A stretch of 64,000 nucleotides of DNA, taken from assembly GCF_903969135.1 (NCBI RefSeq), contig NZ_LR824569.1, forward strand, positions 372,001 through 436,000, given 5' to 3'. Source of the stretch: Chryseobacterium sp. JV274. GTDB taxonomy: Bacteria > Bacteroidota > Bacteroidia > Flavobacteriales > Weeksellaceae. Shown here one piece after another: positions 1 through 64,000 of the stretch. A model generated the notes under the pieces. The model was not told the DNA's origin, did no database searches, and saw only the letters and a list, made by a program, of their open reading frames with translations. Position 1 is the first letter of the stretch, and every line of letters starts with the position of its first letter. Both the position numbers and the translations under genes were made by a program.

Positions 1-480
1 TCTTTTAATATCAAAAAGGCGATTCAGGCTTATGGGAAAAGCGCTGATCTGGGTGACGGAATGGCGCTTGCCAATTTAGGTGACCTGTATTATTTTGGAG
101 AACATGTACTACAGGATTATGATAAAGCTTTGGATTTTTATCAGAAAGCAGAGAAAAAATACTATTATAATTACGATAAAATCTCAGAAATCTATTATCA
201 GTTAAGAGATTATAAAAACCTTTTGGTGTATTTAAAGAAAGACTATGATCAGTCTTATTCAGGTATTTATTATGGTATTATCTACGAACTCGGAATGGGA
301 GTAAAAGCAGATTTGAAGAAAGCCATCAAGTATTTTGAACAAGCCAATGCTTATAGTGCCTACGAATATGCAGCTCAACGTTTGGTGTATTACTATGGTG
401 AAGATCCGACTTTTAAAAATGAAAAGAAATTTCAGAAATGGAGATCTTTTGCTGAAAAGCATGGTTTCAAGATAGATTAG
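1..480 (+). CDS. Sel1/TPR-repeat protein, C-terminal part (5' end outside window)
   Basis: The reading frame is open from base 1, so the ATG at 61 is internal and the gene starts upstream of the window. The visible 159 residues form Sel1-like/TPR helical pairs: alanine, tyrosine and glycine at repeat spacing, with stretches such as DLKKAIKYFEQANAYSAYEY. Sel1 repeats usually act as protein-protein scaffolds, and the partner cannot be inferred here. It ends 35 bp before a TPR-containing sensor kinase on the same strand, so co-transcription is possible. Confidence 0.75.
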   Translation, partial: SFNIKKAIQAYGKSADLGDGMALANLGDLYYFGEHVLQDYDKALDFYQKAEKKYYYNYDKISEIYYQLRDYKNLLVYLKKDYDQSYSGIYYGIIYELGMGVKADLKKAIKYFEQANAYSAYEYAAQRLVYYYGEDPTFKNEKKFQKWRSFAEKHGFKID

Positions 481-514
481 CAGTGATTTACCTATATTTA
501 CGTTCTTTAATGGA

Positions 515-2749
515 ATGAATTTTAATAGAGATAAGGGTTTGATGTACAGGTTATTATTTATATTTATTGTATGTGTTTGTCCGTTTTTTGCTCAGGCGCA
601 GGATGTTTTAAGTAAATTAGAAAAGGAATACAGCCATGCATCAAACAATACAGCAGAACAGCTCAATCTGGCTCCCAAATACGCGACTGCCTTATTTTTT
701 CATAACCTTAAACCGAAGTCTTATCAGGTTTTAGAAACCAATATTTCCATTGCATCAAAACAGGCAGATGGAAAGTATGCCACGATTTTATACGCTGTAC
801 AAGCCATGAACTATCGGTTGGATAATAAAACAGCAGAGTCTTCAAAAAGTCTTGACATGGCAAAGGTCTATAGCTTAAAAACCAATAGTAACGAGGCTAA
901 AGGCTATTTTAATTACGCAAAAGGCTGGATTCTGACCCGTAATAACAAAACAACTGATGCTGTTGCGGCTTATCTGAAAGCGATCGACTATTACGAAAAC
1001 TCACCAACAACCTCCACGCTGTACGGGAGATTTGGCAACGTAGCGAAAGAATTGTCCACTATTTATTCCAACCTCAATGAATATCAGCTGGAAGAGAAAT
1101 ATAGTAAGCAGTTTCTGTTCCTCGCATCCAAACAAAATGATCCCAATCTTATCTTCGATGCCTATATGCGAATGGGGTATGTGTATGAACAAAAATACAT
1201 TCAAAATCAATCAAATACGGAGCTGAGAAATAAAACAGAGCAGTATTATCTGCAGGCTATTGCGACTTTCAACAAAAATAAAGACAGAATGCTCAACAGA
1301 AGCAGTCTTTCTTATGCAGCCATCAATTTAGCCAATTTATATACCGAGTTTGACAGTGATAAGGCGATGCAATACGCTCAGCTGGCCAATAAAGTGAGCC
1401 TGGAAACCGGTGATGCCATTCATATCGCTTCTTCATTTGGGATTCTGGCAGAACTGGCGCTGCAGAATAAGAATTATAATTTAGCCAAATCTTATTTTCT
1501 AAAAGCCTCCATGGAAATTGGGAAAAGTCCGGTCCGAGATCATAATATTGAATTGTCTATTCTTGAATCTTTATCCAGAATTAGTGAAGAGCAGGGGAAT
1601 TACAAAGAAGCGCTGACTTATTATAAAAGTTATGTAGATAAATACAAAAGCGTTTACGATCAGGAAAAACTGGATATTACCAAAAGATTAGAATCACAGT
1701 TTGATAAAGAACGACAGGAACAGAAATATATCAAGTTGCAGCTGGAAAGTGACAAGAAAGCACAGGAAATTAAGTTGATTAACATTTTGCGTGCACAGCG
1801 CGAACAGGTCTACAACAACTTAAAGCTGGTGGAAGAAAACCAGCGTGAGCGATTGAAATTTTCAGAACTTGAATCGGAAAAAAAAGAACAGCAGCTTCGT
1901 TTAGCAAAACTGGAAACCCGGCAGAAGAATAATGATATTAACAACTTTAAAAAGCTCTTGGCATTCAAAGAGAAGATCAATACGTACTACATTTTCTTTA
2001 TTATCTTTTTCATTGTTCTGATTCTCTTATTGCTTTATGCCTATAAACAGCGTGCTAAGTCTATGAAACAAAGAGACGAATTGCATGCCCTGGCCATGGA
2101 AAAAGAGAAACAAAATTCCAAAATTTCCACACTTACTGCATTGCTTGAAGGGCAGGAGCAGGAGCGTGGCCGTCTTGCCCGTGATCTTCATGACGGATTG
2201 GGAGGATTGCTCTCAGGAACTAAGCATCAGTTGTCTTATTTAAACCCTCATCAATCCGAAAATATAGAAGAAGGAATTTCAAAATCAATTGATCAGATTG
2301 ATGGAGCTGTAGAAGAGTTAAGAAGGGTAGCACATAATTTAATGCCCGATTTATTAACGAAATACGGTTTGGAGGTAGCCATTCAGGAGTTTGCTTCCCG
2401 TATCTCCAATAGTGCATTGGAGATCCATACTGAATTTATTAACTACAGTAATTCCATATCACAGGAAAAGCAGCTGATTATCTACAGAATCATTCAGGAA
2501 TTGGTGAATAACGCGATAAAACATGCCGATACTTCAGAAATTATTGTTCAGGTGAGCGAAGAAGAAAATCTGTTAAACCTTACGGTAGAAGATAATGGTA
2601 AAGGTTTCGATCATACCAACCTGGACGTTAGAAAAACAGCAGGGTTTCACAATATAGAATTAAGAGTCCAATTTTTAAAAGGAACAATGAATATCACCTC
2701 CGAATTGAATATTGGTACCAGTATAGAACTTCAAATTCCTATTTATTAA
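515..2749 (+). CDS. TPR-containing sensor histidine kinase (NarL/DesK-type, HisKA_3)
   Basis: A 744-residue sensor kinase. An N-terminal signal segment (roughly residues 9-29) leads into a TPR-like helical sensor region (about 30-380). A long charged coiled coil (about 385-480) follows, then one membrane span near 490-510. The kinase core has the HisKA_3 motif ARDLHDGLGG with phospho-acceptor His559, an N box (QELVNNAIKHAD) and a G box (VEDNGKGFD). This places TPRs in the periplasm and kinase in the cytosol, a common Bacteroidetes design. A second in-frame ATG at 542 would shorten the N-terminus by nine residues and give a cleaner signal peptide. The stop is followed after 2 bp by the response regulator, so the two form one operon. 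The signal sensed is unknown. Confidence 0.9.
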   Translation: MNFNRDKGLMYRLLFIFIVCVCPFFAQAQDVLSKLEKEYSHASNNTAEQLNLAPKYATALFFHNLKPKSYQVLETNISIASKQADGKYATILYAVQAMNYRLDNKTAESSKSLDMAKVYSLKTNSNEAKGYFNYAKGWILTRNNKTTDAVAAYLKAIDYYENSPTTSTLYGRFGNVAKELSTIYSNLNEYQLEEKYSKQFLFLASKQNDPNLIFDAYMRMGYVYEQKYIQNQSNTELRNKTEQYYLQAIATFNKNKDRMLNRSSLSYAAINLANLYTEFDSDKAMQYAQLANKVSLETGDAIHIASSFGILAELALQNKNYNLAKSYFLKASMEIGKSPVRDHNIELSILESLSRISEEQGNYKEALTYYKSYVDKYKSVYDQEKLDITKRLESQFDKERQEQKYIKLQLESDKKAQEIKLINILRAQREQVYNNLKLVEENQRERLKFSELESEKKEQQLRLAKLETRQKNNDINNFKKLLAFKEKINTYYIFFIIFFIVLILLLLYAYKQRAKSMKQRDELHALAMEKEKQNSKISTLTALLEGQEQERGRLARDLHDGLGGLLSGTKHQLSYLNPHQSENIEEGISKSIDQIDGAVEELRRVAHNLMPDLLTKYGLEVAIQEFASRISNSALEIHTEFINYSNSISQEKQLIIYRIIQELVNNAIKHADTSEIIVQVSEEENLLNLTVEDNGKGFDHTNLDVRKTAGFHNIELRVQFLKGTMNITSELNIGTSIELQIPIY

Positions 2750-2751
2750 AC

Positions 2752-3381
2752 ATGATAAAAGTAGCCATAACAGATGATCATCCACTTCTCTTAGAAGGTT
2801 TGAAGAATATTTTAGGAAACAGCGATACCATAGATGTTGTAGATTGTTTCAGAAACGTTTCAGAAATGAATGCAGGCCTGGCAAAACAAGCCGTTGATAT
2901 TTTACTGCTGGACATCAATCTGGTAGATGTCAACAGCATCGAACTGATAAATCCTTTAAAGAAAAAGTATAGTAACCTTCAGATTATCATCCTCAGCGTT
3001 CACAATGAACTGCCTGTTATTAACAGTTCTTTGGCGGAAGGCGCTTTAGGATATATTCAGAAAAATGCTTCAGTTTCCGAAATCCTTGAAGGAATCACTG
3101 CCGTATATACCGGTAACCGGTTTTTATGCTCACAAACCAGGTCCGTTCTGGAGAAAAAATCAACAGATGGATTAAATCATGTTCCAAAACTGACACGAAG
3201 AGAAAAAGAAATTTTAGCTGAAGCAGCAAAAGGACTTACAACCAATCAAATGGCAGAAAAGCTCTTTATCAGCCCGCACACGGTGGAAAGCCACAGAAAA
3301 AATCTTATTGAGAAATTTCAAACCTCTAATCTTAGTTCCGCCATTAAACTGGCTATAGAATACGGTTTGGTGATCGAATAA
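2752..3381 (+). CDS. LuxR/NarL-family response regulator
   Basis: A 209-residue two-domain regulator. The receiver domain has the acidic pair Asp8-Asp9 and the phospho-acceptor Asp54 (LLLDIN). A conserved Lys follows in the segment LGYIQKNAS. The C-terminal LuxR-type helix-turn-helix (about residues 147-205) contains LTRREKEILAEAAKG and the recognition helix SPHTVESHRKNL. It starts 2 bp after the TPR histidine kinase, making a classical NarL-type pair. Its targets cannot be read from this window. A bidirectional terminator follows. Confidence 0.93.
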   Translation: MIKVAITDDHPLLLEGLKNILGNSDTIDVVDCFRNVSEMNAGLAKQAVDILLLDINLVDVNSIELINPLKKKYSNLQIIILSVHNELPVINSSLAEGALGYIQKNASVSEILEGITAVYTGNRFLCSQTRSVLEKKSTDGLNHVPKLTRREKEILAEAAKGLTTNQMAEKLFISPHTVESHRKNLIEKFQTSNLSSAIKLAIEYGLVIE

Positions 3382-3395
3382 AATATTCATCCAAC

Positions 3396-3434
3396 AAAAA
3401 GGCCTGCTTACATCGTAAAAGCAGACCTTTTTTT
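3396..3434. terminator. Bidirectional rho-independent terminator
   Basis: A stem of AAAAGG(c)CTGCTT with AAGCAG(a)CCTTTTTTT around a short AT-rich loop. T runs on both strands let it end both the two-component operon and the convergent gene at 3464-4030. Confidence 0.8.
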
Positions 3435-3463
3435 ATATAATCAAATAATCGGGTGTGTACTCA

Positions 3464-4030
3464 TTAATCTTTGAATCTCAAAGCTGCCTGGAACAGATTT
3501 TTTTTTCCTACTAAATCATATTCGTCATTATATACAGGCTCATACATTAATATGAAAACCCTGTCGTTAAAATCCTTTAAATCAATAGGCTGATCTGCCA
3601 TGATATCATAAAACCTTGTAATAGTACGGGTAGCTGTCCATTGTTTTGCATTACCTTTAGGATTTTTATCGAATCTATGATCTTTAGCATCGGTATAATA
3701 CCAGTATGATGGCGCAGAATCCATCAGAAACATTTCTTTGTCCTTATTATACAATTCCTCCGCCATGCCCGTATTCTGAAACCATGCAACCTCAGTGTTC
3801 AAAATGCCTAAAGCTCCTGCATAAACATCTTTATTCGTAGTGGCCCCCACTAGAAACCCTTCCAGATTGGAAGATGTAATTTCAAATTGGAACGTTGATT
3901 TTTTCAGGTCATAAACATCGTTGACAGGTTGAATTACCTTTCCGTCCTGTTTAATAACTACTTTCAGTGATTGTGCGAAGGTTATAAAACTTAATAAACA
4001 AAAAAGGATGGTCAAACTTAATTTTTTCAT
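3464..4030 (-). CDS. Secreted protein of unknown function
   Basis: A 188-residue protein with a clear signal peptide (MKKLSLTILFCLLSFITFAQ), so it is probably periplasmic or outer-membrane associated. The mature part is a mixed, beta-rich domain without cysteine pairs or recognisable catalytic motifs. Aromatic patches such as SYWYYTDAKDHRFD stand out. I do not recognise the family. It has its own terminator and no operon partner, and the two neighbours on its 5' side are lipoproteins. Confidence 0.75.
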   Translation of the reverse strand: MKKLSLTILFCLLSFITFAQSLKVVIKQDGKVIQPVNDVYDLKKSTFQFEITSSNLEGFLVGATTNKDVYAGALGILNTEVAWFQNTGMAEELYNKDKEMFLMDSAPSYWYYTDAKDHRFDKNPKGNAKQWTATRTITRFYDIMADQPIDLKDFNDRVFILMYEPVYNDEYDLVGKKNLFQAALRFKD

Positions 4031-4144
4031 TGTATCTCTTTAAATATTACCGCAAAGATATTGGACTTTATAGCTATAAACACTGGCTGATTTCAGGGGT
4101 TTTTATTCTAAACTTAAATTAATTTTACCCTTAAAAAATTTTTC

Positions 4145-5218
4145 CTAAAACAGATTTGCTTTCAACTGGATTTTTATATAAGCTGCTTTCTGCTTTTTAC
4201 CATTGGCTGAAGCTGAATTGAGTGGATAGACTTCTGCATAAAAAGTATCATTATCAGTCCAGAATGCCTTTTTATTATCTGCTATTTTGAAGTTGGTGAA
4301 ATTCACGTACAAAAGATTATCTTGCTTCTTTGTTTGTGGAAAATATTTAGAAATAACAAAATTACTCCCCACATCATTATTGGATGAAACAGAAGTAACC
4401 CAGCCTTTAGTAGGAAGAATTTGTGGATAGCCTTCTGTACCCAGCTCAAACATCACTGCGTTTTTTATACTGTAAAAAGAATAGAAGGAATCTACAACTT
4501 CGTCAGAATTTTCTTTGAAAACCTCCAGGTTTAAGAAAGGTGACTGTCCCACATATTCATTAGCAAGCGGCCCGGTTTCTGTAGAAATATTTTCATGTTG
4601 TGTAATGACTTCTTTTCTTCCATTTTCTATGTATACCCAGTTGCCATCCTGCAGTTGTATATTCGGATTTTTTACCAATGCTTCACCAATTTGATTTTTT
4701 GAGCTGGCTTTAAATTCCTGTTCTGAAATCTCAGCAATGGTACCAAATTTCTTAAAAGATTTGTTCTTAAAATCACTCGATTCCTTAAATGTGCTGCTTC
4801 TGATCTCGTAAAGATCTACGCCTTTTAAAGTAAGTTCATATGCCGGAGTGAATTCTGACTTCAGGACAAACGTTTCAATACTGTTCGAAATATTGTTATT
4901 AATGCTATAATGAATAGAGTAGAAGTCCTCAAATTCTTCAAATCCGTAATAATTATCAAACTTATTATAAGCCATTTTCATATGAGCAGCTTCTTTATTC
5001 GGAGCCGCAAAAAATTGTATAGAATCCAGCTTGGTAAATAATTGAAATGGAACATCCTGTACATTATCTACCCCTTTTATTTTTTTGAAATCGGCCAGTG
5101 TTATCGTTTTTTGCTTAACTTCAGTTTCTATTTTGTTTGTTTCTGTTGTTTTATTCTGCTGATTGCATCCCACAAAAACAATCATAGATGAGATGAAGAA
5201 TTGATTTAAAGCTTTCAT
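4145..5218 (-). CDS. Putative lipoprotein of unknown function
   Basis: About 357 residues. The start is placed at the ATG whose product opens with a lipoprotein signal (basic-hydrophobic segment ending VFVGC, lipidated Cys18). An upstream in-frame ATG at 5266 would add 16 residues that spoil the signal. The mature region begins with a Lys/Thr/Glu linker. It contains two stretches of similar wording (KAFWTDNDTFYAEVYPLN near the end), suggesting a beta-rich fold. No enzymatic motif is visible and I do not recognise the family. Confidence 0.7.
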   Translation of the reverse strand: MKALNQFFISSMIVFVGCNQQNKTTETNKIETEVKQKTITLADFKKIKGVDNVQDVPFQLFTKLDSIQFFAAPNKEAAHMKMAYNKFDNYYGFEEFEDFYSIHYSINNNISNSIETFVLKSEFTPAYELTLKGVDLYEIRSSTFKESSDFKNKSFKKFGTIAEISEQEFKASSKNQIGEALVKNPNIQLQDGNWVYIENGRKEVITQHENISTETGPLANEYVGQSPFLNLEVFKENSDEVVDSFYSFYSIKNAVMFELGTEGYPQILPTKGWVTSVSSNNDVGSNFVISKYFPQTKKQDNLLYVNFTNFKIADNKKAFWTDNDTFYAEVYPLNSASANGKKQKAAYIKIQLKANLF

Positions 5219-5376
5219 TTTATATTTTTTGGTAAATGTATCAGTATTCAGTACAGATACCAACAAAACTACCTGGTATAGGGAATAAATGGCTGAAAAC
5301 AGGGATATATTGAATGAGAGAATTTGGACAATTTTACCAAACGATAAACTAAGTATTGTAAAATTATTTATAAAAA

Positions 5377-5937
5377 ATGAAAAACGTAATAATCAGCCTT
5401 TCAATTGTGACCGCTTTACTAGCTTCCTGTTCACCCGCTACAGACAAAAAAGTGGAAAAAGTGGCTTCTACAGATGCTAAAACAGCTCCGGTTTCTACAC
5501 CTGCTCCGGAAAAAAATAATACATCAACATCAGAGCTACCGGGTGAGCTTTCAGAACTTGTTCCCATTGATCTCCTGAATAGTAAAAGTGTAAATGTGTA
5601 TGAGAAATATGGCATAGAATTCTCCGGAAACTGTTATTCATGCGATTTGACAAGTGTATCCATAACCAAAGAGAAAATAATATGGACGAATGTCTGTGAT
5701 GAAAAAGATACCTTTGAAATTAGTGATTTTTCATTCTCTAATGAAGGAAACAAAACCATTTTTAAAACACCGGAAAGAACTTATATCGTAACGCAAATAG
5801 ATAAAGCACCCGTTTACGAACTCGTTATAGAAGGGAAAAAGCTGGAATTAAAAAACAAAAGAATATCAAAATACTTTACCACCGAAAAAGCTTTGCCACT
5901 TTTTACAGAGCATGACTGTGGTAATTTTGAGGGATAA
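5377..5937 (+). CDS. Putative lipoprotein of unknown function
   Basis: A 186-residue protein with a lipobox (LLASC, Cys18). A low-complexity Lys/Thr/Ala/Pro linker (about residues 20-55) follows, then a compact beta-rich domain. That domain has a CYSC pair near residue 85, a third Cys in NVCDEKD and a fourth near the end (HDCGNFEG). The four cysteines could make disulfides in the periplasm. The family is not recognised. It is divergent from the lipoprotein at 4145-5218, with about 160 bp between them, and ends just before a shared terminator. Confidence 0.7.
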   Translation: MKNVIISLSIVTALLASCSPATDKKVEKVASTDAKTAPVSTPAPEKNNTSTSELPGELSELVPIDLLNSKSVNVYEKYGIEFSGNCYSCDLTSVSITKEKIIWTNVCDEKDTFEISDFSFSNEGNKTIFKTPERTYIVTQIDKAPVYELVIEGKKLELKNKRISKYFTTEKALPLFTEHDCGNFEG

Positions 5938-6016
5938 CAGGCATCTTGCCGTTGATTCAATGGGTAGAATAGTATGGATCAGCTACATTTACAGTCTTTT
6001 CTAAAATTTTTAGCAT

Positions 6017-6046
6017 AAAAAAACCTCAAATTGCTTTGAGGTTTCT
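6017..6046. terminator. Bidirectional rho-independent terminator
   Basis: A perfect 10-bp stem AAACCTCAAA/TTTGAGGTTT with a TTGC loop at 6021-6044, with T runs on both strands. It ends infC on the minus strand and the lipoprotein at 5377-5937 on the plus strand. Confidence 0.85.
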
Positions 6047-6068
6047 TTATATTAAAATAATGACTTAA

Positions 6069-6629
6069 TTATTTTGCTGGTTTTTTAGGACTCATCATCA
6101 TAATCATCCTTTTTCCTTCAAGTTTAGGAAGCTGGTCTACTTTACCCACGTGCTCTAGTTCCTGAGCAAGTTTTAAAAGCAAAATTTCTCCCTGATCCTT
6201 AAAGATAATCGAACGTCCTTTAAAAAATACGTAGGTTTTTAGCTTAGAACCTTCTTCAAGGAATTTTTCAGCATGCTTCTTTTTGAATTCATAATCATGG
6301 TCATCTGTCTGAGGCCCGAAACGGATCTCTTTTACAACCACTTTTACTTGCTTAGCTTTAAGTTCCTTCTGTTTTTTCTTTTGCTCATATAAGAATTTTT
6401 TGTATTCTAATATTCTTGCAATAAAAGGTTCGGCCTTATCAGAAATTACTACTAAATCCAATTCCTGTTCAGCAGCAATCTGTCTTGCTTTGTCAATTGG
6501 ATAAATTCCTGGCTCTACGTTATCGCCCACCAAACGAAGCTCTCTCACACGAATTTTATCGTTGATCAAGTGTAAGTCCTCCTGTACAGGACGTCTTTGT
6601 GGGCCCCTGTTGTTAAATCTTTGTGCTAT
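6069..6629 (-). CDS. infC: Translation initiation factor IF-3 (probable ATA start codon)
   Basis: IF-3 binds the 30S subunit, blocks premature 50S joining and checks the start codon. The N-domain ([14 protein letters not shown]), basic linker ([18 protein letters not shown]) and C-domain ([11 protein letters not shown], ending in [10 protein letters not shown]) are all present. The first usual start codon is a TTG at 6569, but homology to the E. coli N-terminus begins right there. An in-frame extension of 20 codons ([19 protein letters not shown] after the first codon) runs back to an ATA at 6627-6629. The next in-frame stop is four codons further upstream, with no ATG, GTG, TTG or ATT between. 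I therefore place the start at ATA, giving 186 residues. A rare start fits the known self-regulation of infC. The TTG does have AGGAGG eight bases upstream, so a second shorter product is possible. It lies downstream of thrS. Confidence 0.85.
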
Positions 6630-6742
6630 TGTATTATAATTTTATTGGTTAATTACTTAATTTAATTGATTTAAATATTTAAAAATTGAAAGATTCTGTT
6701 CTGGTATTAATCCTTTGAATCCTTCAATCTTTTAATTTTAAA

Positions 6743-8662
6743 TTATATGGCTGCTTCTTTTTTAAAGTAAGCAACGAAATCCTCCAGTTTCATCACTCCA
6801 AGATCTCCTTCTCCACGTCTTCTTACAGAAATCGTGCCTTCATTTTCTTCATTTTCCCCTACTACAAGCATAAAAGGAATCTTATTCAATTCCGCATCAC
6901 GGATTTTTTTACCTGTCTTCTCGTTTCTGTCGTCAATCTGACCGCTAATATCGTGATTTTCCAAAAATTGTGAAACTTTTTTTGAATAATCTACATATTT
7001 TTCACTGATCGGTAGAATAATAAACTGCTCCGGGCTTAACCATAATGGGAAATCACCTGCTGTGTTTTCCAACAAAATAGCAATAAAACGCTCCATAGAA
7101 CCAAATGGTGCTCTGTGGATCATTACCGGTCTGTGTTTTTCATTATCATTTCCGATATAATGAAGATCAAATCTTTCAGGAAGGTTATAATCTACCTGGA
7201 TTGTTCCCAGCTGCCATTTTCTTCCCAAAGCATCTTTCACCATGAAGTCAAGCTTAGGTCCATAGAATGCCGCTTCGCCGTATTCCACAACTGTTTTTAA
7301 TCCTTTCTTCTGAGCTGCATTGATGATGGCACTTTCTGCTTTCTCCCAATTTTCATCAGAACCGATATATTTTTGTTTGTTTTCAGGATCTCTTAATGAT
7401 ACCTGAGTTACAAAATCTTCAAACCCTAAAGATTTGAAAACATAAAGAGTTAAATCGATTACTTTTTCAAATTCTTCAGAAAGCTGATCCGGAGTACAGA
7501 AAAGGTGAGCATCATCCTGAGTAAATCCACGAACTCTTGTCAATCCGTGAAGCTCTCCACTTTGCTCATATCTGTAAACAGTTCCGAATTCTGCATATCT
7601 CTTAGGCAAATCTCTGTAGCTCCATTGTGAAGTCTTGTAAATTTCACAGTGGTGAGGACAGTTCATTGGCTTCAATAAGAATTCTTCTCCTTCATTCGGA
7701 GTTTTGATCGGCTGGAAGCTGTCTTCCCCATATTTATCCCAGTGTCCTGAAGTTACATAGAGTTCTTTTGCCCCAATGTGTGGAGACATTACAAACTCAT
7801 AACCTCCTTTTTTCTGAGCATCTGAAAGGAAATTTTCAAGCTTTCTTCTTAAAGCAGTTCCTTTTGGTAACCAAAGTGGCAACCCGGCACCTACTTTTTC
7901 AGAGAATGCAAAAATTCCAAGTTCTTTACCTAATTTTCTGTGGTCTCTTCTTTTAGCTTCCTCTAATCTTTCAAGATATTCAGTAAGGTCTTTCTGTTTA
8001 GGGAAAGAAATACCATATACTCTTGTCAATTGAGGGTTCTTTTCATTTCCTCTCCAATACGCTCCTGCTGCATTTAAAATTTTAACCGCTTTTACGATTC
8101 CAGTATTCGGAATGTGACCACCACGACATAAGTCTGTGAAGTTATCATGCGTTACAAAAGTGATTTCTCCATCATTGAGATTAGAGATCAATTCCACTTT
8201 GTAAGGATTGTCTGCATATGTTTTTAAAGCCTCTTCTTTAGAAACCGGGTAAAGAGAGAAGGTAGAACCTTTCTTCGCGTTTTCTAAGATCTTTTTTTCA
8301 ATCTTTTCAAAATCTTTTTCAGATAAGCTTTCATCCCCGAAATCTACGTCATAATAGAATCCGCTTTCAATGGCAGGGCCAATCGTCAACTTAGCATTAG
8401 GATAAAAGTCAAGGATAGCCTGCGCCAAAAGGTGGGCAGAAGAGTGCCAGAAAGCCTTCTTTCCAAGATCATCATTCCAGGTCAAAAGCTGTACCGTAGA
8501 ATCCGTGGTTATAGGTGTGGTTGTTTCTACTTGTTTGTCATTAACAATTGCGGAAATGGTGTTTCTAGCCAATCCCTCGCTTATAGATTTTGCCACATCT
8601 AGAGGAGTCACTGCTCCCTCGAATTCTTTGACACTATTGTCTGGAAGTGTAATTTTTATCAT
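6743..8662 (-). CDS. thrS: Threonine--tRNA ligase
   Basis: A 639-residue class II aminoacyl-tRNA synthetase charging tRNA-Thr. In order: an N-terminal TGS domain (about 1-61); the editing domain with [10 protein letters not shown] and CRGGH; the catalytic core with [10 protein letters not shown], whose Cys335 is expected to bind the active-site zinc; motif 3 ([12 protein letters not shown]); and the C-terminal anticodon-binding domain (about 540-639). Length and order match the family. infC follows about 110 bp downstream, the usual thrS-infC order, so the two are probably co-transcribed. Confidence 0.97.
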
Positions 8663-9113
8663 TGTTTACTAAGAAATTTTAAGAGGCAAAAATACGGAAT
8701 TTTTAGATAAAATACTATATCCATCTGTATTTAGAATGAGAATTAATATCGAAAATAGAAAGATTTTTAACGTTTGGGAGTCATATGCTTTAGATTGCAG
8801 TGTTCTCAGAAAATAATTCTGTCACTTTTATTGCCTTAGTATGGCTGGAATTTGTCGTTTTCTCGGGTTTGTTTTTAAATAGATTACAGAAAAAGCAATA
8901 GAAATTTTAAATCTTACAAAAAGAATAAAAATATAAGTTTAGAAGATTAAAAATAATATCTTAATCCGATGAATACAGGATATTGATACAATAATAAAAG
9001 GTTAGAATAAATGAGGACAAGAAATTGTACTTGTCTTTTATAAATTTCTGAAATACAATAGACCCTATTCAATCAGAATCCAATACATATTAATTTCAAA
9101 AATTACAATCCCT
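8663..9113. other. Gene-free stretch between thrS and the M19 dipeptidase
   Basis: 450 bp, AT-rich. Apart from the thrS promoter, it holds a short inverted repeat GACAAG-N8-CTTGTC near 9016-9036 followed by TTTTAT. This could be a weak terminator or an operator for the dipeptidase gene. I see no reading frame or RNA gene. Confidence 0.4.
8687..8694 (-). promoter_or_regulatory. Bacteroidetes-type -7 box of thrS
   Basis: TATTTTTG on the minus strand matches TAnnTTTG and lies 25 bp before the thrS ATG. No clear -33 TTG is seen, only AT-rich sequence. Confidence 0.5.
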
Positions 9114-10088
9114 ATGAACAGGATAAACATCGATTTACATTGTGATCTTTTATATTACCTTTTAAGATCAGATTCAGCGCTTGATGATAAAGAAATAGGT
9201 TGTTCGCTGCCTTATTTACAGGATGGAAATGTAAAGCTTCAGGTGATGGCAATGTATGCAGGAACAGGTGCAAACAGTACGGTTCACGGACTGGAACAAA
9301 GCAAATTATTTTCAAAGCTTATCAAAAACGAGAATTTTTTCCTTTTTAACAATGATAATTTTAACAATCCGGAAAATAAAAATCGGGTAGGAGTCATCGC
9401 TTCTATCGAAAATGCATCTGCTTTCTGTGATGAAAACCAAAGCCTGGAATCCGGATTTAAAAACCTGGAGACAATTATTGAAAATACTGAAAAAGTCTTT
9501 TATATCGGGATTACGCATCATCTGGAAAACCGTTTTGGAGGCGGGAATAATGCTACAGCAGGCTTGAAAGACGATGGTAAAGTACTGATCGACTATATTT
9601 CTAACCGGAAAATTGCCATTGATTTAGCTCACACAAGTGATCAGCTGGCTTATGATATTTTCACTTATATTGATCAGAGAAATTATTCAATTCCTATTCT
9701 TGCAAGCCATTCCAATTACAGAACTGTTTATAAAAACAATAGAAATCTCCCTGATGAACTGGCGAAGGAAGTGATCAACAGAAAAGGATTGATTGGCCTG
9801 AATTTTATCAAAGATTATGTTGATATTGAACATCCTGAAAGACTTTATGAGCATATTCAATACGGACTTGATCTTGGCGGAGAGGATAGTATAGCCTATG
9901 GTGCAGATTATTTTTACTGGAAGGATCATCCGGACACATCCCGTCATCCTTTTTTCTTTCCTGAACATTCCAACGCTTCGGTATATCCGGCAGTCAATAA
10001 AGAAATTGAAGAGCGGTTTTCAACTGAGTTGGTAGAAAAGATCAGCTATAAAAATGCACTGAATTTTATAGAGAATATGTATAAATAA
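9114..10088 (+). CDS. Membrane dipeptidase family protein (peptidase M19)
   Basis: 324 residues of the M19 renal-dipeptidase family, zinc enzymes of the amidohydrolase fold that cleave dipeptides. Metal-binding landmarks are visible: DLHCD near the N-terminus, ITHHLENRFGGG in the middle, DLAHTS, ILASHSNYR, and the C-terminal GADYFYW. No signal peptide is visible, so it is probably cytoplasmic. It stands alone, with a repeat element immediately downstream. The substrate could be dipeptides or D-amino-acid peptides, which the sequence does not settle. Confidence 0.88.
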   Translation: MNRINIDLHCDLLYYLLRSDSALDDKEIGCSLPYLQDGNVKLQVMAMYAGTGANSTVHGLEQSKLFSKLIKNENFFLFNNDNFNNPENKNRVGVIASIENASAFCDENQSLESGFKNLETIIENTEKVFYIGITHHLENRFGGGNNATAGLKDDGKVLIDYISNRKIAIDLAHTSDQLAYDIFTYIDQRNYSIPILASHSNYRTVYKNNRNLPDELAKEVINRKGLIGLNFIKDYVDIEHPERLYEHIQYGLDLGGEDSIAYGADYFYWKDHPDTSRHPFFFPEHSNASVYPAVNKEIEERFSTELVEKISYKNALNFIENMYK

Positions 10089-10124
10089 AATCATTTCTTG
10101 TCTGTTGAATCAAAGCATAATTAT

Positions 10125-10276
10125 CAGGTCGCTTCTCTGGAGCTATAATTTTAAAACAAATACGTCCTATTAACAGTTAACTCCCATTGGAGTTGGATTT
10201 GATCCCATCGGGATCTGCTTTTAATAGAAAAAAAGATGAAGTCCTCATAAAAATAAAGCTCCAGAGAAGCGACCTG
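10125..10276. repeat. Structured intergenic repeat with 20-bp perfect terminal inverted repeats
   Basis: The ends 10125-10144 and 10257-10276 are exact reverse complements (CAGGTCGCTTCTCTGGAGCT at the left). Inside are two further perfect hairpins: AACTCC-CATT-GGAGTT, and GATCCC-ATC-GGGATC at 10201-10215. The 152-bp unit has no coding frame. Nested palindromes of this kind suggest a REP-like or MITE-like mobile repeat. It also fills most of the 300-bp gap between the dipeptidase and the convergent gene, and could act as a transcript end. Confidence 0.75.
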
Positions 10277-10391
10277 TTAATACTAACTCTGTGAGAGAGT
10301 ATATTAAAAAGAAAACAGCTGATCTGGTGTTTGATTTTACATGAATTAAACGTGACAACACTTTGTAAATTAATGGTTTGTGTGATTTTAT

Positions 10392-11936
10392 TTAATGCTT
10401 TCTTTTATACTTTGCTTTCTGCTTGATAATCTCGATGACATCTACATTCTGGACTTTAGATTTAATCCATCCATGGATGTCAATATAAAATAACGACCGT
10501 CTGTAATATTCATTTTTAGAATATGTTTCCAGCTTTTTATCAAAACTTTCAAACGCTTTCTGCCTTTGATTCAATACCTGATTATTAAGATTCTTAAAAA
10601 ACTGAATACTTTCAAAATGAAACTCTTCAGGCTTTTTCATTTTTTTGGCAAACTTTAAAGTAGAAGCGATAAATTCATCATAATCTTCATCATTGCCTGA
10701 CTCATATTTTGCCATTAAAATCAGAATCCTGGTATGAAACAGCAGATCTTCCTGTACATTTCCCTTAGATTCTATGATCCTCATAGAATACTCAATAGAC
10801 TTGTCAAACATTTTACTGCCGAAGAACATGGCCGCCATTTTCAGATAGAGAATCATAAAATGGTGTTCATCTATTCTTTCTCTGAGTTTTTCCATTTTTA
10901 ATTCCACTTCAGGAATAAGCTTGGTTCCTGTGAAAAACTCCCCCTTTACAAAGTGAATATTCATCAGCGTATTGTAATGGGTAAGAAAAATAAGGGACTG
11001 AAGATTTTCATTCTGGATAAAATTTTCAGCATGTACCATTTTATTAAAATTCGCGAAATGCTCCTCCAGAATATCAATATTTCCATATAAAAACAGGATT
11101 TTCAACAGATAAGTATTCCCTTTGATATACCAAACCGGGTGGCTGTAGATCATTTCAGGCTTTTTATGAAAAAGATCAACCCACTGATAAGCATATTTCA
11201 AGGTGTATTTATAATCCTGCAAAAGCTGGTTTTTCCAGACATGAGCTTTATAGTACCAAAGTTTTTCTGTGAAGTTTAGCTTCTCAGGGTTTATATTTTT
11301 AATCTGGGCATTAAAAACATCCATTACTTCCTGCCGGTCTGCATCATTTTTTACATAGCCGTGGGTAAGCATTTCACTGTATAATTTCAGAGAAAGATTA
11401 GACAGTTTTGTGGTGTAGCGGTTCTGTTTGCTGATCTCCTGAGATTGCTTGATAAGCTCTTCAGCACGGCCTTCAATACTTCGGGTAATGAATTGTGATT
11501 CAATTACTTTTTCAAGGTCTATGATTTCAGAAGCAATACTTTTTTCATCCAGTTCCAATGCAGACTGCTTGGTTTTGTCCAATATCTTCAGAGCCTGCTT
11601 GTAAAGTCCTTTTTGATACAGAATATTGGCGAAATCGAGCTGCTCACGAAGCTGAATTCTATAGTTTTGATGACTCGGGTTCATACGGAGACTTACGAGG
11701 ATCTGTTTATAAAGATGGGCTTTAAGATTGGAAAGCTGCTGTTTGGTAGAGATTTTTTTCTCAATAATTATACTTTCATCATATTCCTTCATCTTATCCA
11801 TTTCGGAAAAGAGCAGCAGAAATTTGGCATCTACATTAATTCCGAGACGGTTCACATATAACTTGAACTGTCGTTTTTCAGAGGTGGTCAATGACTTTAC
11901 CAATACAAACAAAAAATCTTTCTGCAATTCTGCCAT
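10392..11936 (-). CDS. Conserved helical protein of unknown function
   Basis: A 514-residue soluble protein, predominantly helical, with no signal peptide or membrane span. The N-terminal 100 residues look like a compact helical domain (LTTSEKRQFKLYVNRLG). The rest reads as TPR-like helical hairpins rich in Lys, Glu, Leu and aromatic residues (YKQALKILDKTKQSALELDE). It ends in a Lys-rich tail. No catalytic motif is visible and I do not recognise a named family. It is divergent from the leucine operon, with about 150 bp between the starts, which may be coincidental. Confidence 0.8.
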   Translation of the reverse strand: MAELQKDFLFVLVKSLTTSEKRQFKLYVNRLGINVDAKFLLLFSEMDKMKEYDESIIIEKKISTKQQLSNLKAHLYKQILVSLRMNPSHQNYRIQLREQLDFANILYQKGLYKQALKILDKTKQSALELDEKSIASEIIDLEKVIESQFITRSIEGRAEELIKQSQEISKQNRYTTKLSNLSLKLYSEMLTHGYVKNDADRQEVMDVFNAQIKNINPEKLNFTEKLWYYKAHVWKNQLLQDYKYTLKYAYQWVDLFHKKPEMIYSHPVWYIKGNTYLLKILFLYGNIDILEEHFANFNKMVHAENFIQNENLQSLIFLTHYNTLMNIHFVKGEFFTGTKLIPEVELKMEKLRERIDEHHFMILYLKMAAMFFGSKMFDKSIEYSMRIIESKGNVQEDLLFHTRILILMAKYESGNDEDYDEFIASTLKFAKKMKKPEEFHFESIQFFKNLNNQVLNQRQKAFESFDKKLETYSKNEYYRRSLFYIDIHGWIKSKVQNVDVIEIIKQKAKYKRKH

Positions 11937-12048
11937 TGTAAATTTTTATAAATTAAAATGCTGATTAATAAATGAATACGATTGTTTTTTCAACTGTTGA
12001 ATATTGTAATTTTCAAAAAAAGTGAAAATGAAAAAATATAGCAACCCG

Positions 12049-12056
12049 TAGTTTTG
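12049..12056 (+). promoter_or_regulatory. -7 box of the leucine operon
   Basis: TAGTTTTG matches TAnnTTTG and lies 28 bp before the leuA ATG. No TTG is seen at the expected -33 position. Confidence 0.5.
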
Positions 12057-12084
12057 AACCAAAATTAAGTAAAAAACTTCACTT

Positions 12085-13248
12085 ATGGATTCCGAAAAAA
12101 TTGAAATTTTTGATACAACACTGAGAGATGGGGAGCAGGTTCCGGGATGTAAACTGAACACGGAACAAAAACTGATTATTGCTGAAAGGCTTGATGAGTT
12201 AGGGATTGATGTCATTGAAGCGGGATTCCCAATTTCCAGTCCGGGAGATTTTGAATCTGTTTCAGAAATTTCGAAACTGGTGAGAAAAGCTAAAGTATGC
12301 GGGCTGACAAGAGCAAATAAAAAAGATATTGATACCGCAGCGGAAGCACTGAAGTTTGCAAAAAGACCAAGAATACACACCGGAATCGGAACTTCCGATT
12401 CTCACATTAAATATAAATTCAACTCGACAAGAGAAGATATTATTGAAAGAGCAGCGGAAGCCGTAAAATATGCCAAAACTTATGTGGAGGATGTAGAATT
12501 TTATGCTGAAGATGCAGGCAGAACAGACAATGAATACCTGGCAAAGGTTTGTGAGGCAGTAATCAAAGCAGGAGCCACTGTTTTGAATATTCCTGATACC
12601 ACAGGATATTGCCTGCCGGAAGAATATGGTCAGAAAATAAAGTATCTGAGAGAAAATGTAAAAGGAATTGAAAAAGCGGTGCTTTCATGCCATTGTCACA
12701 ATGATCTTGGACTGGCTACTGCCAATTCTATTGCCGGCGCTATCAACGGAGCGCGTCAGATTGAATGTACCATCAACGGATTAGGAGAAAGAGCTGGCAA
12801 TACAGCATTGGAAGAAGTCGTCATGATTTTAAAACAGCATAAAGATCTGAATCTGCATACCAATGTGAATTCCAGAATGCTGAATGAAATGAGTACAATG
12901 GTTTCCGAACTGATGGGAATGTCTGTACAGCCCAATAAAGCTATTGTAGGAGCCAATGCTTTTGCTCACAGCTCAGGAATTCATCAGGATGGCGTCATCA
13001 AAAACAGGGAAACTTATGAAATCATAGACCCTGCAGAAGTAGGAGTGAATGCTTCTTCAATTATTCTTACTGCCAGAAGCGGGCGCTCAGCATTGGCTTA
13101 CCGTTTCAAGCATATCGGCTATGAGGTTACCAAGAATGAGCTTGATTTTCTGTATAAGGAATTTTTGAAAATCGCTGACCTTAAAAAAGAAATAGACAAC
13201 GATGACCTAAGCATGATGATGGATTCCTTCAGCAGAAAAATAGGATAG
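12085..13248 (+). CDS. leuA: 2-isopropylmalate synthase, short form
   Basis: This enzyme condenses acetyl-CoA with 2-oxoisovalerate, the first committed step to leucine. The TIM-barrel DRE-type motifs are present: [15 protein letters not shown] (residues 11-25), [13 protein letters not shown] with the metal-binding His pair, GLGERAGN, and the HSSGIHQDG loop. At 387 residues it stops before the C-terminal LeuA allosteric domain found in the roughly 520-residue E. coli enzyme, so leucine feedback at that domain is not expected. Homocitrate and citramalate synthases share the fold. The adjoining leuC, leuD and leuB make the leucine assignment strong. Confidence 0.92.
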
Positions 13249-13279
13249 GTTTGATTTTAAAATCAAGATAAAAGTAAAA

Positions 13280-14668
13280 ATGAACAACAGTAAAAAAACA
13301 CTTTTTGATAAAGTATGGGACGCTCACGTGGTAGAAACCATTCCTGACGGACCTCAGATTATTTATATAGACAAGCACCTTATCCATGAAGTAACCAGTC
13401 CTCAGGCCTTTGCAGAACTGGAATCCAGAAATCTGGAAGTATTCAGGCCGGAGCAGATTGTAGCTACTGCGGATCACAATGTACCTACTTTACATCAGGA
13501 ACAACCCATTAAAGATGATCTTTCAAGAAATCAGGTAGAACAGCTTACAGAAAACTGTAAGAAAAACAATATTGAGCTTTTCGGATTGGGACATCAATAT
13601 CAGGGAATCGTTCATATTATCGCTCCGGAATTAGGGATTACCCAGCCGGGAATGAGTATTGTATGTGGTGACAGCCACACGTCTACCCATGGAGCATTTG
13701 GTTCTATTGCCTTTGGGATTGGTACCAGTCAGGTGGCTCAGGTATTTGCCAGCCAATGTTTATTACTGAACAAGCCAAAATCAATGAGGATTACAGTCAA
13801 TGGCGAATTGAATGAAAATGTTCAGTCCAAAGATGTGATTCTTTATATCATTTCAAAAATAGGAACTGATGGAGGAACGGGATATTTCTGTGAATACGCG
13901 GGTAATGTATTTGAAGATATGTCAATGGAAGGAAGGATGACCGTTTGTAATATGAGTATTGAAATGGGTGCCAGAGGCGGTATGATTGCTCCGGATGAAA
14001 CCACTTTTGAATACGTGCAGGGAAGAAAATTCGCTCCGGAAGGAGAAGAATGGGAGGGAAAAGTAGAGTACTGGAAAACCTTAAAAACAGATGAAGGAGC
14101 TTCATTTGATAAAGAACTCAGTTTCGACGCAGCAGATATCTATCCGATGATTACTTATGGTACAAATCCGGGAATGGGTATTTCAATCCGTGAAGTTATT
14201 CCGGCTCCTCAAAACGAATCGGAAGAGAAAGCGTTACAATATATGGGACTTGAAGCCGGACAGACAGTGAACAGCATCAAGGTTAATTATGTTTTCATAG
14301 GAAGCTGTACCAATGCTAGAATAGAGGATTTTCGTTCTGCAGCCCAGTATATTAAGGGGAAAAGTAAATCAGAAGCGGTAAAAGCTCTGATTGTTCCCGG
14401 ATCTCAACAGGTAGTTAAACAGATTTATGAGGAAGGATTGGATAAAATATTCAACGATGCAGGATTTCAGATCCGTCAGCCTGGATGTTCGGCGTGTCTG
14501 GCCATGAATGATGATAAAATTCCGGAAGGTGAATATTGTGTTTCCACTTCCAACAGAAACTTTGAAGGCAGACAGGGACAGGGTTCAAGAACTATTCTTG
14601 CCAGTCCTCTTACTGCAGCGAAAGCCGCAATAGAAGGCAAAATTTCAGCTTTTGAAAGTTTAAACTAA
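13280..14668 (+). CDS. leuC: 3-isopropylmalate dehydratase large subunit
   Basis: 462 residues, an aconitase-family subunit carrying the 4Fe-4S cluster that isomerises 2- to 3-isopropylmalate together with LeuD. Cluster ligands are Cys343 ([11 protein letters not shown]) and Cys403/Cys406 ([11 protein letters not shown]). [13 protein letters not shown] and the N-terminal DKVWDAHVV are also typical. It begins 31 bp after leuA. A 195-bp repeat-like insert separates it from leuD, which would normally follow closely. Confidence 0.97.
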
Positions 14669-14686
14669 AAGTAATTTTAAATTATG

Positions 14687-14882
14687 TTTGAACCACAAAG
14701 ACACAAAAGGTTGTAACACTTAAGTAAGAAGAAATTATCATTCGCTTGCATAAAAAGAGCACTTAAGCTTTTTTGAAAATATTTGATTTTCATTCTTATG
14801 CGAATTTCTTATATAGGTTCTTTTTATCCTTTCTTAAGTAAACTGAAGTGAAAAAAACTTTTGTGTCTTTTGTGGTTCAAAG
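14687..14882. repeat. Inverted-repeat element inserted between leuC and leuD
   Basis: The two ends (about 14687-14712 and 14857-14882) are reverse complements over about 25 bp with one inserted base: TTTGAACCACAAAGACACAAAAG on one side, in reverse complement on the other. Inner ACTTAAG/CTTAAGT segments add secondary structure. No frame of use crosses it. It resembles the short non-autonomous repeats scattered in flavobacterial genomes, here sitting inside the leu operon. Confidence 0.7.
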
Positions 14883-14900
14883 TCTAACAATGTAGAATAC

Positions 14901-15509
14901 ATGCAAAAATTAGTTATTTTAAAATCCCGCGCAGTTCCATTGCCGGCAGAAAATATAGATACAGACCAGATTATTCCGGCAAGATTCCTGAAAAGTATAG
15001 ACAGAAAAGGTTTTGGAGAAAATCTTTTCAGAGACTGGAGATTCAATATCCATACAGGAGAACCTAATCCGGATTTTGTTTTAAACAATCCTAAATTCAG
15101 TGGCCAGATTTTGGTTGCAGGAAATAATTTCGGGTGTGGAAGCAGCCGTGAACACGCAGCCTGGTCTTTGACAGATTATGGGTTTAAAGTAATTATTTCC
15201 AGTTATTTCGCTGATATTTTCAAAGGAAATGCTTTAAATAACGGACTTCTTCCGGTAAAAGTTTCTGAAGAGTTTTTAAAAGAAATTTTAGAAGGAATCA
15301 ATGAAAATCCTGACAATGAGATTGCAATTGATGTGGAATTGCAATCAGTAAGCTTTAAAGATACAACGGAGACTTTTGAGATAGACTCTTATAAAAAAAT
15401 ATGTCTGTTGAACGGCTATGACGATATTGATTTTTTAATCAGCAGAAAACAGACCATCACAAATTTTGAATTAAAGACACAAAAAACAAATGAGCAACAA
15501 TTATTTTAA
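14901..15509 (+). CDS. leuD: 3-isopropylmalate dehydratase small subunit
   Basis: 202 residues, the swivel-domain partner of LeuC. Typical motifs are [19 protein letters not shown] at the N-terminus and [17 protein letters not shown] around residue 75. Its last 20 bp overlap the start of leuB, pointing to translational coupling. A structured repeat lies immediately upstream, so expression relative to leuC may depend on that element or on an internal promoter. Confidence 0.96.
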
Positions 15510-16614
15510 AATCGCGGTTCTTCCCGGAGATGGGATTGGTCCGGAAATTATCAGTGAAAGCATTAAAATATTAGATGTCATTGCTGAAGCTTTTCAATGT
15601 AAATTCCATTTTGATTATGGATTAATCGGTGCAGAAGCAATTTTCAAGACAGGAAATCCTTTGCCTGAAGAGACATTGAAAATCTGTAAGGAATCTGATG
15701 CTGTGCTTTTCGGAGCTATTGGCGATCCGGTTTTTGATAATAATCCTGAAGCAAAAGTAAGACCGGAACAAGGGTTGTTGAAACTCCGTAAAGAGTTGGG
15801 ATTGTTTGCTAATATCCGTCCTTTGAAAACATATGCTTCTTTAATTGATAAAAGTCCGCTCAAAAGGGAAATTATTGAAGGGGCTGACATTCAGATTTTC
15901 CGAGAATTGGTAAGCGGAATCTATTTTGGTGAAAAATTTACAGATCCGGAAGGCGCTTATGCCTATGATGTTTGTAAATACAGCCGTGAAGATATTATTC
16001 CGATTGCACACATGGCATTTCAGGAAGCTCAGAAAAGAAAGAAAAAGCTTACCCTTATTGATAAAGCTAATGTGCTGGATACTTCAAGGTTGTGGAGAAA
16101 AACGTGCCAGGAAATAGCTCTGGAATATCCTGATGTACAGCTTGATTATATGTTTGTAGATAACGCAGCTATGCAGCTGATTCTTAATCCTAAGCATTTT
16201 GATGTGATTTTGACTGAAAATATGTTTGGTGATATTATTTCTGATGAAGCAAGTGTAATTGGAGGGTCTATCGGATTGCTGCCGTCTGCTTCGGTAGGGG
16301 AAGAAAATGCTTTATTTGAGCCTATCCATGGATCTTATCCTCAGGCCAAAGGGAAAGGAATTGCCAATCCTATTGCTTCTATTTTAAGTGTGGCCATGAT
16401 GCTGGATCATCTTAATTTAAAGGCTGCAGCAGATAAATTAAGACAATCTGTAGAACATGCTATTGAAAACAAATATGTCACGATTGATCTTAATACGAAA
16501 CAATATTACTCAACAAGTGAAGTGGGAAGCTTTATTGCCGACCATATCAGATATTCTGAAAAATCATATTACAATTTTGAAAATATCAAGATCGGAAAAT
16601 CGACGATTGTATAG
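15490..16614 (+). CDS. leuB: 3-isopropylmalate dehydrogenase
   Basis: 374 residues, an NAD-dependent oxidative decarboxylase completing the leucine-specific branch. Landmarks are [13 protein letters not shown] at the N-terminus, the substrate-arginine region [21 protein letters not shown], the metal-binding segment [13 protein letters not shown], and [18 protein letters not shown] near the C-terminus. It overlaps leuD by 20 bp and is followed by a strong terminator, closing the leuACDB operon. Confidence 0.97.
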
Positions 16615-16646
16615 AAAACAAAAAAGTTCAATTAGATAGTTAGAAA

Positions 16647-16687
16647 GAAAAGTTCCGCCTCATATGAGACGGAACTTTTCGTTTTTT
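16647..16687 (+). terminator. Terminator of the leu operon
   Basis: A long stem GAAAAGTTCCG/CGGAACTTTTC, with an inner CTCAT/ATGAG, followed by GTTTTTT. Confidence 0.85.
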
Positions 16688-16717
16688 AGTACCAATAAGC
16701 CTTAACAGCTCTTTTCG

Positions 16718-16900
16718 TTATTTCGTATTATCCGTTTTTCCTGACTTGTTTTTTGAAGACTTCTGAATGTCTTCTTTATCAATATCAGGTGGATTGGTCT
16801 TTTTTGCTGCTGCAGGAATATTCTGGAAATCCTGATTTTGCTTTTGGGTTTCTGCGGTGTTGGCAGATTCTTTCTTGTTGGTTTTTCCTTTTTTATCCAT
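16718..16900 (-). CDS. Small, highly charged protein of unknown function
   Basis: 60 residues made almost entirely of Lys, Asn, Asp, Ser, Thr and Gln, with no hydrophobic core (for example KKTNPPDIDKEDIQKSSKNK). It is probably intrinsically disordered. The composition and the isolated ATG suggest a real small protein rather than noise, but no family is recognised. It lies downstream of the MazG/thioredoxin/DUF4230 operon on the same strand, about 70 bp after its last gene. Confidence 0.5.
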   Translation of the reverse strand: MDKKGKTNKKESANTAETQKQNQDFQNIPAAAKKTNPPDIDKEDIQKSSKNKSGKTDNTK

Positions 16901-16972
16901 GACTTTGAATTTTAAATTTCAACAATATGGATAATATCATTCAAAGGGTCTGCCAAACAGAAATATTTTATC

Positions 16973-17578
16973 CTAAAGTCCCAGAATACCAATTTTTCCC
17001 GTTTTATCCTCAATGGTATAATTCAGTGCTTTCGCTAAAACGAAAACATTATTAAGGTTTTCCATCAGCTGTTTACGGCCCTCATTTCTCAACTGATTCT
17101 GATCAATTGATTTTTCTGCCGTTTCTTTAGCCTTTGCAGTGACATTCTTAATATCTTTCTCCGAAATGCGGTTTATGAATGAATCATCTAAAGATTGAAT
17201 TTCAACACTTGGTGTAATTCTGATCTCAGCATCAGGTAATTCTGTAATAACCAGTTTTTTGTTGATGGAATCCACTTCGATCTTCATTTTATTAAGATCA
17301 TAAGAAACCTGTGCATTGGTCTTTGTATACGTAATAATGCTGTTGCTGGAAACTTCTTTCCCGAAAACTTCATAACCCATTTTGGTTTTCTGCATACTGG
17401 AAGTGTTCTGTTCTATCACCACCATCTTATTCATCTTGGAAATCTGATTGGTCAGGATATAATAATCCGACTGTTCTGTTTTAGTTCCAAGGTTCAGACA
17501 GGACTTCAGACCAAAAAACAGAAGCACCATAGCGCCGGCACCAGCTGCAAAAGACAGGATTGTTCTATAATTTCTCAA
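16973..17578 (-). CDS. DUF4230-type membrane-anchored protein
   Basis: 201 residues with one N-terminal membrane anchor (residues about 7-26) and an extracytoplasmic domain. The wording of that domain (YILTNQISKMNKMVVIEQN, then ELPDAEIRITPSVEIQSLDD) fits DUF4230. The role of the family is unknown to me. It starts 3 bp after the thioredoxin-like gene, so it is the third gene of a tight operon. Confidence 0.75.
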   Translation of the reverse strand: MRNYRTILSFAAGAGAMVLLFFGLKSCLNLGTKTEQSDYYILTNQISKMNKMVVIEQNTSSMQKTKMGYEVFGKEVSSNSIITYTKTNAQVSYDLNKMKIEVDSINKKLVITELPDAEIRITPSVEIQSLDDSFINRISEKDIKNVTAKAKETAEKSIDQNQLRNEGRKQLMENLNNVFVLAKALNYTIEDKTGKIGILGL

Positions 17579-17581
17579 AAT

Positions 17582-18145
17582 CTATTTAAAAATTTCTTTA
17601 ATAACAGAGGAATCGTTCTTTTTAAGGATTTGAACCAAATCTCTTTCAATATAGCCTGTAGTAGGCATTTCTACAATTCTTCCAATCTCTTTTCCGTATC
17701 TTTTCAGGATAACGGTAGGGACTTTTTGAAGATTATAAAGACTTTCATCCCCGGTAGGAGATTCTTTCTTACGGTTTACGGCAATAATGTTTAATTTATT
17801 TTCCGGATAGTTTACGGCCTCCAATATTTTCATCAGTCTTGGAAAATCTCTGTGGCTGTCTTCACACCATGTTCCCATAAAAACAATAATGTCATAGGTG
17901 CCGATTTTCTCTTTTTTCAATTCACTGACTGCTTTTTGGTCAAGAGCATATTCATCATGTTCCTTTACATACCAATCTGCATAAGGAGCTTTTAAAAACT
18001 GCTCTTTCAGTTGGTTTCCTAAAAGCATTTTGCCGTCTTTCTGAGTTTCAACCTCGCGGTTTACGACTACTTTTTGAGCGCTAAGCTGTTGTGCAGCTAA
18101 AAGTAAGCTTGAAATGGCAACAATATTGGTAATAAATTTTTTCAT
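17582..18145 (-). CDS. Exported thioredoxin-like protein with a single active-site Cys
   Basis: 187 residues with a signal peptide (ending LSAQ). The thioredoxin fold is shown by VFMGTWCEDSHRDFPRL and the cis-proline segment KVPTVILK. The active site reads WCEDS, with the resolving Cys replaced by Ser. It therefore cannot form the usual CxxC disulfide and may act as a monothiol reductase, peroxidase-like protein or binding domain. It sits 2 bp after the MazG-like gene and 3 bp before DUF4230. Confidence 0.8.
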   Translation of the reverse strand: MKKFITNIVAISSLLLAAQQLSAQKVVVNREVETQKDGKMLLGNQLKEQFLKAPYADWYVKEHDEYALDQKAVSELKKEKIGTYDIIVFMGTWCEDSHRDFPRLMKILEAVNYPENKLNIIAVNRKKESPTGDESLYNLQKVPTVILKRYGKEIGRIVEMPTTGYIERDLVQILKKNDSSVIKEIFK

Positions 18146-18147
18146 AA

Positions 18148-18615
18148 TTATTTCTCGATAATTGATTTTAAATCAGCAGGAGAGTAGTATTTGTTTTTTA
18201 ATACTTTATGATCCGCCTGTCTGTAAACGTTAAATTTTTCTCCGGACTTTTCATAAAAAGATTCTACTTCCTTCTCTTTGTAGAATTCAACGGTTTCCTT
18301 TGCCTGCTCTTCATTATCACACGCTTTCGACATATTGGAACGCTGAACTTCGTTGAATAGCTCTACAAATTTGCTGCCAAGTCCGAATTCCAGCACAGCA
18401 CCACTCAAAACATACTGAAGATCACACAATGCATCTGCAATTTCTACAATATTATTATCAGCAATTGCCTGTTTCAGTTCGTTCAATTCTTCCTGTAAAA
18501 GTTCTACTCTCAGATTGCATCTTTCCGGAGAAGGAATTTGCGGAGTATCTAAAATAGGGGCTTTGAAAGTAGTATGGAATTCTGCTACTTGGTTCAGACT
18601 ATCAATTTTATCCAT
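18148..18615 (-). CDS. MazG-like nucleotide pyrophosphohydrolase
   Basis: About 155 residues from the ATG at 18615. A longer frame from 18672 adds 19 residues with no family character. The metal-binding pattern ExxE...ExxD is seen in ELLQEELNELKQAI and VEIADALCDLQ, typical of all-alpha NTP-PPases (MazG/HisE/dUTPase-like). The HisE assignment is unlikely because no other histidine genes are nearby. Such enzymes hydrolyse (d)NTPs to monophosphates, for example in house-cleaning. It is first in an operon with a thioredoxin-like protein and DUF4230. Confidence 0.8.
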   Translation of the reverse strand: MDKIDSLNQVAEFHTTFKAPILDTPQIPSPERCNLRVELLQEELNELKQAIADNNIVEIADALCDLQYVLSGAVLEFGLGSKFVELFNEVQRSNMSKACDNEEQAKETVEFYKEKEVESFYEKSGEKFNVYRQADHKVLKNKYYSPADLKSIIEK

Positions 18616-18719
18616 GAATTTTTTTATTTCCCACAAAGATAGAAAAGGATTTGTAAAATGTGAAATGTACAAGAGTAAAATATGGAACCCAAAAATGCAG
18701 ACTATCCAGTGTTTTTATT

Positions 18720-19451
18720 TTATTCCCGTGAATTAAAGTTTATAGGCATTCTAAACCATGAACTTACTGGCACCCCTTTAGTTTTTGCAGGGCTCCACTT
18801 TCCTTTTATTTTTTTTAGTGCAAATTTTACATCTTCAAGAAGAATTTTATTGTTTTCTACTTTGGGTTCAAGATCTACATTGACGATGTCTCCATTTTCA
18901 TCTATTGCAAAAGATATAATAAATGTTCCTTTAGGGTTGTAAGATTCCCAATCTAAATAATTATATAAGCTTTCAAGGACATCTTTTCGAAAAGCTTTCA
19001 TTCCACCGGGAATAGCAGCAGACTGATATGCTTTAATGATATCATAATCGGGTTTGTAATTTTCAAAAAAATCTTTCGGCTGAAACAGAAAATCAAAATA
19101 AGCCGGAATTGTTTTCCCGTCTTGTTCTGCAGGCTGCCAGTTTTTCAGGCTTCCTAAAGATTTTACCACAAGAGTAAAAGCGCATTTGTTTTTCTCTATG
19201 ATACTTTCATCACTTTTCTTCTTTATTAAAGCAGGTTTGCCATTCTCATCAATCTTTATACTTACAAAATACATTTCATTTTTATCACATGGCTTAGATC
19301 CGCTTTTCAGAAAATAGTCCTGCATTTCTGAGGATAACTGGATGGTACCTCCTTTATAAGGAAACTGACCTTCCGGATATTTAGCGAGTGTTTTTTGTGA
19401 AAATGAAGATCCAAAGTATAGAGTAAAAAGAAATAAGATTATTTTTTTCAT
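18720..19451 (-). CDS. Secreted protein with two TonB-C-like halves
   Basis: 243 residues with a signal peptide (ending SFSQ) and no membrane anchor. Two related segments, FVSIKIDENGKPALIKKKSD and IISFAIDENGDIVNVDLEP, each resemble the beta-hairpin core of a TonB C-terminal domain. Each is followed by a KxWxPA motif (LKNWQPAEQDGK and IKGKWSPAKTKG). Lacking the TonB anchor and proline region, it is more likely a periplasmic TonB-like partner than an energy transducer. Confidence 0.7.
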   Translation of the reverse strand: MKKIILFLFTLYFGSSFSQKTLAKYPEGQFPYKGGTIQLSSEMQDYFLKSGSKPCDKNEMYFVSIKIDENGKPALIKKKSDESIIEKNKCAFTLVVKSLGSLKNWQPAEQDGKTIPAYFDFLFQPKDFFENYKPDYDIIKAYQSAAIPGGMKAFRKDVLESLYNYLDWESYNPKGTFIISFAIDENGDIVNVDLEPKVENNKILLEDVKFALKKIKGKWSPAKTKGVPVSSWFRMPINFNSRE

Positions 19452-19499
19452 TTATAGAAGTTTTTCACGGTTCAAATTAGTTTGTTTGCTAAATTAAGA

Positions 19500-19534
19500 A
19501 AAAGTCTACAACTTGAAGGTTGTAGACTTTTATT
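19500..19534 (-). terminator. Terminator after the toxin/immunity pair
   Basis: A perfect 12-bp stem AAAGTCTACAAC/GTTGTAGACTTT with a 6-nt loop at 19501-19530. It lies downstream of the gene ending at 19557. Confidence 0.8.
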
Positions 19535-19556
19535 ATATTAAGTAAAATGATTCTAG

Positions 19557-19967
19557 TTATTCATATTTCCAAACGCCGGAGATGCTCAATATCATTAGTC
19601 CTGGCTGTTTTTCTCCATAGCTGAATACGCAGATGTATTTTGAATGACAGGAAGAACAATCTGTCCCAAAATATAAGGTAGGCAGATCATTAACAGTCAA
19701 TTCTCCAAAATGAATCATTCTTTGAGAAGTTCCGTTGACGATTCCGTGTTTTAATAATTCATCTTTGGATATTATTTTGTCTTCATTGTACACCTGGAAG
19801 ATTGGAAATCCTGATTCGTAGGGCTTTATCTCAACCGTATTTTCATGACCGCAATTACAGCAGGTAAAAGTGGTAATGGCTGCTGGAAGCGCTTCATCAT
19901 TAATGAAAGTGCTTTTTGTAACTGAAGCTTTTTTAGTAATGTTTATTTTGTTTGATATTGAATACAT
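19557..19967 (-). CDS. Cysteine-rich small protein, candidate immunity protein
   Basis: 136 residues with no signal peptide, so cytoplasmic. Two cysteine clusters, FTCCNCGHEN near residue 36 and DCSSCHSKY near residue 108, look like the two halves of a zinc ribbon. It starts 10 bp after the stop of the TNT-like lipoprotein and shares its terminator. That is the position expected for an immunity gene that protects the cell from its own NAD-degrading toxin. The function is inferred from context only, and I do not recognise the family. Confidence 0.6.
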   Translation of the reverse strand: MYSISNKINITKKASVTKSTFINDEALPAAITTFTCCNCGHENTVEIKPYESGFPIFQVYNEDKIISKDELLKHGIVNGTSQRMIHFGELTVNDLPTLYFGTDCSSCHSKYICVFSYGEKQPGLMILSISGVWKYE

Positions 19968-19977
19968 CTGAATGAAT

Positions 19978-20691
19978 TTATGGCTGAATAACTGTGCCCA
20001 CTAAGTTAGGATATTTTCCGCTTGGACTTTTCTTGATGGTAACTTTTATATAGCCTTCTTCTGCTAGCTTATTCCACGTTTTCTGATAACCAGTGTTGAT
20101 GTCAATCGGAATTTTCCACATGGTTTGCTTTCCTTTACCCGCCTGGCTAAACCAAGGAATAATGTCTGCTGTCTGTGTTTTAAACTGCATTGAATTGTTC
20201 AAGACATCAATCTCATAATAGAAGTCGTACTTGTCTTCAGGCTGGTTTAATGCTCTTTGGGTAAACGTATAGGTATATCCGTTGATGATAGGACTTGTAA
20301 AACTTCCTCCCAAAGTAGGAACACCTGTTCCGTTATAACTGCCTACAGCACCGCTGTATCTGTCAAATTTCTGTCCAGCTTGTAATGCAACATCATCAAC
20401 GATATTGTAGCCTCCGTTTGCAGGCGGCCATCCGCCGTTTAAATTATTAGCCTTAAAAAGTGATTCCAGCTCGCTCCATTTTCCTCTTTTATAAAGATCA
20501 TAGGCTTGGTTTCTAAGAGGCTGGCTTGCCGTATTGTTGGGGTCATAAGTTGTTGCCAGTTCATCAGCATTTTTGTAGAATACGGTTGTGACATCCGGAT
20601 TGGTGTCTATTTCATCATCTCTATCTGAATTACAGGCAATAGAGAACGAAGCAATAGTAAAAAAAAAGAGGTACTTAAATAAATGTTTCAT
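19978..20691 (-). CDS. Lipoprotein with TNT-like (NAD glycohydrolase toxin) domain
   Basis: 237 residues. A lipoprotein signal (ASFSIAC, Cys20) and a Thr/Asp linker lead to a C-terminal domain matching the tuberculosis necrotizing toxin (TNT) pattern: GGWPPANGGY (Trp88-Pro89-Pro90), a flexible loop, KFDRYSG (Asp110-Arg111), GGSFTSP, QRALNQP (Arg146-Ala-Leu) and GKGKQ (Gln189). Gln189 aligns with the glutamine important in TNT, and LAEEGYIKV sits near the end. TNT domains hydrolyse NAD+. Surface anchoring would suit a contact-delivered antibacterial toxin. A small cysteine-rich gene follows after 10 bp. The match is by motif order, not by a search. Confidence 0.72.
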   Translation of the reverse strand: MKHLFKYLFFFTIASFSIACNSDRDDEIDTNPDVTTVFYKNADELATTYDPNNTASQPLRNQAYDLYKRGKWSELESLFKANNLNGGWPPANGGYNIVDDVALQAGQKFDRYSGAVGSYNGTGVPTLGGSFTSPIINGYTYTFTQRALNQPEDKYDFYYEIDVLNNSMQFKTQTADIIPWFSQAGKGKQTMWKIPIDINTGYQKTWNKLAEEGYIKVTIKKSPSGKYPNLVGTVIQP

Positions 20692-21161
20692 ATAAAAATT
20701 TTAAATTATTTTAAAAATCAGAGGTATTAGAAGGGGCTGCCTTTTTGAAACATCATTCTTTACAAAAATCTTAAGTGGAAATGTTGATATGAATATTATT
20801 AATGTTTTTCCGTTCAAAAAATGATCGGAATCTGCCTTAATAATAGTTTTTTCTGGCAGTAAATTGTTGAAAGATCAATTCAGCCAAAATAGGGTCGAGA
20901 GAAGCAACTGTATCAGACGTTCAAAAAACGACTTCGGAGCTCCCTTAAATACAAACTGGGTAAACGGTACAACAAAAGAATATTATTGTTCGATAAATTT
21001 AAATTAAAAAACTCAAATACTAGTTATTTTATTTTAAATAAAATATTTTTATGAAATTAGTTACATTCATAAAAATATTTAATATAATATTTTACATTTT
21101 GCAAAAATAAAACTGCCCCGTAAAGGGCAGTTTTTTTCACATCGTTTAATTTTAAAAGTTA
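20692..21161. other. 470-bp gap with a coding-like remnant
   Basis: Between the TNT-like gene and the metalloprotease. It holds the metalloprotease terminator (21109-21137). On the plus strand, an ATG-less open frame at 20825-21007 has protein-like composition (NDFGAPLNTNWVNGTTKEYY) and ends in a stop. It may be the decayed 3' end of a lost gene, or chance. The rest is AT-rich and featureless. Confidence 0.35.
21109..21137 (-). terminator. Terminator of the metalloprotease gene
   Basis: A 9-bp stem AAACTGCCC/GGGCAGTTT with a 6-nt loop and T runs on both strands. Confidence 0.85.
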
Positions 21162-24092
21162 TTAATTTTTAATAAATCTTTTAGTTGATTCTCCAATTTG
21201 AAGCATATAAGCACCTTTAATTAGATTGCTTACATTCACAGAGCCTCTCTGAAGTTTTCCTGAGTCAATTAGTTTTCCACCCATATCGAAGATTTTATAG
21301 TCTTCTGAAGTTGTATTGGAAACATAAAGTACATCTCTTACAGGGTTTGGATAAAGCTTAATATCTGTGATCAGATCTTTTGTATTCTGAAGATCTCCTT
21401 TTCCTGAAGAAACGATATTAAGAGTGTAATCTTCAACCTGGCCATACGTGAAAGCTTCACATGATGAAGTAGGTATTGAACTGTATTTCATCATTACTCT
21501 CATTCTTGTAGATCCAACAGTTGCTGTAGCTGGAATTGTGATAGATCCTGTTACTGGGCTTGTTGTAGATCCTGCTTTTGTCCATGCTAATTCTCCACTG
21601 TCTGTAAAGTCTCCATCACCGTTGTAATCAATATAAACAGCATATGCTTCGCTATATTTTGTAGAGGTCCAAACCGGAGTAACGGAGATCGTATAAGCAC
21701 TTCCTCTTGTTACATTGGTAGAAACTGAAGTGAAGTTTTCGTAACCAGCTGTTCCTGTAGAAGTATTATTAATAGATCCAAATGTTACATTTCCGATTCT
21801 TTCATCTGCTGTGTTAGATGCTGATGAAGAGCAATATGAAACGCTTCCTCCTGCAAGAGTGGTAACACTTACTGTATTGCTGGAAACAGATGCGTTTCCT
21901 GCTGCATCTTTTGCTTTAACAGAGAAAGAATAGGTTGTTGATGGAGTAAGTCCTGTTACGGTATATGTAGTAGAAGCTGTAGAACCTATTAATGAAGCCC
22001 CTTGATATACATCATATCCGGTAACCCCTACATTATCAGTAGCACCTGACCATGAAAGGTTAGTTGTTGTAGCAGTAGTTCCTGAAGCAGCAAGGGTAGG
22101 AGCTGTAGGAGCAACGGTATCAGGAGTTCCGGAACCTGCATTTACAGAGATGTTGGCATTGTTTACATCAAAGAAAATGTGATTTGATCCTTTTACCATA
22201 ATTCTTCCTGTAGTGGTAGTAGAATTAGGAATAGTAACTGCCTGTGAACCGTCATTTGGTGTTCCTGCCAATAGAGTAGTCCATGTATTTCCACTGTCTG
22301 TTGACCAAAGGATATCTACATTGGCTGCATTCACACCATTAGCTGTAGTTCCTGCCACGTTCCATGTAATTGTTTGAGAACTTCCTCCGGCATAGGTTGT
22401 GGCTGAGTTCTGAGAAGTTATATTAAATGGTCCCGCAGTTCCGTTAACAGTGATTACGGCATCATCAGAATTATTTCCTGAACCTCCTGCCTTGTTATCA
22501 CGAACGGTAAATCTGAAGTTTAATGTTCTGGCCACTGAAGAAAGTGCTTCTACTGTGATTTCAGACCCGGCTGTAGTGGTTGCACCTGTTAATACAGAAG
22601 CCATTCTTGGGAAGTATCTTGCAGGAGAAGTGGTTGGTGTCCATGATCTGAAGTTCGGTCCTGTAGCTTTTGTTGCACTGGCAGCTGAACTTGCTCCTGT
22701 TTGTGAAGAAGAAGCATTGTCCATTTGTTCCCAGATGTAAGTTAGAGAATCTCCGTCAGCATCCGTTCCTGTACCCGTCAGTACGAATGGAGTTCCTTTT
22801 GGAATTGTATAATCTAAGCCTGCGCTTGCTGTAGGAATTGAATTTCCTGTATTGGTATTGACAGAACAAGTTTTAGCTTTGATATTATTTGTAATCTGTT
22901 GAATACTTATCGCGTGGAAGAACGCATCAGAATGCGGTTGAATATCCTGGCTGGTAATTCCCGCATAGCCCATGATTGTTGATCCTGATCCTGGTTCCAT
23001 ATTGACACCTGTTCCTTCATTGTTCATGGAGAATGTATGATTTCCTCCGAACTGGTGTCCCATTTCGTGAGCCACATAGTCGATATCAAAATTATCTCCT
23101 GAAGGAATAGCATCTGCAGGGGAAGTATATCCGCTTCCTTTTGATCCGTTTGTACAGATACAGCCGATACAGCCTGCATTTCCACCGCCTCCTGAAGCTC
23201 CGAACAAGTGTCCGATATCATAGTTGGCTTCACCAATTACAGAAGTTAAAGTGCTTTGTAATTGAGAATTCCAGCTGCTCATTCCGGAAGCTGCAGAATA
23301 AGGGTCTGTAGATGCGTTGGTGTAGATTACAGCATCGTTATTAGTGATCAGAACCATTCTTGCTGCGAAGTCTTTTTCAAAAACACCGTTTACACGGGTC
23401 ATTGTGGTGTTCATTGCAGCTAAAGCCTGAGCTTTTGTACCCCCGAAATAAGTAGTGTATTCTCCGGTACATGACAGTGCCAGTCTGAACGTTCTCAGTT
23501 TGGCATCATCAGCGTTAGGTCTTGCAGCAAGAGCAGAGTTGGAAACTCCTTTCTGTGCAGCATCTACTACTGTACATTCAAACTTGTTAAGATCATCTTT
23601 TTTGTCAGATTTTCTGTACACTACATAAGAAGAAAGATCTTTAGTGTAAGGTTCAATGAAAACCGCAGATTTATCACCGTAAATTTCCATTGATGACAGT
23701 CCTAGTGGGGAAACACTGAAATAGACTGTGGAATTAGGATCATCCAGACCTTGTCCTACATAGGATTTGATATCCGGATATTTTGCTGCCAACTCAGGAG
23801 CAAAATTGGAATTCTCCCTCACTTTAAAATTTTCCATTCTGCCTTCAGAATTTGGAAAAGAGATGATGAGTTCTGATTTTTCGCCTACAGCCAGTCTTTT
23901 GGGAGCTTTTGCAAGAGCATTTTTCAATCCGTTGATGTCCAGGTTGTAAACCTTAGGATTGCTGATGCCTGTTTTGTTTTCAAAAATCTCTGATGAAGTT
24001 TTTCTGGAACCTTCAGACCAAAGACGGTCAGTCTGTGCGAAAGAAATACCCGAAATAAGGAGCATTCCAATCAACGTTAATTGTTTTTTCAT
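21162..24092 (-). CDS. Secreted reprolysin-like zinc metalloprotease with T9SS sorting domain
   Basis: 976 residues. In order: signal peptide (ending SFAQ); a propeptide of about 180 residues; the catalytic domain with the zinc motif HEMGHQFGGNH (His342, Glu343, His346, His352) and a Met-turn candidate at TIMGYAG; a cadherin/Ig-like region; a fibronectin type III domain (about 640-740); a GEVED-type domain (YAVYIDYNGDGDFTDSGELA); and a C-terminal T9SS type A sorting domain (DIKLYPNPVRDVLYVSN ... KRFIKN). It is therefore exported and probably anchored or released at the cell surface. Its own promoter and terminator flank it, so it is monocistronic. Confidence 0.9.
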   Translation of the reverse strand: MKKQLTLIGMLLISGISFAQTDRLWSEGSRKTSSEIFENKTGISNPKVYNLDINGLKNALAKAPKRLAVGEKSELIISFPNSEGRMENFKVRENSNFAPELAAKYPDIKSYVGQGLDDPNSTVYFSVSPLGLSSMEIYGDKSAVFIEPYTKDLSSYVVYRKSDKKDDLNKFECTVVDAAQKGVSNSALAARPNADDAKLRTFRLALSCTGEYTTYFGGTKAQALAAMNTTMTRVNGVFEKDFAARMVLITNNDAVIYTNASTDPYSAASGMSSWNSQLQSTLTSVIGEANYDIGHLFGASGGGGNAGCIGCICTNGSKGSGYTSPADAIPSGDNFDIDYVAHEMGHQFGGNHTFSMNNEGTGVNMEPGSGSTIMGYAGITSQDIQPHSDAFFHAISIQQITNNIKAKTCSVNTNTGNSIPTASAGLDYTIPKGTPFVLTGTGTDADGDSLTYIWEQMDNASSSQTGASSAASATKATGPNFRSWTPTTSPARYFPRMASVLTGATTTAGSEITVEALSSVARTLNFRFTVRDNKAGGSGNNSDDAVITVNGTAGPFNITSQNSATTYAGGSSQTITWNVAGTTANGVNAANVDILWSTDSGNTWTTLLAGTPNDGSQAVTIPNSTTTTGRIMVKGSNHIFFDVNNANISVNAGSGTPDTVAPTAPTLAASGTTATTTNLSWSGATDNVGVTGYDVYQGASLIGSTASTTYTVTGLTPSTTYSFSVKAKDAAGNASVSSNTVSVTTLAGGSVSYCSSSASNTADERIGNVTFGSINNTSTGTAGYENFTSVSTNVTRGSAYTISVTPVWTSTKYSEAYAVYIDYNGDGDFTDSGELAWTKAGSTTSPVTGSITIPATATVGSTRMRVMMKYSSIPTSSCEAFTYGQVEDYTLNIVSSGKGDLQNTKDLITDIKLYPNPVRDVLYVSNTTSEDYKIFDMGGKLIDSGKLQRGSVNVSNLIKGAYMLQIGESTKRFIKN

Positions 24093-24121
24093 ATTAAATA
24101 TTAAATTTGATTGTGGAATAT

Positions 24122-24129
24122 CAAAGCTA
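24122..24129 (-). promoter_or_regulatory. -7 box of the metalloprotease
   Basis: TAGCTTTG on the minus strand matches TAnnTTTG, with a TTTGAT at about the -33 position. It lies 30 bp before the ATG. Confidence 0.6.
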
Positions 24130-24410
24130 ACGAAAAATATATTATCAAAAACAAAATTTTTTAAGAGAAATTTAGAATGTTGACTTAGAATACTATGCAG
24201 TACATTGAATATAATTGAAAAAGCTTATTAATAAAAGAAAAATGAAATGATGAAATGTGCTTTAATTTTTTAAAAAAATAAAATAGATATATTTCTTTAT
24301 TAATTTATTAAAATGAGACAATAAAATTTGTTAATTATTTAATTATATGCAAGAATGTTAGTGAATTAAATTTTGATAATTGCTGTCATCTATTCTACAT
24401 TCTGTCTACA

Positions 24411-24440
24411 AAAAAAGCTGTTTCATTTTGAAACAGCTTA
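24411..24440 (-). terminator. Terminator of the DinB-family gene
   Basis: A stem AAGCTGTTTCA/TGAAACAGCTT with a short loop and an A run on the plus strand, that is, Ts on the transcribed minus strand. Confidence 0.8.
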
Positions 24441-24461
24441 CTATATTTATATAATCCTTAC

Positions 24462-24959
24462 TTAGAATTTATCATCAGCAGTAGGGCCGTAAAGTCCAGG
24501 GACTTTGTTTCCGGTTGATCTTAAATAAACAACTAATTCCCCTCTGTGATGGTACAAATGATTATAAAGAAAGCCTCTTACCACCTGGATTCTTGGAGAT
24601 GGCGGAAAAAGTACGTTTCCGTTCATTTCCATTTTCCACTCATTGAAATAAGTATTCTCATCCGAGTTTTCAAGAACTTTCTGTGCGTTGGCAACATTTT
24701 CTTCAAATTTTGCTAGGATATTTTCCGCTTTGGAAATATCTCCTTTGTCATACTTATACGCACCCATATCAAAAGTGTCCTGATTGAAAGTGGATTCGTA
24801 CCAATTGTATACTTCAGCAATGTGAGAGGCTAACTGTCCGGTTGTCCAGTTTTTTTCAGACGGTTTCCAGTCTAATGCGCTGTCAGGGATTGCCTGTAAA
24901 ATTTTTCTGGTGTTTTCAGCTTCGTGCAGAAATTCACCTAAAAGTGCCTGTTTAATCAT
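24462..24959 (-). CDS. DinB-family protein
   Basis: 165 residues with the four-helix DinB/YfiT fold. Metal-binding histidines are recognisable in ASHIAEVYNW and in YNHLYHHRGELVVYL near the C-terminus, with the typical WKPSEKNWTTGQL. Members are thiol transferases or metal-dependent hydrolases, and the substrate is not predictable here. It follows the acyl-CoA dehydrogenase gene by about 20 bp on the same strand, so they may share a transcript. A second, more clearly bacillithiol-linked DinB-fold gene lies at 43108. Confidence 0.85.
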   Translation of the reverse strand: MIKQALLGEFLHEAENTRKILQAIPDSALDWKPSEKNWTTGQLASHIAEVYNWYESTFNQDTFDMGAYKYDKGDISKAENILAKFEENVANAQKVLENSDENTYFNEWKMEMNGNVLFPPSPRIQVVRGFLYNHLYHHRGELVVYLRSTGNKVPGLYGPTADDKF

Positions 24960-24979
24960 TTGTATTGGGATTTAAAGAT

Positions 24980-26119
24980 TTATTTTGTAATATCTCTTCC
25001 AATTACCAGTCTCTGGATCTCAGAAGTACCTTCACCAATTGTGCAAAGTTTAGAATCTCTATAGAACTTTTCAGCCGGGAAGTCTTTTGTATAACCGTAT
25101 CCTCCGAAAATCTGAACTGCATTGTTGGAAATTCTTACACAAGCTTCAGAAGCATATAGTTTAGCCATAGCTCCTTCTTTTGTCATTTTCTGTTTTGCGT
25201 TTTTCAGGGTAGAAGCTCTCTGAATAAGAAGCTCAGCAGCATCAATTTCTGTAGCCATATCTGCAAGCATAAAGTTGATTGCCTGGAAATCTGAAATAGG
25301 CTTTCCGAACTGATGTCTTTCTTTTGCATATTTCAAAGCAGCTTTATAAGCTCCTCTTGCAGTACCTAAGCTTAGTGCAGCGATAGAAATTCTACCACCA
25401 TCCAATACTTTCATAGCCTGCTTGAAACCTTCACCTACTTCTCCTAAACGGTGGGAATCCGGTACACGTACACTATCAAAGATTAATTCAGCTGTTTCTG
25501 AAGCACGCATTCCTAACTTATTTTCTTTTTTCCCGGAAGTAAACCCAGGCATTCCTTTTTCTAAAACAAAAGCTGTAGAGTTGTTTTTAGCACCTATTTC
25601 TCCTGTTCTTGTCATTACTACTGCAATATCTCCTGAAATAGCGTGAGTGATAAAGTTTTTAGCTCCGCTGATAACCCATTCGTCACCATCTTTTACAGCA
25701 GTAGTAGACATCCCTCCTGAATCTGAACCTGTATTGTGCTCTGTAAGACCCCAAGCTCCGATTACTTTTCCGGAAGCCAGCTGAGGAAGCCATTTGTGTC
25801 TTTGTTCTTCATTTCCAAATTCATAGATATGGTTGGTACAAAGTGAATTGTGTGCTGCTACAGAAAGACCGATAGATGGGTCAACCTGAGAAATTTCATC
25901 CAGAATAGTAACATACTCATGATAACCTAAACCGGAACCTCCATATTGTTCAGGAACAACAATTCCCATAAAACCCATCTCACCTAACTGGTGGAATAAG
26001 TCTTTTGGAAAAGTCTGGCTTTCATCCCACTCCATAATGTTCGGTCTGATGTTCTTTTCTGCAAATTCTCTAGCCGTCTCCGCTATCATTTTGATGTTGT
26101 CAATAGTCTCTGTATTCAT
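24980..26119 (-). CDS. Acyl-CoA dehydrogenase
   Basis: About 379 residues from the ATG at 26119. An upstream ATG at 26140 adds seven residues with poor character. This is a FAD-dependent beta-oxidation enzyme. Signature segments are GAWGLTEHNTGSDSGGM, the FAD-binding GAKNFITHA, the second signature KQAMKVLDGGRISIAA, ERHQFGKPI, QIFGGYGYTKDFPAEKFYRD, and GEGTSEIQRLVI with the catalytic Glu. Length and motif order match short/medium-chain family members. Chain-length preference cannot be read from the sequence. Confidence 0.95.
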   Translation of the reverse strand: MNTETIDNIKMIAETAREFAEKNIRPNIMEWDESQTFPKDLFHQLGEMGFMGIVVPEQYGGSGLGYHEYVTILDEISQVDPSIGLSVAAHNSLCTNHIYEFGNEEQRHKWLPQLASGKVIGAWGLTEHNTGSDSGGMSTTAVKDGDEWVISGAKNFITHAISGDIAVVMTRTGEIGAKNNSTAFVLEKGMPGFTSGKKENKLGMRASETAELIFDSVRVPDSHRLGEVGEGFKQAMKVLDGGRISIAALSLGTARGAYKAALKYAKERHQFGKPISDFQAINFMLADMATEIDAAELLIQRASTLKNAKQKMTKEGAMAKLYASEACVRISNNAVQIFGGYGYTKDFPAEKFYRDSKLCTIGEGTSEIQRLVIGRDITK

Positions 26120-26308
26120 ATAATAATAGTTAGTGCCCAAAGATAACCAAATTGATGGAATGCTAAAATAATTATTTCATTCATACTATTTAAGCCATAA
26201 TATGTTTAATTTTCAATTTTTTATAATTTCAGAATTAATGTTTTCTTAATAAAATATTCAGTCTTTTACGATTTTTATTTCACTATTTTGGTTCCCAATT
26301 TTTAAAGC

Positions 26309-28222
26309 ATGAAAAAAATTTTACTTCCTATCATTTTAATTTCCTCTTCTATTTCTGCGCAGGCACCTGCCGGATATTATGATGGAACAGCAGGATTGAC
26401 AGGATATGCTCTGAAGTCGAAACTTCACGATATTATTTCGGATAAAATGATCAACTGGCATTATGACGATCTGAAGGTGCTCTATAATCAAACTGATCTT
26501 GACAAATATTATGATCATGATGCTTCCAATACTCAGTACATGCTGGATATCTACTCGGAAATACCTTCGGGACCGGATGCTTATGAATACAAAGCAGATC
26601 AATTAATAGCTGGTGCAGGAGGAGAAGGTTTGGGCTATAACAGGGAACATATGATGCCGCAAAGCACATTCAGTACAAGTTCATCTATCAGTGATTATCC
26701 TATGTATTCGGATCTGAACTTTATTATTCCTGCTGATGCTTATATTAACCAGCGAAGGAATAATTATCCTTATGGAATAGGAAATAATACGAATCATTAT
26801 ATTTTTACCAATACTTCGAGGATATCCAATGCCGCAATTCCAAACTATCCATATACCGGAAGGGTTTACGAACCTATAAATGAGTTTAAAGGGGATATCG
26901 CAAGGACTTTATTGTACTTTGCCGTAAGATATGAGGGGAAACTGGGGTCATTTAACACCGCTTATACTACATCAGCAAACATAACACCGGCTACAGATCA
27001 GTGTCCGCTTGACGGAACCGAAGAAAGAGCCGTTGATCTTCCATATGTTGTCATGCTGAAGCAATGGAGTGCTGCAGATCCTGTTTCGCAAAGAGAAATT
27101 GACCGGAATAACGCCATCTATACCATACAGAAAAACAGAAATCCATTTATTGACCACCCTGAATGGATTGATATGATCTGGTCTGAAACGCCCGATAACG
27201 TTGCACCGGCAGCTCCGGGATCCTTGGCTTCAACGCAGCAGAATGCCTATTTTGTCAATTTGAACTGGACGGCTTCTCCTGATACCGATGTTTTAGGATA
27301 CAGGGTTTATGTGAATGGTTCAGCAACACCGGTAGCTGTTACAAAAGGAACTTCTATAAGCATAGACCACCTGAGCCCTTCAACAACTTATACTTTTACA
27401 GTGAAGGCTTTTGATAAAGCATATCTGGAGTCTCCGTTCAGTAATACGGTGACAGCTTCAACAATTGCTTTGGATTCATTTGCTTCGGATCTTATGATTA
27501 CAAAATATATATCAGGAACCAATACAGATTTCGTTAAGAATAATGCTCTGGAAATCGTTAATAAAACCGGACATGAGGTTAATTTAAATAATTACAGAAT
27601 TAATATTCAGTTTAAAAACAATTCTTCAGGAGCTATTTATAGTGGTGATACCTATGAGCTGGAAGGTAAGGTTGGAAATAATGAAACTTTTGTTATTTTG
27701 AATCCAAAAGCTGCTTTATCATGCTATACCAATGATCAGGCAAGATTTGTTACAGCTTCTGATCCTATGCTGTTTGCAGGACAGAACTACGTGGAGCTTG
27801 CTTATAATAAAACGGTTACTATAGATGCCATTGGTGTAAAATATACTACCAATAATAATGGAAATGTGTCTTTATATAGAAAAAGTACCATCAATAAACC
27901 TGCAGATACATTTAATATGAGTGAATGGGATTCTTATCCGGCTAATTACTGTCAGAATCTGGGTGGCACATTGTCTACTGCAGAACTGATTACTGCCAAT
28001 AATGAATTTACAATATATCCAAACCCGGTTTACAATGATCTTTATGTAAGCGGAACAACGGAAAAAATAAAAACAGCCCGAATTATAGATCTTTCCGGAA
28101 AAGTGATCTACACAGAGAAAGATCCTTTCAGAAATAAGAAAAGTATTTCGGTACAGGGAATTCCTACAGGATTGTATTTCTTGCAACTTGATGAGAAAGC
28201 ACATCAGTTTATTAAAAGATAA
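26309..28222 (+). CDS. Secreted endonuclease I-family nuclease with FN3, lamin-tail and T9SS domains
   Basis: 637 residues. Signal peptide (ending ISAQA), then an endonuclease I/NucM-type catalytic domain (about 20-290) with the key YNREHMMPQSTF and DLNFIIPADAYINQRRNNYP. A fibronectin type III domain follows (about 295-390), then a lamin-tail-like beta domain (SDLMITKYISGTNTDFVKNN onward), and a T9SS type A sorting domain (FTIYPNPVYNDLYVSG ... KAHQFIKR). It is probably an extracellular nuclease used to scavenge DNA or RNA. It is monocistronic and followed by a terminator. Confidence 0.92.
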   Translation: MKKILLPIILISSSISAQAPAGYYDGTAGLTGYALKSKLHDIISDKMINWHYDDLKVLYNQTDLDKYYDHDASNTQYMLDIYSEIPSGPDAYEYKADQLIAGAGGEGLGYNREHMMPQSTFSTSSSISDYPMYSDLNFIIPADAYINQRRNNYPYGIGNNTNHYIFTNTSRISNAAIPNYPYTGRVYEPINEFKGDIARTLLYFAVRYEGKLGSFNTAYTTSANITPATDQCPLDGTEERAVDLPYVVMLKQWSAADPVSQREIDRNNAIYTIQKNRNPFIDHPEWIDMIWSETPDNVAPAAPGSLASTQQNAYFVNLNWTASPDTDVLGYRVYVNGSATPVAVTKGTSISIDHLSPSTTYTFTVKAFDKAYLESPFSNTVTASTIALDSFASDLMITKYISGTNTDFVKNNALEIVNKTGHEVNLNNYRINIQFKNNSSGAIYSGDTYELEGKVGNNETFVILNPKAALSCYTNDQARFVTASDPMLFAGQNYVELAYNKTVTIDAIGVKYTTNNNGNVSLYRKSTINKPADTFNMSEWDSYPANYCQNLGGTLSTAELITANNEFTIYPNPVYNDLYVSGTTEKIKTARIIDLSGKVIYTEKDPFRNKKSISVQGIPTGLYFLQLDEKAHQFIKR

Positions 28223-28258
28223 CAGGTGTAGGATCACCATGCTTTTTTAGTAACAAGT

Positions 28259-28297
28259 CTAAACCTCACATATTTTTAAAATCTGTGAGGTTTTATT
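28259..28297 (+). terminator. Terminator of the nuclease gene
   Basis: A 10-bp stem AAACCTCACA/TGTGAGGTTT with a 13-nt loop, followed by TTATTTTTT. Confidence 0.8.
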
Positions 28298-28346
28298 TTT
28301 TAATAGGGGTGATGAGATTGCTTCGCTTTGCTCGCAATGACTGTTT

Positions 28347-28450
28347 TAGCCCTGATAGGAGCGGTTACCCCACAGCAGGAAGAGGCCTTTCGGCTGAGCT
28401 TAGGATGGCCGCCAAGGCGCGAGGAGTATGAGCGGATAGCAGGAAATAGC
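28347..28450. repeat. GC-rich structured element (Flavo-1-like repeat or RNA)
   Basis: A 104-bp GC-rich island in AT-rich surroundings. It opens with TAGCCCTGATAGGAGCGG and closes with GCGGATAGCAGGAAATAGC. The two ends pair imperfectly, and a GGCC-rich middle adds inner stems. From memory these end motifs recur across Flavobacteriia and resemble the Flavo-1 RNA motif, but I cannot verify the match here. A short related repeat (GATTGCTTCGCTTTGCTCGC) lies directly upstream. Its orientation and role are unknown. Confidence 0.6.
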
Positions 28451-28586
28451 TTCTTACTTAAAAATAAAGTGAAAAATGTAGAGTTAAAGTAAACGTAATG
28501 AAAAAAGTTTTATCAGGTTTTTACATTTTCATATTTTTGTATTTTTTGGTAAAGGCTTAAAAACCTTATGGTTACTATATAATCGA

Positions 28587-28664
28587 TATAAGCAGATTCA
28601 CTAATAATCAATATCTATAAGTGTTTCTGCTTATATTTTTTATTTATAAGTAATTATGCTTATA
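28587..28664. promoter_or_regulatory. Three phased TATAAG-N8-CTTATA operators before satD
   Basis: Palindromes with the pattern TATAAG-N8-CTTATA occur at 28616-28635 and 28645-28664. A one-mismatch copy lies at 28587-28606 (CTAATA on the right). All are exactly 29 bp apart start to start. The last overlaps the -7 box of satD, as expected for a repressor or autoregulator site. Confidence 0.75.
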
Positions 28665-28668
28665 TTTG
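28661..28668 (+). promoter_or_regulatory. -7 box of the satD operon, probably leaderless
   Basis: TATATTTG matches TAnnTTTG and ends only 4 bp before the satD ATG. Transcription should therefore begin at or next to the start codon. Confidence 0.65.
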
Positions 28669-28672
28669 CAGT

Positions 28673-29278
28673 ATGATAGCGGTCATTACCGGTGATATTA
28701 TAAATTCACAGCATGCAGATACTGAAGTTTGGATTACCAGACTTAAAAATCTTCTCGAAAGATGGGGAAGTGCTCCTGGCACATGGGAAATCTACAGAGG
28801 AGATGAATTCCAGTTCAAATGCAATATTGATGACGTTTTCTGGCGGTTTCTAGCCATAAAATCTCTTATTAAAAGTCTGGAAAATTTAGATGTAAGAATG
28901 GCCATCGGTATTGGTGAAGAAAGTTTCTCTTCTGAGAAAATCACAGAATCCAATGGTACAGCTTATGTACATTCCGGAAGACTGCTTAATGACCTTAAAA
29001 ATGACGGCCATACCGTTGCCATCAAAACATCCAGTGACCCGGTGGACAGGGATCTTAATATTCTGTTGAAATGGTCATCAAAAGATTTTGACAACTGGAC
29101 TATGGCTACGGCTGAAATCATTCATGAAATGATCATGAATCAGGATATTACCCAGGAAGATCTTGCTAAAAGATTTGCTATTTCACAGTCTTCTATAAGC
29201 CAGAGACTGAAGAGAGCCAACTATGAGCTTATCGTGGAAACCAACCAGTATTTCAGAAAGAAAATCTCAGAACTATAG
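28673..29278 (+). CDS. SatD-family protein with C-terminal helix-turn-helix
   Basis: 201 residues. The N-terminal domain (MIAVITGDIINSQ ... YRGDEFQFKC ... RMAIGIGE) is typical of the SatD family, with a nucleotide-cyclase-like fold. The C-terminal segment DITQEDLAKRFAISQSSISQ is a helix-turn-helix. The conserved N-terminus fixes the start, although the promoter box is only 4 bp away. The DUF3307 gene begins one base after the stop. The HTH plus three phased palindromes upstream suggest autoregulation. The cellular role is poorly known; in streptococci SatD was linked to acid tolerance. Confidence 0.85.
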   Translation: MIAVITGDIINSQHADTEVWITRLKNLLERWGSAPGTWEIYRGDEFQFKCNIDDVFWRFLAIKSLIKSLENLDVRMAIGIGEESFSSEKITESNGTAYVHSGRLLNDLKNDGHTVAIKTSSDPVDRDLNILLKWSSKDFDNWTMATAEIIHEMIMNQDITQEDLAKRFAISQSSISQRLKRANYELIVETNQYFRKKISEL

Positions 29279-29279
29279 C

Positions 29280-29975
29280 ATGATCTTTATTAAACTCATA
29301 TTGGCACATCTACTCGGAGATTTTATACTTCAGCCAAATTCATGGGTTGCAGATAAGGAAAACTATAAACTAAAAAGTAAGTTTTTATACTTTCATATTC
29401 TGATTCACACTGCATTAAGTCTTATTTTACTTTGGGATCTGAAACTTTGGTGGGTAGCAGTTTTGGTGGGGATTACTCATTTCATTATTGATGCGGCCAA
29501 ACTTACATTTCAAAATGTAAAGACTAAAAAAAGATGGTTTTTCATTGATCAGCTTCTGCATGTACTGGTAATTGGCGGAGTTTCCCTGTATTTTCAGGAA
29601 TTCTGTTTCAGCTTTTTGCAGAATCAGGAATTTTTAAAGCTCATTATGGCTGCATTGTTTTTGACAACACCGGCTTCTATTTTTATCAAAATCTTATTGT
29701 CATCATGGACACCCGCTCCGGATGGCCCCAACACTATTCAAACCGAATCTTTATCAAGTGCCGGAAAATATATCGGAATTTTAGAACGTCTGCTGGTCTT
29801 CACTTTTATCATGGTGAATCACTGGGAAGGTGTAGGTTTCATGGTAGCTGCAAAATCTGTTTTCAGGTTCAGCGACCTTGCACAGGCAAAACAGAGAAAA
29901 CTTACAGAATATGTATTAATTGGTACACTGCTGAGTTTTGGGCTGGCTGTCTTAACAGGAATAATAATAAAATAA
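29280..29975 (+). CDS. DUF3307 membrane protein
   Basis: About 231 residues from the ATG that follows satD by one base. A longer frame from 29223 overlaps satD and is not needed. It is hydrophobic, with several membrane spans. Family wording includes LILAHLLGDFILQPNSWV at the N-terminus and THFIIDAAKL. The C-terminal half has four further hydrophobic segments and ends in an AKQRKLTEYVLIGTLLSF helix. Its coupling to SatD suggests a SatD-controlled membrane function, possibly transport, which the sequence does not show directly. Confidence 0.85.
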   Translation: MIFIKLILAHLLGDFILQPNSWVADKENYKLKSKFLYFHILIHTALSLILLWDLKLWWVAVLVGITHFIIDAAKLTFQNVKTKKRWFFIDQLLHVLVIGGVSLYFQEFCFSFLQNQEFLKLIMAALFLTTPASIFIKILLSSWTPAPDGPNTIQTESLSSAGKYIGILERLLVFTFIMVNHWEGVGFMVAAKSVFRFSDLAQAKQRKLTEYVLIGTLLSFGLAVLTGIIIK

Positions 29976-30011
29976 ATCAATAAATCTAACTACAATTTAG
30001 AAAGTAAAATT

Positions 30012-30734
30012 ATGAGTCAAAAGAAAGAAATGTTGTACGAGGGGAAAGCAAAACAGGTATTTGCAACTGATAATCCTGATGAAGTAGTAGTACGTTTCAA
30101 AGACGATGCTACAGCATTTAACGCTCAAAAGAAAGGTCAGGTTGATCTTAAAGGGGAAATGAACAATGCAATCACAACCCTTATTTTTGAATACTTAAAT
30201 GAAAAAGGAATCAAAACTCATTTCATCAAACAATTGGACGAAAGAGAGCAGCTGGTAAGAAAAGTATCTATCATTCCTTTGGAAATGGTGGTAAGAAATT
30301 ACTCTGCAGGAAGTATGGCACAAAGATTAGGAGTTGAAGAGGGAATCAAATCTCCGGTAACAATCTTCGATATCTGCTACAAAAAAGACGAATTGGGAGA
30401 TCCGCTTATCAACGATCACCATGCTGTTTTCTTGGGAGCTGCTACTTACGAAGAGCTTGACGAAATGTACGAATTGACTTCGGATATCAATGAAATCCTG
30501 ATCGACCTGTTTGACAAAATCAACATCATCCTGGTAGATTTTAAAATCGAATTAGGTAAAACTTCAGACGGTGAAATTATCCTGGCTGACGAGATTTCTC
30601 CTGATACATGCAGACTTTGGGATAAAGATACTATGAAAAAATTAGATAAAGACAGATTCAGAAGAGACTTAGGAGAAGTTACTGAAGCTTATGTAGAAAT
30701 CTACAACCGTCTTAAAAATCTTTTACAGAAATAA
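30012..30734 (+). CDS. purC: Phosphoribosylaminoimidazole-succinocarboxamide synthase
   Basis: 240 residues catalysing the ATP-dependent joining of CAIR and aspartate in purine synthesis. Typical segments are [51 protein letters not shown], and the [13 protein letters not shown] signature near the C-terminus. It follows DUF3307 by 36 bp and precedes purF by 125 bp on the same strand. Several repeated CTAAYWTCTAA-like words lie between purC and purF, but no terminator. Confidence 0.97.
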
Positions 30735-30859
30735 GATTTCAGAGAAAGTATGTTTCTGTAAAACAATTTGTTATTTAAAACAAAAATTAAAAACTGAAGT
30801 TAACTTAGACTAATTTCTAACATCTAATATCTAACTTCTAATCATTAGAAAAAATAGAA

Positions 30860-32359
30860 ATGAAAAGTTTAGACATTCATAAAAGTGAATATTTAAAACA
30901 GTTTGAAACCCAGACTTACGGAAGAAATCTTTTCAGAACTCAGGAAGAGGAAAGACTGGATGCTCCCAATGAAGAGTGTGGGATCTTCGGATTGTATTCG
31001 GATAATGATCTGGATACTTTCTCTCTTTCGCAGTTCGGGCTTTTTGCGTTACAGCACAGAGGCCAGGAAGCTTGTGGTATCTCCGTTTTAAAAGACGGAA
31101 GAATCACCAATATGAAAGATGAAGGACTGGTTTTAGATGTTTATAAAGAAATTCAGGAACCTGAAACTTTTATGGGAAATTCTGCAATTGGGCATACCCG
31201 TTATACCACTGCAGGAGATAAAAAGAAATATAATTTCCAGCCATTTTTCGCGAAAAACGAATATGACCAGATTATACTTTCTATAGCACACAACGGTAAC
31301 CTTACCAATGCGAAAGAATTAAAACAAGAATTAGAGGCTGAAGGCGTAGTCTTCAGAGCTACATCTGATTCTGAGGTGATCCTGAGACTGATCCAGAAAA
31401 ACCTTGATTTAGGTCTTCGTGGAGCTATTAAAGCAACAATGGAAAAGATTGAAGGAGCTTATTCCGTAGTGGGGATGACCAGAAATAAATTCTTTGCATT
31501 CAGAGATTTCAACGGAATCCGTCCATTGGTTTTGGGAGCTATTGATGAAAGATCTTATGTAGTAGCTTCAGAATCTGTGGCATTGGATGCTGTAGGAGCT
31601 CAATATGTACGTGATATCCTTCCTGGTGAGATCATTTATACCAATGAAAACGAACCTGGAAAACTTCATTCTTATATGATGGATGAGGCAAAAGGAAAGC
31701 AGAGAATCTGTTCTTTTGAATATATCTACTTTGCAAGACCTGACTCTACCTTAGAAAACATCAATGTATATGAGATCAGAGAAAAATCTGGGGAGAAAAT
31801 CTGGGAACAGGCTCCTATAGAGGCTGATCTGGTTATTGGAGTTCCGGATTCCGGAGTTCCTGCTGCCATTGGTTTCTCTAAAGCTTCAGGAATCCCTTTC
31901 CGTCCTGTTTTGATTAAAAACAGATATATCGGAAGAAGTTTCATTGTTCCTACACAGGAAATGAGAGAAAGGGTAGTGAACCTTAAACTGAATCCAATCA
32001 TCTCTGAGATGAAGGATAAGAAAGTAGTGATCATTGATGACTCTATCGTTCGAGGAACAACATCGAAGAGACTTGTTAAAATTCTAAAAGATGCAGGAGT
32101 AAAGGAAATTCACTTTAGAAGTGTTTCTCCGCCTATCATTGCCCCATGTTATCTTGGAATTGATACTCCGTCTAAAGATGATCTGATCTCAGCTAATATG
32201 ACCACAGAAGAACTTAAAAATTATTTGGGCGTAGATTCCTTAGAATTTTTAAGCATTGATAATCTGAAAGAAATTTTAGGATCTGCAAACCACTGCTTCG
32301 GATGCTTTACAGAAGAATATCCTGTAGAAAAAGGAGAAGAGGTAGATTTATTCAATTAA
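30860..32359 (+). CDS. purF: Amidophosphoribosyltransferase
   Basis: 499 residues, the first step of purine synthesis. The N-terminal nucleophile glutaminase domain starts at Cys40 (NEECGIFGLYS) after a 39-residue leader that is presumably removed. HRGQEACGISV and GHTRYTTAG follow. The phosphoribosyltransferase domain carries the PRPP loop VVIIDDSIVRGTTSK. Cysteines in GSANHCFGCFTEEYP near the end could serve an iron-sulfur cluster of the B. subtilis type. A strong terminator follows. Confidence 0.97.
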   Translation: MKSLDIHKSEYLKQFETQTYGRNLFRTQEEERLDAPNEECGIFGLYSDNDLDTFSLSQFGLFALQHRGQEACGISVLKDGRITNMKDEGLVLDVYKEIQEPETFMGNSAIGHTRYTTAGDKKKYNFQPFFAKNEYDQIILSIAHNGNLTNAKELKQELEAEGVVFRATSDSEVILRLIQKNLDLGLRGAIKATMEKIEGAYSVVGMTRNKFFAFRDFNGIRPLVLGAIDERSYVVASESVALDAVGAQYVRDILPGEIIYTNENEPGKLHSYMMDEAKGKQRICSFEYIYFARPDSTLENINVYEIREKSGEKIWEQAPIEADLVIGVPDSGVPAAIGFSKASGIPFRPVLIKNRYIGRSFIVPTQEMRERVVNLKLNPIISEMKDKKVVIIDDSIVRGTTSKRLVKILKDAGVKEIHFRSVSPPIIAPCYLGIDTPSKDDLISANMTTEELKNYLGVDSLEFLSIDNLKEILGSANHCFGCFTEEYPVEKGEEVDLFN

Positions 32360-32383
32360 CTTCTTTATTGAAAGCATAAAATA

Positions 32384-32414
32384 AAAGAGCCGGGCTATAA
32401 CCCGGCTCTTTTTG
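32384..32414 (+). terminator. Terminator of purF
   Basis: A GC-rich stem AAAGAGCCGGG/CCCGGCTCTTT with a short loop and a T run. Confidence 0.9.
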
Positions 32415-32472
32415 TTATATAAATGTAGCAGAAGCTTAATATTCCTGTATTATACAATATATAATAGAGTTT

Positions 32473-32480
32473 TAATTTTG
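32473..32480 (+). promoter_or_regulatory. -7 box of the glycerophosphodiesterase gene
   Basis: TAATTTTG matches TAnnTTTG, 20 bp before the ATG. Confidence 0.55.
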
Positions 32481-32500
32481 TCTGATTAAAAGTTCAGGAT

Positions 32501-33448
32501 ATGAAAAACGCATTTTTCACGGGTATTTTTCTGGTATTTGCCCAACTTTACACTTCACAATCTTTCGATAAGCAGGCACACCGCGGAGGAAAATCTCTTT
32601 ACCCGGAAAACACCATCCAGGCAATGAAAAATGCCTTAAAAATGAATATAACGACCCTGGAAATGGATCTGGCCATCACAAAGGACAAAAAGTTGATTCT
32701 TTCCCATGATGCTTTCCTTTCCCCGGAGTTGGTTACAAAACCGGATGGAACCTATATTCCAAAAGATTCTGGTTTTTATTATAAGATTTATGAAATGCCT
32801 TATGCAAAAATTAAAACATTTGATGTAGGCCTGAAAAAGCTTAATAACTATCCTGATCAAAAGAAAATGAAGGCTCAGAAACCTCTCTTTTCAGAAGTCA
32901 TAGATGCATGTGAAGCTTATGCCCGTGAACTAAAGAGACCATTGCCTTTTTATAATATAGAAACAAAGACACGCCCTTTCTCTGATAATATATTTCATCC
33001 GGAACCGAAAGAATTTGTAGATCTGATGATGAAAATTATTGTAGAGAAAAAGATTCAGGACAGAGTGATTATCCAGTCTTTTGATCCAAGAACCTTGGAA
33101 ATCCTTCATAAAGAATATCCAAAAATAATGACAGCTCTGTTGGTAGAAAAAGTGGATGATAAAAAACTGGCTCAGCAGCAGGCTTATTTTAAAAACATTC
33201 CTGTAGAAAAATTCAAAATGTATCCCGATCATCTCAGTGGAGTGGCAGGAGATATGAAGTTCCTGAGTTTCACTCCCACTATTTACAGTCCTGAACATAA
33301 TCTTGTAACTCCCCAATTGATAAAGGAATGCCACTTATTAGGAATGAAAGTAATCCCATGGACTGTGAATACAAAAGAAAGACTGAAGGAACTAAAGGAT
33401 ATGGGAACAGATGGAGTGATCAGCGATGATCCGAGAATATTCGAATAA
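32501..33448 (+). CDS. Exported glycerophosphodiester phosphodiesterase
   Basis: 315 residues, a GDPD/GlpQ-type TIM barrel that hydrolyses glycerophosphodiesters to glycerol 3-phosphate and an alcohol. A signal peptide precedes the catalytic HRGGKSLYPENTIQA. Metal-binding Glu and Asp lie in LEMDLAITKDKKLILSHD, and the C-terminal strand VIPWTVNTKERL matches the family. It is probably periplasmic, where it would release glycerol phosphate from deacylated lipids. It is monocistronic and shares a bidirectional terminator with the convergent barrel array. Confidence 0.93.
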   Translation: MKNAFFTGIFLVFAQLYTSQSFDKQAHRGGKSLYPENTIQAMKNALKMNITTLEMDLAITKDKKLILSHDAFLSPELVTKPDGTYIPKDSGFYYKIYEMPYAKIKTFDVGLKKLNNYPDQKKMKAQKPLFSEVIDACEAYARELKRPLPFYNIETKTRPFSDNIFHPEPKEFVDLMMKIIVEKKIQDRVIIQSFDPRTLEILHKEYPKIMTALLVEKVDDKKLAQQQAYFKNIPVEKFKMYPDHLSGVAGDMKFLSFTPTIYSPEHNLVTPQLIKECHLLGMKVIPWTVNTKERLKELKDMGTDGVISDDPRIFE

Positions 33449-33474
33449 TTTTTAAAACATTTATCTATTAATAT

Positions 33475-33508
33475 AAATAGCCGGAAGAATTTCTTCCGGC
33501 TATTTTAT
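33475..33508. terminator. Bidirectional terminator
   Basis: A perfect stem AAATAGCCGGAAGAA/TTCTTCCGGCTATTT serving the glycerophosphodiesterase gene and, on the minus strand, the first barrel gene. Confidence 0.9.
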
Positions 33509-33553
33509 ACGTGCAGATAACTGCACTTAGGGTTAAAAAATTGGTTCTTTTAA

Positions 33554-34267
33554 TTAAAATTTATAGTTCAGGCCTAACTGAAATACTCTGTTGTTGTTTT
33601 CAGCGGCAGGTCTGCTCTTATCAATTTTGGTTAAGCTGTTTACGTATCTTGCACTTACACCGATGTTGGAAGTGATGTCATATCCTAAACCAAGACCCAA
33701 TCCGAAATTGAATTTGTTGATCATATCTTTGTCGATATCCTGAGAGTTTGAACTTGCAGTAGTTGTAGTAATTCCTCCTGTAGTACTTGCTACAGTAGAT
33801 TCTGATTTGTTTTTACCATTAAGGAAATAACTGAATTCAGGTCCTGCTTCAATATAAAACTTGTCAATAGGTCTCATTTGAACCATTAATGGAACTGAAA
33901 TGTAGTTCATTTGTACTCTGCTCTGTACTTTAGTCTTTACATTCGTAACACCATTATCAGTTTCCGTAGAATACATTACATCTTTAGCACCCATTTGGTT
34001 GAATAATACCTCTGGCTGGAAGCTGAATTGTTTTGAAATTGGAATATTAACGAATGCACCTGCATGAAAACCTAGTTGCTGGGTATTGATCCCGAACTTC
34101 TGCTGACTGAAATAAGAAGAGTTTCCTCCTGCTTTAACTCCGAATCTAATGGGTTGAACATCTTTTTTTAGTGGTGATGCATTTACTGTTTTTGTTGCTG
34201 TCTCTGTCTCTTGAGCAAAAGCTAATGTACCAGCAGTTAATGCTAATCCTAAAAATAACTTCTTCAT
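33554..34267 (-). CDS. PorT-like outer-membrane beta-barrel protein (array member 1)
   Basis: 237 residues with a signal peptide (ending AFAQE). The eight-strand barrel family pattern is present: RFGVKAGGNSSYFS, GFHAGAFVNIPISKQFSFQPEVL, YISVPLMVQMRPIDKFYIEAGPEF, GLGLGLGYDITSNIGVSARY, and the outer-membrane terminal Phe of GLNYKF. A Ser/Thr-rich loop (about residues 150-165) is longer than in the neighbours. The function of such barrels is generally unknown. It has its own sigma-54-like promoter (34332-34346) and terminator. Confidence 0.88.
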   Translation of the reverse strand: MKKLFLGLALTAGTLAFAQETETATKTVNASPLKKDVQPIRFGVKAGGNSSYFSQQKFGINTQQLGFHAGAFVNIPISKQFSFQPEVLFNQMGAKDVMYSTETDNGVTNVKTKVQSRVQMNYISVPLMVQMRPIDKFYIEAGPEFSYFLNGKNKSESTVASTTGGITTTTASSNSQDIDKDMINKFNFGLGLGLGYDITSNIGVSARYVNSLTKIDKSRPAAENNNRVFQLGLNYKF

Positions 34268-34331
34268 AATTTTATTTTTTAATTTTACTATTTGTGTGTC
34301 GATGATTTCTCAATCAGACTCCATTTATTTT

Positions 34332-34346
34332 GCAAATTGCTTGCCA
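34332..34346 (-). promoter_or_regulatory. Sigma-54-like -24/-12 promoter of barrel 1
   Basis: The minus strand reads TGGCAAGCAATTTGC, close to the sigma-54 consensus TGGCACG-N4-TTGC with exact GG/GC spacing. The predicted start is about 53 nt upstream of the ATG. Confidence 0.75.
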
Positions 34347-34577
34347 AAGTTGAAAAATGCTTATTTATAGGGCTTTTGAAGGGCTTTTTGGAAAGTTTTT
34401 TTTTAATCATTTATCCCTTTTTGATGAATAAATGTATTGCCAAACTGAATATTTTATGAAAAGAGTTGAAGACTCAGAACGCTTTAATGTAGATAATTGA
34501 AATGATAAATAATTAAAAAGCAGAAGTTGTTTTTTGTAAAAATAACGGGGTATCCAGGCTGTTTTCAAGACCTGAAA

Positions 34578-34606
34578 TAAAATACCGGACCATTTACGGT
34601 CCGGTA
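34578..34606 (-). terminator. Terminator of barrel 2
   Basis: A stem TACCGGACC/GGTCCGGTA with a short loop, preceded on the plus strand by an A-rich run. Confidence 0.8.
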
Positions 34607-34631
34607 TCGATTTTGAAAATAATAAATATCC

Positions 34632-35330
34632 CTATTTAAACTTATAAGCAACCCCAATATGAAGTGCATTATTTCTTACTTTATCATCCTCGTTGTACTT
34701 GTAAACTTCAGTAATACCAGCACTAAACCTTGCGGTCACGCCAAAATTTTTAGTAAAGTAATATCCGGCACCAATACCTAACCCCAGATTAAAACGGTTA
34801 AAAAGGCTTGTTGAAATATTCTTTGAGATATGGTCTGTATGATCAATCGTAATTGAATTTCCAGTGGTCTCAATAGTGGTTAAATCTCCTTTTGTTTTTC
34901 CTCCCAACAGATATCCAAATTCAGGACCTGCTTCTACATACAGCTGAGGCAGAATATTATATTGAACCATTACAGGAAGAGAAAGGTAATTTAATGTTGT
35001 ACTATAATCATAATGCTGTGTTCTTCTGTAATTCCCTGAGCTTGTTCTGTAGTTATAGTTTGATTTTGATCCCAGCTGGCTGAAAAGAAGTTCCGGCTGG
35101 AGGCTGAATTTTTCAGAAACCGGAATATTTGCGAACACTCCTGCATGAAAACCTACTTTCATTTTTTCATTGTTATCATATTCATAACCGTCTCCTCTGG
35201 TAAGCGTAGATCCATTCAAGCCTGCTTTAACACCAAAAGTAACAGGAGAAGAAATTTTTGACTGATTTTTTTCCTGTGCATTTGCGAAAAGGCAGCCTGC
35301 AACTGCCAGTACTACAAAGAGTTTTTTCAT
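34632..35330 (-). CDS. PorT-like outer-membrane beta-barrel protein (array member 2)
   Basis: 232 residues with a signal peptide (ending LFANAQE). Shared barrel segments are TFGVKAGLNGSTLTRG, GFHAGVFANIPVSEKFSLQPELLFS, YLSLPVMVQYNILPQLYVEAGPEFG, GLGIGAGYYFTKNFGVTARF, and the terminal VAYKFK. The second external loop is Tyr/Arg-rich (SNYNYRTSSGNYRRTQHYDY), unlike its paralogues, which suggests a different surface specificity. It is an independent transcription unit with a weaker sigma-54-like element. Confidence 0.88.
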   Translation of the reverse strand: MKKLFVVLAVAGCLFANAQEKNQSKISSPVTFGVKAGLNGSTLTRGDGYEYDNNEKMKVGFHAGVFANIPVSEKFSLQPELLFSQLGSKSNYNYRTSSGNYRRTQHYDYSTTLNYLSLPVMVQYNILPQLYVEAGPEFGYLLGGKTKGDLTTIETTGNSITIDHTDHISKNISTSLFNRFNLGLGIGAGYYFTKNFGVTARFSAGITEVYKYNEDDKVRNNALHIGVAYKFK

Positions 35331-35361
35331 GATTTTAAAGTTTTAATTTTTCATCATCGCG

Positions 35362-35376
35362 ACAAAATATCTGCCA
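35362..35376 (-). promoter_or_regulatory. Weaker sigma-54-like promoter of barrel 2
   Basis: The minus strand reads TGGCAGATATTTTGT. The -24 GG and the spacing are kept, but -12 ends in GT rather than GC. Confidence 0.45.
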
Positions 35377-35407
35377 CAAAAGGGAGAAGTGATAAAAATC
35401 ATGCAAT

Positions 35408-35659
35408 AAGCGAAAAAGTCAGGCTTAAACTAATAAACCTGACTTTTTCTATTGAAATCAAAATGTATCTAATTATTGAGCAAAATACATTTCTGTATCA
35501 TGCTTTGCATTCTATGTGTTAATCCACCCAATGCCGTTCACGTTAAAAGTTTATAATGGTAATAGTTAGATTTGAGCATTGAAATTCAATTGAACCAATA
35601 CCTATTTCATTGTAAAAACGGAATCATAAGTTGGGATTTCCGGAATAGAGTACAATCAC
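35408..35659 (-). ncRNA. Candidate sigma-54-dependent small RNA within the barrel array
   Basis: A promoter-to-terminator unit of about 250 nt with no credible protein. Only frames of 6-13 codons occur. Upstream is TGGCAAGAAATTTGC (35670-35684), as good as the barrel promoters. At its end is a terminator hairpin with stem AAAAAGTCAGG/CCTGACTTTTT (35413-35449). Inside, a further hairpin AAATGTAT/ATACATTT lies close to the terminator. It occupies the slot of a sixth array member. Alternatives are a fully eroded barrel gene or an unexpressed relic. The 5' end is estimated from the promoter only. Confidence 0.5.
35413..35449 (-). terminator. Terminator of the orphan sigma-54 unit
   Basis: An 11-bp stem AAAAAGTCAGG/CCTGACTTTTT with a 15-nt loop, with A/T runs on both sides. 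Confidence 0.75.
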
Positions 35660-35669
35660 TACTCAATAC

Positions 35670-35684
35670 GCAAATTTCTTGCCA
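35670..35684 (-). promoter_or_regulatory. Sigma-54-like promoter without a downstream gene
   Basis: The minus strand reads TGGCAAGAAATTTGC, matching TGGCACG-N4-TTGC with correct spacing. The only thing downstream before a terminator is about 230 nt of non-coding sequence. Confidence 0.65.
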
Positions 35685-35701
35685 AAAAACATCAGTGTAA
35701 T

Positions 35702-35737
35702 AAAAAAGCCGGATTAAATTTAATCCGGCTTTGTATT
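35702..35737 (-). terminator. Terminator of barrel 3
   Basis: A stem AAAGCCGGATTAAA/TTTAATCCGGCTTT, preceded by an A run on the plus strand. Confidence 0.85.
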
Positions 35738-35773
35738 GATTAGAAAGTCTGCTTTTAAAAGCGGCCTAATTTT

Positions 35774-36358
35774 TTAGAATTTATAAGCTAAACCTACCTG
35801 GAATACACCATTTCTGGAAGCATCACCTGGGTTGTTTTTAGGGACATCAGATAATCCTGCAGTATATCTTAGATTCACTCCAATATTTTGTGTGAAATAA
35901 TATCCCGCTCCAAGACCAATTCCGAAATCAAAACTTTTCAAATTGTCTTTAATATCTACAGAGCCACCGTTGCCTTTTCCTTTAGCACTGATAAGGAAAC
36001 CGAATTGAGGACCAGCTTCTACATATAAATTAGGAATAAGGTTGTACTGTAACATTACCGGTACTGCGATATAATCTGCGTTAAGTTTTAGATCACCGTT
36101 ACCTTTATATTTACCGCCCAAACCACTGTATAATACTTCTGGCTGTACAGAGAAGTCTTGTGCTACAGGAATGTTTGCAAAAACACCTCCATAAAATCCA
36201 GCCTTTGAATTTAAGTCACTGTTAGAAATAGTAGAAACGTTAAGACCTGCTTTTACACCAAATCTAACTGGAGAAGATGAAGCAGTAGAAGTTGAAGTCT
36301 TCTGAGCGAAAGTGAAAGTACCTGCTACTAGTGCAAGGCCTAAAAAAATCTTTTTCAT
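35774..36358 (-). CDS. PorT-like outer-membrane beta-barrel protein (array member 3)
   Basis: 194 residues, the shortest member, with a signal peptide (ending TFAQK). Barrel segments are RFGVKAGLNVSTISNSD, GFYGGVFANIPVAQDFSVQPEVL, YIAVPVMLQYNLIPNLYVEAGPQFG, GIGLGAGYYFTQNIGVNLRYTAGLSD, and the terminal LAYKF. It is closest to member 4, sharing the FYGG and TAGLSD wording, which suggests a recent duplication. A sigma-54-like promoter and its own terminator flank it. Confidence 0.88.
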   Translation of the reverse strand: MKKIFLGLALVAGTFTFAQKTSTSTASSSPVRFGVKAGLNVSTISNSDLNSKAGFYGGVFANIPVAQDFSVQPEVLYSGLGGKYKGNGDLKLNADYIAVPVMLQYNLIPNLYVEAGPQFGFLISAKGKGNGGSVDIKDNLKSFDFGIGLGAGYYFTQNIGVNLRYTAGLSDVPKNNPGDASRNGVFQVGLAYKF

Positions 36359-36409
36359 AAGTTTTATATTTTAATAGTTTTTAAGTTTTATTTAACATTT
36401 CATTAAGAA

Positions 36410-36424
36410 TCAAATGGCGTGCCA
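36410..36424 (-). promoter_or_regulatory. Sigma-54-like promoter of barrel 3
   Basis: The minus strand reads TGGCACGCCATTTGA, exact to the consensus through TGGCACG-N4-TTG, with A in place of the last C. Confidence 0.65.
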
Positions 36425-36490
36425 AAGTTAAAACTGGTTGTAAATCCAGTGTTTATACTGTATACTGGAAAAAGTAAATCTTTTTTTTAC

Positions 36491-36521
36491 ATAAAAAAGC
36501 CGGATTAAAAATTAATCCGGC
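36491..36521 (-). terminator. Terminator of barrel 4
   Basis: A stem GCCGGATTA/TAATCCGGC with an A run before it on the plus strand. Confidence 0.8.
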
Positions 36522-36565
36522 CCCACTTTAATTATTAAAACTTAACGAGAAAAGCTAAACAAGCT

Positions 36566-37189
36566 TTAGAATTTGTAATTTACTCCTACCTGGAATACTC
36601 CGTTTCTTACAGATCCTGATCTGCCATACCCATAAAGATATCTCTGTTGTTTTGCATTCACAATATCAGATAACCCTGCAGTATATCTCACATTTACACC
36701 AATATTTTTGGTAATATTATAACCAGCTCCTAATCCGATTCCGAAATCGAAACCCTTGGTTGCATTTTTAAGTTGTAAACTTCCGACATCATCCTTTTGT
36801 TCTGCCCTCATAAGGAAACTAAATTGAGGTCCAGCTTCTACATAAAAATTAGGAAGTGCTTTATACTGAAACATTACAGGAACGGAAATGTATTCTAAAT
36901 TAAGTTTTGAATTTCTGCCTCCTTTTTCTTTTGCCCCAACAGCGCTATACAATACTTCCGGCTGGATAGCAAAATCTTTTGCGACAGGAATATTCACAAA
37001 AAAGCCACCATAAAATCCTGCTTTTGATTTCATATCCATATTAGAAAGACTGGAAACATTAAGTCCCGCTTTCAAACCGAATTTGATTTTAGAAGAAGAT
37101 GTGGATGGAGTGGCAGCATCAGTTGAAGTGTTCTGCGCAAAAACGAAAGTACCTGCGATAAGTGCCAGGCCTAGAAAAATCTTTTTCAT
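36566..37189 (-). CDS. PorT-like outer-membrane beta-barrel protein (array member 4)
   Basis: 207 residues with a signal peptide (ending VFAQN) and a Ser/Thr-rich N-terminal linker. Shared segments are KFGLKAGLNVSSLSNMD, GFYGGFFVNIPVAKDFAIQPEVL, YISVPVMFQYKALPNFYVEAGPQFS, GIGLGAGYNITKNIGVNVRY, and the terminal GVNYKF. It differs from member 3 mainly in loops: one is basic (KEKGGRNSK) and another is Arg/Tyr-rich (KQQRYLYGYGRSG). Its sigma-54-like element is the weakest of the five. Confidence 0.88.
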   Translation of the reverse strand: MKKIFLGLALIAGTFVFAQNTSTDAATPSTSSSKIKFGLKAGLNVSSLSNMDMKSKAGFYGGFFVNIPVAKDFAIQPEVLYSAVGAKEKGGRNSKLNLEYISVPVMFQYKALPNFYVEAGPQFSFLMRAEQKDDVGSLQLKNATKGFDFGIGLGAGYNITKNIGVNVRYTAGLSDIVNAKQQRYLYGYGRSGSVRNGVFQVGVNYKF

Positions 37190-37229
37190 AGATTAGTTTT
37201 ATTTTAAGTTGTTTAACGCTCGGAAAGCA

Positions 37230-37244
37230 ACAAACAATATGCCG
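37230..37244 (-). promoter_or_regulatory. Degenerate sigma-54-like element of barrel 4
   Basis: The minus strand reads CGGCATATTGTTTGT. Spacing and the -24 GGC are kept, but several consensus bases and the -12 C are lost. Confidence 0.3.
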
Positions 37245-37349
37245 TGAACCCCCTTCAGTAAAGACTTTATCATATTTTTAACTAATTGAAAAATCAATAG
37301 TTTGGGATATATGTTTAATGTTTTATCAAAGGATCAATGCTTTACCATA

Positions 37350-37387
37350 AAAAAAAGACCAGATTAAAAAATTAATCTGATCTTTTC
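37350..37387 (-). terminator. Terminator of barrel 5
   Basis: An imperfect stem AAAAGACCAGATT/AATCTGATCTTTT with a long A run on the plus strand side. Confidence 0.75.
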
Positions 37388-37422
37388 TATTGAATATAAA
37401 ATTTGTTTGTGAATGTGTAAGC

Positions 37423-38058
37423 TTATTTGAATTTATAAGCTAATCCTACCTGGAATAGGTTGTTTCTTGTAGCATCAGATCCACTAGGTCTGTTTTTCGC
37501 TACATCAGTTAAACCAGCAACGTATCTTGCTGTAAGCCCTAAGTTCGGAGTGAAATAATATCCGGCACCAAGACCAATACCAAAGTTGAATGTATTTAAA
37601 TTGTCTTTGTAATTATCTGTGGTATTTGACTGTCCGTTTGATTCATTTTTGAACTTGTTTTTAGCACTTACCATGAAACCGAATTCTGGTCCTGCTTCCA
37701 CATAAAGGTCGGGAATCAGATTGTACTGGAACATTACCGGTACTGTAATATAATCTAATTTAGTTGAAGCTGAAAACTTGGTTCCTCCTATAGTATAATC
37801 TGATTTATTACCATATTGTGAGTATTGAACCTCTGGTTGAACGCTGAATGAAGCTGCCAATGGAATATTGGCAAATACACCTGCATTGAATCCTATTTTA
37901 GATTTCTGATCATCAAGTCCACTGTCTTTTGAAAGTGAAGATACGTTCATTCCTCCTTTCACCCCAAATGTTACTGGATTAGAAGATGTGTTTCCTGTCT
38001 GTTGAGCGAATGCGAATGTTCCTGCAGTTAACGCTAATCCTAAAATTAACTTTTTCAT
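37423..38058 (-). CDS. PorT-like outer-membrane beta-barrel protein (array member 5)
   Basis: 211 residues with a signal peptide (ending AFAQQ). Barrel segments are TFGVKGGMNVSSLSKDSG, GFNAGVFANIPLAASFSVQPEVQ, YITVPVMFQYNLIPDLYVEAGPEFG, GIGLGAGYYFTPNLGLTARYVAGLTD, and the terminal LAYKFK. Loops are rich in Asn, Lys and Ser. It is the first member in transcription order along the minus strand, but each gene has its own promoter and terminator, so the array is not an operon. Confidence 0.88.
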   Translation of the reverse strand: MKKLILGLALTAGTFAFAQQTGNTSSNPVTFGVKGGMNVSSLSKDSGLDDQKSKIGFNAGVFANIPLAASFSVQPEVQYSQYGNKSDYTIGGTKFSASTKLDYITVPVMFQYNLIPDLYVEAGPEFGFMVSAKNKFKNESNGQSNTTDNYKDNLNTFNFGIGLGAGYYFTPNLGLTARYVAGLTDVAKNRPSGSDATRNNLFQVGLAYKFK

Positions 38059-38142
38059 AACTTTAATTTTTTAATTTTACTCTTTCTTAATTTTAAATTT
38101 TACTACTTGTTCAACATTTTTCAGTTGAACGCAGAGTATCTT

Positions 38143-38157
38143 TCAAATTGCTTGCCA
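38143..38157 (-). promoter_or_regulatory. Sigma-54-like promoter of barrel 5
   Basis: The minus strand reads TGGCAAGCAATTTGA, nearly identical to the barrel-1 element, with -12 ending in GA. It lies 85 bp before the ATG. Confidence 0.65.
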
Positions 38158-38183
38158 AAAATCTTTTTTATGAGTAAAATCAA

Positions 38184-38217
38184 TAAAAAAATCACTTAGT
38201 GTTTAAGTGATTTTTAA
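38184..38217 (-). terminator. Terminator of aroB
   Basis: A stem AAAAATCACTTA/TAAGTGATTTTT with a 5-nt loop. It lies between aroB and the barrel-5 promoter. Confidence 0.75.
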
Positions 38218-38337
38218 AATATAAAATTGATTTTCAGCTAGTTGTAAATTTAAATAAACATTTGTTTAGAAGAACTCTAAATTGACAATTTTGTTAAAAA
38301 CAACCTTTTAAACCAGGTTTATTTTTCCAAAAAACAG

Positions 38338-39384
38338 TTAAGCATTATTCAATTTTCTATAAAAAGACAGAGATTTAAGGATGTTTTCCTGTCTGCACTG
38401 ATGGTCATAAGTACAAGAACCGATTCCGGAAAGCAGGGAAAAATTGATTTTACTGTCTGTATTCTTTTTATCATTCAGTAATAATGCAGTGATATCTTCA
38501 TCTTTAAAATCATTGATATCCAGGTAAGGATAGTATCTCTGTACATTTTCAATAACCATATTTGCATCTGTTTCAGAAATAAGATTCTCCAGATAAGCCA
38601 GATGAGTTTCTGCAATCATTCCCATGGCAACCGCTTCTCCGTGAAGGATAGGATTTCCTTGCTGTAAACATAAACTTTCCACAGCATGGCCTATTGTATG
38701 CCCAAAATTCAAAGTTTTTCTGATATTCTGTTCGTGGAAATCTTTATCTACAACGTCCTGTTTGATTTTCATAGAAGTCTGAATATGCGGAATTACCGTT
38801 TCCACCTCCAGTTTACGAACTTTGATCAGCTGATCCCAATGATTTTTATCAGCAATTAATCCATGTTTCAGCATTTCAGCGAACCCACTTCTTAATTCTT
38901 TAAACGGTAATGTTTCTAAGAATTTCGGAAAAATAAAGATTTGTTCCGGGAATGCGAAAGTTCCCACCATATTTTTATAATGCATCAGATCAATACCTGT
39001 TTTTCCTCCTATGGAAGCATCACACATAGATAAAAGGGTAGTAGGGATATTGATGAACTGGATACCTCTTTTATAAGTAGATGCCACAAATCCGCCCATA
39101 TCAGTAATCACGCCTCCACCAAGATTGATAACCAGCGCTTTTCTGTCTGCTTGCATTTCCGTAAGAATTTCCCAAAGCTGATTGGCAGTCTGGATATTTT
39201 TCATTTCTTCTCCGGCTTCAATCTCTAAAATTTCAAAGCCAAGGTCTGTTTCCATATTTCCTAAAAGAATAGGAAGGCAGTATTCATGAGTGTTTTCATC
39301 TACAAGAATGAAAATTTTACTGAAAGATTTTTCATGAAGAAACCCGTTAAGCTGAGAAAAATTATCGTTTAATATTGTTATCAT
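38338..39384 (-). CDS. aroB: 3-dehydroquinate synthase
   Basis: 348 residues, the second step of the shikimate pathway, NAD- and metal-dependent. Characteristic segments are LGGGVITDMGGFVASTYKRGI (NAD binding), PTTLLSMCDASIGGKTGID (substrate loop), FAEMLKHGLI, and the zinc-ligand region LNFGHTIGHAVES with HGEAVAMGM. It is divergent from the pseudouridine synthase gene, the two -7 boxes lying 34 bp apart, and has its own terminator. Confidence 0.95.
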   Translation of the reverse strand: MITILNDNFSQLNGFLHEKSFSKIFILVDENTHEYCLPILLGNMETDLGFEILEIEAGEEMKNIQTANQLWEILTEMQADRKALVINLGGGVITDMGGFVASTYKRGIQFINIPTTLLSMCDASIGGKTGIDLMHYKNMVGTFAFPEQIFIFPKFLETLPFKELRSGFAEMLKHGLIADKNHWDQLIKVRKLEVETVIPHIQTSMKIKQDVVDKDFHEQNIRKTLNFGHTIGHAVESLCLQQGNPILHGEAVAMGMIAETHLAYLENLISETDANMVIENVQRYYPYLDINDFKDEDITALLLNDKKNTDSKINFSLLSGIGSCTYDHQCRQENILKSLSFYRKLNNA

Positions 39385-39422
39385 CTTCTAATATTTGTAA
39401 AGTTAAAATGTAAACTATAGTG

Positions 39423-39430
39423 CAAAGTTA
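39423..39430 (-). promoter_or_regulatory. -7 box of aroB
   Basis: TAACTTTG on the minus strand matches TAnnTTTG, 39 bp before the aroB ATG. Confidence 0.55.
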
Positions 39431-39463
39431 TGATTCTTAATTTTTAACTCGTAACTAAATTAC

Positions 39464-39471
39464 TATCTTTG
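39464..39471 (+). promoter_or_regulatory. -7 box of the pseudouridine synthase gene
   Basis: TATCTTTG matches TAnnTTTG, 15 bp before the ATG, giving a very short leader. Confidence 0.6.
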
Positions 39472-39485
39472 CAGAAATTTTTAGA

Positions 39486-40664
39486 ATGAGCAGAGATAAT
39501 AATAATTCAGACAGACCAAAGAGACCAAGAATTTCAACCAAGAAAAGTTCTGATGATTCTCGTGCTTCCAGATCTGGAAATTCTTCAGGATCAAAACCTT
39601 TTAAAAAACCTTTTTCTAAAGACGGAGGCAGAACAGCTCCTGAACATAGAGGGGCTAACTCAAAATTCGACAAAAAACCTTTCAAGAGAAATACAGACAG
39701 CTCTGAAGGTTCCAGCGAAGATATGGGTTCAAAATCTGAAAAAAAACCTTACATCACCAATAAAAGTGAGAGCTTTGAGAGAAAATCTTTCGGAAAATCA
39801 AAAAGAGGAGGAAACAGTTTTAATACAAGAGATAAATATGAAAGAGGTAGTCTGAAATATGGCAGAAGACCCTCTAATGGAGATGAAAGAGATGACAGAG
39901 CAAAATCTTTTGTACAAAAAAGAAGGTTAAATAAAATTGACAAAGATGTTCATAAAGATACTATCCGTCTAAATAAGTATATTGCCAATTCAGGGATCTG
40001 CAGCAGGAGAGAAGCTGATGATCTTATTACTCAGGGACTGGTAGAGGTAAACGGAAAAGTAGTCAACGAAATGGGCTATCAGGTGCAGAAAACCGACAGA
40101 GTAGTTTTTGACGGACAAAATATTACTCCGGAAAAACCGGTTTATGTACTTTTGAATAAACCAAAAGGTTATATTTCTACGACGAAAGATGACAAAGCAA
40201 GAAAAACAGTAATGGATCTTGTAGCTAATGCTTCTCCTTACAGAGTTTTCCCTGTTGGAAGATTAGACCGTTCCACAACGGGGGTTATTTTATTGACCAA
40301 TGACGGACACATGACTAAAAAATTAACGCATCCATCTTTTGATGCTAAAAAGATTTACCATGTAACGTTAGATAAAAAGCTTACAGGGGAAGATCTACGT
40401 CTTATTGCAGAAGGAATCCGTCTTGATGAAGGTATAGCAGTTGTTGATCAGATTTCGTACATTGAAGGAAAACCAAAAAATGAAATCGGAATTGAGATTC
40501 ATATTGGATGGAACCGTGTTATCAGAAGAATATTCCAAAGATTAGGGTACGAAGTGGAAGCTTTAGACAGAGTAATGTTTGCAGGATTGACGAAGAAGAA
40601 TATCAAGAGAGGACACTGGAGAATCCTTACAGAACTGGAAGTAAATAACCTTAAAATGCTTTAA
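39486..40664 (+). CDS. rRNA pseudouridine synthase (RsuA/RluB family) with long disordered N-terminus
   Basis: 392 residues. The first about 155 are a basic, Ser/Lys/Arg-rich low-complexity tail with repeated KPFKK and KKP words. Then comes an S4 RNA-binding domain (IRLNKYIANSGICSRREAD) and the RsuA/RluB catalytic domain, with the aspartate motif GRLDRSTTGVILLTNDG and the C-terminal IHIGWNRVIRRIFQRLGYEV. It should convert a specific uridine in 23S or 16S rRNA to pseudouridine. RluB is the likely type but not certain. The basic tail, common in Bacteroidetes homologues, probably adds RNA affinity. Confidence 0.9.
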   Translation: MSRDNNNSDRPKRPRISTKKSSDDSRASRSGNSSGSKPFKKPFSKDGGRTAPEHRGANSKFDKKPFKRNTDSSEGSSEDMGSKSEKKPYITNKSESFERKSFGKSKRGGNSFNTRDKYERGSLKYGRRPSNGDERDDRAKSFVQKRRLNKIDKDVHKDTIRLNKYIANSGICSRREADDLITQGLVEVNGKVVNEMGYQVQKTDRVVFDGQNITPEKPVYVLLNKPKGYISTTKDDKARKTVMDLVANASPYRVFPVGRLDRSTTGVILLTNDGHMTKKLTHPSFDAKKIYHVTLDKKLTGEDLRLIAEGIRLDEGIAVVDQISYIEGKPKNEIGIEIHIGWNRVIRRIFQRLGYEVEALDRVMFAGLTKKNIKRGHWRILTELEVNNLKML

Positions 40665-40756
40665 TATAATGATGAATTATGAGTTATAAAATGAATAGCA
40701 GATTCGGATTTGTAACTTATTTCATTCTTTTAAACAATACATTTAAGTGTAAAAAA

Positions 40757-40793
40757 CAAAAAAGCGCAGAATTACTTTCTGCGCTTTTTTTAT
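40757..40793 (+). terminator. Terminator of the pseudouridine synthase gene
   Basis: A stem AAAAGCGCAGAA/TTCTGCGCTTTT followed by TTTT. The A run upstream may let it act for pncA too. Confidence 0.85.
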
Positions 40794-40844
40794 TGTATTA
40801 ATTATGAATTCCAGAATTCATAATTAATCATTTATAATTGATCA

Positions 40845-41450
40845 TTACCCTAAAACTGTCACTCCTTTTTCAATCATCTCGTAGATGGCATCTCTGGCGT
40901 TGTCCGGTTTTACGTTTACAGCACGTGTACCATTGAAGTGAAGGCATGTTACATATCCGTTGGCCACAGCATCCTGAGCCGTGAACTTCACACAATAGTC
41001 TAATGCCAGCCCTACGATTTCAACCAGTTGGATATCGTGATATTTTAAGAAATCGTCCAGTCCGGTTTTCATAAAGTGATTATTATCCTGGAAACCGCTG
41101 TAGCTGTCAATTTCTATATTTTTGCCTTTTTGTACAATATGGGTTACTTTGTCTCTGTTCAGATCTTTGTGGAATTCTGCCCCGAAAGTTCCCTGAATAC
41201 AGTGATCCGGCCACATAAACTGTGGAACACCATTTAAAATAATACTTTCTCCAACCTGTCTGCCATTACTACTTGCAAAACTTTTGTGTCCTGCAGGATG
41301 CCAGTCCTGTGTCAGAACCACCTGATCATATGCATTTTCCTCCATGAGAAGATTGATATACGGGATAATTTCTTTGGATCCAGGGACTGCAAGGGCTCCG
41401 CCTTCACAAAAATCATTCTGTACATCGACTATTATTAACGCTTTTTTCAT
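40845..41450 (-). CDS. pncA: Nicotinamidase
   Basis: 201 residues, an isochorismatase-fold amidase that hydrolyses nicotinamide to nicotinate for NAD salvage. Motifs are ALIIVDVQNDFCEGGALAVPG with catalytic Asp9, the metal-binding TQDWHPAGHKSF, the cis-peptide region, and LALDYCVKFTAQDA with the nucleophile Cys near residue 150. It is a single gene with a well-formed promoter embedded in a repeated 80-bp sequence. Confidence 0.94.
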   Translation of the reverse strand: MKKALIIVDVQNDFCEGGALAVPGSKEIIPYINLLMEENAYDQVVLTQDWHPAGHKSFASSNGRQVGESIILNGVPQFMWPDHCIQGTFGAEFHKDLNRDKVTHIVQKGKNIEIDSYSGFQDNNHFMKTGLDDFLKYHDIQLVEIVGLALDYCVKFTAQDAVANGYVTCLHFNGTRAVNVKPDNARDAIYEMIEKGVTVLG

Positions 41451-41456
41451 ATTTTG

Positions 41457-41537
41457 ATTTCTCGAATTTTTGATAAATTTACAAAACTAATCTTCAAAAA
41501 TTTGTCCAAACCCGAATTTTCGGACAAATCGGCAATA
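41457..41537. repeat. 80-bp direct repeat, copy A (contains the pncA promoter)
   Basis: About 80% identical by eye to 43007-43087. The shared blocks are GAATTTTTGATAAATTTACA and CGGACAAATCGGCAATAA. An inverted TTTGTCC...GGACAAA lies inside. The two copies flank the DEAD-box helicase gene. Confidence 0.65.
41482..41509 (-). promoter_or_regulatory. Promoter of pncA
   Basis: On the minus strand TTG, 17 bp, then TAGTTTTG: a full -33/-7 Bacteroidetes promoter, 31 bp before the pncA ATG. Confidence 0.7.
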
Positions 41538-41721
41538 AAAAAATAATAAGCTGGAAGTGCTTTCAGTGGTACAACTGCTAACTGTCTTTGCATAAGAACT
41601 TTTTAAAAATGATGAAGCGGAGAGTATTATGTATTCCTTTATGTCCTTCGTACTTCTTTCTTCCATCTCCCGGCTTCAAGCCTTTTACGGTTCAAAAAAA
41701 TGGAACTAAATCTCAATAGCT

Positions 41722-41729
41722 TATCTTTG
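41722..41729 (+). promoter_or_regulatory. -7 box of the DEAD-box helicase
   Basis: TATCTTTG matches TAnnTTTG, 18 bp before the ATG. Confidence 0.55.
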
Positions 41730-41747
41730 CAGTAAATAAGTATTTTT

Positions 41748-42890
41748 ATGTCATTTGAATCGTTAGGATTATCACACAATATTATTCGTTCTGTTAACAA
41801 ATTAGGGTATTTAAAACCATTTCCAATACAGGAGCAGGCAGTTCCTGTTATTTTGCAGGGGAAAGATTTAATGGGAATTGCACAGACTGGTTCCGGGAAA
41901 ACGGCTTGTTTTGTAATGCCCATTTTAGAAAAACTACAGAATGCTGAAGTTAAAAAAGACCGTAATGTTCAGGTTTTAATATTGGTTCCTACCCGTGAAC
42001 TGGCTATTCAGATTGATGAAGTTTTCAGAGCTTTTACAGAAAATCTGAAGCGGGAGATTCGTACAATGGCTGTTTATGGAGGTGTTTCCATCAATCCGCA
42101 GATGAAAGGAATGTTTGGGGTAGAAGTTCTTATTGCCACTCCTGGACGTCTCTTAGACTTAATTGACCATAATGCATTGAGTATTTCAGGAATTCAGCAT
42201 CTGGTGATTGATGAAGCGGATAAAATGTTTCAGCTGGGCTTTGGAGAAGAAATGAATAAGCTTTTCGGAATGATGCCTGTGGTGAAGCAAACGACTTTAT
42301 TTTCAGCGACTTTAAATGATAAGGTTTCTGAAATGAAAGAACGCCTGTCTATCAATCCCACTATTATTGAAATTAAAAAAGAAGAAGTTGAAATTGATAA
42401 TATCGAACAACTTGCATATCATGTTTCTCCTGAAAATAAAGGTCCTTTCCTTCGTTATTTAATTAAGGAAAAAAAGGTGGAAAAGGCTTTGATCTTTGTT
42501 TCGTCTACAAGATCTGCAGATAACCTGGTGGAAAAGCTTAAAAAGAATAAAATTAAAGCGGTGGCTATTCACAGTCAGAAATCGCAGGGAGCCCGCAAGA
42601 ATAACCTGGAAGAGTTTAAAGTAAACGGAGCCCAGATTTTGGTGGCAACAGACCTGCTTGGGCGTGGAATTCACATCGAGTCATTACCATGCGTGATTAA
42701 TTACGAATTGCCGCGTTCTCCTTTAGATTATATTCACCGTATCGGTAGAACAGGGCGTGCTAATGAGAAAGGGACAGCAATCAGTATTCTGACAGATGAT
42801 GAATTGCAGCATTTCAGAGTAATCCAGAAGAAAATGGGCCGAAAAGTAACCTTACAAAGAACAGAAGGTATTGATTTACATGGTTATTAG
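41748..42890 (+). CDS. DEAD-box RNA helicase (RhlE-like core)
   Basis: 380 residues containing little beyond the two RecA-like domains. Motifs: Q motif region (PFPIQEQAVPVIL), I (AQTGSGKTACF), Ia (PTRELAIQ), Ib (TPGRLLDL), II (DEAD), III (FSATL), IV-V (ATDLLGRGIH) and VI (HRIGRTGRANEKG). It lacks the long basic tail usual in RhlE and the RNA-binding domain of DbpA, so its target specificity is open. Likely roles are ribosome assembly or mRNA turnover, especially in cold. It has its own promoter and terminator. Confidence 0.93.
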   Translation: MSFESLGLSHNIIRSVNKLGYLKPFPIQEQAVPVILQGKDLMGIAQTGSGKTACFVMPILEKLQNAEVKKDRNVQVLILVPTRELAIQIDEVFRAFTENLKREIRTMAVYGGVSINPQMKGMFGVEVLIATPGRLLDLIDHNALSISGIQHLVIDEADKMFQLGFGEEMNKLFGMMPVVKQTTLFSATLNDKVSEMKERLSINPTIIEIKKEEVEIDNIEQLAYHVSPENKGPFLRYLIKEKKVEKALIFVSSTRSADNLVEKLKKNKIKAVAIHSQKSQGARKNNLEEFKVNGAQILVATDLLGRGIHIESLPCVINYELPRSPLDYIHRIGRTGRANEKGTAISILTDDELQHFRVIQKKMGRKVTLQRTEGIDLHGY

Positions 42891-42909
42891 TCCTTTATCA
42901 ATATAACTT

Positions 42910-42945
42910 AAAAAAGGCTTCAGTTTATCATTGAAGCCTTTTTTG
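42910..42945 (+). terminator. Terminator of the DEAD-box helicase
   Basis: A 12-bp stem AAAAAGGCTTCA/TGAAGCCTTTTT followed by T. Confidence 0.9.
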
Positions 42946-43006
42946 ATGAAAATTGGTACCACAAAAATTGTTATCGGTATAATTAATGCTTTATTCACCT
43001 TAGATT

Positions 43007-43087
43007 CTTGAATTTTTGATAAATTTACAGAAGCTGATATTAATAAATTGTTCCAAAAGATAACCATCGGACAAATCGGCAATAATT
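43007..43087. repeat. 80-bp direct repeat, copy B
   Basis: The partner of 41457-41537. The -7 box active in copy A is changed here (the TAGTTTTG position reads differently), so the pncA-type promoter is not retained. It ends 20 bp before the bacillithiol-linked operon. Confidence 0.6.
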
Positions 43088-43107
43088 AAAAATTAAACCC
43101 TTGAGCA

Positions 43108-43644
43108 ATGAGTGATTTAGAGAAAAAAAAGTTTCCGATAGGCCCGTTTGAAGCTCCAGAAAATATCTGCGATACTACACTGGATACTTACATCAAAGTG
43201 ATCAAAGACTTTCCCGGCAGGCTAAAAAATCTCATTGAACATTTTACGGACGATCAATTGGATACTCCCTACAGAGAAGGAGGCTGGACTATAAGACAGC
43301 TTGTGAACCACCTTTCGGACAGTCATATGAATAGTTTTATCCGTTTTAAGCTGGCTCTTACAGAAGATAATCCTACCATAAAGCCTTATGATGAAGCCAA
43401 GTGGGCAGAACTTCAGGATAGTTACCATATGCCTGTAAAACCGGCTATGAGAATGCTGAAAGGAACGCACCAAAGATGGGTTGTACTCCTTAAAAGCCTT
43501 ACGAATAAACAATTTGAAAGAACTTTTCATCATCCGGAGCATAACAGAGATTATAATCTAAGAGACAGCCTTGCTTTGTACGTCTGGCATTGTAATCATC
43601 ATTTTGCCCATATTGAAAACCTGAAGATAGAAAAAGGTTGGTAA
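43108..43644 (+). CDS. YfiT/BstA-type bacillithiol transferase
   Basis: 178 residues, a DinB-fold metalloenzyme. Family features are KKFPIGPFEAPE near the N-terminus, YREGGWTIRQLVNHLSDSH with a metal-binding His, RFKLALTEDNPTIKPYDEA, and YVWHCNHHFAHIENL near the C-terminus. BstA conjugates bacillithiol to electrophiles for detoxification. The presence of YtxJ two genes downstream supports a bacillithiol role. It is first of a four-gene operon; the next frame overlaps its end by 7 bp. Confidence 0.88.
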   Translation: MSDLEKKKFPIGPFEAPENICDTTLDTYIKVIKDFPGRLKNLIEHFTDDQLDTPYREGGWTIRQLVNHLSDSHMNSFIRFKLALTEDNPTIKPYDEAKWAELQDSYHMPVKPAMRMLKGTHQRWVVLLKSLTNKQFERTFHHPEHNRDYNLRDSLALYVWHCNHHFAHIENLKIEKGW

Positions 43645-44099
43645 GGAAGCGTGTTAATAATCCCATATATTATAAGGAAATTGTAGACCGAATTTCCATG
43701 TTATCTGAAAATTCCCCTGGAAAATGGGGGAAAATGGACGTATGTCAAATGCTAAAGCACTGTGACCTAGTTCTTCAGGTAGCTTTAAAAAAAGTAGAAC
43801 TTCCCCGTATCAACTTTGTGTATAAGACCATAGGCATATTCACTAAAACAGAAATGTATGTCTTCAATAATGGAATTCCCAGAAACATGCCTACTTTTCA
43901 AAAACTAATCGTTAATTTTGAGTGTGATTTTGATGTGTCAAAAACCAATCTGCTGAAAACGCTTGAAGAATTCCGGGAAGCTTGTGAAAAAAGCAACCTG
44001 CCGGATCATCACAGGTTATTCGGAAACATGACTGAAAAAGACTGGACATTTTTAGAATACAAACATCTTGATCATCATCTAAAACAATTTAATGTATGA
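43638..44099 (+). CDS. DUF1569-type DinB-fold protein
   Basis: 153 residues, probably from the TTG overlapping the previous stop, since no ATG or GTG is available nearby. Helical, with DinB-like features: GKWGKMDVCQMLKHCDLVLQ and the C-terminal YKHLDHHLKQF histidines. The wording fits DUF1569. Its place between BstA-like and YtxJ-like genes suggests a second thiol-dependent enzyme. It overlaps the next gene by 4 bp (ATGA). Confidence 0.78.
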   Translation: MVRKRVNNPIYYKEIVDRISMLSENSPGKWGKMDVCQMLKHCDLVLQVALKKVELPRINFVYKTIGIFTKTEMYVFNNGIPRNMPTFQKLIVNFECDFDVSKTNLLKTLEEFREACEKSNLPDHHRLFGNMTEKDWTFLEYKHLDHHLKQFNV

Positions 44100-44476
44100 G
44101 TTTTTTTGATAAAATATTCGGTGGAAAAAACGAAACCCCTGACCAAAAAACATTCTGGAAAAAGATAGAGTCTGAAGAAGACCTTACAAAAGCTATAGAA
44201 GACTCTTTTCAGAATAGAATTGCTATATTTAAACATTCAACAAGCTGTTTTATCAGCAGAACTGTACTGAAGAATTTTGAAAAAGAAGTTGAAAATTCAG
44301 ATCAGCCGGTCAATGTATACTACCTTGATCTGTTGGCTCACAGATCTGTTTCCAATAAAATAGCGGCAGATTTTGAGATCAGACACGAAAGTCCGCAGCT
44401 GATTGTAATAGAGAACGGAAAACCTGTAAACAATGCTTCACACCAGGATATTTCTTTAAGCCAGATTGTATCATGA
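44096..44476 (+). CDS. YtxJ-like bacillithiol-system redox protein
   Basis: 126 residues with a thioredoxin fold and a monothiol active site (FKHSTSCFISRTVLKNFE). This is the wording of YtxJ, proposed to remove bacillithiol from S-bacillithiolated proteins (monothiol bacilliredoxin). The C-terminal HESPQLIVIENGKPV provides the cis-proline. It overlaps both neighbours by 4 bp, so it is translationally coupled in the bacillithiol operon. Confidence 0.86.
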   Translation: MSFFDKIFGGKNETPDQKTFWKKIESEEDLTKAIEDSFQNRIAIFKHSTSCFISRTVLKNFEKEVENSDQPVNVYYLDLLAHRSVSNKIAADFEIRHESPQLIVIENGKPVNNASHQDISLSQIVS

Positions 44477-45069
44477 AGAATATAAATGATTATTTAGCCA
44501 AAGTTTTAAATGTTCCCCTTCAAAATGTGAACACTTGCAGCCTGCACTATGAAGTAAAGAAAATTCCTAAAAATCAGTTTCTTCTTCAGTACGGCGAAAT
44601 ATGCCGGCATATATTCTTTGTAGAAAAAGGTCTGTTGAAGATGTATTCCATTGATAAAAACGGGAAAGAGCATATTATACAGTTTGCTCCTGAAAGCTGG
44701 CTGATTTCTGACCGAAGCAGTCTTTATTTCAATGAAAAATCCATTTATTATATAGAAGCGGTTGAAGATTCAGAAATTCTGTTTCTGCATCCTGATTTCT
44801 TTAATAAGCTGGTTGAACAGTTTCCAAACAGTATTGAAAGAAGTGATTTTCTGCTTCAGAAACATATCAGAAGTCTTCAAAACAGAATCAACTCTTTGCT
44901 TGGTGAGACGGCAGAAGAAAGATATATGAAATTTATTAAAATGTATCCTGATTTACTTTTGAGAGTTCCACAATGGATGATTGCGTCTTACCTTGGAATT
45001 ACTCCTGAGAGTCTGAGCCGTGTAAGAAAAGAGCTGGCGAGAAAAAACTTCGTCCCGGATAATAAATAA
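44473..45069 (+). CDS. Crp/Fnr-family regulator of the bacillithiol operon
   Basis: 198 residues. The cyclic-nucleotide-binding-like domain (about 25-120) carries QFLLQYGEICRHIFFVEKGLLKMYSI. The long dimer helix is followed by a winged helix-turn-helix (about 150-195) with ASYLGITPESLSRVRKELAR. The residues that bind cAMP in E. coli Crp are not evident, so the ligand is unknown. It is coupled by ATGA overlap to ytxJ, which suggests it regulates thiol or redox stress genes, possibly its own operon. Confidence 0.88.
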   Translation: MKNINDYLAKVLNVPLQNVNTCSLHYEVKKIPKNQFLLQYGEICRHIFFVEKGLLKMYSIDKNGKEHIIQFAPESWLISDRSSLYFNEKSIYYIEAVEDSEILFLHPDFFNKLVEQFPNSIERSDFLLQKHIRSLQNRINSLLGETAEERYMKFIKMYPDLLLRVPQWMIASYLGITPESLSRVRKELARKNFVPDNK

Positions 45070-45201
45070 AAAAGGATGGAAGATGGGAGAGGGAAGCTTG
45101 AAGTTCTGGTAAACACAAAAGAACTTGATAGTTATTATTTAAACATCCTTAATAAGAATTGACATAATCTATTCTTAAAATTATAATAACTTCCATCTTC
45201 C

Positions 45202-46623
45202 TTATTTCAAATAAATTTTTTTCGCAAGATTTCCAACCTGTCTGAGTTTTGCTTGTGTATCTTCCGACCACGGAAGTCCTATGCAGAGTCTCATACAGTT
45301 TTCAAACTGCTCCTGAAAGGTAAACATTCTTCCGGGAGCAATACTTATATTTTGCTTGATGGCCATATCGTATAGTTCTGTTGTCCGTATCTTTTTGTCA
45401 AATTCTACCCATAAAGATAATCCTCCCTGTGGACGGCTGGTTTTGGTACCTTCCGGGAAAGCTTCTGCAATGGTCTGAACATAGTTCTGATAATTGTTTT
45501 GCAGGGTTCTGCGGAGCTGCTGTAGGTGTTTTTCATATTTTCCTGATTTCAGAAAGTTGGCTACAGCTTCATTAACAATTGAAATAGAGGACGTGGAATG
45601 CAGGAGCTTAAGCTTCATGATTTTGTCTTTATACTTTCCAGGAGCAATCCAGCCTACACGATATCCCGGAGCCAAAGTTTTTGAAATGGAACTGCAATAC
45701 AGTACATTTCCGTTTTTATCAAAAGATTTACAACATTTTGGGCGCGTAGAGCCGAAATAAAGATCTCCATAGACATCATCTTCAATCAGTGGAATGTTGT
45801 TTTCCGAAAGTATTTTTACAATTTCTTTTTTATTTTCATCAGGCATACAGCTTCCCAAGGGTGAATTGAAGTTCGGAATGAGCAGGCAGATGTCTATTTG
45901 GGGAATTACTTTTTTTAAAGCCTCAATTTCTATTCCGGTAGTAGGGTGTGTAGGAAGTTCCAATACTTTTAAACCCATTCCGTTTGCCAGCTGTAGAATT
46001 CCCGGATAGCAAGGGCTTTCAATAGCAATTGTATCGCCGGGTTTTCCTAATGCCATTAAGCAGAAAGACAAAGCATTCATTCCGCCATTGGTAGTAATCA
46101 GGTCGTTTTCACTCAGATTTCCTCCCCATTGTAAAGAACGTATGGCAATCATTCTTCTTAATTTCAGGTTTCCCTGAAGTTCTTCATATTCAGTACCTCC
46201 TTCTTTTAATTCCCTGATAGCGTTTACGATTTCTTTTTTCAGTTTTGCCTGAGGTAAAAGATCTCCTGACGGAATTCCAATAGAGAAAAAAGTAAGGTCT
46301 TTTTTACCCATATTTTCATATACTTTACTGATCAGTTCATCCGGTTCATCATTATTGGCGATCAATGAAGGACGGCTCACTTCCGGCAAAGGAAGTTTTG
46401 CGGATAATAACTGACTCACAAAATAACCGGATTGCGGTTTGGATTCTACCAAAGACTGGGATTCCAGTTCCAGGAAAACACGCTTGGCGGTATTCATACT
46501 TACCTGATGTTCATGGCATAGCATTCTTACCGAAGGAAGCTTATCTCCGGCCTTTAAAATACCATTCCTGATCTGTCCTGCAATTCCGTCTGCAATTTCT
46601 GTGTATAAAAATTCTTTGTTCAT
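45202..46623 (-). CDS. MocR-type GntR/aminotransferase regulator (first)
   Basis: 473 residues. A winged GntR helix-turn-helix (about 1-75, with GDKLPSVRMLCHEHQVSMNT) is fused to a fold-type I aminotransferase-like domain. The PLP lysine lies in CSSISKTLAPGYRVGW, and the substrate Arg region is near the end (NCMRLCIGLPW). MocR regulators usually sense PLP or an amino compound and control the divergent gene, here an EamA exporter. Two direct repeats between the genes are candidate binding sites. Confidence 0.9.
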   Translation of the reverse strand: MNKEFLYTEIADGIAGQIRNGILKAGDKLPSVRMLCHEHQVSMNTAKRVFLELESQSLVESKPQSGYFVSQLLSAKLPLPEVSRPSLIANNDEPDELISKVYENMGKKDLTFFSIGIPSGDLLPQAKLKKEIVNAIRELKEGGTEYEELQGNLKLRRMIAIRSLQWGGNLSENDLITTNGGMNALSFCLMALGKPGDTIAIESPCYPGILQLANGMGLKVLELPTHPTTGIEIEALKKVIPQIDICLLIPNFNSPLGSCMPDENKKEIVKILSENNIPLIEDDVYGDLYFGSTRPKCCKSFDKNGNVLYCSSISKTLAPGYRVGWIAPGKYKDKIMKLKLLHSTSSISIVNEAVANFLKSGKYEKHLQQLRRTLQNNYQNYVQTIAEAFPEGTKTSRPQGGLSLWVEFDKKIRTTELYDMAIKQNISIAPGRMFTFQEQFENCMRLCIGLPWSEDTQAKLRQVGNLAKKIYLK

Positions 46624-46630
46624 ATTTCAA

Positions 46631-46679
46631 ACTGTGCTCATGCAAATATACAAAACTGATACTGTGTTTATCAAATTAT
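46631..46679. promoter_or_regulatory. Direct repeats between MocR and exporter genes
   Basis: Two 19-bp words beginning ACTGTG (46631-46649 and 46661-46679) agree at 14 of 19 positions and are 30 bp apart. They overlap the MocR -7 box and lie just before the exporter -7 box, as expected for MocR sites. Confidence 0.5.
46643..46650 (-). promoter_or_regulatory. -7 box of the first MocR gene
   Basis: TATATTTG on the minus strand matches TAnnTTTG, 20 bp before the ATG. Confidence 0.6.
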
Positions 46680-46685
46680 CCTTTT

Positions 46686-46693
46686 TAATTTTG
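46686..46693 (+). promoter_or_regulatory. -7 box of the EamA exporter
   Basis: TAATTTTG matches TAnnTTTG, 27 bp before the ATG. Confidence 0.6.
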
Positions 46694-46719
46694 AACCATC
46701 AATTAAAAGTTTCGATACA

Positions 46720-47604
46720 ATGATAACAAAACAAATATCAAAAGATGAAAATATAAGCGGATGGATCAACGGCTTTATAGGGGTAGTATTATTTAGCGGT
46801 GGTTTGCCTGCTACCAAATTAGCTGTCATGGAAATGAGTCCGACCTTTGTGACGATAGTTCGTGCAGCTGTGGCAGGGATATTAGCTCTTATCGTATTAT
46901 GGCTGGGTAAAGAAAAACGTCCCGTTAAAGAGCAGTTAATTCCTTTGCTCTTGGTTTCTCTTGGCTGCGTGGTAGGTTTTCCGCTTTTGTCAGCACTGGC
47001 TCTTCAATACCTTACTTCGGCTCATTCTATTGTATTTTTGGGAATGCTTCCTTTGGCAACCGCTATATTCGGAGTTTTCCGTGGGGGTGAGAGGCCTCAT
47101 CCTATATTTTGGTTTTTCTCCATTGTTGGAAGTCTTTTAGTGATTGGATATGCAGTTTCACAAGGAATATCTGCTTCACCCATTGGCGATATTCTGATGT
47201 TGCTGGCAGTTATTTTATGCGGTATGGGCTATGCTGAAGGGGCAAAATTATCCAAAACATTAGGGGGCTGGCAGGTGATTTCCTGGGCTTTGGTACTGGC
47301 ATTGCCTGTTATGATTCCTTTATTCTTTATTTATTTCCCTGAGGATATTGGGAGTGTTAGTTTCCAGGGATGGTTTGGAATGGCTTATATTTCTCTTTTC
47401 AGTATGTTCATTGGTTTTATATTCTGGTATAAAGGATTGGCGCAGGGTGGTATTGCTACTGTGGGACAGCTCCAGCTGCTTCAGCCTTTCTTTGGCCTTG
47501 CATTGGCTGCCTGGCTTCTTCATGAGCAGGTGAGTATGGGAATGCTGGGTGTGACAGTAGGAGTGATATTATGTGTTGTAGGAACTAAGAAATTTGCGAA
47601 ATAA
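46720..47604 (+). CDS. EamA-family (DMT) exporter
   Basis: 294 residues with ten hydrophobic segments in two repeated halves, typical of EamA drug/metabolite transporters. Examples are GGLPATKLAVMEMSPTFVTI in the first half and GFIFWYKGLAQGGIATVGQL in the second. Members export amino acids, vitamins or other small metabolites. The divergent MocR regulator points to an amine, amino acid or PLP-related substrate. It is followed by a strong terminator. Confidence 0.9.
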   Translation: MITKQISKDENISGWINGFIGVVLFSGGLPATKLAVMEMSPTFVTIVRAAVAGILALIVLWLGKEKRPVKEQLIPLLLVSLGCVVGFPLLSALALQYLTSAHSIVFLGMLPLATAIFGVFRGGERPHPIFWFFSIVGSLLVIGYAVSQGISASPIGDILMLLAVILCGMGYAEGAKLSKTLGGWQVISWALVLALPVMIPLFFIYFPEDIGSVSFQGWFGMAYISLFSMFIGFIFWYKGLAQGGIATVGQLQLLQPFFGLALAAWLLHEQVSMGMLGVTVGVILCVVGTKKFAK

Positions 47605-47945
47605 TTAAAAATATATTGAGAATGACAACCCAATAATTCTTTTGGAACTCCATATAGAAAGCCCCGTTTCATACAGAAACCGGGCTTTTGCTTTAATAAT
47701 CAAAGCGTTGTGTTGAATTGCAGTGTTTTTTGATTGCAAAATATTGTGTATAAAGCTGATTTTTTGATGAGTTTAGATCAATAAGCTTAAAATTGATTGA
47801 AATTAATGATTTATTTAACTTTATTTAACATTATGGCCAATAATTAAGGTGCGGTTTTTGCATGCAGTTAGAAATCGATTGCCAATACTATTTTTACTGA
47901 GACTAAGAGGATAGGAAGAAGAAAACAATTCCAAAAAAGGCTATT
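47605..47945. other. Upstream region of the Crp/Fnr tandem
   Basis: 341 bp. After the exporter terminator it has an AT-rich part with a doubled ATTTAAC word near 47815-47830, and no perfect TAnnTTTG box. No reading frame or palindrome of note was seen. Confidence 0.4.
47657..47689 (+). terminator. Terminator of the EamA exporter
   Basis: A stem AAAGCCCCGTTTC/GAAACCGGGCTTT with a short loop, followed by TTGCTTT. Confidence 0.85.
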
Positions 47946-48542
47946 ATGGTTATCGACGAAAATATTTTGATTTCAGCGGGAGCAGAAACGAGACATTATA
48001 CCCCTTCAGAAACTATTTTCCGTGAAGGGGACATTAGTAATTACTATTACCAGATTATTAAAGGAGAGGTAAAACTCAATAATTATAATGAGGAAGGGAG
48101 AGAATTTATTCAAAATATTTTATCTGACGGAGAAAGTTGTGGAGAATCTATACTTTTTATAGAAAAACCTTATCCTATGAATGCTGAAGCCATTACAGAA
48201 TGTACTGTTTTAAGGCTTCATAAAACTCTTTTTTTTAATTTACTGAACCAATCTCCGGAATTATACATGGAAGTAAGTAACTTCCTTTCCGAACGACTTT
48301 ATTATAAATTTGTCATGATGCAGAATCTCTCGTCTCAAAATCCTTCTATACGGCTGAGGGGATTAATGGATTATCTTAAAAGTTCTCAAAAGGATCTGAC
48401 TCCTTATTCTTTTTTGGTTCCGTTAACGAGACAGCAGATGGCAAGCCTTACAGGTCTGTGTGTGGAAACGGCTATAAGAACCATCAAACATATGGAAAGA
48501 GATAAAATTGTGAGAATTGAAAATCGTAAAATTTTATACTAA
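47946..48542 (+). CDS. Crp/Fnr-family regulator (tandem copy 1)
   Basis: 198 residues. Cyclic-nucleotide-like sensor domain with IFREGDISNYYYQIIKGEVKL and NILSDGESCGESILF. The dimer helix is followed by a winged HTH (TRQQMASLTGLCVETAIRTI). It is a paralogue of the next gene: the HTHs agree closely and the phrases SQNP..RL.GL.DYLKS recur. No iron-sulfur cysteine pattern is seen, so it is not an Fnr-type oxygen sensor by that mechanism. It is probably co-transcribed with the second copy. Confidence 0.9.
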   Translation: MVIDENILISAGAETRHYTPSETIFREGDISNYYYQIIKGEVKLNNYNEEGREFIQNILSDGESCGESILFIEKPYPMNAEAITECTVLRLHKTLFFNLLNQSPELYMEVSNFLSERLYYKFVMMQNLSSQNPSIRLRGLMDYLKSSQKDLTPYSFLVPLTRQQMASLTGLCVETAIRTIKHMERDKIVRIENRKILY

Positions 48543-48598
48543 TCTAATTTAAAGCATACTATTTGTAAATTTTTTTTTATTTAAAAACTAGTGAAGTT

Positions 48599-49213
48599 AT
48601 GAAGACAATAAGCTGCATGAATATTGATGAAAATCTTCTGTACTCTTTTGGTGCAGAAGACAAAGACTATAAAAAACAGGAATCAGTTTTTAGAGAAGAG
48701 GATCATGCATTATATTATTTTCAGATTGGTGAAGGAAAAGTAAAATTGAATAATTATAATGAAAACGGAAAAGAATTCATTCATAATATTCTGGGCAAAA
48801 AACAGAGCTTTGGAGAAGCAATGCTTTTTCTCAATCAGGATTATCCAATCAATGCTATATGTCTTGATGATTCCCGAATAATAAGACTTCCCAAAAATAA
48901 TTTCTTTGAAATGATCAGGCAGCATCCGGATCTTTCTCTGGAAATGAATGCCTGCCTTTCACAGGAAATTTTTTATAAATTAAAAATGATGCAGAGCCTT
49001 GCATCGCAAAACCCTATGCAGAGGCTGAAAGGGTTACTGGATTATCTTAAAAGCTATCATGATGAAGACTGTCACCAGTGTTTCCATATTGCATTTACAC
49101 GTCAGCAGATTGCCAATCTTACAGGCCTGCGTGTGGAAACAGTGATCAGAACTTTAAAAAAAATGGAAAAAGAAGGGAGCATCACTTTAAAAGACCGCAA
49201 AATTTTATATTAA
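48599..49213 (+). CDS. Crp/Fnr-family regulator (tandem copy 2)
   Basis: 204 residues. Same layout as copy 1, with VFREEDHALYYFQIGEGKVKL in the sensor domain and TRQQIANLTGLRVETVIRTL as HTH. A CHQCFHI segment between sensor and HTH adds two cysteines not found in copy 1. The near-identical recognition helices suggest both copies bind the same DNA. A Crp/Fnr-type palindrome lies 13 bp after its stop, at the promoter of the stress genes. Confidence 0.9.
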   Translation: MKTISCMNIDENLLYSFGAEDKDYKKQESVFREEDHALYYFQIGEGKVKLNNYNENGKEFIHNILGKKQSFGEAMLFLNQDYPINAICLDDSRIIRLPKNNFFEMIRQHPDLSLEMNACLSQEIFYKLKMMQSLASQNPMQRLKGLLDYLKSYHDEDCHQCFHIAFTRQQIANLTGLRVETVIRTLKKMEKEGSITLKDRKILY

Positions 49214-49225
49214 TATTCGATTAAC

Positions 49226-49239
49226 ATGACTCAGGTCAT
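49226..49239. promoter_or_regulatory. Crp/Fnr-type operator ATGAC-TCAG-GTCAT
   Basis: A perfect 5+5 palindrome with 4-bp spacer. Its centre is about 41-42 bp upstream of the start predicted from the -7 box at 49262, the class II activator position. The genes of two Crp/Fnr regulators lie directly upstream. Confidence 0.6.
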
Positions 49240-49261
49240 AAAAAAGTGAATTATTCTGACG

Positions 49262-49269
49262 TATATTTG
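49262..49269 (+). promoter_or_regulatory. -7 box of the DUF892/catalase region
   Basis: TATATTTG matches TAnnTTTG. There is no TTG at -33, which suits an activator-dependent promoter. The leader to the DUF892 ATG would be about 310 nt. Confidence 0.55.
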
Positions 49270-49520
49270 GTAAAGAATTATTCGATACCATTCCTAAGAC
49301 CTCAATAAAGGCACGCAAAAAGCATTTGCTTTTATCATCATTTTAAAATTACCGAGACTCAATTGTTTCCGTCTAATATTAGTCACGGGCTGCAATACAC
49401 ATCACTAAATAGTAATAGTAAAAATTCAGTTATGAACACTAGAAATTCAAGAAAATCGTAGTTCAAAAGGCCAGACATCCTACAGATTCGGAGGCAGACA
49501 TAATTCATAATTCTTTTTCC

Positions 49521-49558
49521 GGGATTGCCTTTTTAGACCTATATAAAGAGGTAATCCC
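49521..49558 (+). promoter_or_regulatory. Leader hairpin 24 nt before the DUF892 gene
   Basis: A 14-bp stem (GGGATTGCCTTTTT with AAAGAGGTAATCCC) with two G-U pairs and a 10-nt loop. The G-U pairs make it more stable as RNA than as a DNA palindrome, so it is more likely an RNA element. The rest of the 369-bp gap has only an 8-codon frame near 49432. Confidence 0.5.
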
Positions 49559-49582
49559 ATTAATACAAACACCATTTACACC

Positions 49583-50170
49583 ATGCCCAATAAAATATTA
49601 GAAACCAATAATTCAGTTTCTGCCACCCAGAAAAGAACTGCAGATAAGACGACTGTCAACAAGGATGAAATGAAAAATGCCCCGCTTCACAAATTCTTTG
49701 TAAGTGCCCTGAAAGATATTTATTATGCTGAAAATGCCATTCTTGAAGCATTGGAAAAAATGCAGGAAGCCGCTACCACCGCAGAACTGAAGGATGCCTT
49801 TGAAGATCACCATCTTCAGACCCAAAAGCATGTAAAACGTCTGGAAAAAGTTTTTAAACTTATTGATGAAAAGCCCGAAAAAAAGGAATGCAAGGCTATA
49901 AAAGGAATCATTGAAGAAGGTGAAGAAGTCATCAAATCTACAGAAGATGGCTCTGCAACAAGAGATGCTGCATTAATTATTGCTGCACAAAAAGTAGAAC
50001 ATTACGAAATTGCAACGTATGGCGGACTTGCACAGCTTGCGATTACCATGGGACATGATAAAGCCGCCAATCTCCTTGAAAGAACACTTCAGGAAGAAGA
50101 AAACACCGACTCGCATCTTACAGATATTGCAGAAGCATCCATCAATTTTGATGCAGAACAGGAAGATTAA
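49583..50170 (+). CDS. DUF892 (YciF-like) ferritin-fold stress protein
   Basis: 195 residues. A Lys/Thr-rich N-terminal tail (about 1-30) precedes the four-helix bundle, with LHKFFVSALKDIYYAENAIL, LKDAFEDHHLQTQKHVKRLE, KVEHYEIATYGGLAQLA and LLERTLQEEENTDSHLTDIAE. The Glu and His residues are spaced for a di-iron site. YciF-type proteins are induced in general, osmotic and oxidative stress, with an unclear biochemical role. It heads the stress genes downstream of the tandem Crp/Fnr regulators. Confidence 0.9.
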   Translation: MPNKILETNNSVSATQKRTADKTTVNKDEMKNAPLHKFFVSALKDIYYAENAILEALEKMQEAATTAELKDAFEDHHLQTQKHVKRLEKVFKLIDEKPEKKECKAIKGIIEEGEEVIKSTEDGSATRDAALIIAAQKVEHYEIATYGGLAQLAITMGHDKAANLLERTLQEEENTDSHLTDIAEASINFDAEQED

Positions 50171-50181
50171 AAGTATACAAT

Positions 50182-50213
50182 AAGCCATGTAGCTTGTTCT
50201 ACATGGCTTGTTT
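50182..50213 (+). terminator. Hairpin after the DUF892 gene
   Basis: A perfect 11-bp stem AAGCCATGTAG/CTACATGGCTT with a 6-nt loop. The T run is short (GTTTC), so it may be a partial terminator or an mRNA-stabilising hairpin between DUF892 and the next gene. Confidence 0.6.
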
Positions 50214-50218
50214 CAACC

Positions 50219-50536
50219 ATGAAATCAAAATATATGGATGGCCAGAAAATAATAAAAACGCTGAGACACAAAGATTTTATAAAAATCACCCACTCAGGAA
50301 CATGTTTTGGGGACGGAGCAGCAATCTATGCCAAAGAAATAAAAGAAAATATATTTCTTTTATTCATTATCCTGAAAGATATTGATATTGAAAGTATACA
50401 GGCATTAATTGCTCATTTTGACTGCTTCAACAGTATCGGATTAAAAGAGCCGGAACAGATCATGTTTTATCTGTCTATCAAAGATAAAAATGACCTCCAT
50501 TATTTTGAGCAATATTTAAAAGCTTCTCATAACTAA
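50219..50536 (+). CDS. Small protein of unknown function
   Basis: 105 residues, soluble, alternating beta and alpha (KDFIKITHSGTCFGDGAAIY, then ENIFLLFIILKDIDIESIQA). No known motif is seen. It begins just after the hairpin that follows DUF892 and ends 14 bp before the next small gene, so it is likely part of the stress cluster. Composition and clear spacing support a real gene. Confidence 0.6.
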   Translation: MKSKYMDGQKIIKTLRHKDFIKITHSGTCFGDGAAIYAKEIKENIFLLFIILKDIDIESIQALIAHFDCFNSIGLKEPEQIMFYLSIKDKNDLHYFEQYLKASHN

Positions 50537-50550
50537 TACCTTTTTTGAAT

Positions 50551-50928
50551 ATGATATTTGAAAACGACACTTTACAACATTCAGGGTTGAATGATAAAAA
50601 TAATGCTCTAGAAAATGAGTCTTTATTTCCGCTTATTATCAATTCTTACGGAGTTACAGCTTTTCTGATCAAATCATTGGAAAAGATTAAAAACAATGCT
50701 CAGTGTGAGGTTCTGAAAAGAGTAATAGATGCTTATATGGAAGAATATATCCTTCATATCCGTGAGTTTCATACCAAAAACAGCATGGAAAGCACTGATA
50801 TGGATGATGAAATAAGATTTGAATCCCCGGATTTCACTTTGTATGCTAAAACAGCCTACTATAAAGTACTGAAGGAGGAAGAATATATCAACAGGCTTCT
50901 TGAAATTCTGGAAAAAAAGGCAGATTAA
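50551..50928 (+). CDS. Small helical protein of unknown function
   Basis: About 125 residues from the ATG at 50551. A TTG two codons earlier is also open. It is all-helical and Glu/Lys-rich. The wording PLIINSYGVTAFLIKSLEKI and EEYILHIREFHTKN resembles a ferritin-like or DUF892-like bundle without the full set of ligands. It lies between the DUF892 region and catalase. The relation to DUF892 is a guess. Confidence 0.6.
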   Translation: MIFENDTLQHSGLNDKNNALENESLFPLIINSYGVTAFLIKSLEKIKNNAQCEVLKRVIDAYMEEYILHIREFHTKNSMESTDMDDEIRFESPDFTLYAKTAYYKVLKEEEYINRLLEILEKKAD

Positions 50929-50982
50929 TTCTGCAGAATATTTCCTTATCTCACTGCTTTGAACACCAACCACAAAAAGATT

Positions 50983-53121
50983 ATGAATATGGAAACCAAC
51001 AAACACAACAAAAAAGCAGAACAGCTGGATGTACATAGTACTTCCAATGAAAATGAAAAACTGACCACCAATCAGGGTTTAAAGATTAATAATAATCAGG
51101 ATTCTTTAAAAGCCGGAGAACGCGGCCCTTCATTACTGGAAGATTTTATTCTGAGAGAAAAGATTACCCACTTTGATCACGAAAGGATTCCCGAAAGAGT
51201 AGTGCATGCAAGAGGTTCCGGTGCCCATGGCGTTTTTAAACTTAACAAAAGCCTTGCAGCCTATACCAAAGCAAAATTTTTAACAGAACTGGGAAAAGAA
51301 ACACCTGTTTTTGTAAGATTTTCAACTGTAGCAGGAAGTAAAGGGAGTACAGATCTCGCAAGAGATGCAAGAGGTTTTGCGGTGAAATTCTATACTGATG
51401 AAGGAAATTATGATTTGGTGGCCAATAATATACCTGTGTTTTTTATTCAGGATGCTATGAAATTTCCGGACCTTGTACACGCTGTAAAACCGGAACCAGA
51501 TAATGAAATTCCGCAGGCCGCTTCGGCACATGATACATTTTGGGATTTTATTTCACTCATGCCTGAAAGTATGCACATGATTATGTGGGTGATGAGCGAC
51601 AGAGCTATTCCGAGAAGTCTGAGAATGATGGAAGGCTTCGGGGTACATTCTTTCAAATTCATTAATGAGGAAGGAAAAGTACATTTTGTGAAATTTCATT
51701 TTAAACCAAAATTGGGAGTACACTCTGTAGCCTGGAACGAAGCTCAGATTATTTCAGGAGTAGATTCTGATTTTCACAAAAGAGACCTTTGGGAAGCCAT
51801 TGAAAACGGTGATTATCCTGAATGGGATTTTGGTGTACAGCTGATTCCTGAAGAAGACGAGCACAAATTTGATTTTGATCTTCTTGATCCTACCAAACTG
51901 GTTCCTGAAGAAGAAGTGCCCGTAGAAATGGTAGGAACATTAACCCTGAACAAAAATCCGGATAATTTCTTTGCAGAAACGGAACAGGTAGCTTTTCATC
52001 CCGGACATATCATTCCCGGAATAGATTTCACGAATGACCCGCTGCTGCAGGGAAGATTATTTTCATATACTGATACTCAGCTGTCAAGACTGGGATCACC
52101 CAATTTCCATGAAATCCCGATTAACAGGTCTATCAATACCGTTTATAATAATCAAAGGGACGGACACATGAGACAGCAGATTGTCAAAGGAAAAACGAGC
52201 TATGAACCCAATTCCATAGGAGGTGGATGTCCTTTTCAGGCGATGATGTCTGAAGGAGGTTTTGCTTCCCAGCAGGAAAGAGTTTCTGGGGTAAAGATCA
52301 GGAAAAGAAGCAAAAGCTTTGTAGATCATTATTCACAGGCTAAACTATTCTACAACAGCCAGTCGACACCGGAAAAAACTCACCTTCAGAATGCATTGAT
52401 CTTTGAATTGTCTAAAGTGAATCGTCCTGAAATTAGAGAAAGAATGGTAGGGCAGCTGGCTTTTATTGATATGTCTTTGGCCTGGAGGGTTGCAGAAAAA
52501 TTAGGGGTAGAAGTCAAAAAATTAGAATGGCCCAACCAAAGTTTGCCGGCAGACAGTAATATTGTAGAGCTTCAGAGCGAAGAAAGGGACCCTAATACAA
52601 AAACTTCTGATGCTTTAAGCATGAGACATACCGTTAAGAATACGATTAAAAGCAGAAAAATAGGATTTATTCTGGCCAATGGTGCTGATGGAGGAGCTGT
52701 CAGCGATCTTAAGGCAAAACTTGAAGCAGAAGGTGCCAAAGTTGAATTGATTGCGCCAAGTCTTGCTCATATAAAAACCAATGACGGCACAGACCTGACC
52801 CCGAAACATTCTCTGACCAATACAGCCAGTGTCTGTTTTGATGCACTTTATATCTGTTCAGGTGCGGATTCGGTAAAAGAACTGATGATTTCAGAAAATA
52901 AACATCATGTGCTGCACTTTATCAATGAAGCTTACAGACATTGTAAGGCAATTTATTTCGGTACAGATACACAGGCTCTTTATCATCATTCTAATGTATC
53001 AGCCAAACAACATGATGATCCTGGAATCATTACATGGGAAGATGGAAATCCTGCAGATAAATTTATTAATGCTATTGCCCAACACAGAGTATGGGATCTT
53101 GAAATGGAGAGAAATTCATAA
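50983..53121 (+). CDS. Large-subunit catalase (HPII/KatE type)
   Basis: About 712 residues from the ATG at 50983. A TTG at 50959 would add eight. A clade 2 haem catalase: distal His in [34 protein letters not shown], the substrate-channel and haem-pocket segments, proximal Tyr in [15 protein letters not shown], and a C-terminal flavodoxin/DJ-1-like domain (from about 550, [20 protein letters not shown]) found only in large catalases. It decomposes hydrogen peroxide to water and oxygen. It completes an oxidative-stress cluster with DUF892 and is followed by a terminator. Confidence 0.96.
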
Positions 53122-53162
53122 GTATTAAAATACCTTTCACACCATATTAATATTTGGGTTTT

Positions 53163-53197
53163 GAAAGCTGCTGTTTTATTCATTCAGCAGCTTTTTG
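53163..53197 (+). terminator. Terminator of the catalase gene
   Basis: A 10-bp stem AAAGCTGCTG/CAGCAGCTTT with an 11-nt loop and a T run. Confidence 0.85.
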
Positions 53198-53254
53198 AAC
53201 CTCTCTTTTTCATTTCCTCAAGCTAATTTTAAACCTCATTCAAAATATAATATT

Positions 53255-53755
53255 ATGGAATTTCAACAAAATCTTCTTGAATATATAAGCCAGTCATTCA
53301 TGACCATTGACGAGACCATTTCCGTTGCAGAAAGTGTTACTTCAGGATGTTTACAGCTGGCTTTCTCACAGATGCCTAATGCTTCTATGTTCTATAAAGG
53401 AGGCATGACAACCTATTCTTTACCGGAAAAAGTAAGACTATTAAAAGTCAACAGACAGGAAGCTGAAGAATGTGACTGTGTTTCAGAAAATGTTGCAGAG
53501 ACCATGGCATTAAACGTTGCAAGGCTCTACGAATCGGATTGGTCTATTGCCACAACCGGCTACTGTACACCGAACCGGAGTTCCGGCTATAAAATTTTTG
53601 CATATTTCTCATTTTCCTATAAAGGGGAGATCATTCTGACTAAAAAGCTTGAACTTCACCCAAAAACACAAGCCCTGAATGCCCAGCTGTATTATACGGA
53701 ATTTATTCTGGGATGTTTTAAAAGTGAGCTCAACAGGCTTTTAATCTTAAAATAA
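53255..53755 (+). CDS. Stand-alone CinA C-terminal-domain protein
   Basis: About 166 residues from the ATG at 53255. A longer frame from 53195 crosses the catalase terminator and is unlikely. This is the CinA/PncC domain only: ISVAESVTSGCLQLAFSQMPNAS is the signature, and the usual GIAGPGG region is changed to SIATTGYCTPNRSSG. PncC deamidates nicotinamide mononucleotide. The altered glycine loop leaves activity uncertain. Its place after catalase suggests a stress-linked role. Confidence 0.82.
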   Translation: MEFQQNLLEYISQSFMTIDETISVAESVTSGCLQLAFSQMPNASMFYKGGMTTYSLPEKVRLLKVNRQEAEECDCVSENVAETMALNVARLYESDWSIATTGYCTPNRSSGYKIFAYFSFSYKGEIILTKKLELHPKTQALNAQLYYTEFILGCFKSELNRLLILK

Positions 53756-53834
53756 AATACTATCAGGTCTGAAGAATACACTTTTTGCAGCGATGACCAA
53801 CCTTTAAAGTGACAATACCTCATACTGAAACTCA

Positions 53835-54623
53835 TTAGTTTTTATTGATTTTTGGCTTTACCTGCATGATGGCAAAATAGGATGATGTGAAGGCGGAGAG
53901 ACTTTGATAGCCTACTTTATAAGCAACTTCACTTAAAGTATATTGTCTGGTATCGATCAGCTCTATGCTTTTTAAAATCCTTGTCAGCTGCAGGTATTTT
54001 TGCAGGGTAATTCCGGTTTCATTTTTAAAAATCCGCTGAAGGCTCCTTACAGACATTTGTGCTTTTCCAGCTAATGAATCAATATCCAGGTTATATTTAA
54101 AATGAACATTGATATCATTACATACAGGAATCAATCTGGTATCCGTAGGAACAGGGATCTCTAGTCCGCTGCTTTCTTTGCAGAAGTTGGGAAGGCTTTT
54201 TAAAATAGCTTTGAAAAATAGGTCCTGTTCTTCATTTTCATCCAATGACTGGTTCCATTTTGAAGCATACAAAAGCATTTCTTTTAGAACAGGAGGAACG
54301 GCAAATACCTGTACATTCTGATAAAATTCATCTTCAAAAACAGACTTGAACAGAAAAACCATCAGATTCACCGTTTGTGCTTCAGAAGTTATTTTGTGGG
54401 CTTTTTCAGACGGAATCCAGATGACATGATGCTGCGGAACAAGATAAATCTTCCTGTCGATATGGAAATATTGGTAACCTTCTTCCACAAATGTAAGCTG
54501 GGCACGGTTATGCTGATGTTCATAGTCATCATGTTTCCAGTTTTTTTCACACCATACATAAGCTTCTTTTTCGATGGAATCTACAAACTGGCTTTCTGTT
54601 TTTTCAATCAGTCCACATTTCAT
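53835..54623 (-). CDS. AraC-family regulator
   Basis: 262 residues. An N-terminal cupin-like sensor (about 20-130, with HQHNRAQLTFVEEGYQYFHI) and a C-terminal pair of helix-turn-helix motifs (about 170-258, with DSLAGKAQMSVRSLQRIF and LSEVAYKVGYQSLSAFTSSY). It is divergent from an exported flavodoxin-RidA fusion. A 12-bp inverted repeat spans the intergenic region and starts at its own ATG, pointing to control of both genes. Confidence 0.92.
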   Translation of the reverse strand: MKCGLIEKTESQFVDSIEKEAYVWCEKNWKHDDYEHQHNRAQLTFVEEGYQYFHIDRKIYLVPQHHVIWIPSEKAHKITSEAQTVNLMVFLFKSVFEDEFYQNVQVFAVPPVLKEMLLYASKWNQSLDENEEQDLFFKAILKSLPNFCKESSGLEIPVPTDTRLIPVCNDINVHFKYNLDIDSLAGKAQMSVRSLQRIFKNETGITLQKYLQLTRILKSIELIDTRQYTLSEVAYKVGYQSLSAFTSSYFAIMQVKPKINKN

Positions 54624-54672
54624 ATTGTCGTTTTGTATGTATATTTTGGCAAATTTAATAAAAACGACAATA
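54623..54672. promoter_or_regulatory. Operator of the AraC regulator: 12-bp inverted repeat
   Basis: TATTGTCGTTTT at 54623-54634 and its exact reverse complement AAAACGACAATA at 54661-54672, 38 bp centre to centre. The left arm overlaps the araC-type start codon. The right arm ends one base before the -7 box of the fusion gene. Confidence 0.65.
54650..54657 (-). promoter_or_regulatory. -7 box of the AraC gene
   Basis: TAAATTTG on the minus strand matches TAnnTTTG, 27 bp before the ATG and between the operator arms. Confidence 0.6.
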
Positions 54673-54673
54673 G

Positions 54674-54681
54674 TAATTTTG
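54674..54681 (+). promoter_or_regulatory. -7 box of the flavodoxin-RidA gene
   Basis: TAATTTTG matches TAnnTTTG, with the right operator arm directly upstream. Confidence 0.6.
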
Positions 54682-54751
54682 TATAATCAAGATAACAGAC
54701 ATTAAAAAAGAATTATCGCAACAAAAAATATTAACTTATATCTTATTCTGA

Positions 54752-55888
54752 ATGAAAAAATTATGTCTTTTTTTTATTTTAATTTTATTATCTAATATCA
54801 CCAACATCATGGCACAAAATAAAGCTAAAATACTTGTTCTTATCCATTCTGATAATGGCGGAACCTATGAACTGGCCAAAGAGATTGCCAAAGGCATTGA
54901 AAGCGAAAATAATGCAGTTCCTTATATCAAATTAGTCAAAGCTTCCCAACATCCCAATCTGAAAAATCTGTCTGTAGCAACGGCAGATGAACTGACAAAC
55001 TACGATGGAATTGCTTTTGGTTCACCGGTTTATTTCGGGAATATCAGTACAGGAATGAGTGAATTTTTATCTAAAACCGTTCAGCTTTGGACCAATCACG
55101 CTTTGGAAGGAGTTCCGGCTACTGTTTTTATGTCAGCGGGGAGCGGAGCAGGAAAGGAGCTTGCACTTCAGGCATTCTGGAACAGTCTTGCTGTCCACGG
55201 AATGGTATTGGTGTCTAACGGAATTCGTGGAACAGAAGAGCTAAACAAAGCTATTCCACAGGGAAATACAGTTTTAGGAGTGACAAGTATGGCTTCTTTA
55301 AAAGATGTGGAGAGACCTACCAAAGGAGAACGGAATATTGCTGAGCTTCAAGGGAAAAACTTTGCAAAAATAGCATTGGCTCTGAAAGATACCCGCCCGA
55401 AAAAAAGCGCGCCTATCGCTGAAACTCATCAGGACTTTAATGAAATACTGAGACAAAAAAATATTATACTTCCACAGGTTCCTAAACCCGCAGGAAACTA
55501 TCAGCCGTTTGTCCGTTCCGGAAATCTGGTATTTATTAATCAGGTTGCTTTGAAAGATGGAAAAATTCTCAATCCGGGAAAATTGGGCGTTGAAGTGAAT
55601 GAACAACAGGTAAAAGACGCTACAAAGGTGACTATGCTGAACGTTATTTCCGTATTGAAAGAAGCTGTGGGAGGAGATTTGAGCAGAGTAAAGCAATGTG
55701 TGCAGCTTACAGGAATTTTTAATACAAAAGACGATTATACAAAACATGCAGATTTGATGAATATTGCTTCTGATCTGGCCGTTGAAGTTTTCGGAGATAA
55801 AGGAAAACATGCCAGAGCGACTTTTGGAGCATCTTCAATTCCGGTGAATTCTTCGGTTGAAATTCAGGCGGTCTTTGAAGTAGAATAA
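54752..55888 (+). CDS. Exported flavodoxin/WrbA-like and RidA-like fusion protein
   Basis: 378 residues. Signal peptide (ending IMAQ), then a flavodoxin/WrbA-type domain (about 26-205) with HSDNGGTYELAKEIAKGI (FMN phosphate loop), FGSPVYFGNISTGMSEFL and SAGSGAGKELALQAFWNSL. After a linker comes a RidA/YjgF-type domain (about 235-378) with GNLVFINQVALKDGK and RATFGASSIPVNSSVEIQAV, where Arg and Glu of the RidA pocket are visible. Both domains are normally cytoplasmic; the signal sequence implies a periplasmic form. It is probably controlled by the divergent AraC regulator. The substrate is unknown. Confidence 0.85.
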   Translation: MKKLCLFFILILLSNITNIMAQNKAKILVLIHSDNGGTYELAKEIAKGIESENNAVPYIKLVKASQHPNLKNLSVATADELTNYDGIAFGSPVYFGNISTGMSEFLSKTVQLWTNHALEGVPATVFMSAGSGAGKELALQAFWNSLAVHGMVLVSNGIRGTEELNKAIPQGNTVLGVTSMASLKDVERPTKGERNIAELQGKNFAKIALALKDTRPKKSAPIAETHQDFNEILRQKNIILPQVPKPAGNYQPFVRSGNLVFINQVALKDGKILNPGKLGVEVNEQQVKDATKVTMLNVISVLKEAVGGDLSRVKQCVQLTGIFNTKDDYTKHADLMNIASDLAVEVFGDKGKHARATFGASSIPVNSSVEIQAVFEVE

Positions 55889-55896
55889 ATTTCAAA

Positions 55897-55932
55897 TAAA
55901 ATCTGTGGCTATACTCTAATCACAGATTTTGT
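55897..55932. terminator. Bidirectional terminator
   Basis: A stem AAAATCTGTG/CACAGATTTT with a 13-nt loop, between the convergent flavodoxin-RidA and MocR genes. Confidence 0.8.
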
Positions 55933-55950
55933 CATTATGCTCTGTAAAGA

Positions 55951-57381
55951 TTAAAAAAACTTAGCAAAAACCTCTGAAATAACTGGAATACTTTGCTCCA
56001 GCTGCTCTTCAGAAAGCGCCCCGTAGCTTAACCTGAATCCGTTCACATGATTCTGGCTGTATTGTTTCGGGTGAATGATCTTAATATTCTTTTCCAATAA
56101 CTGAGCGGTTACAGCATTCCAATCCAGTTTAACTTTTGGAGTGATCCAGAAAGCAAGACCGCCTTCAGGCAATGTAAAGTCTGCAATGCCTTTCATATGT
56201 TTGATCAGCAGTTCAAATACAAAATCTCTTTTATTTTTATAATGGATGGTTGCTTTTTTGATGTGTTTTTTTACAGCCCCTTCTTTGATCAGCTGCAGAA
56301 CAGCCTGCTCCATGATTACATCTCCATGTACATCGATAATCTTTCTCAAATCACCAATTCTTTGCAATAGTTCCTGATTTTTTGTTGCCAGATAACCGAT
56401 CCTTAAAGCGGGCGCAACAACCTTGCTTAAAGTTCCGATGTATACATAATGCTGAAGTTCCGGAAAACTTGAAATCGGCAGGATAGGGCGGTAACCGAAA
56501 TGAAATTCATTGTCATAATCATCTTCAATGATTGTGATATTATATTGGTTTGATAATTCAATAAGTCTCAATCTTCTTGACAAACTTAGAGTAACTGTTG
56601 TAGGATATTGTCTGTGGGGAGTAATATATATCGCTTTTATGTTCTGATGTTTTGTCAAAAGCTTTTCAATAGCTTCAATATTGATTCCTTCTTTATCCAC
56701 AGGTACAGGCAAAAGCTGTGCTCCTGCATATTTAAAAGCCTGCCATGCGGGCTGATAACCCGGATCTTCCACAATAACGTTGTCACCGGAGGTTAAAAGA
56801 GTCTGAGCGGTCAGAAACATACCCATCTGGCTTCCTCTTGTAATGGAAATTTCATTTTCATTAATGTGCATTCCACGCTGATGATTCAGCATCTGAGAGA
56901 TCATTTTACGGAATTCCGTGTCACCATGCTCGTTTCCATATCCCATCATCTGCCACTTGGCTTTAATGCTGAAAATCTGTCTGTAAGCCCTTGCCAGCTC
57001 CGTTACCGGCGCAATTTTACTGTCCGGATGGCCATCATCAAAGTTGATTAACATTCCTCCGGAAATAATCTGCTGATTCAAAGAACCATGTGTGTTAGTT
57101 GCATTTTTCTCATGCAAAGGAGGAAGGCTTTCAGAAACAAAAATTCCTTTCCGCTCTTTGGAAACCACCCATTCTTCATTAATCAGAACCTGATAAGCTT
57201 CTACAACAGTATTTCTGTTGACTTTTAGAGTCTGAGCAAGATTTCGGCTTCCGGGAAGTGCATCTCCGGCTTTTAATCTTCCTGAACGGATATCGCTAAT
57301 GATTGTATCTGCAATCTGTAGATAAACGGCTTTAGCAAGCTTTTTATCAATTTCTAATTCTAATTTCCAAGGTCGAAGCAT
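55951..57381 (-). CDS. MocR-type GntR/aminotransferase regulator (second)
   Basis: 476 residues. The GntR winged HTH (about 10-85, with GDALPGSRNLAQTLKVNRNT) is fused to an aminotransferase-like domain. The PLP lysine lies in IGTLSKVVAPALRIGY, and GSQMGMFLTAQTL and IYITPHRQYPTTVTLSL are typical of the MocR/PdxR group. It is divergent from a cupin/DapA-like/thioredoxin operon with only 101 bp between start codons, so it very likely regulates that operon. Confidence 0.9.
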   Translation of the reverse strand: MLRPWKLELEIDKKLAKAVYLQIADTIISDIRSGRLKAGDALPGSRNLAQTLKVNRNTVVEAYQVLINEEWVVSKERKGIFVSESLPPLHEKNATNTHGSLNQQIISGGMLINFDDGHPDSKIAPVTELARAYRQIFSIKAKWQMMGYGNEHGDTEFRKMISQMLNHQRGMHINENEISITRGSQMGMFLTAQTLLTSGDNVIVEDPGYQPAWQAFKYAGAQLLPVPVDKEGINIEAIEKLLTKHQNIKAIYITPHRQYPTTVTLSLSRRLRLIELSNQYNITIIEDDYDNEFHFGYRPILPISSFPELQHYVYIGTLSKVVAPALRIGYLATKNQELLQRIGDLRKIIDVHGDVIMEQAVLQLIKEGAVKKHIKKATIHYKNKRDFVFELLIKHMKGIADFTLPEGGLAFWITPKVKLDWNAVTAQLLEKNIKIIHPKQYSQNHVNGFRLSYGALSEEQLEQSIPVISEVFAKFF

Positions 57382-57424
57382 CTGGACTATCTATTTATGT
57401 AAAAACTGAATCATTTGAATGGTC

Positions 57425-57432
57425 CAAATATA
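57425..57432 (-). promoter_or_regulatory. -7 box of the second MocR gene
   Basis: TATATTTG on the minus strand matches TAnnTTTG. It nearly abuts the opposing box at 57436, so the two promoters are back to back. TGGAC and GTCCA half-sites lie within 50 bp. Confidence 0.6.
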
Positions 57433-57435
57433 AAA

Positions 57436-57443
57436 TAATTTTG
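57436..57443 (+). promoter_or_regulatory. -7 box of the cupin operon
   Basis: TAATTTTG matches TAnnTTTG, 39 bp before the cupin ATG. Confidence 0.6.
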
Positions 57444-57482
57444 TCATGCAATAAAGCACAAAACCATAATAATTTAAAAATC

Positions 57483-57938
57483 ATGGATAAGAAACAATTC
57501 AGTTCTAAAGATTTTCACGAAACTTTTGCAAGACCAAAGTATGTAAAACCAAGTCATTTGATTCATAAAAATGTAGAAAATGCAGGAGAGCACAATCAGT
57601 TTTCAACAGAAAGGAAACACCCGGTTTTCTTTGTAGATCTTCCAAGTAAGAATGTAAGTATGACGATTGGCGGACTCACTCCCGGACAGCAAACCAACAG
57701 ACACCGTCATACTTATGAAACCGTATTATTTGTGATCGAAGGGAAAGGCTGGACAGAAGTAGAAGATGAAAGGGTGCATTGGGAAGCTGGAGATGCCGTA
57801 TATATTCCTTCGTGGGCATGGCACAAGCATCAGAATCTTAGCGACACAGAACCAGCCAAATATATTGCCTGCGAAAATGCTCCTCAGCTGCAGAATCTGG
57901 GTGTTGCGTTGAGAGAAGAGGAAGGCAGAGACCTTTAA
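57483..57938 (+). CDS. Cupin-domain protein
   Basis: About 151 residues from the ATG at 57483. An upstream frame start at 57441 lies on the promoter. Single cupin barrel with metal-binding histidines in QQTNRHRHTYETVLFVIEGKG and the second motif VYIPSWAWHKHQN. Conserved wording resembles cupins acting as dioxygenases or isomerases on small acids. First gene of an operon with a DapA-like aldolase and a small thioredoxin-fold protein, all likely under MocR control. Confidence 0.88.
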   Translation: MDKKQFSSKDFHETFARPKYVKPSHLIHKNVENAGEHNQFSTERKHPVFFVDLPSKNVSMTIGGLTPGQQTNRHRHTYETVLFVIEGKGWTEVEDERVHWEAGDAVYIPSWAWHKHQNLSDTEPAKYIACENAPQLQNLGVALREEEGRDL

Positions 57939-57970
57939 TATCAGGATTTTAAATTTTAAATCAGCAAAAC

Positions 57971-58855
57971 ATGAAAAATGTTCCATTTAAAGGGATTATT
58001 GCCTATCCCATAACACCTTTTGATGAAAATGAAAAAGTAAATATTCCTCTTTTCAAACATCTGGTAGAAAGACTGGTTACTTCCGGAAGTCACGGAATTG
58101 CTCCATTGGGGAGTACAGGGGTAATGCCTTACTTATCTGATGAAGAAAAAGAAGAAGTAACGGAAGCTACTTTACAGCAGGTAAAAGGAAGAATTCCGAC
58201 GCTGGTGGGAGTTTCCAATCTTACAACGGAAAAAACAATTCACCATGCTCAGTTTGCAGAAAAAGCAGGCGCTGATGCGGTGATGATTATCCCAATGAGT
58301 TACTGGAAACTTACAGATGATGAAATTGTAACTCATTATGACGCGGTAGCCCGTAAAATTTCTATTCCGATTATGGCCTATAACAATCCTGCAACGAGTG
58401 GAGTAGACATGTCACCAGCCTTATTGAAAAGACTCCTTGAAATTCCTAATGTAACAATGATTAAGGAAAGTACAGGAGATATTCAAAGGATGCACTTTTT
58501 AAGAAGAGAATTGGGAGAGGAAGTGGCATTCTATAACGGTTCTAATCCTTTGGCACTGGCCGCCTTTTGTGCCGGAGCAAGAGGTTGGTGTACCGCTGCA
58601 CCGAATCTTATCCCAGAGCTTACTATCAGTCTTTACAACGCCATTGAGGAAGGGAATCTTGAAAAAGCAAAAACTATTTTCTACCAGCAGTTTGACCTTT
58701 TAAAATTTATTGTCAATAAAGGATTGCCAAGAGCTGTAAAATCAGGGCTTACGATTCTGAGTGAAAACGGCGGAAATTTGAGAAGTCCTTTAAAACCTCT
58801 TCAGGAAAAAGAGACTGAAGAATTAAAAAATATTATTAAAACCCTTGTTAATTAA
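57971..58855 (+). CDS. DapA-family (dihydrodipicolinate synthase-like) aldolase/lyase
   Basis: 294 residues, a TIM barrel of the N-acetylneuraminate lyase superfamily. The Schiff-base Lys165 (MIKESTGD) and Tyr137 (PIMAYNNPATSG) are in place, with GSTGVMPYL in the substrate loop. True DapA in lysine synthesis is usually near other lysine genes. Here the MocR/cupin context instead suggests a catabolic 2-keto-acid aldolase or hydratase. The exact substrate is unknown. It lies 33 bp after the cupin gene. Confidence 0.85.
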   Translation: MKNVPFKGIIAYPITPFDENEKVNIPLFKHLVERLVTSGSHGIAPLGSTGVMPYLSDEEKEEVTEATLQQVKGRIPTLVGVSNLTTEKTIHHAQFAEKAGADAVMIIPMSYWKLTDDEIVTHYDAVARKISIPIMAYNNPATSGVDMSPALLKRLLEIPNVTMIKESTGDIQRMHFLRRELGEEVAFYNGSNPLALAAFCAGARGWCTAAPNLIPELTISLYNAIEEGNLEKAKTIFYQQFDLLKFIVNKGLPRAVKSGLTILSENGGNLRSPLKPLQEKETEELKNIIKTLVN

Positions 58856-58864
58856 TACAATCTT

Positions 58865-59098
58865 ATGAAAAAATCCATTTTTTATCATGCAGGATGTCCT
58901 GTATGTATCAGTGCAGAACATGATATTATCAACCTTATAGGTTTGGAAAATATTGAAATTATCCATTTAGGAAATGACAGAAACAAAATTGAAGAGGCTG
59001 AGAAGGCAGGCGTAAAATCTGTACCAGCTTTAGTAACACCTAATGGTAACGTTCTTCATATTAATTTTGGAGCATCTATGGAAGATGTGAAAAAATAG
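58865..59098 (+). CDS. Small thioredoxin/glutaredoxin-fold protein
   Basis: 77 residues with an intact CPVC active site near the N-terminus (YHAGCPVCISAEHD) and the cis-proline VKSVPALVTPNG. This is a minimal glutaredoxin-like fold. It lies 10 bp after the DapA-like gene, so it belongs to the same operon. It may reduce a partner in the cupin/aldolase pathway or respond to thiol state. Confidence 0.8.
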   Translation: MKKSIFYHAGCPVCISAEHDIINLIGLENIEIIHLGNDRNKIEEAEKAGVKSVPALVTPNGNVLHINFGASMEDVKK

Positions 59099-59117
59099 AA
59101 TATTAATCTTGTTGTAT

Positions 59118-59258
59118 AAACGAGACTGTTTCAAAACTGTCATTCTGAACGAAATGAAATGTAGTGAAGAATCTCGTGTATTTAGTTATCAATGAGATTC
59201 TTCCTTTGTCAGAATGACAAAAGCCAATTATTTGACTTTCTGAAACAGCCTCGTTTTT
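59118..59258. repeat. Nested inverted-repeat element ending the cupin operon
   Basis: Three nested imperfect stems. The outer is AAACGAGACTGTTTCA (59118-59133) with TGAAACAGCCTCGTTT near 59241-59256. Inside are GTCATTCTGA with TCAGAATGAC, and GAAGAATCTC with GAGATTCTTC. It ends in a T run, so it can also act as the operon terminator. The inner words look like a common flavobacterial intergenic repeat. Confidence 0.65.
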
Positions 59259-59324
59259 TGTTTTCTTCCTAATTACATTTATGTGTAAAATCTTTGAGAG
59301 AATTTATTGCCCATTCAGAACTTT

Positions 59325-59831
59325 CTAAATGGTTGCATTTCCCTCTACACCGTCAGAATTGCTCGTTTTATGCCCTGTGATTGCAGAAGCAACAAAGCTG
59401 AAGAGACTGACCAGTTTTCCTGCTTTAGTGTCCCAATAGTAAGTTTCCTTAGGTTCTACACGGATAATGGTAACATTGGGATCGTCTTTTCCATCGAACC
59501 AGGCTTTCGCTAAAGGAGACCATTTTTCTTCTATGGTCGCCTTATCCTTGTAAACAGAAGCTTCTCCGTACACCGAAAGATATTGGGAATCACTGTTATT
59601 CATAAAAAACAACTGTACTCTTCGGTCTTCTTTGATTTCAAAATTCTTGTTACTGGTTCCACTGCTGATAAACCAGAGATTTCCATTGTCATCCGTTTCC
59701 TGAAGAGTCATAGGTCTTGAATTTACAGGAACGGTTTCCAATTCTGTACAGAACATACATATTTTTGCACTTTCTGAAAGTTCCTTGATTTTTTTGATCG
59801 CCTCAAGATGGCTGAGATTCTTTGTTGACAT
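59325..59831 (-). CDS. PNPOx-family general stress protein
   Basis: About 168 residues from the ATG at 59831. An upstream frame to 59885 adds 18 residues of poor character. A split-barrel flavin-binding fold like general stress protein 26: KICMFCTELETVPVNSRPMT, NLWFISSGTSNKNFEIKED, YLSVYGEASVYKDKATIEE and WSPLAKAWFDGKDDPNVTII. Members bind FMN, FAD or F420 and serve in stress responses. True PdxH activity is not implied. It is monocistronic. Confidence 0.87.
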   Translation of the reverse strand: MSTKNLSHLEAIKKIKELSESAKICMFCTELETVPVNSRPMTLQETDDNGNLWFISSGTSNKNFEIKEDRRVQLFFMNNSDSQYLSVYGEASVYKDKATIEEKWSPLAKAWFDGKDDPNVTIIRVEPKETYYWDTKAGKLVSLFSFVASAITGHKTSNSDGVEGNATI

Positions 59832-60070
59832 AATATAATATTTTAAGTGATTGATGTAGACTAAATCATTCAAATACCTGACCAAAAGACAATAAAATGT
59901 GGTACATGGAATGGATTTCTTTTCAAAAACTTATGAGTATTTGTTGGAAATCGCAAAGACGCAAGGATAATTTTTTTATGATATAAGGCGCCAGGATTTT
60001 ATCTTTGGAGAGAATTTGAATATTAAAACAGTTTCTTTTTCTGCCCATAAGTTTTATGTACATTTGATGA

Positions 60071-60868
60071 ATGCAGATTTCGCCTCCTAAACATTTGACT
60101 CCTTTTATCAGGCATTATATCTTTTTGGAAAATTCTGAAAAGGATATAAGGAGTCTAAGGCTGTTTACGGATGGCAGTTCCGGGCTTATTCTCTCCGGAG
60201 ATATGAATCTGTATTCCGGTGTTTCAGAAGATCGGATGCCGCTTTCTTTTTTTTATGGAACTTTAAATGGGTATAAAGATTTCTCTTCAAAAGGAAAATT
60301 TTCGCTGATTGCCATTGTATTTCAGCCCTATTTTTTAAATATCCTTTTAAAAACTTCTGCCAAAGAGATTAGAGATCAGATTGTCTCTGCTGAAGATGTC
60401 TTAAAGGATAAACTGGAAATATTTCAGGAAAAACTTTTTAAGAAAACAAATCCCTTGACCGTTATCAATGATCTTAATGTTTTTTTTACTGAATTTTTAT
60501 CCGAAACAATAAACACGGATCATCATATTATAGCGGCCACACAGCAATATATTCTTCAAAATAAAGGCGTTGTATCATCCAAAGAATTAGAAAAATTCAC
60601 AGGATATTCTGAACGTCATCTGGAAAGGAAATTTGAATTTCATATGGGAATATCCCCTAAAAAATATGGAAATATTATCCGTCTTCATTACTTTTTAAGC
60701 CTTGTTAATAAAAGTGTTGATGATAAAAATATGACGATGCTTTCCTATGAAGCAGGTTATTCCGATCAGTCCCATCTTATCAGGGAATTTAAAAACAATA
60801 TCGGGCTTACTCCCAAACAGTATTTGAAAACAGAAAATAAAATGGCTGTCAATTTCATTGAACTATAA
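60071..60868 (+). CDS. AraC-family regulator
   Basis: 265 residues. The N-terminal domain (PPKHLTPFIRHYIFLE, then SGLILSGDMNLY) is typical of AraC proteins with a DUF6597-like sensor. The C-terminal HTH pair spans about 165-255 (SSKELEKFTGYSERHLERKF and MLSYEAGYSDQSHLIREFKN). The nitrilase gene starts about 65 bp downstream on the same strand, so it is a probable target or operon partner. Confidence 0.9.
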   Translation: MQISPPKHLTPFIRHYIFLENSEKDIRSLRLFTDGSSGLILSGDMNLYSGVSEDRMPLSFFYGTLNGYKDFSSKGKFSLIAIVFQPYFLNILLKTSAKEIRDQIVSAEDVLKDKLEIFQEKLFKKTNPLTVINDLNVFFTEFLSETINTDHHIIAATQQYILQNKGVVSSKELEKFTGYSERHLERKFEFHMGISPKKYGNIIRLHYFLSLVNKSVDDKNMTMLSYEAGYSDQSHLIREFKNNIGLTPKQYLKTENKMAVNFIEL

Positions 60869-60933
60869 ATAAGCTTGTCGGTTTTATACAATTTTTTAGA
60901 GGCTGAGCTATCTAGCTTTGCTTAAAAAAATCA

Positions 60934-61887
60934 ATGAATATTAAAATTTCAACCGCACAATTTGAAAATAGAAGTGGTGATAAGGCTTATAATCTGTCTG
61001 TCATAGAAAAACTGGCCAGCCAGGCCGCTTCCCAGGGATCTCATGTCATTGCTTTTCATGAATGTTCCATTACAGGGTATACTTTTGCACGGAAACTTTC
61101 CAGAGAGCAGCTCCTTGATATTGCAGAACGTATTCCGGAAGGGGAGAGTATTCAAAGATTGCAGGATATTGCCGCTCAGAATGACATCACCATATTAGCC
61201 GGACTGTTTGAAAAAGATGAGCATGATCATCTTTTTAAAGCGTATGTATGTGTTGATAAAACAGGGCTGAAGGCTAAGTACAGAAAATTACATCCTTTTA
61301 TCAATCCCCATCTTACACCCGGCAATGAGTATTGTATATTTGATATCATGGGCTGGAAGTGTGGTATTCTCATCTGCTATGATAACAATATCATTGAAAA
61401 TGTAAGAGCGACGAGGCTTCTTGGTGCCGAAATTATTTTTATGCCCCATGTTACCATGTGTACTCCTTCCACGAGGCCGGGAGCTGGTTTTGTTGATCCT
61501 CAGCTTTGGGAGAACAGGGAAGCAGATCCTACCTCTTTGCGTTTAGAATTTGATGGTATGAAGGGGAGAGATTGGCTGATGAAATGGCTTCCGGCAAGAG
61601 CCTATGATAACGGCGCTTATATTGTTTTTTCAAATCCTGTCGGTATGGATGATGACCAGCTGAAAAACGGATGTTCTATGATTATAGATCCTTTTGGAGA
61701 TTGTATTGCAGAATGCCGGTCATGGGAAAACAGTTTTGAATCTGCGGTTATTACTACTGAAAAACTTACTCAGGCAGGAGGATACAGGTATATTAAGGCC
61801 CGAAGACCTGAATTATATAGAGATATCATAGGGCAGAAGCACTCATCTGAGCAAAAAGTTATATGGCTGGATGATAAAACGGTTTAA
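60934..61887 (+). CDS. Carbon-nitrogen hydrolase (nitrilase family)
   Basis: 317 residues with the nitrilase-superfamily triad Glu43 (AFHECSITGY), Lys118 (KYRKLHPF) and Cys148 (GILICYDNN), in order and at normal spacing. The C-terminal part (SNPVGMDDDQLKNGCSMIID) is typical. The family cleaves non-peptide C-N bonds: amidases, carbamoylases, ureidopropionases and nitrilases. Substrate is not predictable. It may be controlled by the AraC regulator just upstream. A shared terminator with the convergent rhodanese pseudogene follows. Confidence 0.9.
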   Translation: MNIKISTAQFENRSGDKAYNLSVIEKLASQAASQGSHVIAFHECSITGYTFARKLSREQLLDIAERIPEGESIQRLQDIAAQNDITILAGLFEKDEHDHLFKAYVCVDKTGLKAKYRKLHPFINPHLTPGNEYCIFDIMGWKCGILICYDNNIIENVRATRLLGAEIIFMPHVTMCTPSTRPGAGFVDPQLWENREADPTSLRLEFDGMKGRDWLMKWLPARAYDNGAYIVFSNPVGMDDDQLKNGCSMIIDPFGDCIAECRSWENSFESAVITTEKLTQAGGYRYIKARRPELYRDIIGQKHSSEQKVIWLDDKTV

Positions 61888-61891
61888 AAAT

Positions 61892-61929
61892 ATAAACCCT
61901 CCCGCGACAAAGTTCAAGGAGGGTTTATT
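61892..61929. terminator. Bidirectional terminator
   Basis: A stem ATAAACCCTCC/GGAGGGTTTAT with a 15-nt loop, serving the nitrilase gene and the convergent membrane-protein operon. Confidence 0.85.
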
Positions 61930-61936
61930 TATTCAT

Positions 61937-62293
61937 TTATGGATTGATTGTTTTTTGGAGATCACTCCAGGCACCGCCGTTATAAATATGTTTGAAGCCT
62001 CTTTCTTTCAGGATATTTTCTGCTTTTACACTTCAAAGTCCATGGGAACGTACTGTAATGTATGTTTTTTCAGGATTCAATTCTATATACCGCTCTCTGA
62101 TTGTTCCTAATGAAATATTAACAGAACCTTCTATGTGTCCCGTTTCGTATTCTTTTTCAGTTCTCACATCAAGAATGACTGCTCCTTTTTTGATCAGTTC
62201 AGGCAATCCGTTATCTAAGGTCTGAAACTGATAAATCCTATACACAATATACAGTATAAAAGCTATTCCACAGAATATAAGCACACTTTTCAT
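61937..62293 (-). pseudogene. Rhodanese-domain protein, inactivated by a premature stop and loss of the catalytic Cys
   Basis: The intact frame would encode 118 residues: an N-terminal membrane anchor (about 3-17), then a rhodanese domain with AVILDVRTEKEYETGHIEGS. The active loop should read C-S-H-G-L-R-S. Here the Cys codon is CGT (Arg) and the Arg codon is TGA (stop, at 62033-62035). Translation in the same frame continues after the stop for 32 codons with normal wording (SVKAENILKERGFKHIYNG) to a TAA at 61937. Both lesions are single transitions (TGT to CGT; CGA to TGA). Its ATG overlaps the preceding stop by 4 bp. Sequencing error is possible but would have to strike twice. Confidence 0.8.
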
Positions 62294-62592
62294 AGTTTGC
62301 TCAGGATTTTTTTGTCAATATAGAATGTTCCAAAAGGAATAAAACAGGCAAGAATTACTTTCCATGTTATTTCTTTAAATTTCCAGCTTTGTTCTACGCC
62401 GACACTCAGCGTATTGAACAGAAAAAGCAGGAATAATGTTCCATGAACGGGGCCTATTAATCGTACAAATAATGGGTTCCCCATCCAGTATTTCATAGGA
62501 ACGGCAATGCATATTAAACTTAGCAGTGAAATGCCTTCCAGAATCGCCAGAATTCTTAGCCGGCCGATTTTTGTTTTGAATAAATCCATCAT
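62290..62592 (-). CDS. DUF3817 membrane protein
   Basis: About 100 residues from the first of two adjacent ATGs, at 62592. A longer frame to 62637 overlaps the upstream gene. Three hydrophobic spans. Family wording is GRLRILAILEGISLLSLI and GPVHGTLFLLFLF with the conserved Gly-Pro-x-His. The function is unknown. It is between the four-helix membrane protein gene (2-bp gap) and the rhodanese pseudogene (4-bp overlap), so it forms part of a three-gene operon. Confidence 0.82.
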   Translation of the reverse strand: MMDLFKTKIGRLRILAILEGISLLSLICIAVPMKYWMGNPLFVRLIGPVHGTLFLLFLFNTLSVGVEQSWKFKEITWKVILACFIPFGTFYIDKKILSKL

Positions 62593-62594
62593 AA

Positions 62595-63053
62595 TTATCT
62601 GAAATAAGGTCTGTTTGCTAAAGGAGAAAAAGGCCACGGAACAGCAATGAAAATAATGATCAGTGCTATAGAAAACCAGATGCCCATGGTTTTAAATTTG
62701 TCTTTGTCTGAAGGTTTTCTTTTGGCTAAAGCGGAACCGATAGTGATCATCACAACAGCTGTAATCATCAATGAAATATGAATCAACCCGAAAAACAGGT
62801 GTTCAAAAGATTCTTTGGCTTCATTAAAATTTTTCCAAAAATATTGGACCACAGGACTTTTGAAATAGAATATCATTCCGATAATTAATTGTACATGAGC
62901 TATTGTAGCCGTCCAGTGTCTCACAGCGTTATCAGTTCCGGTAAATTTCCTGTCGGAGGAATATCCTTTATAAGAGCGGAAGATTGCATACATCAGGCTT
63001 ATTAAAACCAGCCAGCGGGTCTGAGAATGTAAAAAAGTTAAGGTTTGATACAT
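62595..63053 (-). CDS. Four-helix membrane protein (cytochrome b561-like)
   Basis: 152 residues with four membrane helices. Histidines on helices (FLHSQTRWLVLI, HWTATIAHVQLIIGM and FEHLFFGLIHISLM) are placed as in small haem-b membrane cytochromes. No electron-transfer partner is encoded nearby. First gene of the operon with DUF3817 and the rhodanese pseudogene. Its upstream region holds a long perfect palindrome next to a TetR gene. Confidence 0.7.
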   Translation of the reverse strand: MYQTLTFLHSQTRWLVLISLMYAIFRSYKGYSSDRKFTGTDNAVRHWTATIAHVQLIIGMIFYFKSPVVQYFWKNFNEAKESFEHLFFGLIHISLMITAVVMITIGSALAKRKPSDKDKFKTMGIWFSIALIIIFIAVPWPFSPLANRPYFR

Positions 63054-63085
63054 TGTTTATTTTTTTGAACAGAGCAAAGGTATAA

Positions 63086-63113
63086 TAAAAACATACTAAT
63101 TAGTATGTTTTTA
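63086..63113. promoter_or_regulatory. 28-bp perfect palindrome, candidate TetR operator
   Basis: An AT-flanked palindrome with core CATACTAATTAGTATG, 33 bp before the start of the four-helix membrane gene and 11 bp beyond the stop of the TetR gene. The size and core fit TetR-family operators. Because it lies after a stop and has T runs, it could also work as a terminator of the TetR gene. Confidence 0.6.
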
Positions 63114-63123
63114 GTCAAAAAAA

Positions 63124-63714
63124 TTATTGAAGGGTTTTAAAATACGATTTAAGTCCTTTTAAATAAACAAGATATACCTCTTTAGAATTTTCAACTTTTC
63201 CAAGGTTTCGGACACCCCAATAGCCGGAAATGACAAAAATGCTTACTTCTCTTGCACTTATATCTTTCTTAATGATTCCTGCTTCCTTACCTTTTTCTAT
63301 ACTTTCTGCGAAAGCATTTTCCCATTCTTTTGAAAGTTCGTGCAAAGCTTGAGTAAAGGCGTTGTGCCATGGCGCCATTTGCTGTACAAAATTAGAAGTA
63401 GGACAGCCATATTCAACTTTTAAAAAGTCAGTTTCCATCAGAAGGTTGTAGATGATCTCATAAATATTATCCAATGGATTTTTATTATTCTGAAGAGATT
63501 CAATGAAGTTGCGTCTGAAATTGGGTTTCATCAATTCATTGATAATAGCCAGTCCCATTTCATCTTTGGTTTTAAAATGATAATAAAAGGCCCCCTTCGT
63601 CACCTGAGTCGTTGCAATAATCTCATCAATGCTTGTAGTCTGGAAACCTTTCACATAGATCAATTCGAACGCTTTCTGGAGAATAGTAAGACGGGTAGCT
63701 TCTGATTTCTTCAT
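63124..63714 (-). CDS. TetR/AcrR-family regulator
   Basis: 196 residues. N-terminal HTH (about 8-55) with GFQTTSIDEIIATTQVTKGA and FYYHFKTKDEMGLAI. The helical C-terminal ligand domain is Leu- and Lys-rich. It lies upstream of the membrane-protein operon on the same strand, with a 28-bp palindrome between, and is divergent from an MFS transporter. It could control either or both. A second palindrome (TATCAT-N4-ATGATA) lies on the transporter side at 63767-63782. Confidence 0.9.
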   Translation of the reverse strand: MKKSEATRLTILQKAFELIYVKGFQTTSIDEIIATTQVTKGAFYYHFKTKDEMGLAIINELMKPNFRRNFIESLQNNKNPLDNIYEIIYNLLMETDFLKVEYGCPTSNFVQQMAPWHNAFTQALHELSKEWENAFAESIEKGKEAGIIKKDISAREVSIFVISGYWGVRNLGKVENSKEVYLVYLKGLKSYFKTLQ

Positions 63715-63766
63715 TAAAATAGCTGATTATTCTACAAAGGAACAAATTTTAAATTTAAAATAAAAC

Positions 63767-63782
63767 TATCATTATTATGATA
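63767..63782. promoter_or_regulatory. Palindrome between TetR and MFS genes
   Basis: TATCAT-TATT-ATGATA, a perfect 6+6 inverted repeat. It is unlike the 28-bp palindrome on the other side of the TetR gene, so at most one of them is likely to be its operator. Confidence 0.35.
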
Positions 63783-63863
63783 CATTGATACAATTTAAAT
63801 AATTTTTATAATACAATTATTCGTCGGAAATTTGCCTTGTCAATATCAACAAAATACAAGACA

Positions 63864-64000
63864 ATGAATTATCAAAAAGAAATACAGATTAATACTGCAA
63901 CACAGGCTGCTAAAAAAGGTCTCCCTGCAGCTTTATGGGCATTAACGATAAGTGCCTTTGGAATAGGAACTACGGAATTTGTAATTGTAGGCCTGCTTCC
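63864..64000 (+). CDS. MFS transporter, N-terminal part (continues outside window)
   Basis: The frame starts at an ATG and is open to the window edge, giving 45 residues. A hydrophilic N-terminus is followed by the first membrane helix (LWALTISAFGIGTTEFVIVG), which has the look of DHA1-type MFS exporters of the AraJ/chloramphenicol-efflux type. A short polar stretch with a GLP turn ends the visible part. It is divergent from a TetR regulator, the usual arrangement for an efflux pump under TetR control. Confidence 0.75.
   Translation, partial: MNYQKEIQINTATQAAKKGLPAALWALTISAFGIGTTEFVIVGLL

Follow-up and report, generated by a model that had tools for sequence, protein, structure and literature searches.

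Outer-membrane barrel genes in a Chryseobacterium tandem array are probably started at individual sigma-54-type promoters, one further copy of which may yield a non-coding RNA

In the window, i.e. the whole stretch of 64,000 nt from Chryseobacterium sp. JV274 that was analysed, five open reading frames for outer-membrane barrels, g1 to g5, lie head to tail on the minus strand. Comparison with relatives suggests that the array very probably consists of independent units: transcription of each barrel gene would begin with sigma-54 RNA polymerase at a separate -24/-12 promoter of the form TTTGGC[A/G]-N5-TTTG and end at a separate terminator, while a sixth promoter in the row would start a non-coding transcript descended from a lost barrel gene. 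The array is best read as belonging to a sigma-54 regulon for envelope and protein quality control, which would include a barrel that has multiplied in Chryseobacterium. The little-studied flavobacterial sigma-54 regulon would thereby come to include a surface-barrel family that has multiplied.

All five products exceed the Pfam cut-off for the PF13568 outer-membrane barrel (94-114 bits versus 27):
37423..38058, minus strand: g1, outer-membrane barrel of 211 aa (PF13568, 113 bits)
36566..37189, minus strand: g2, barrel of 207 aa (PF13568, 107.5 bits)
35774..36358, minus strand: g3, barrel of 194 aa (PF13568, 108.7 bits)
34632..35330, minus strand: g4, barrel of 232 aa (PF13568, 113.9 bits)
33554..34267, minus strand: g5, barrel of 237 aa (PF13568, 94.1 bits)
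The genome holds 16 PF13568 genes in total, five of which form the array. The AlphaFold2 model, made for g1 alone, has eight long strands (mean pLDDT 82.8) and, according to Foldseek, an OmpA/OmpX/NspA-like fold. Eight-stranded barrels of the OmpA/OmpX/NspA/Ail type are among its best Foldseek matches (TM by target ~0.6-0.66, best of each); their sequence identity to g1 is 15-18%, and function is not transferable at this level. A PorT-like nature of the array barrels, as originally assigned, is not supported: g1, the one sequence compared, reaches 20.2 bits against a cut-off of 125 for the NCBIfam model of PorT/SprT of the type IX secretion system (NF052311).

The original prediction had placed a -24/-12 element before each of the five genes, and all of these were found at their positions, together with a sixth that it had missed:
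38143..38157, minus strand: g1 element, TGGCAAGCAATTTGA (38143..38158, TTGGCAAGCAATTTGA), 85 nt upstream of the ATG
37230..37244, minus strand: g2 -24/-12 element, CGGCATATTGTTTGT
36410..36424, minus strand: g3 -24/-12 element, TGGCACGCCATTTGA (36410..36425, TTGGCACGCCATTTGA)
35670..35685, minus strand: orphan sixth -24/-12 element, TTGGCAAGAAATTTGC, with no ORF behind it
35362..35376, minus strand: g4 -24/-12 element, TGGCAGATATTTTGT (35362..35377, GTGGCAGATATTTTGT)
34332..34346, minus strand: g5 -24/-12 element, TGGCAAGCAATTTGC (34332..34347, TTGGCAAGCAATTTGC)
Within the window alone, the raw pattern is weak and barely above chance: TGGCAN6TTGC with one mismatch has 22 matches versus 14.6 +/- 4.2 after shuffling, and 22 was reached in 4 of 100 shuffles. 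The form TGGC[AG]N5TTTG[ACT], which misses g2, occurs seven times on both strands of the 64 kb; five of these matches are on the coding strand within the g1-g5 interval, namely those of g1, g3, g4 and g5 and the sixth element at 35670.

Across the genome, the pattern is hardly enriched (47 matches of YTGGCRN5TTTG versus 37 of its reversed text; 254 versus 210 for TTTGGCAN5TTTG with one mismatch), and raw genome-wide counts are too weak for an argument. Four of the 47 YTGGCRN5TTTG matches fall into the 4.6-kb array stretch, where 0.019 would be expected (P ~5e-9, uncorrected for the stretch having been picked for its matches); 10 of the 43 beyond the array are outside ORFs (P 0.12), as are 10 of 13 exact genome matches of the element. 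In the proposed count at other barrel genes, the strict element precedes five of the 16 PF13568 genes, which are exactly those of the array, and is absent from the 11 remaining ones of the genome. One of these 11 (L128) shows a less strict match, at a distance of 174 nt upstream. As an attempted positive control, the kdp operon beside its activator was inspected, and no strict element was seen upstream of it. A 281-aa ORF behind an element (L168) looked TonB-like by eye; it had no match in Pfam and NCBIfam and was not counted.

In the window the pattern barely beats chance; what decides for the elements is cross-species comparison. Upstream regions were compared in 263 rows, 258 from 79 Chryseobacterium/Kaistella loci and five from the window, which are related and hence not independent. 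GGC[A/G]-N5-TTTG is found in 239 of them and never in the reversed text, the strict element being missing in 24. When spacings from N0 to N12 were tried in the same regions, the others gave 0-1 matches each, except for 11 at N9. The -24/-12 spacing is conserved across paralogues, species and genera. By group, the element is present in 79/81 (g1), 13/13 (g2), 42/51 (g3), 41/53 (g4) and 64/65 (g5) rows. The g2 element, originally labelled "poor", is conserved, GGC and TTTG being kept in every row; promoter strength may, as originally proposed, differ from gene to gene. In 182 element strings, which were selected for GG and TTG so that these are invariant by construction, the -12 position, where C is usual, holds C in 81, A in 68, T in 29 and G in 4.

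Conservation extends further into the family. Of 25 loci from the same family, 21 have the looser TGGC[AG]-N6-TTG in front of the g1 homologue, representing 12 of 16 genera (22 of 25 versus 0 reversed when counted from the match start). Five loci came from a different family within the order, and in all five the closest barrel is without the element. Promoter elements of barrel genes are kept across a bacterial family.

A different explanation is that the housekeeping sigma factor reads these genes at TAnnTTTG-type promoters, the conserved TTTG coinciding with theirs and the TTTGGCA block being the site of an unknown regulator. The -7 box of flavobacterial housekeeping promoters, as described in PMC9723704, indeed ends in TTTG, and the g3 gene of three loci (L088-L090) lacks TTTGGCA and carries TAAATTTG at the element position. 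In line with the original statement that good TAnnTTTG boxes are missing, the window has just one at up to 260 nt from the five starts: TAACTTTG, upstream of g3, and it overlaps the -24 box of the g3 element. This explanation is nevertheless quite improbable: a T occupies the expected TA position before TTTG in just two of the 182 element strings, GGC stands at a fixed distance from TTTG in more than nine-tenths of the rows, and the combination of GGC and TTTG corresponds to the sigma-54 consensus and recurs before grpE.

The genome encodes the machinery that sigma-54 control presupposes. The rpoN gene, the absence of which would have spoken against the original prediction, is present in one copy with its activator-interacting, core-binding and DNA-binding domains and an intact RpoN box, ARRTIAKYRE; rpoN was likewise found in 48 of 48 genomes searched and in 386 of 393 genomes across the order. 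Eight proteins exceed the PF00158 cut-off, of which three are strong enhancer-binding proteins: (i) a receiver-AAA protein without HTH, (ii) a miaB-linked AAA-HTH protein and (iii) a kdp-linked one. The kdp-linked activator seems to be unneeded, because the L084 genome has elements at g1, g3 and g5 and two strong enhancer-binding proteins, by length of the HTH-less and miaB-linked kinds. The activator of the array would presumably be one of the latter two. Taken as sequence evidence, conserved spacing, rpoN, three enhancer-binding proteins, the restriction of the strict element to the array and its presence at grpE support the predicted sigma-54 control well.

Outside the array, the same element stands before grpE (PF01025) in this genome and in seven of eight other genomes, where grpE was recognized because the downstream ORF resembles it in sequence; the barrel genes share this element with a chaperone gene. 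In Flavobacterium psychrophilum, the grpE-dnaJ promoter was mapped as sigma-54-type, and mutagenesis confirmed the contribution of the motif to transcription of a gliding operon (PMC9723704). The SM4 regulon described there resembles the present case in its one sigma-54, three PF00158 proteins and a -24/-12 motif before grpE-dnaJ; it serves protein quality control and envelope stress, and further chaperones and exported proteins are among its members, as is a putative regulatory RNA. Given this published regulon and the shared element of grpE, the inducing signal of the array may be envelope or protein-folding stress. Table 2 of PMC9723704, a selection, names no paralogous PF13568 barrel array. 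Among sigma-54 regulons predicted by class, the grpE cluster and TonB are listed for Flavobacteriia (PMC12316311), and the terms "barrel" and "COG3637" occur zero times in the main text. As to the originally proposed novelty, the barrel array would add to a known regulon; a new kind of control it is not, as sigma-54 was already described as controlling exported and envelope-stress genes in flavobacteria (PMC9723704).

A second conserved palindrome lies directly upstream of the g4 and g1 elements in relatives; in the window, its sole array copy precedes g4, and none is found before g1:
35390..35401, no strand assigned: palindrome TGATNNNNATCA, directly upstream of the g4 element
The palindrome is presumably Crp/Fnr-like. 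Its general form TGAY-N4-RTCA occurs in 38 of 41 g4 rows and 46 of 79 g1 rows, never in the reversed text, and is mostly centred 19-20 nt before the GG of the element. Being nearly limited to g1 and g4, it does not provide an activator site shared by the whole set of five genes, and none was seen upstream of them. The palindrome would suit an arrangement in which the elements are poised or sequestering sigma-54 sites that repress another promoter and do not start transcription, and sigma-54 is used as a roadblock in other bacteria. Such an arrangement is hardly credible here, as the space from element to ATG has the length of a leader: most often it measures 30-89 nt in the five gene groups, with 141-143 nt in four Kaistella loci, and among 21 other loci 20 have 38-168 nt and one has 269 nt.

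Initiation at individual sigma-54 promoters would be complemented by individual termination. As originally claimed, a stem-loop with a T-rich tail follows each gene (five RNA folds, z -4.2 to -6.7), three of the five also being listed by a simple terminator scan:
37354..37385, minus strand: terminator of g1, RNA fold of -15.2 kcal/mol, z -6.1, with T run
36496..36524, minus strand: terminator of g2, simple scan and RNA fold
35705..35732, minus strand: terminator of g3, simple scan and RNA fold
34581..34608, minus strand: terminator of g4, simple scan and RNA fold
33471..33510, minus strand: terminator of g5, RNA fold of -22 kcal/mol, z -6.7, shared with a convergent gene

The orphan sixth element is likewise followed by a terminator, and the stretch between them may make a non-coding RNA:
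35413..35658, minus strand: predicted non-coding transcript of ~246 nt, its start placed from the -12 position
35413..35448, minus strand: terminator of the orphan unit, with the conserved block ATTTTGATTTCAATAGAAA just before it
Element and downstream terminator together were found in 45 units (44 of the 79 loci and the window), and an ORF of at least 25 aa in just five of them, so that the unit has the features of a small RNA gene: a promoter-like element, a terminator and no conserved ORF. Each pair of the consensus terminator stem is formed in 15-16 of 16 units, and the 3' block is present in both length classes, the short one of which would give an RNA of ~105-115 nt. Tblastn with the barrels on the unit returned nothing below E 0.64, and Rfam no family at gathering score on the array. 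The six top results of a duplex screen of three patches against 199 translation starts did not include a barrel gene. The unit is probably what is left of a barrel gene after decay, preserved as a non-coding RNA. More tentatively, promoter and 3' UTR may have remained under selection when the coding part was lost, the RNA being made together with the barrels in envelope stress and tuning outer-membrane protein synthesis; this is conceivable, with the balance of judgement somewhat against it.

In proteobacteria, sigma-E controls small RNAs that regulate the outer membrane, and the Qrr RNAs are controlled by sigma-54. If transcribed beside outer-membrane protein genes, the orphan unit would be alike in that a stress sigma factor leads to a short RNA, and on the tuning reading it would be a Bacteroidota analogue of the former; differing from both groups in matching no Rfam family at cut-off, it is a putative RNA only. 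It is nonetheless a candidate small RNA of this phylum that sigma-54 would drive and that would be linked to the outer membrane, its proposed evolutionary origin being a coding gene.

The unit might instead be a mere insulator or attenuator leader of g4 without a separate RNA, since 40 of the 44 loci have g4 as the next barrel ORF and a strong terminator closes the unit. This is doubtful, given that g4 of the window has its own element past that terminator and that the unit is kept in four loci (L047, L048, L053, L071) where no g4 ORF was found. Somewhat unlikely, too, is a pseudogene decaying without function. In favour of it, in 11 loci without the orphan unit the same promoter core drives a g3 ORF, and among these the 3' block is exact in L081 and L082 and near-exact in L080 and L107; against it, mean identity among orphan units is 0.94 in the promoter 16-mer and 0.87 in the 3' 60 nt, compared with 0.28 in the body of the unit and with 0.64 for g1 of those loci at its fourfold sites.

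The array consists of five open reading frames of 194-237 aa, head to tail on the - strand (g1 to g5 in reading direction), in a genome of 5.23 Mb on a single contig; it is flanked by a glycerophosphodiester-phosphodiesterase-like gene and an aroB-like gene (both labelled by eye). All five proteins are barrels of family PF13568. A structure model of g1 (mean pLDDT 82.8), built on an alignment of 30 sequences, shows eight long strands and a helix at the N-terminus, and its eight best PDB matches include Ail, OmpA, NspA and OmpX. The label PorT-like, given to the barrels in the original prediction, fails for g1, the only one scored (20.2 bits vs. a cut-off of 125). Beside the g1 match, one to six barrel ORFs of at least 100 aa are found per locus (L037-L116); as their number differs, the array is in flux.

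The positions proposed for sigma-54-type -24/-12 elements before the barrel genes were confirmed in the window sequence. The raw pattern with one mismatch has 22 matches in the window vs. 14.6 by chance, i.e. near chance level, and the case was therefore rested on comparison between loci. The best 80 of 128 loci from a scan of genome contigs, Chryseobacterium and Kaistella by title, gave 268 barrel starts together with the window. Five were dropped (four from the frameshifted assembly L104, and the truncated g5 of L039), leaving 263 upstream regions (258 from 79 loci, five from the window), which are related and hence not independent. TGGC[AG]-N5-TTTG occurs in the last 150 nt of 220/263 regions; with its two halves set 13 nt apart one region matches, and with any other distance between 0 and 12 nt none does. 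The shorter GGC[AG]-N5-TTTG is present within 190 nt in 239/263 regions (g1 79/81, g2 13/13, g3 42/51, g4 41/53, g5 64/65) and absent from their reversed text; other spacings give zero or one region each, except N9 with 11. Among the 182 distinct element strings, whose GG and final TTG do not vary because the strings were picked by them, the bases directly 5' of GG are T-rich, a G stands two places past GGC[A/G] in 126, and the -12 base is loose.

Within the genome, GGC[AG]-N5-TTTG lies at most 260 nt upstream of exactly the five array genes among 16 PF13568 matches; the count before other barrel genes, suggested originally as a check, thus came to 0/11. With the looser TGGC[AG]-N6-TTG, g2 is lost and one non-array gene is gained (L128, 174 nt upstream). 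TAnnTTTG stands 28-65 nt before the ATG in 3/11 non-array PF13568 genes. The exact TTTGGCAN5TTTG has 13 genomic copies, four inside the array. Ten of the 13 lie outside ORFs of at least 110 aa (P 1e-6), as do 6/9 non-array copies (P 8e-4), where 15% of bases in a 200-kb sample qualify. One copy, L143, is doubtful because an 82-aa ORF spans it; discounting it leaves 9/13 (P 2e-5) and 5/9 (P 0.006). The looser genome pattern YTGGCRN5TTTG shows no excess outside ORFs among non-array matches (10/43, P 0.12).

A chosen 38 of 393 genomes (26 of the same family, 12 of another) were searched with g1; 33 matched and 30 loci were returned, some of which may overlap with the Kaistella of the 80-locus set. 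TGGC[AG]-N6-TTG precedes a barrel in 21/25 same-family loci (12/16 genera) and in 0/5 loci of the other family. Counted from the match start, the same-family figure is 22/25, with none in reversed text; the start codon of L332, one of the misses, is doubtful. In L324 the element and the ATG are 269 nt apart, and in L320 and L334 CTTG or ATTG replaces TTTG.

The genome holds one rpoN, on whose presence the original prediction depends; its product has all three domains of sigma-54 and an RpoN box, ARRTIAKYRE. Eight matches to PF00158 exceed the cut-off, five at 25-37 bits and three strong:

Enhancer-binding protein 1: receiver-AAA, without HTH_8, with GSFTGA
Enhancer-binding protein 2: receiver-AAA-HTH, adjoining kdpA
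Enhancer-binding protein 3: AAA-HTH, behind a miaB-like gene (miaB by eye)

In the L084 genome there are two strong enhancer-binding proteins, whose lengths fit the HTH-less and the miaB-linked kinds, and elements are still present at g1, g3 and g5; these two kinds therefore remain candidates for the activator. The absent HTH of the receiver-AAA protein would fit the absence of an upstream site common to the array genes. Two genes from this protein, at L163 9251 (-), the intergenic stretch ahead of a polysaccharide-deacetylase-like gene (whose match is below curated cut-offs) contains ATGGCATGTAATTTGT.

One non-array element lies 29 nt before grpE (PF01025). In eight other picked genomes, the exact element precedes a grpE-like ORF in 7/8 and barrels in 8/8. 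In F. psychrophilum, the start sites of grpE-dnaJ, groES-groEL, dnaK, lon, htpG and clpB, as well as those of exported proteins, bear a -24/-12 motif (PMC9723704). The same study assigns the regulon to protein quality control, envelope stress and gliding and notes three PF00158 proteins; mutation of a gliding operon's promoter verified that the motif contributes to its transcription. The grpE element is thus common to our genome and that sigma-54-type regulon. A prediction for Flavobacteriia includes the grpE cluster and TonB (PMC12316311). Judged by title and start of abstract, no paper among the matches listed deals with a barrel array controlled by sigma-54, or with such control of an RNA within an array of this kind; most subscription journals lie outside this coverage. 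Taken as a sequence case, the evidence is strong, and the array genes very probably have sigma-54 promoters. Barrel function and inducing signal are what we infer.

The most novel part of the findings is an orphan unit within the array:

35670-35685, - strand: sixth element, between the g3 terminator and g4, with no ORF behind it
35413-35658, - strand: predicted orphan transcript, with a terminator behind the sixth element

Across the loci, 47 elements are separated from the next barrel ORF by over 150 nt; with two set aside (an additional one in L039 and one of g4 type in L053), 45 units remain, from 44 loci and the window. Each is followed by a similar terminator, whose end lies 131-288 nt from where the element starts. 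The unit is present in 44/79 loci (L104 omitted), 40 with a g4 ORF and four without; of the remaining loci, three have g4 only and 32 lack both. In L040, one of the three, the unit may be altered, since the 3' block is still there. Mean pairwise identity is 0.87 in the last 60 nt, 0.28 in the body and 0.94 in the 16-base element, the latter partly by construction because units were found via TTGGC[AG]-N5-TTTG. In the same loci, fourfold-degenerate sites of g1 have an identity of 0.64 and its 16-base element 0.99. An ORF of at least 25 aa occurs in 5/45 units, and tblastn found no barrel remnant in them (best E 0.64). Among the loci lacking the unit are 11 in which its promoter core stands before a g3 ORF. 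In two of these, L081 and L082, the unit's TTGATTTCAATAGA block and terminator recur 3' of g3, and L080 and L107 have a nearly identical version there. The block also lies 3' of g3 in L084, L098 and L113, where promoters differ. Most simply, the coding part of a former barrel gene would have been lost while its promoter and 3' end were retained. Judged by its conservation, the unit is thus a candidate for a non-coding RNA with a barrel gene as its origin. In a consensus fold of 16 units the terminator is supported, and covariation outside it is scarce; Rfam gave no family over its cut-off on the array, and a crude duplex screen for targets placed no barrel among the best.

A second cis element, TGAY-N4-RTCA, which we liken to a Crp/Fnr box, occurs at most 60 nt upstream of the GG in 38/41 g4 and 46/79 g1 regions, and in 2/119 of g2, g3 and g5 combined; reversed text has none. 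Its centre is 19-20 nt before the GG in 38 of the g4 and 42 of the g1 matches. The window's array has a sole copy, before g4 only:

35390-35401: palindrome TGATNNNNATCA, just upstream of the g4 element

Elsewhere in the window, TTGGCAGACCCTTTGA at 16941-16956 (-) stands 41 nt before a 60-aa ORF (MDKKGKTNKK...) with no Pfam match; other genomes, including a Kaistella, have a similar short ORF behind an exact element (L184, L191, L197, L212, L234, L245). At about 4.248 Mb of the contig (L168 2182-3027), an exact element lies 77 nt upstream of a 281-aa ORF, and a similar ORF follows one in 3/8 other genomes (L209, L217, L252); the ORF is TonB-like by eye, but was not accepted as TonB as it has no family match. 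At contig position 4042934 (L142), 13 nt separate the exact element TTTGGCAATGTTTTTG from a downstream 256-aa ORF whose start is signal-like, an arrangement that recurs in several of the eight other genomes examined for exact elements.
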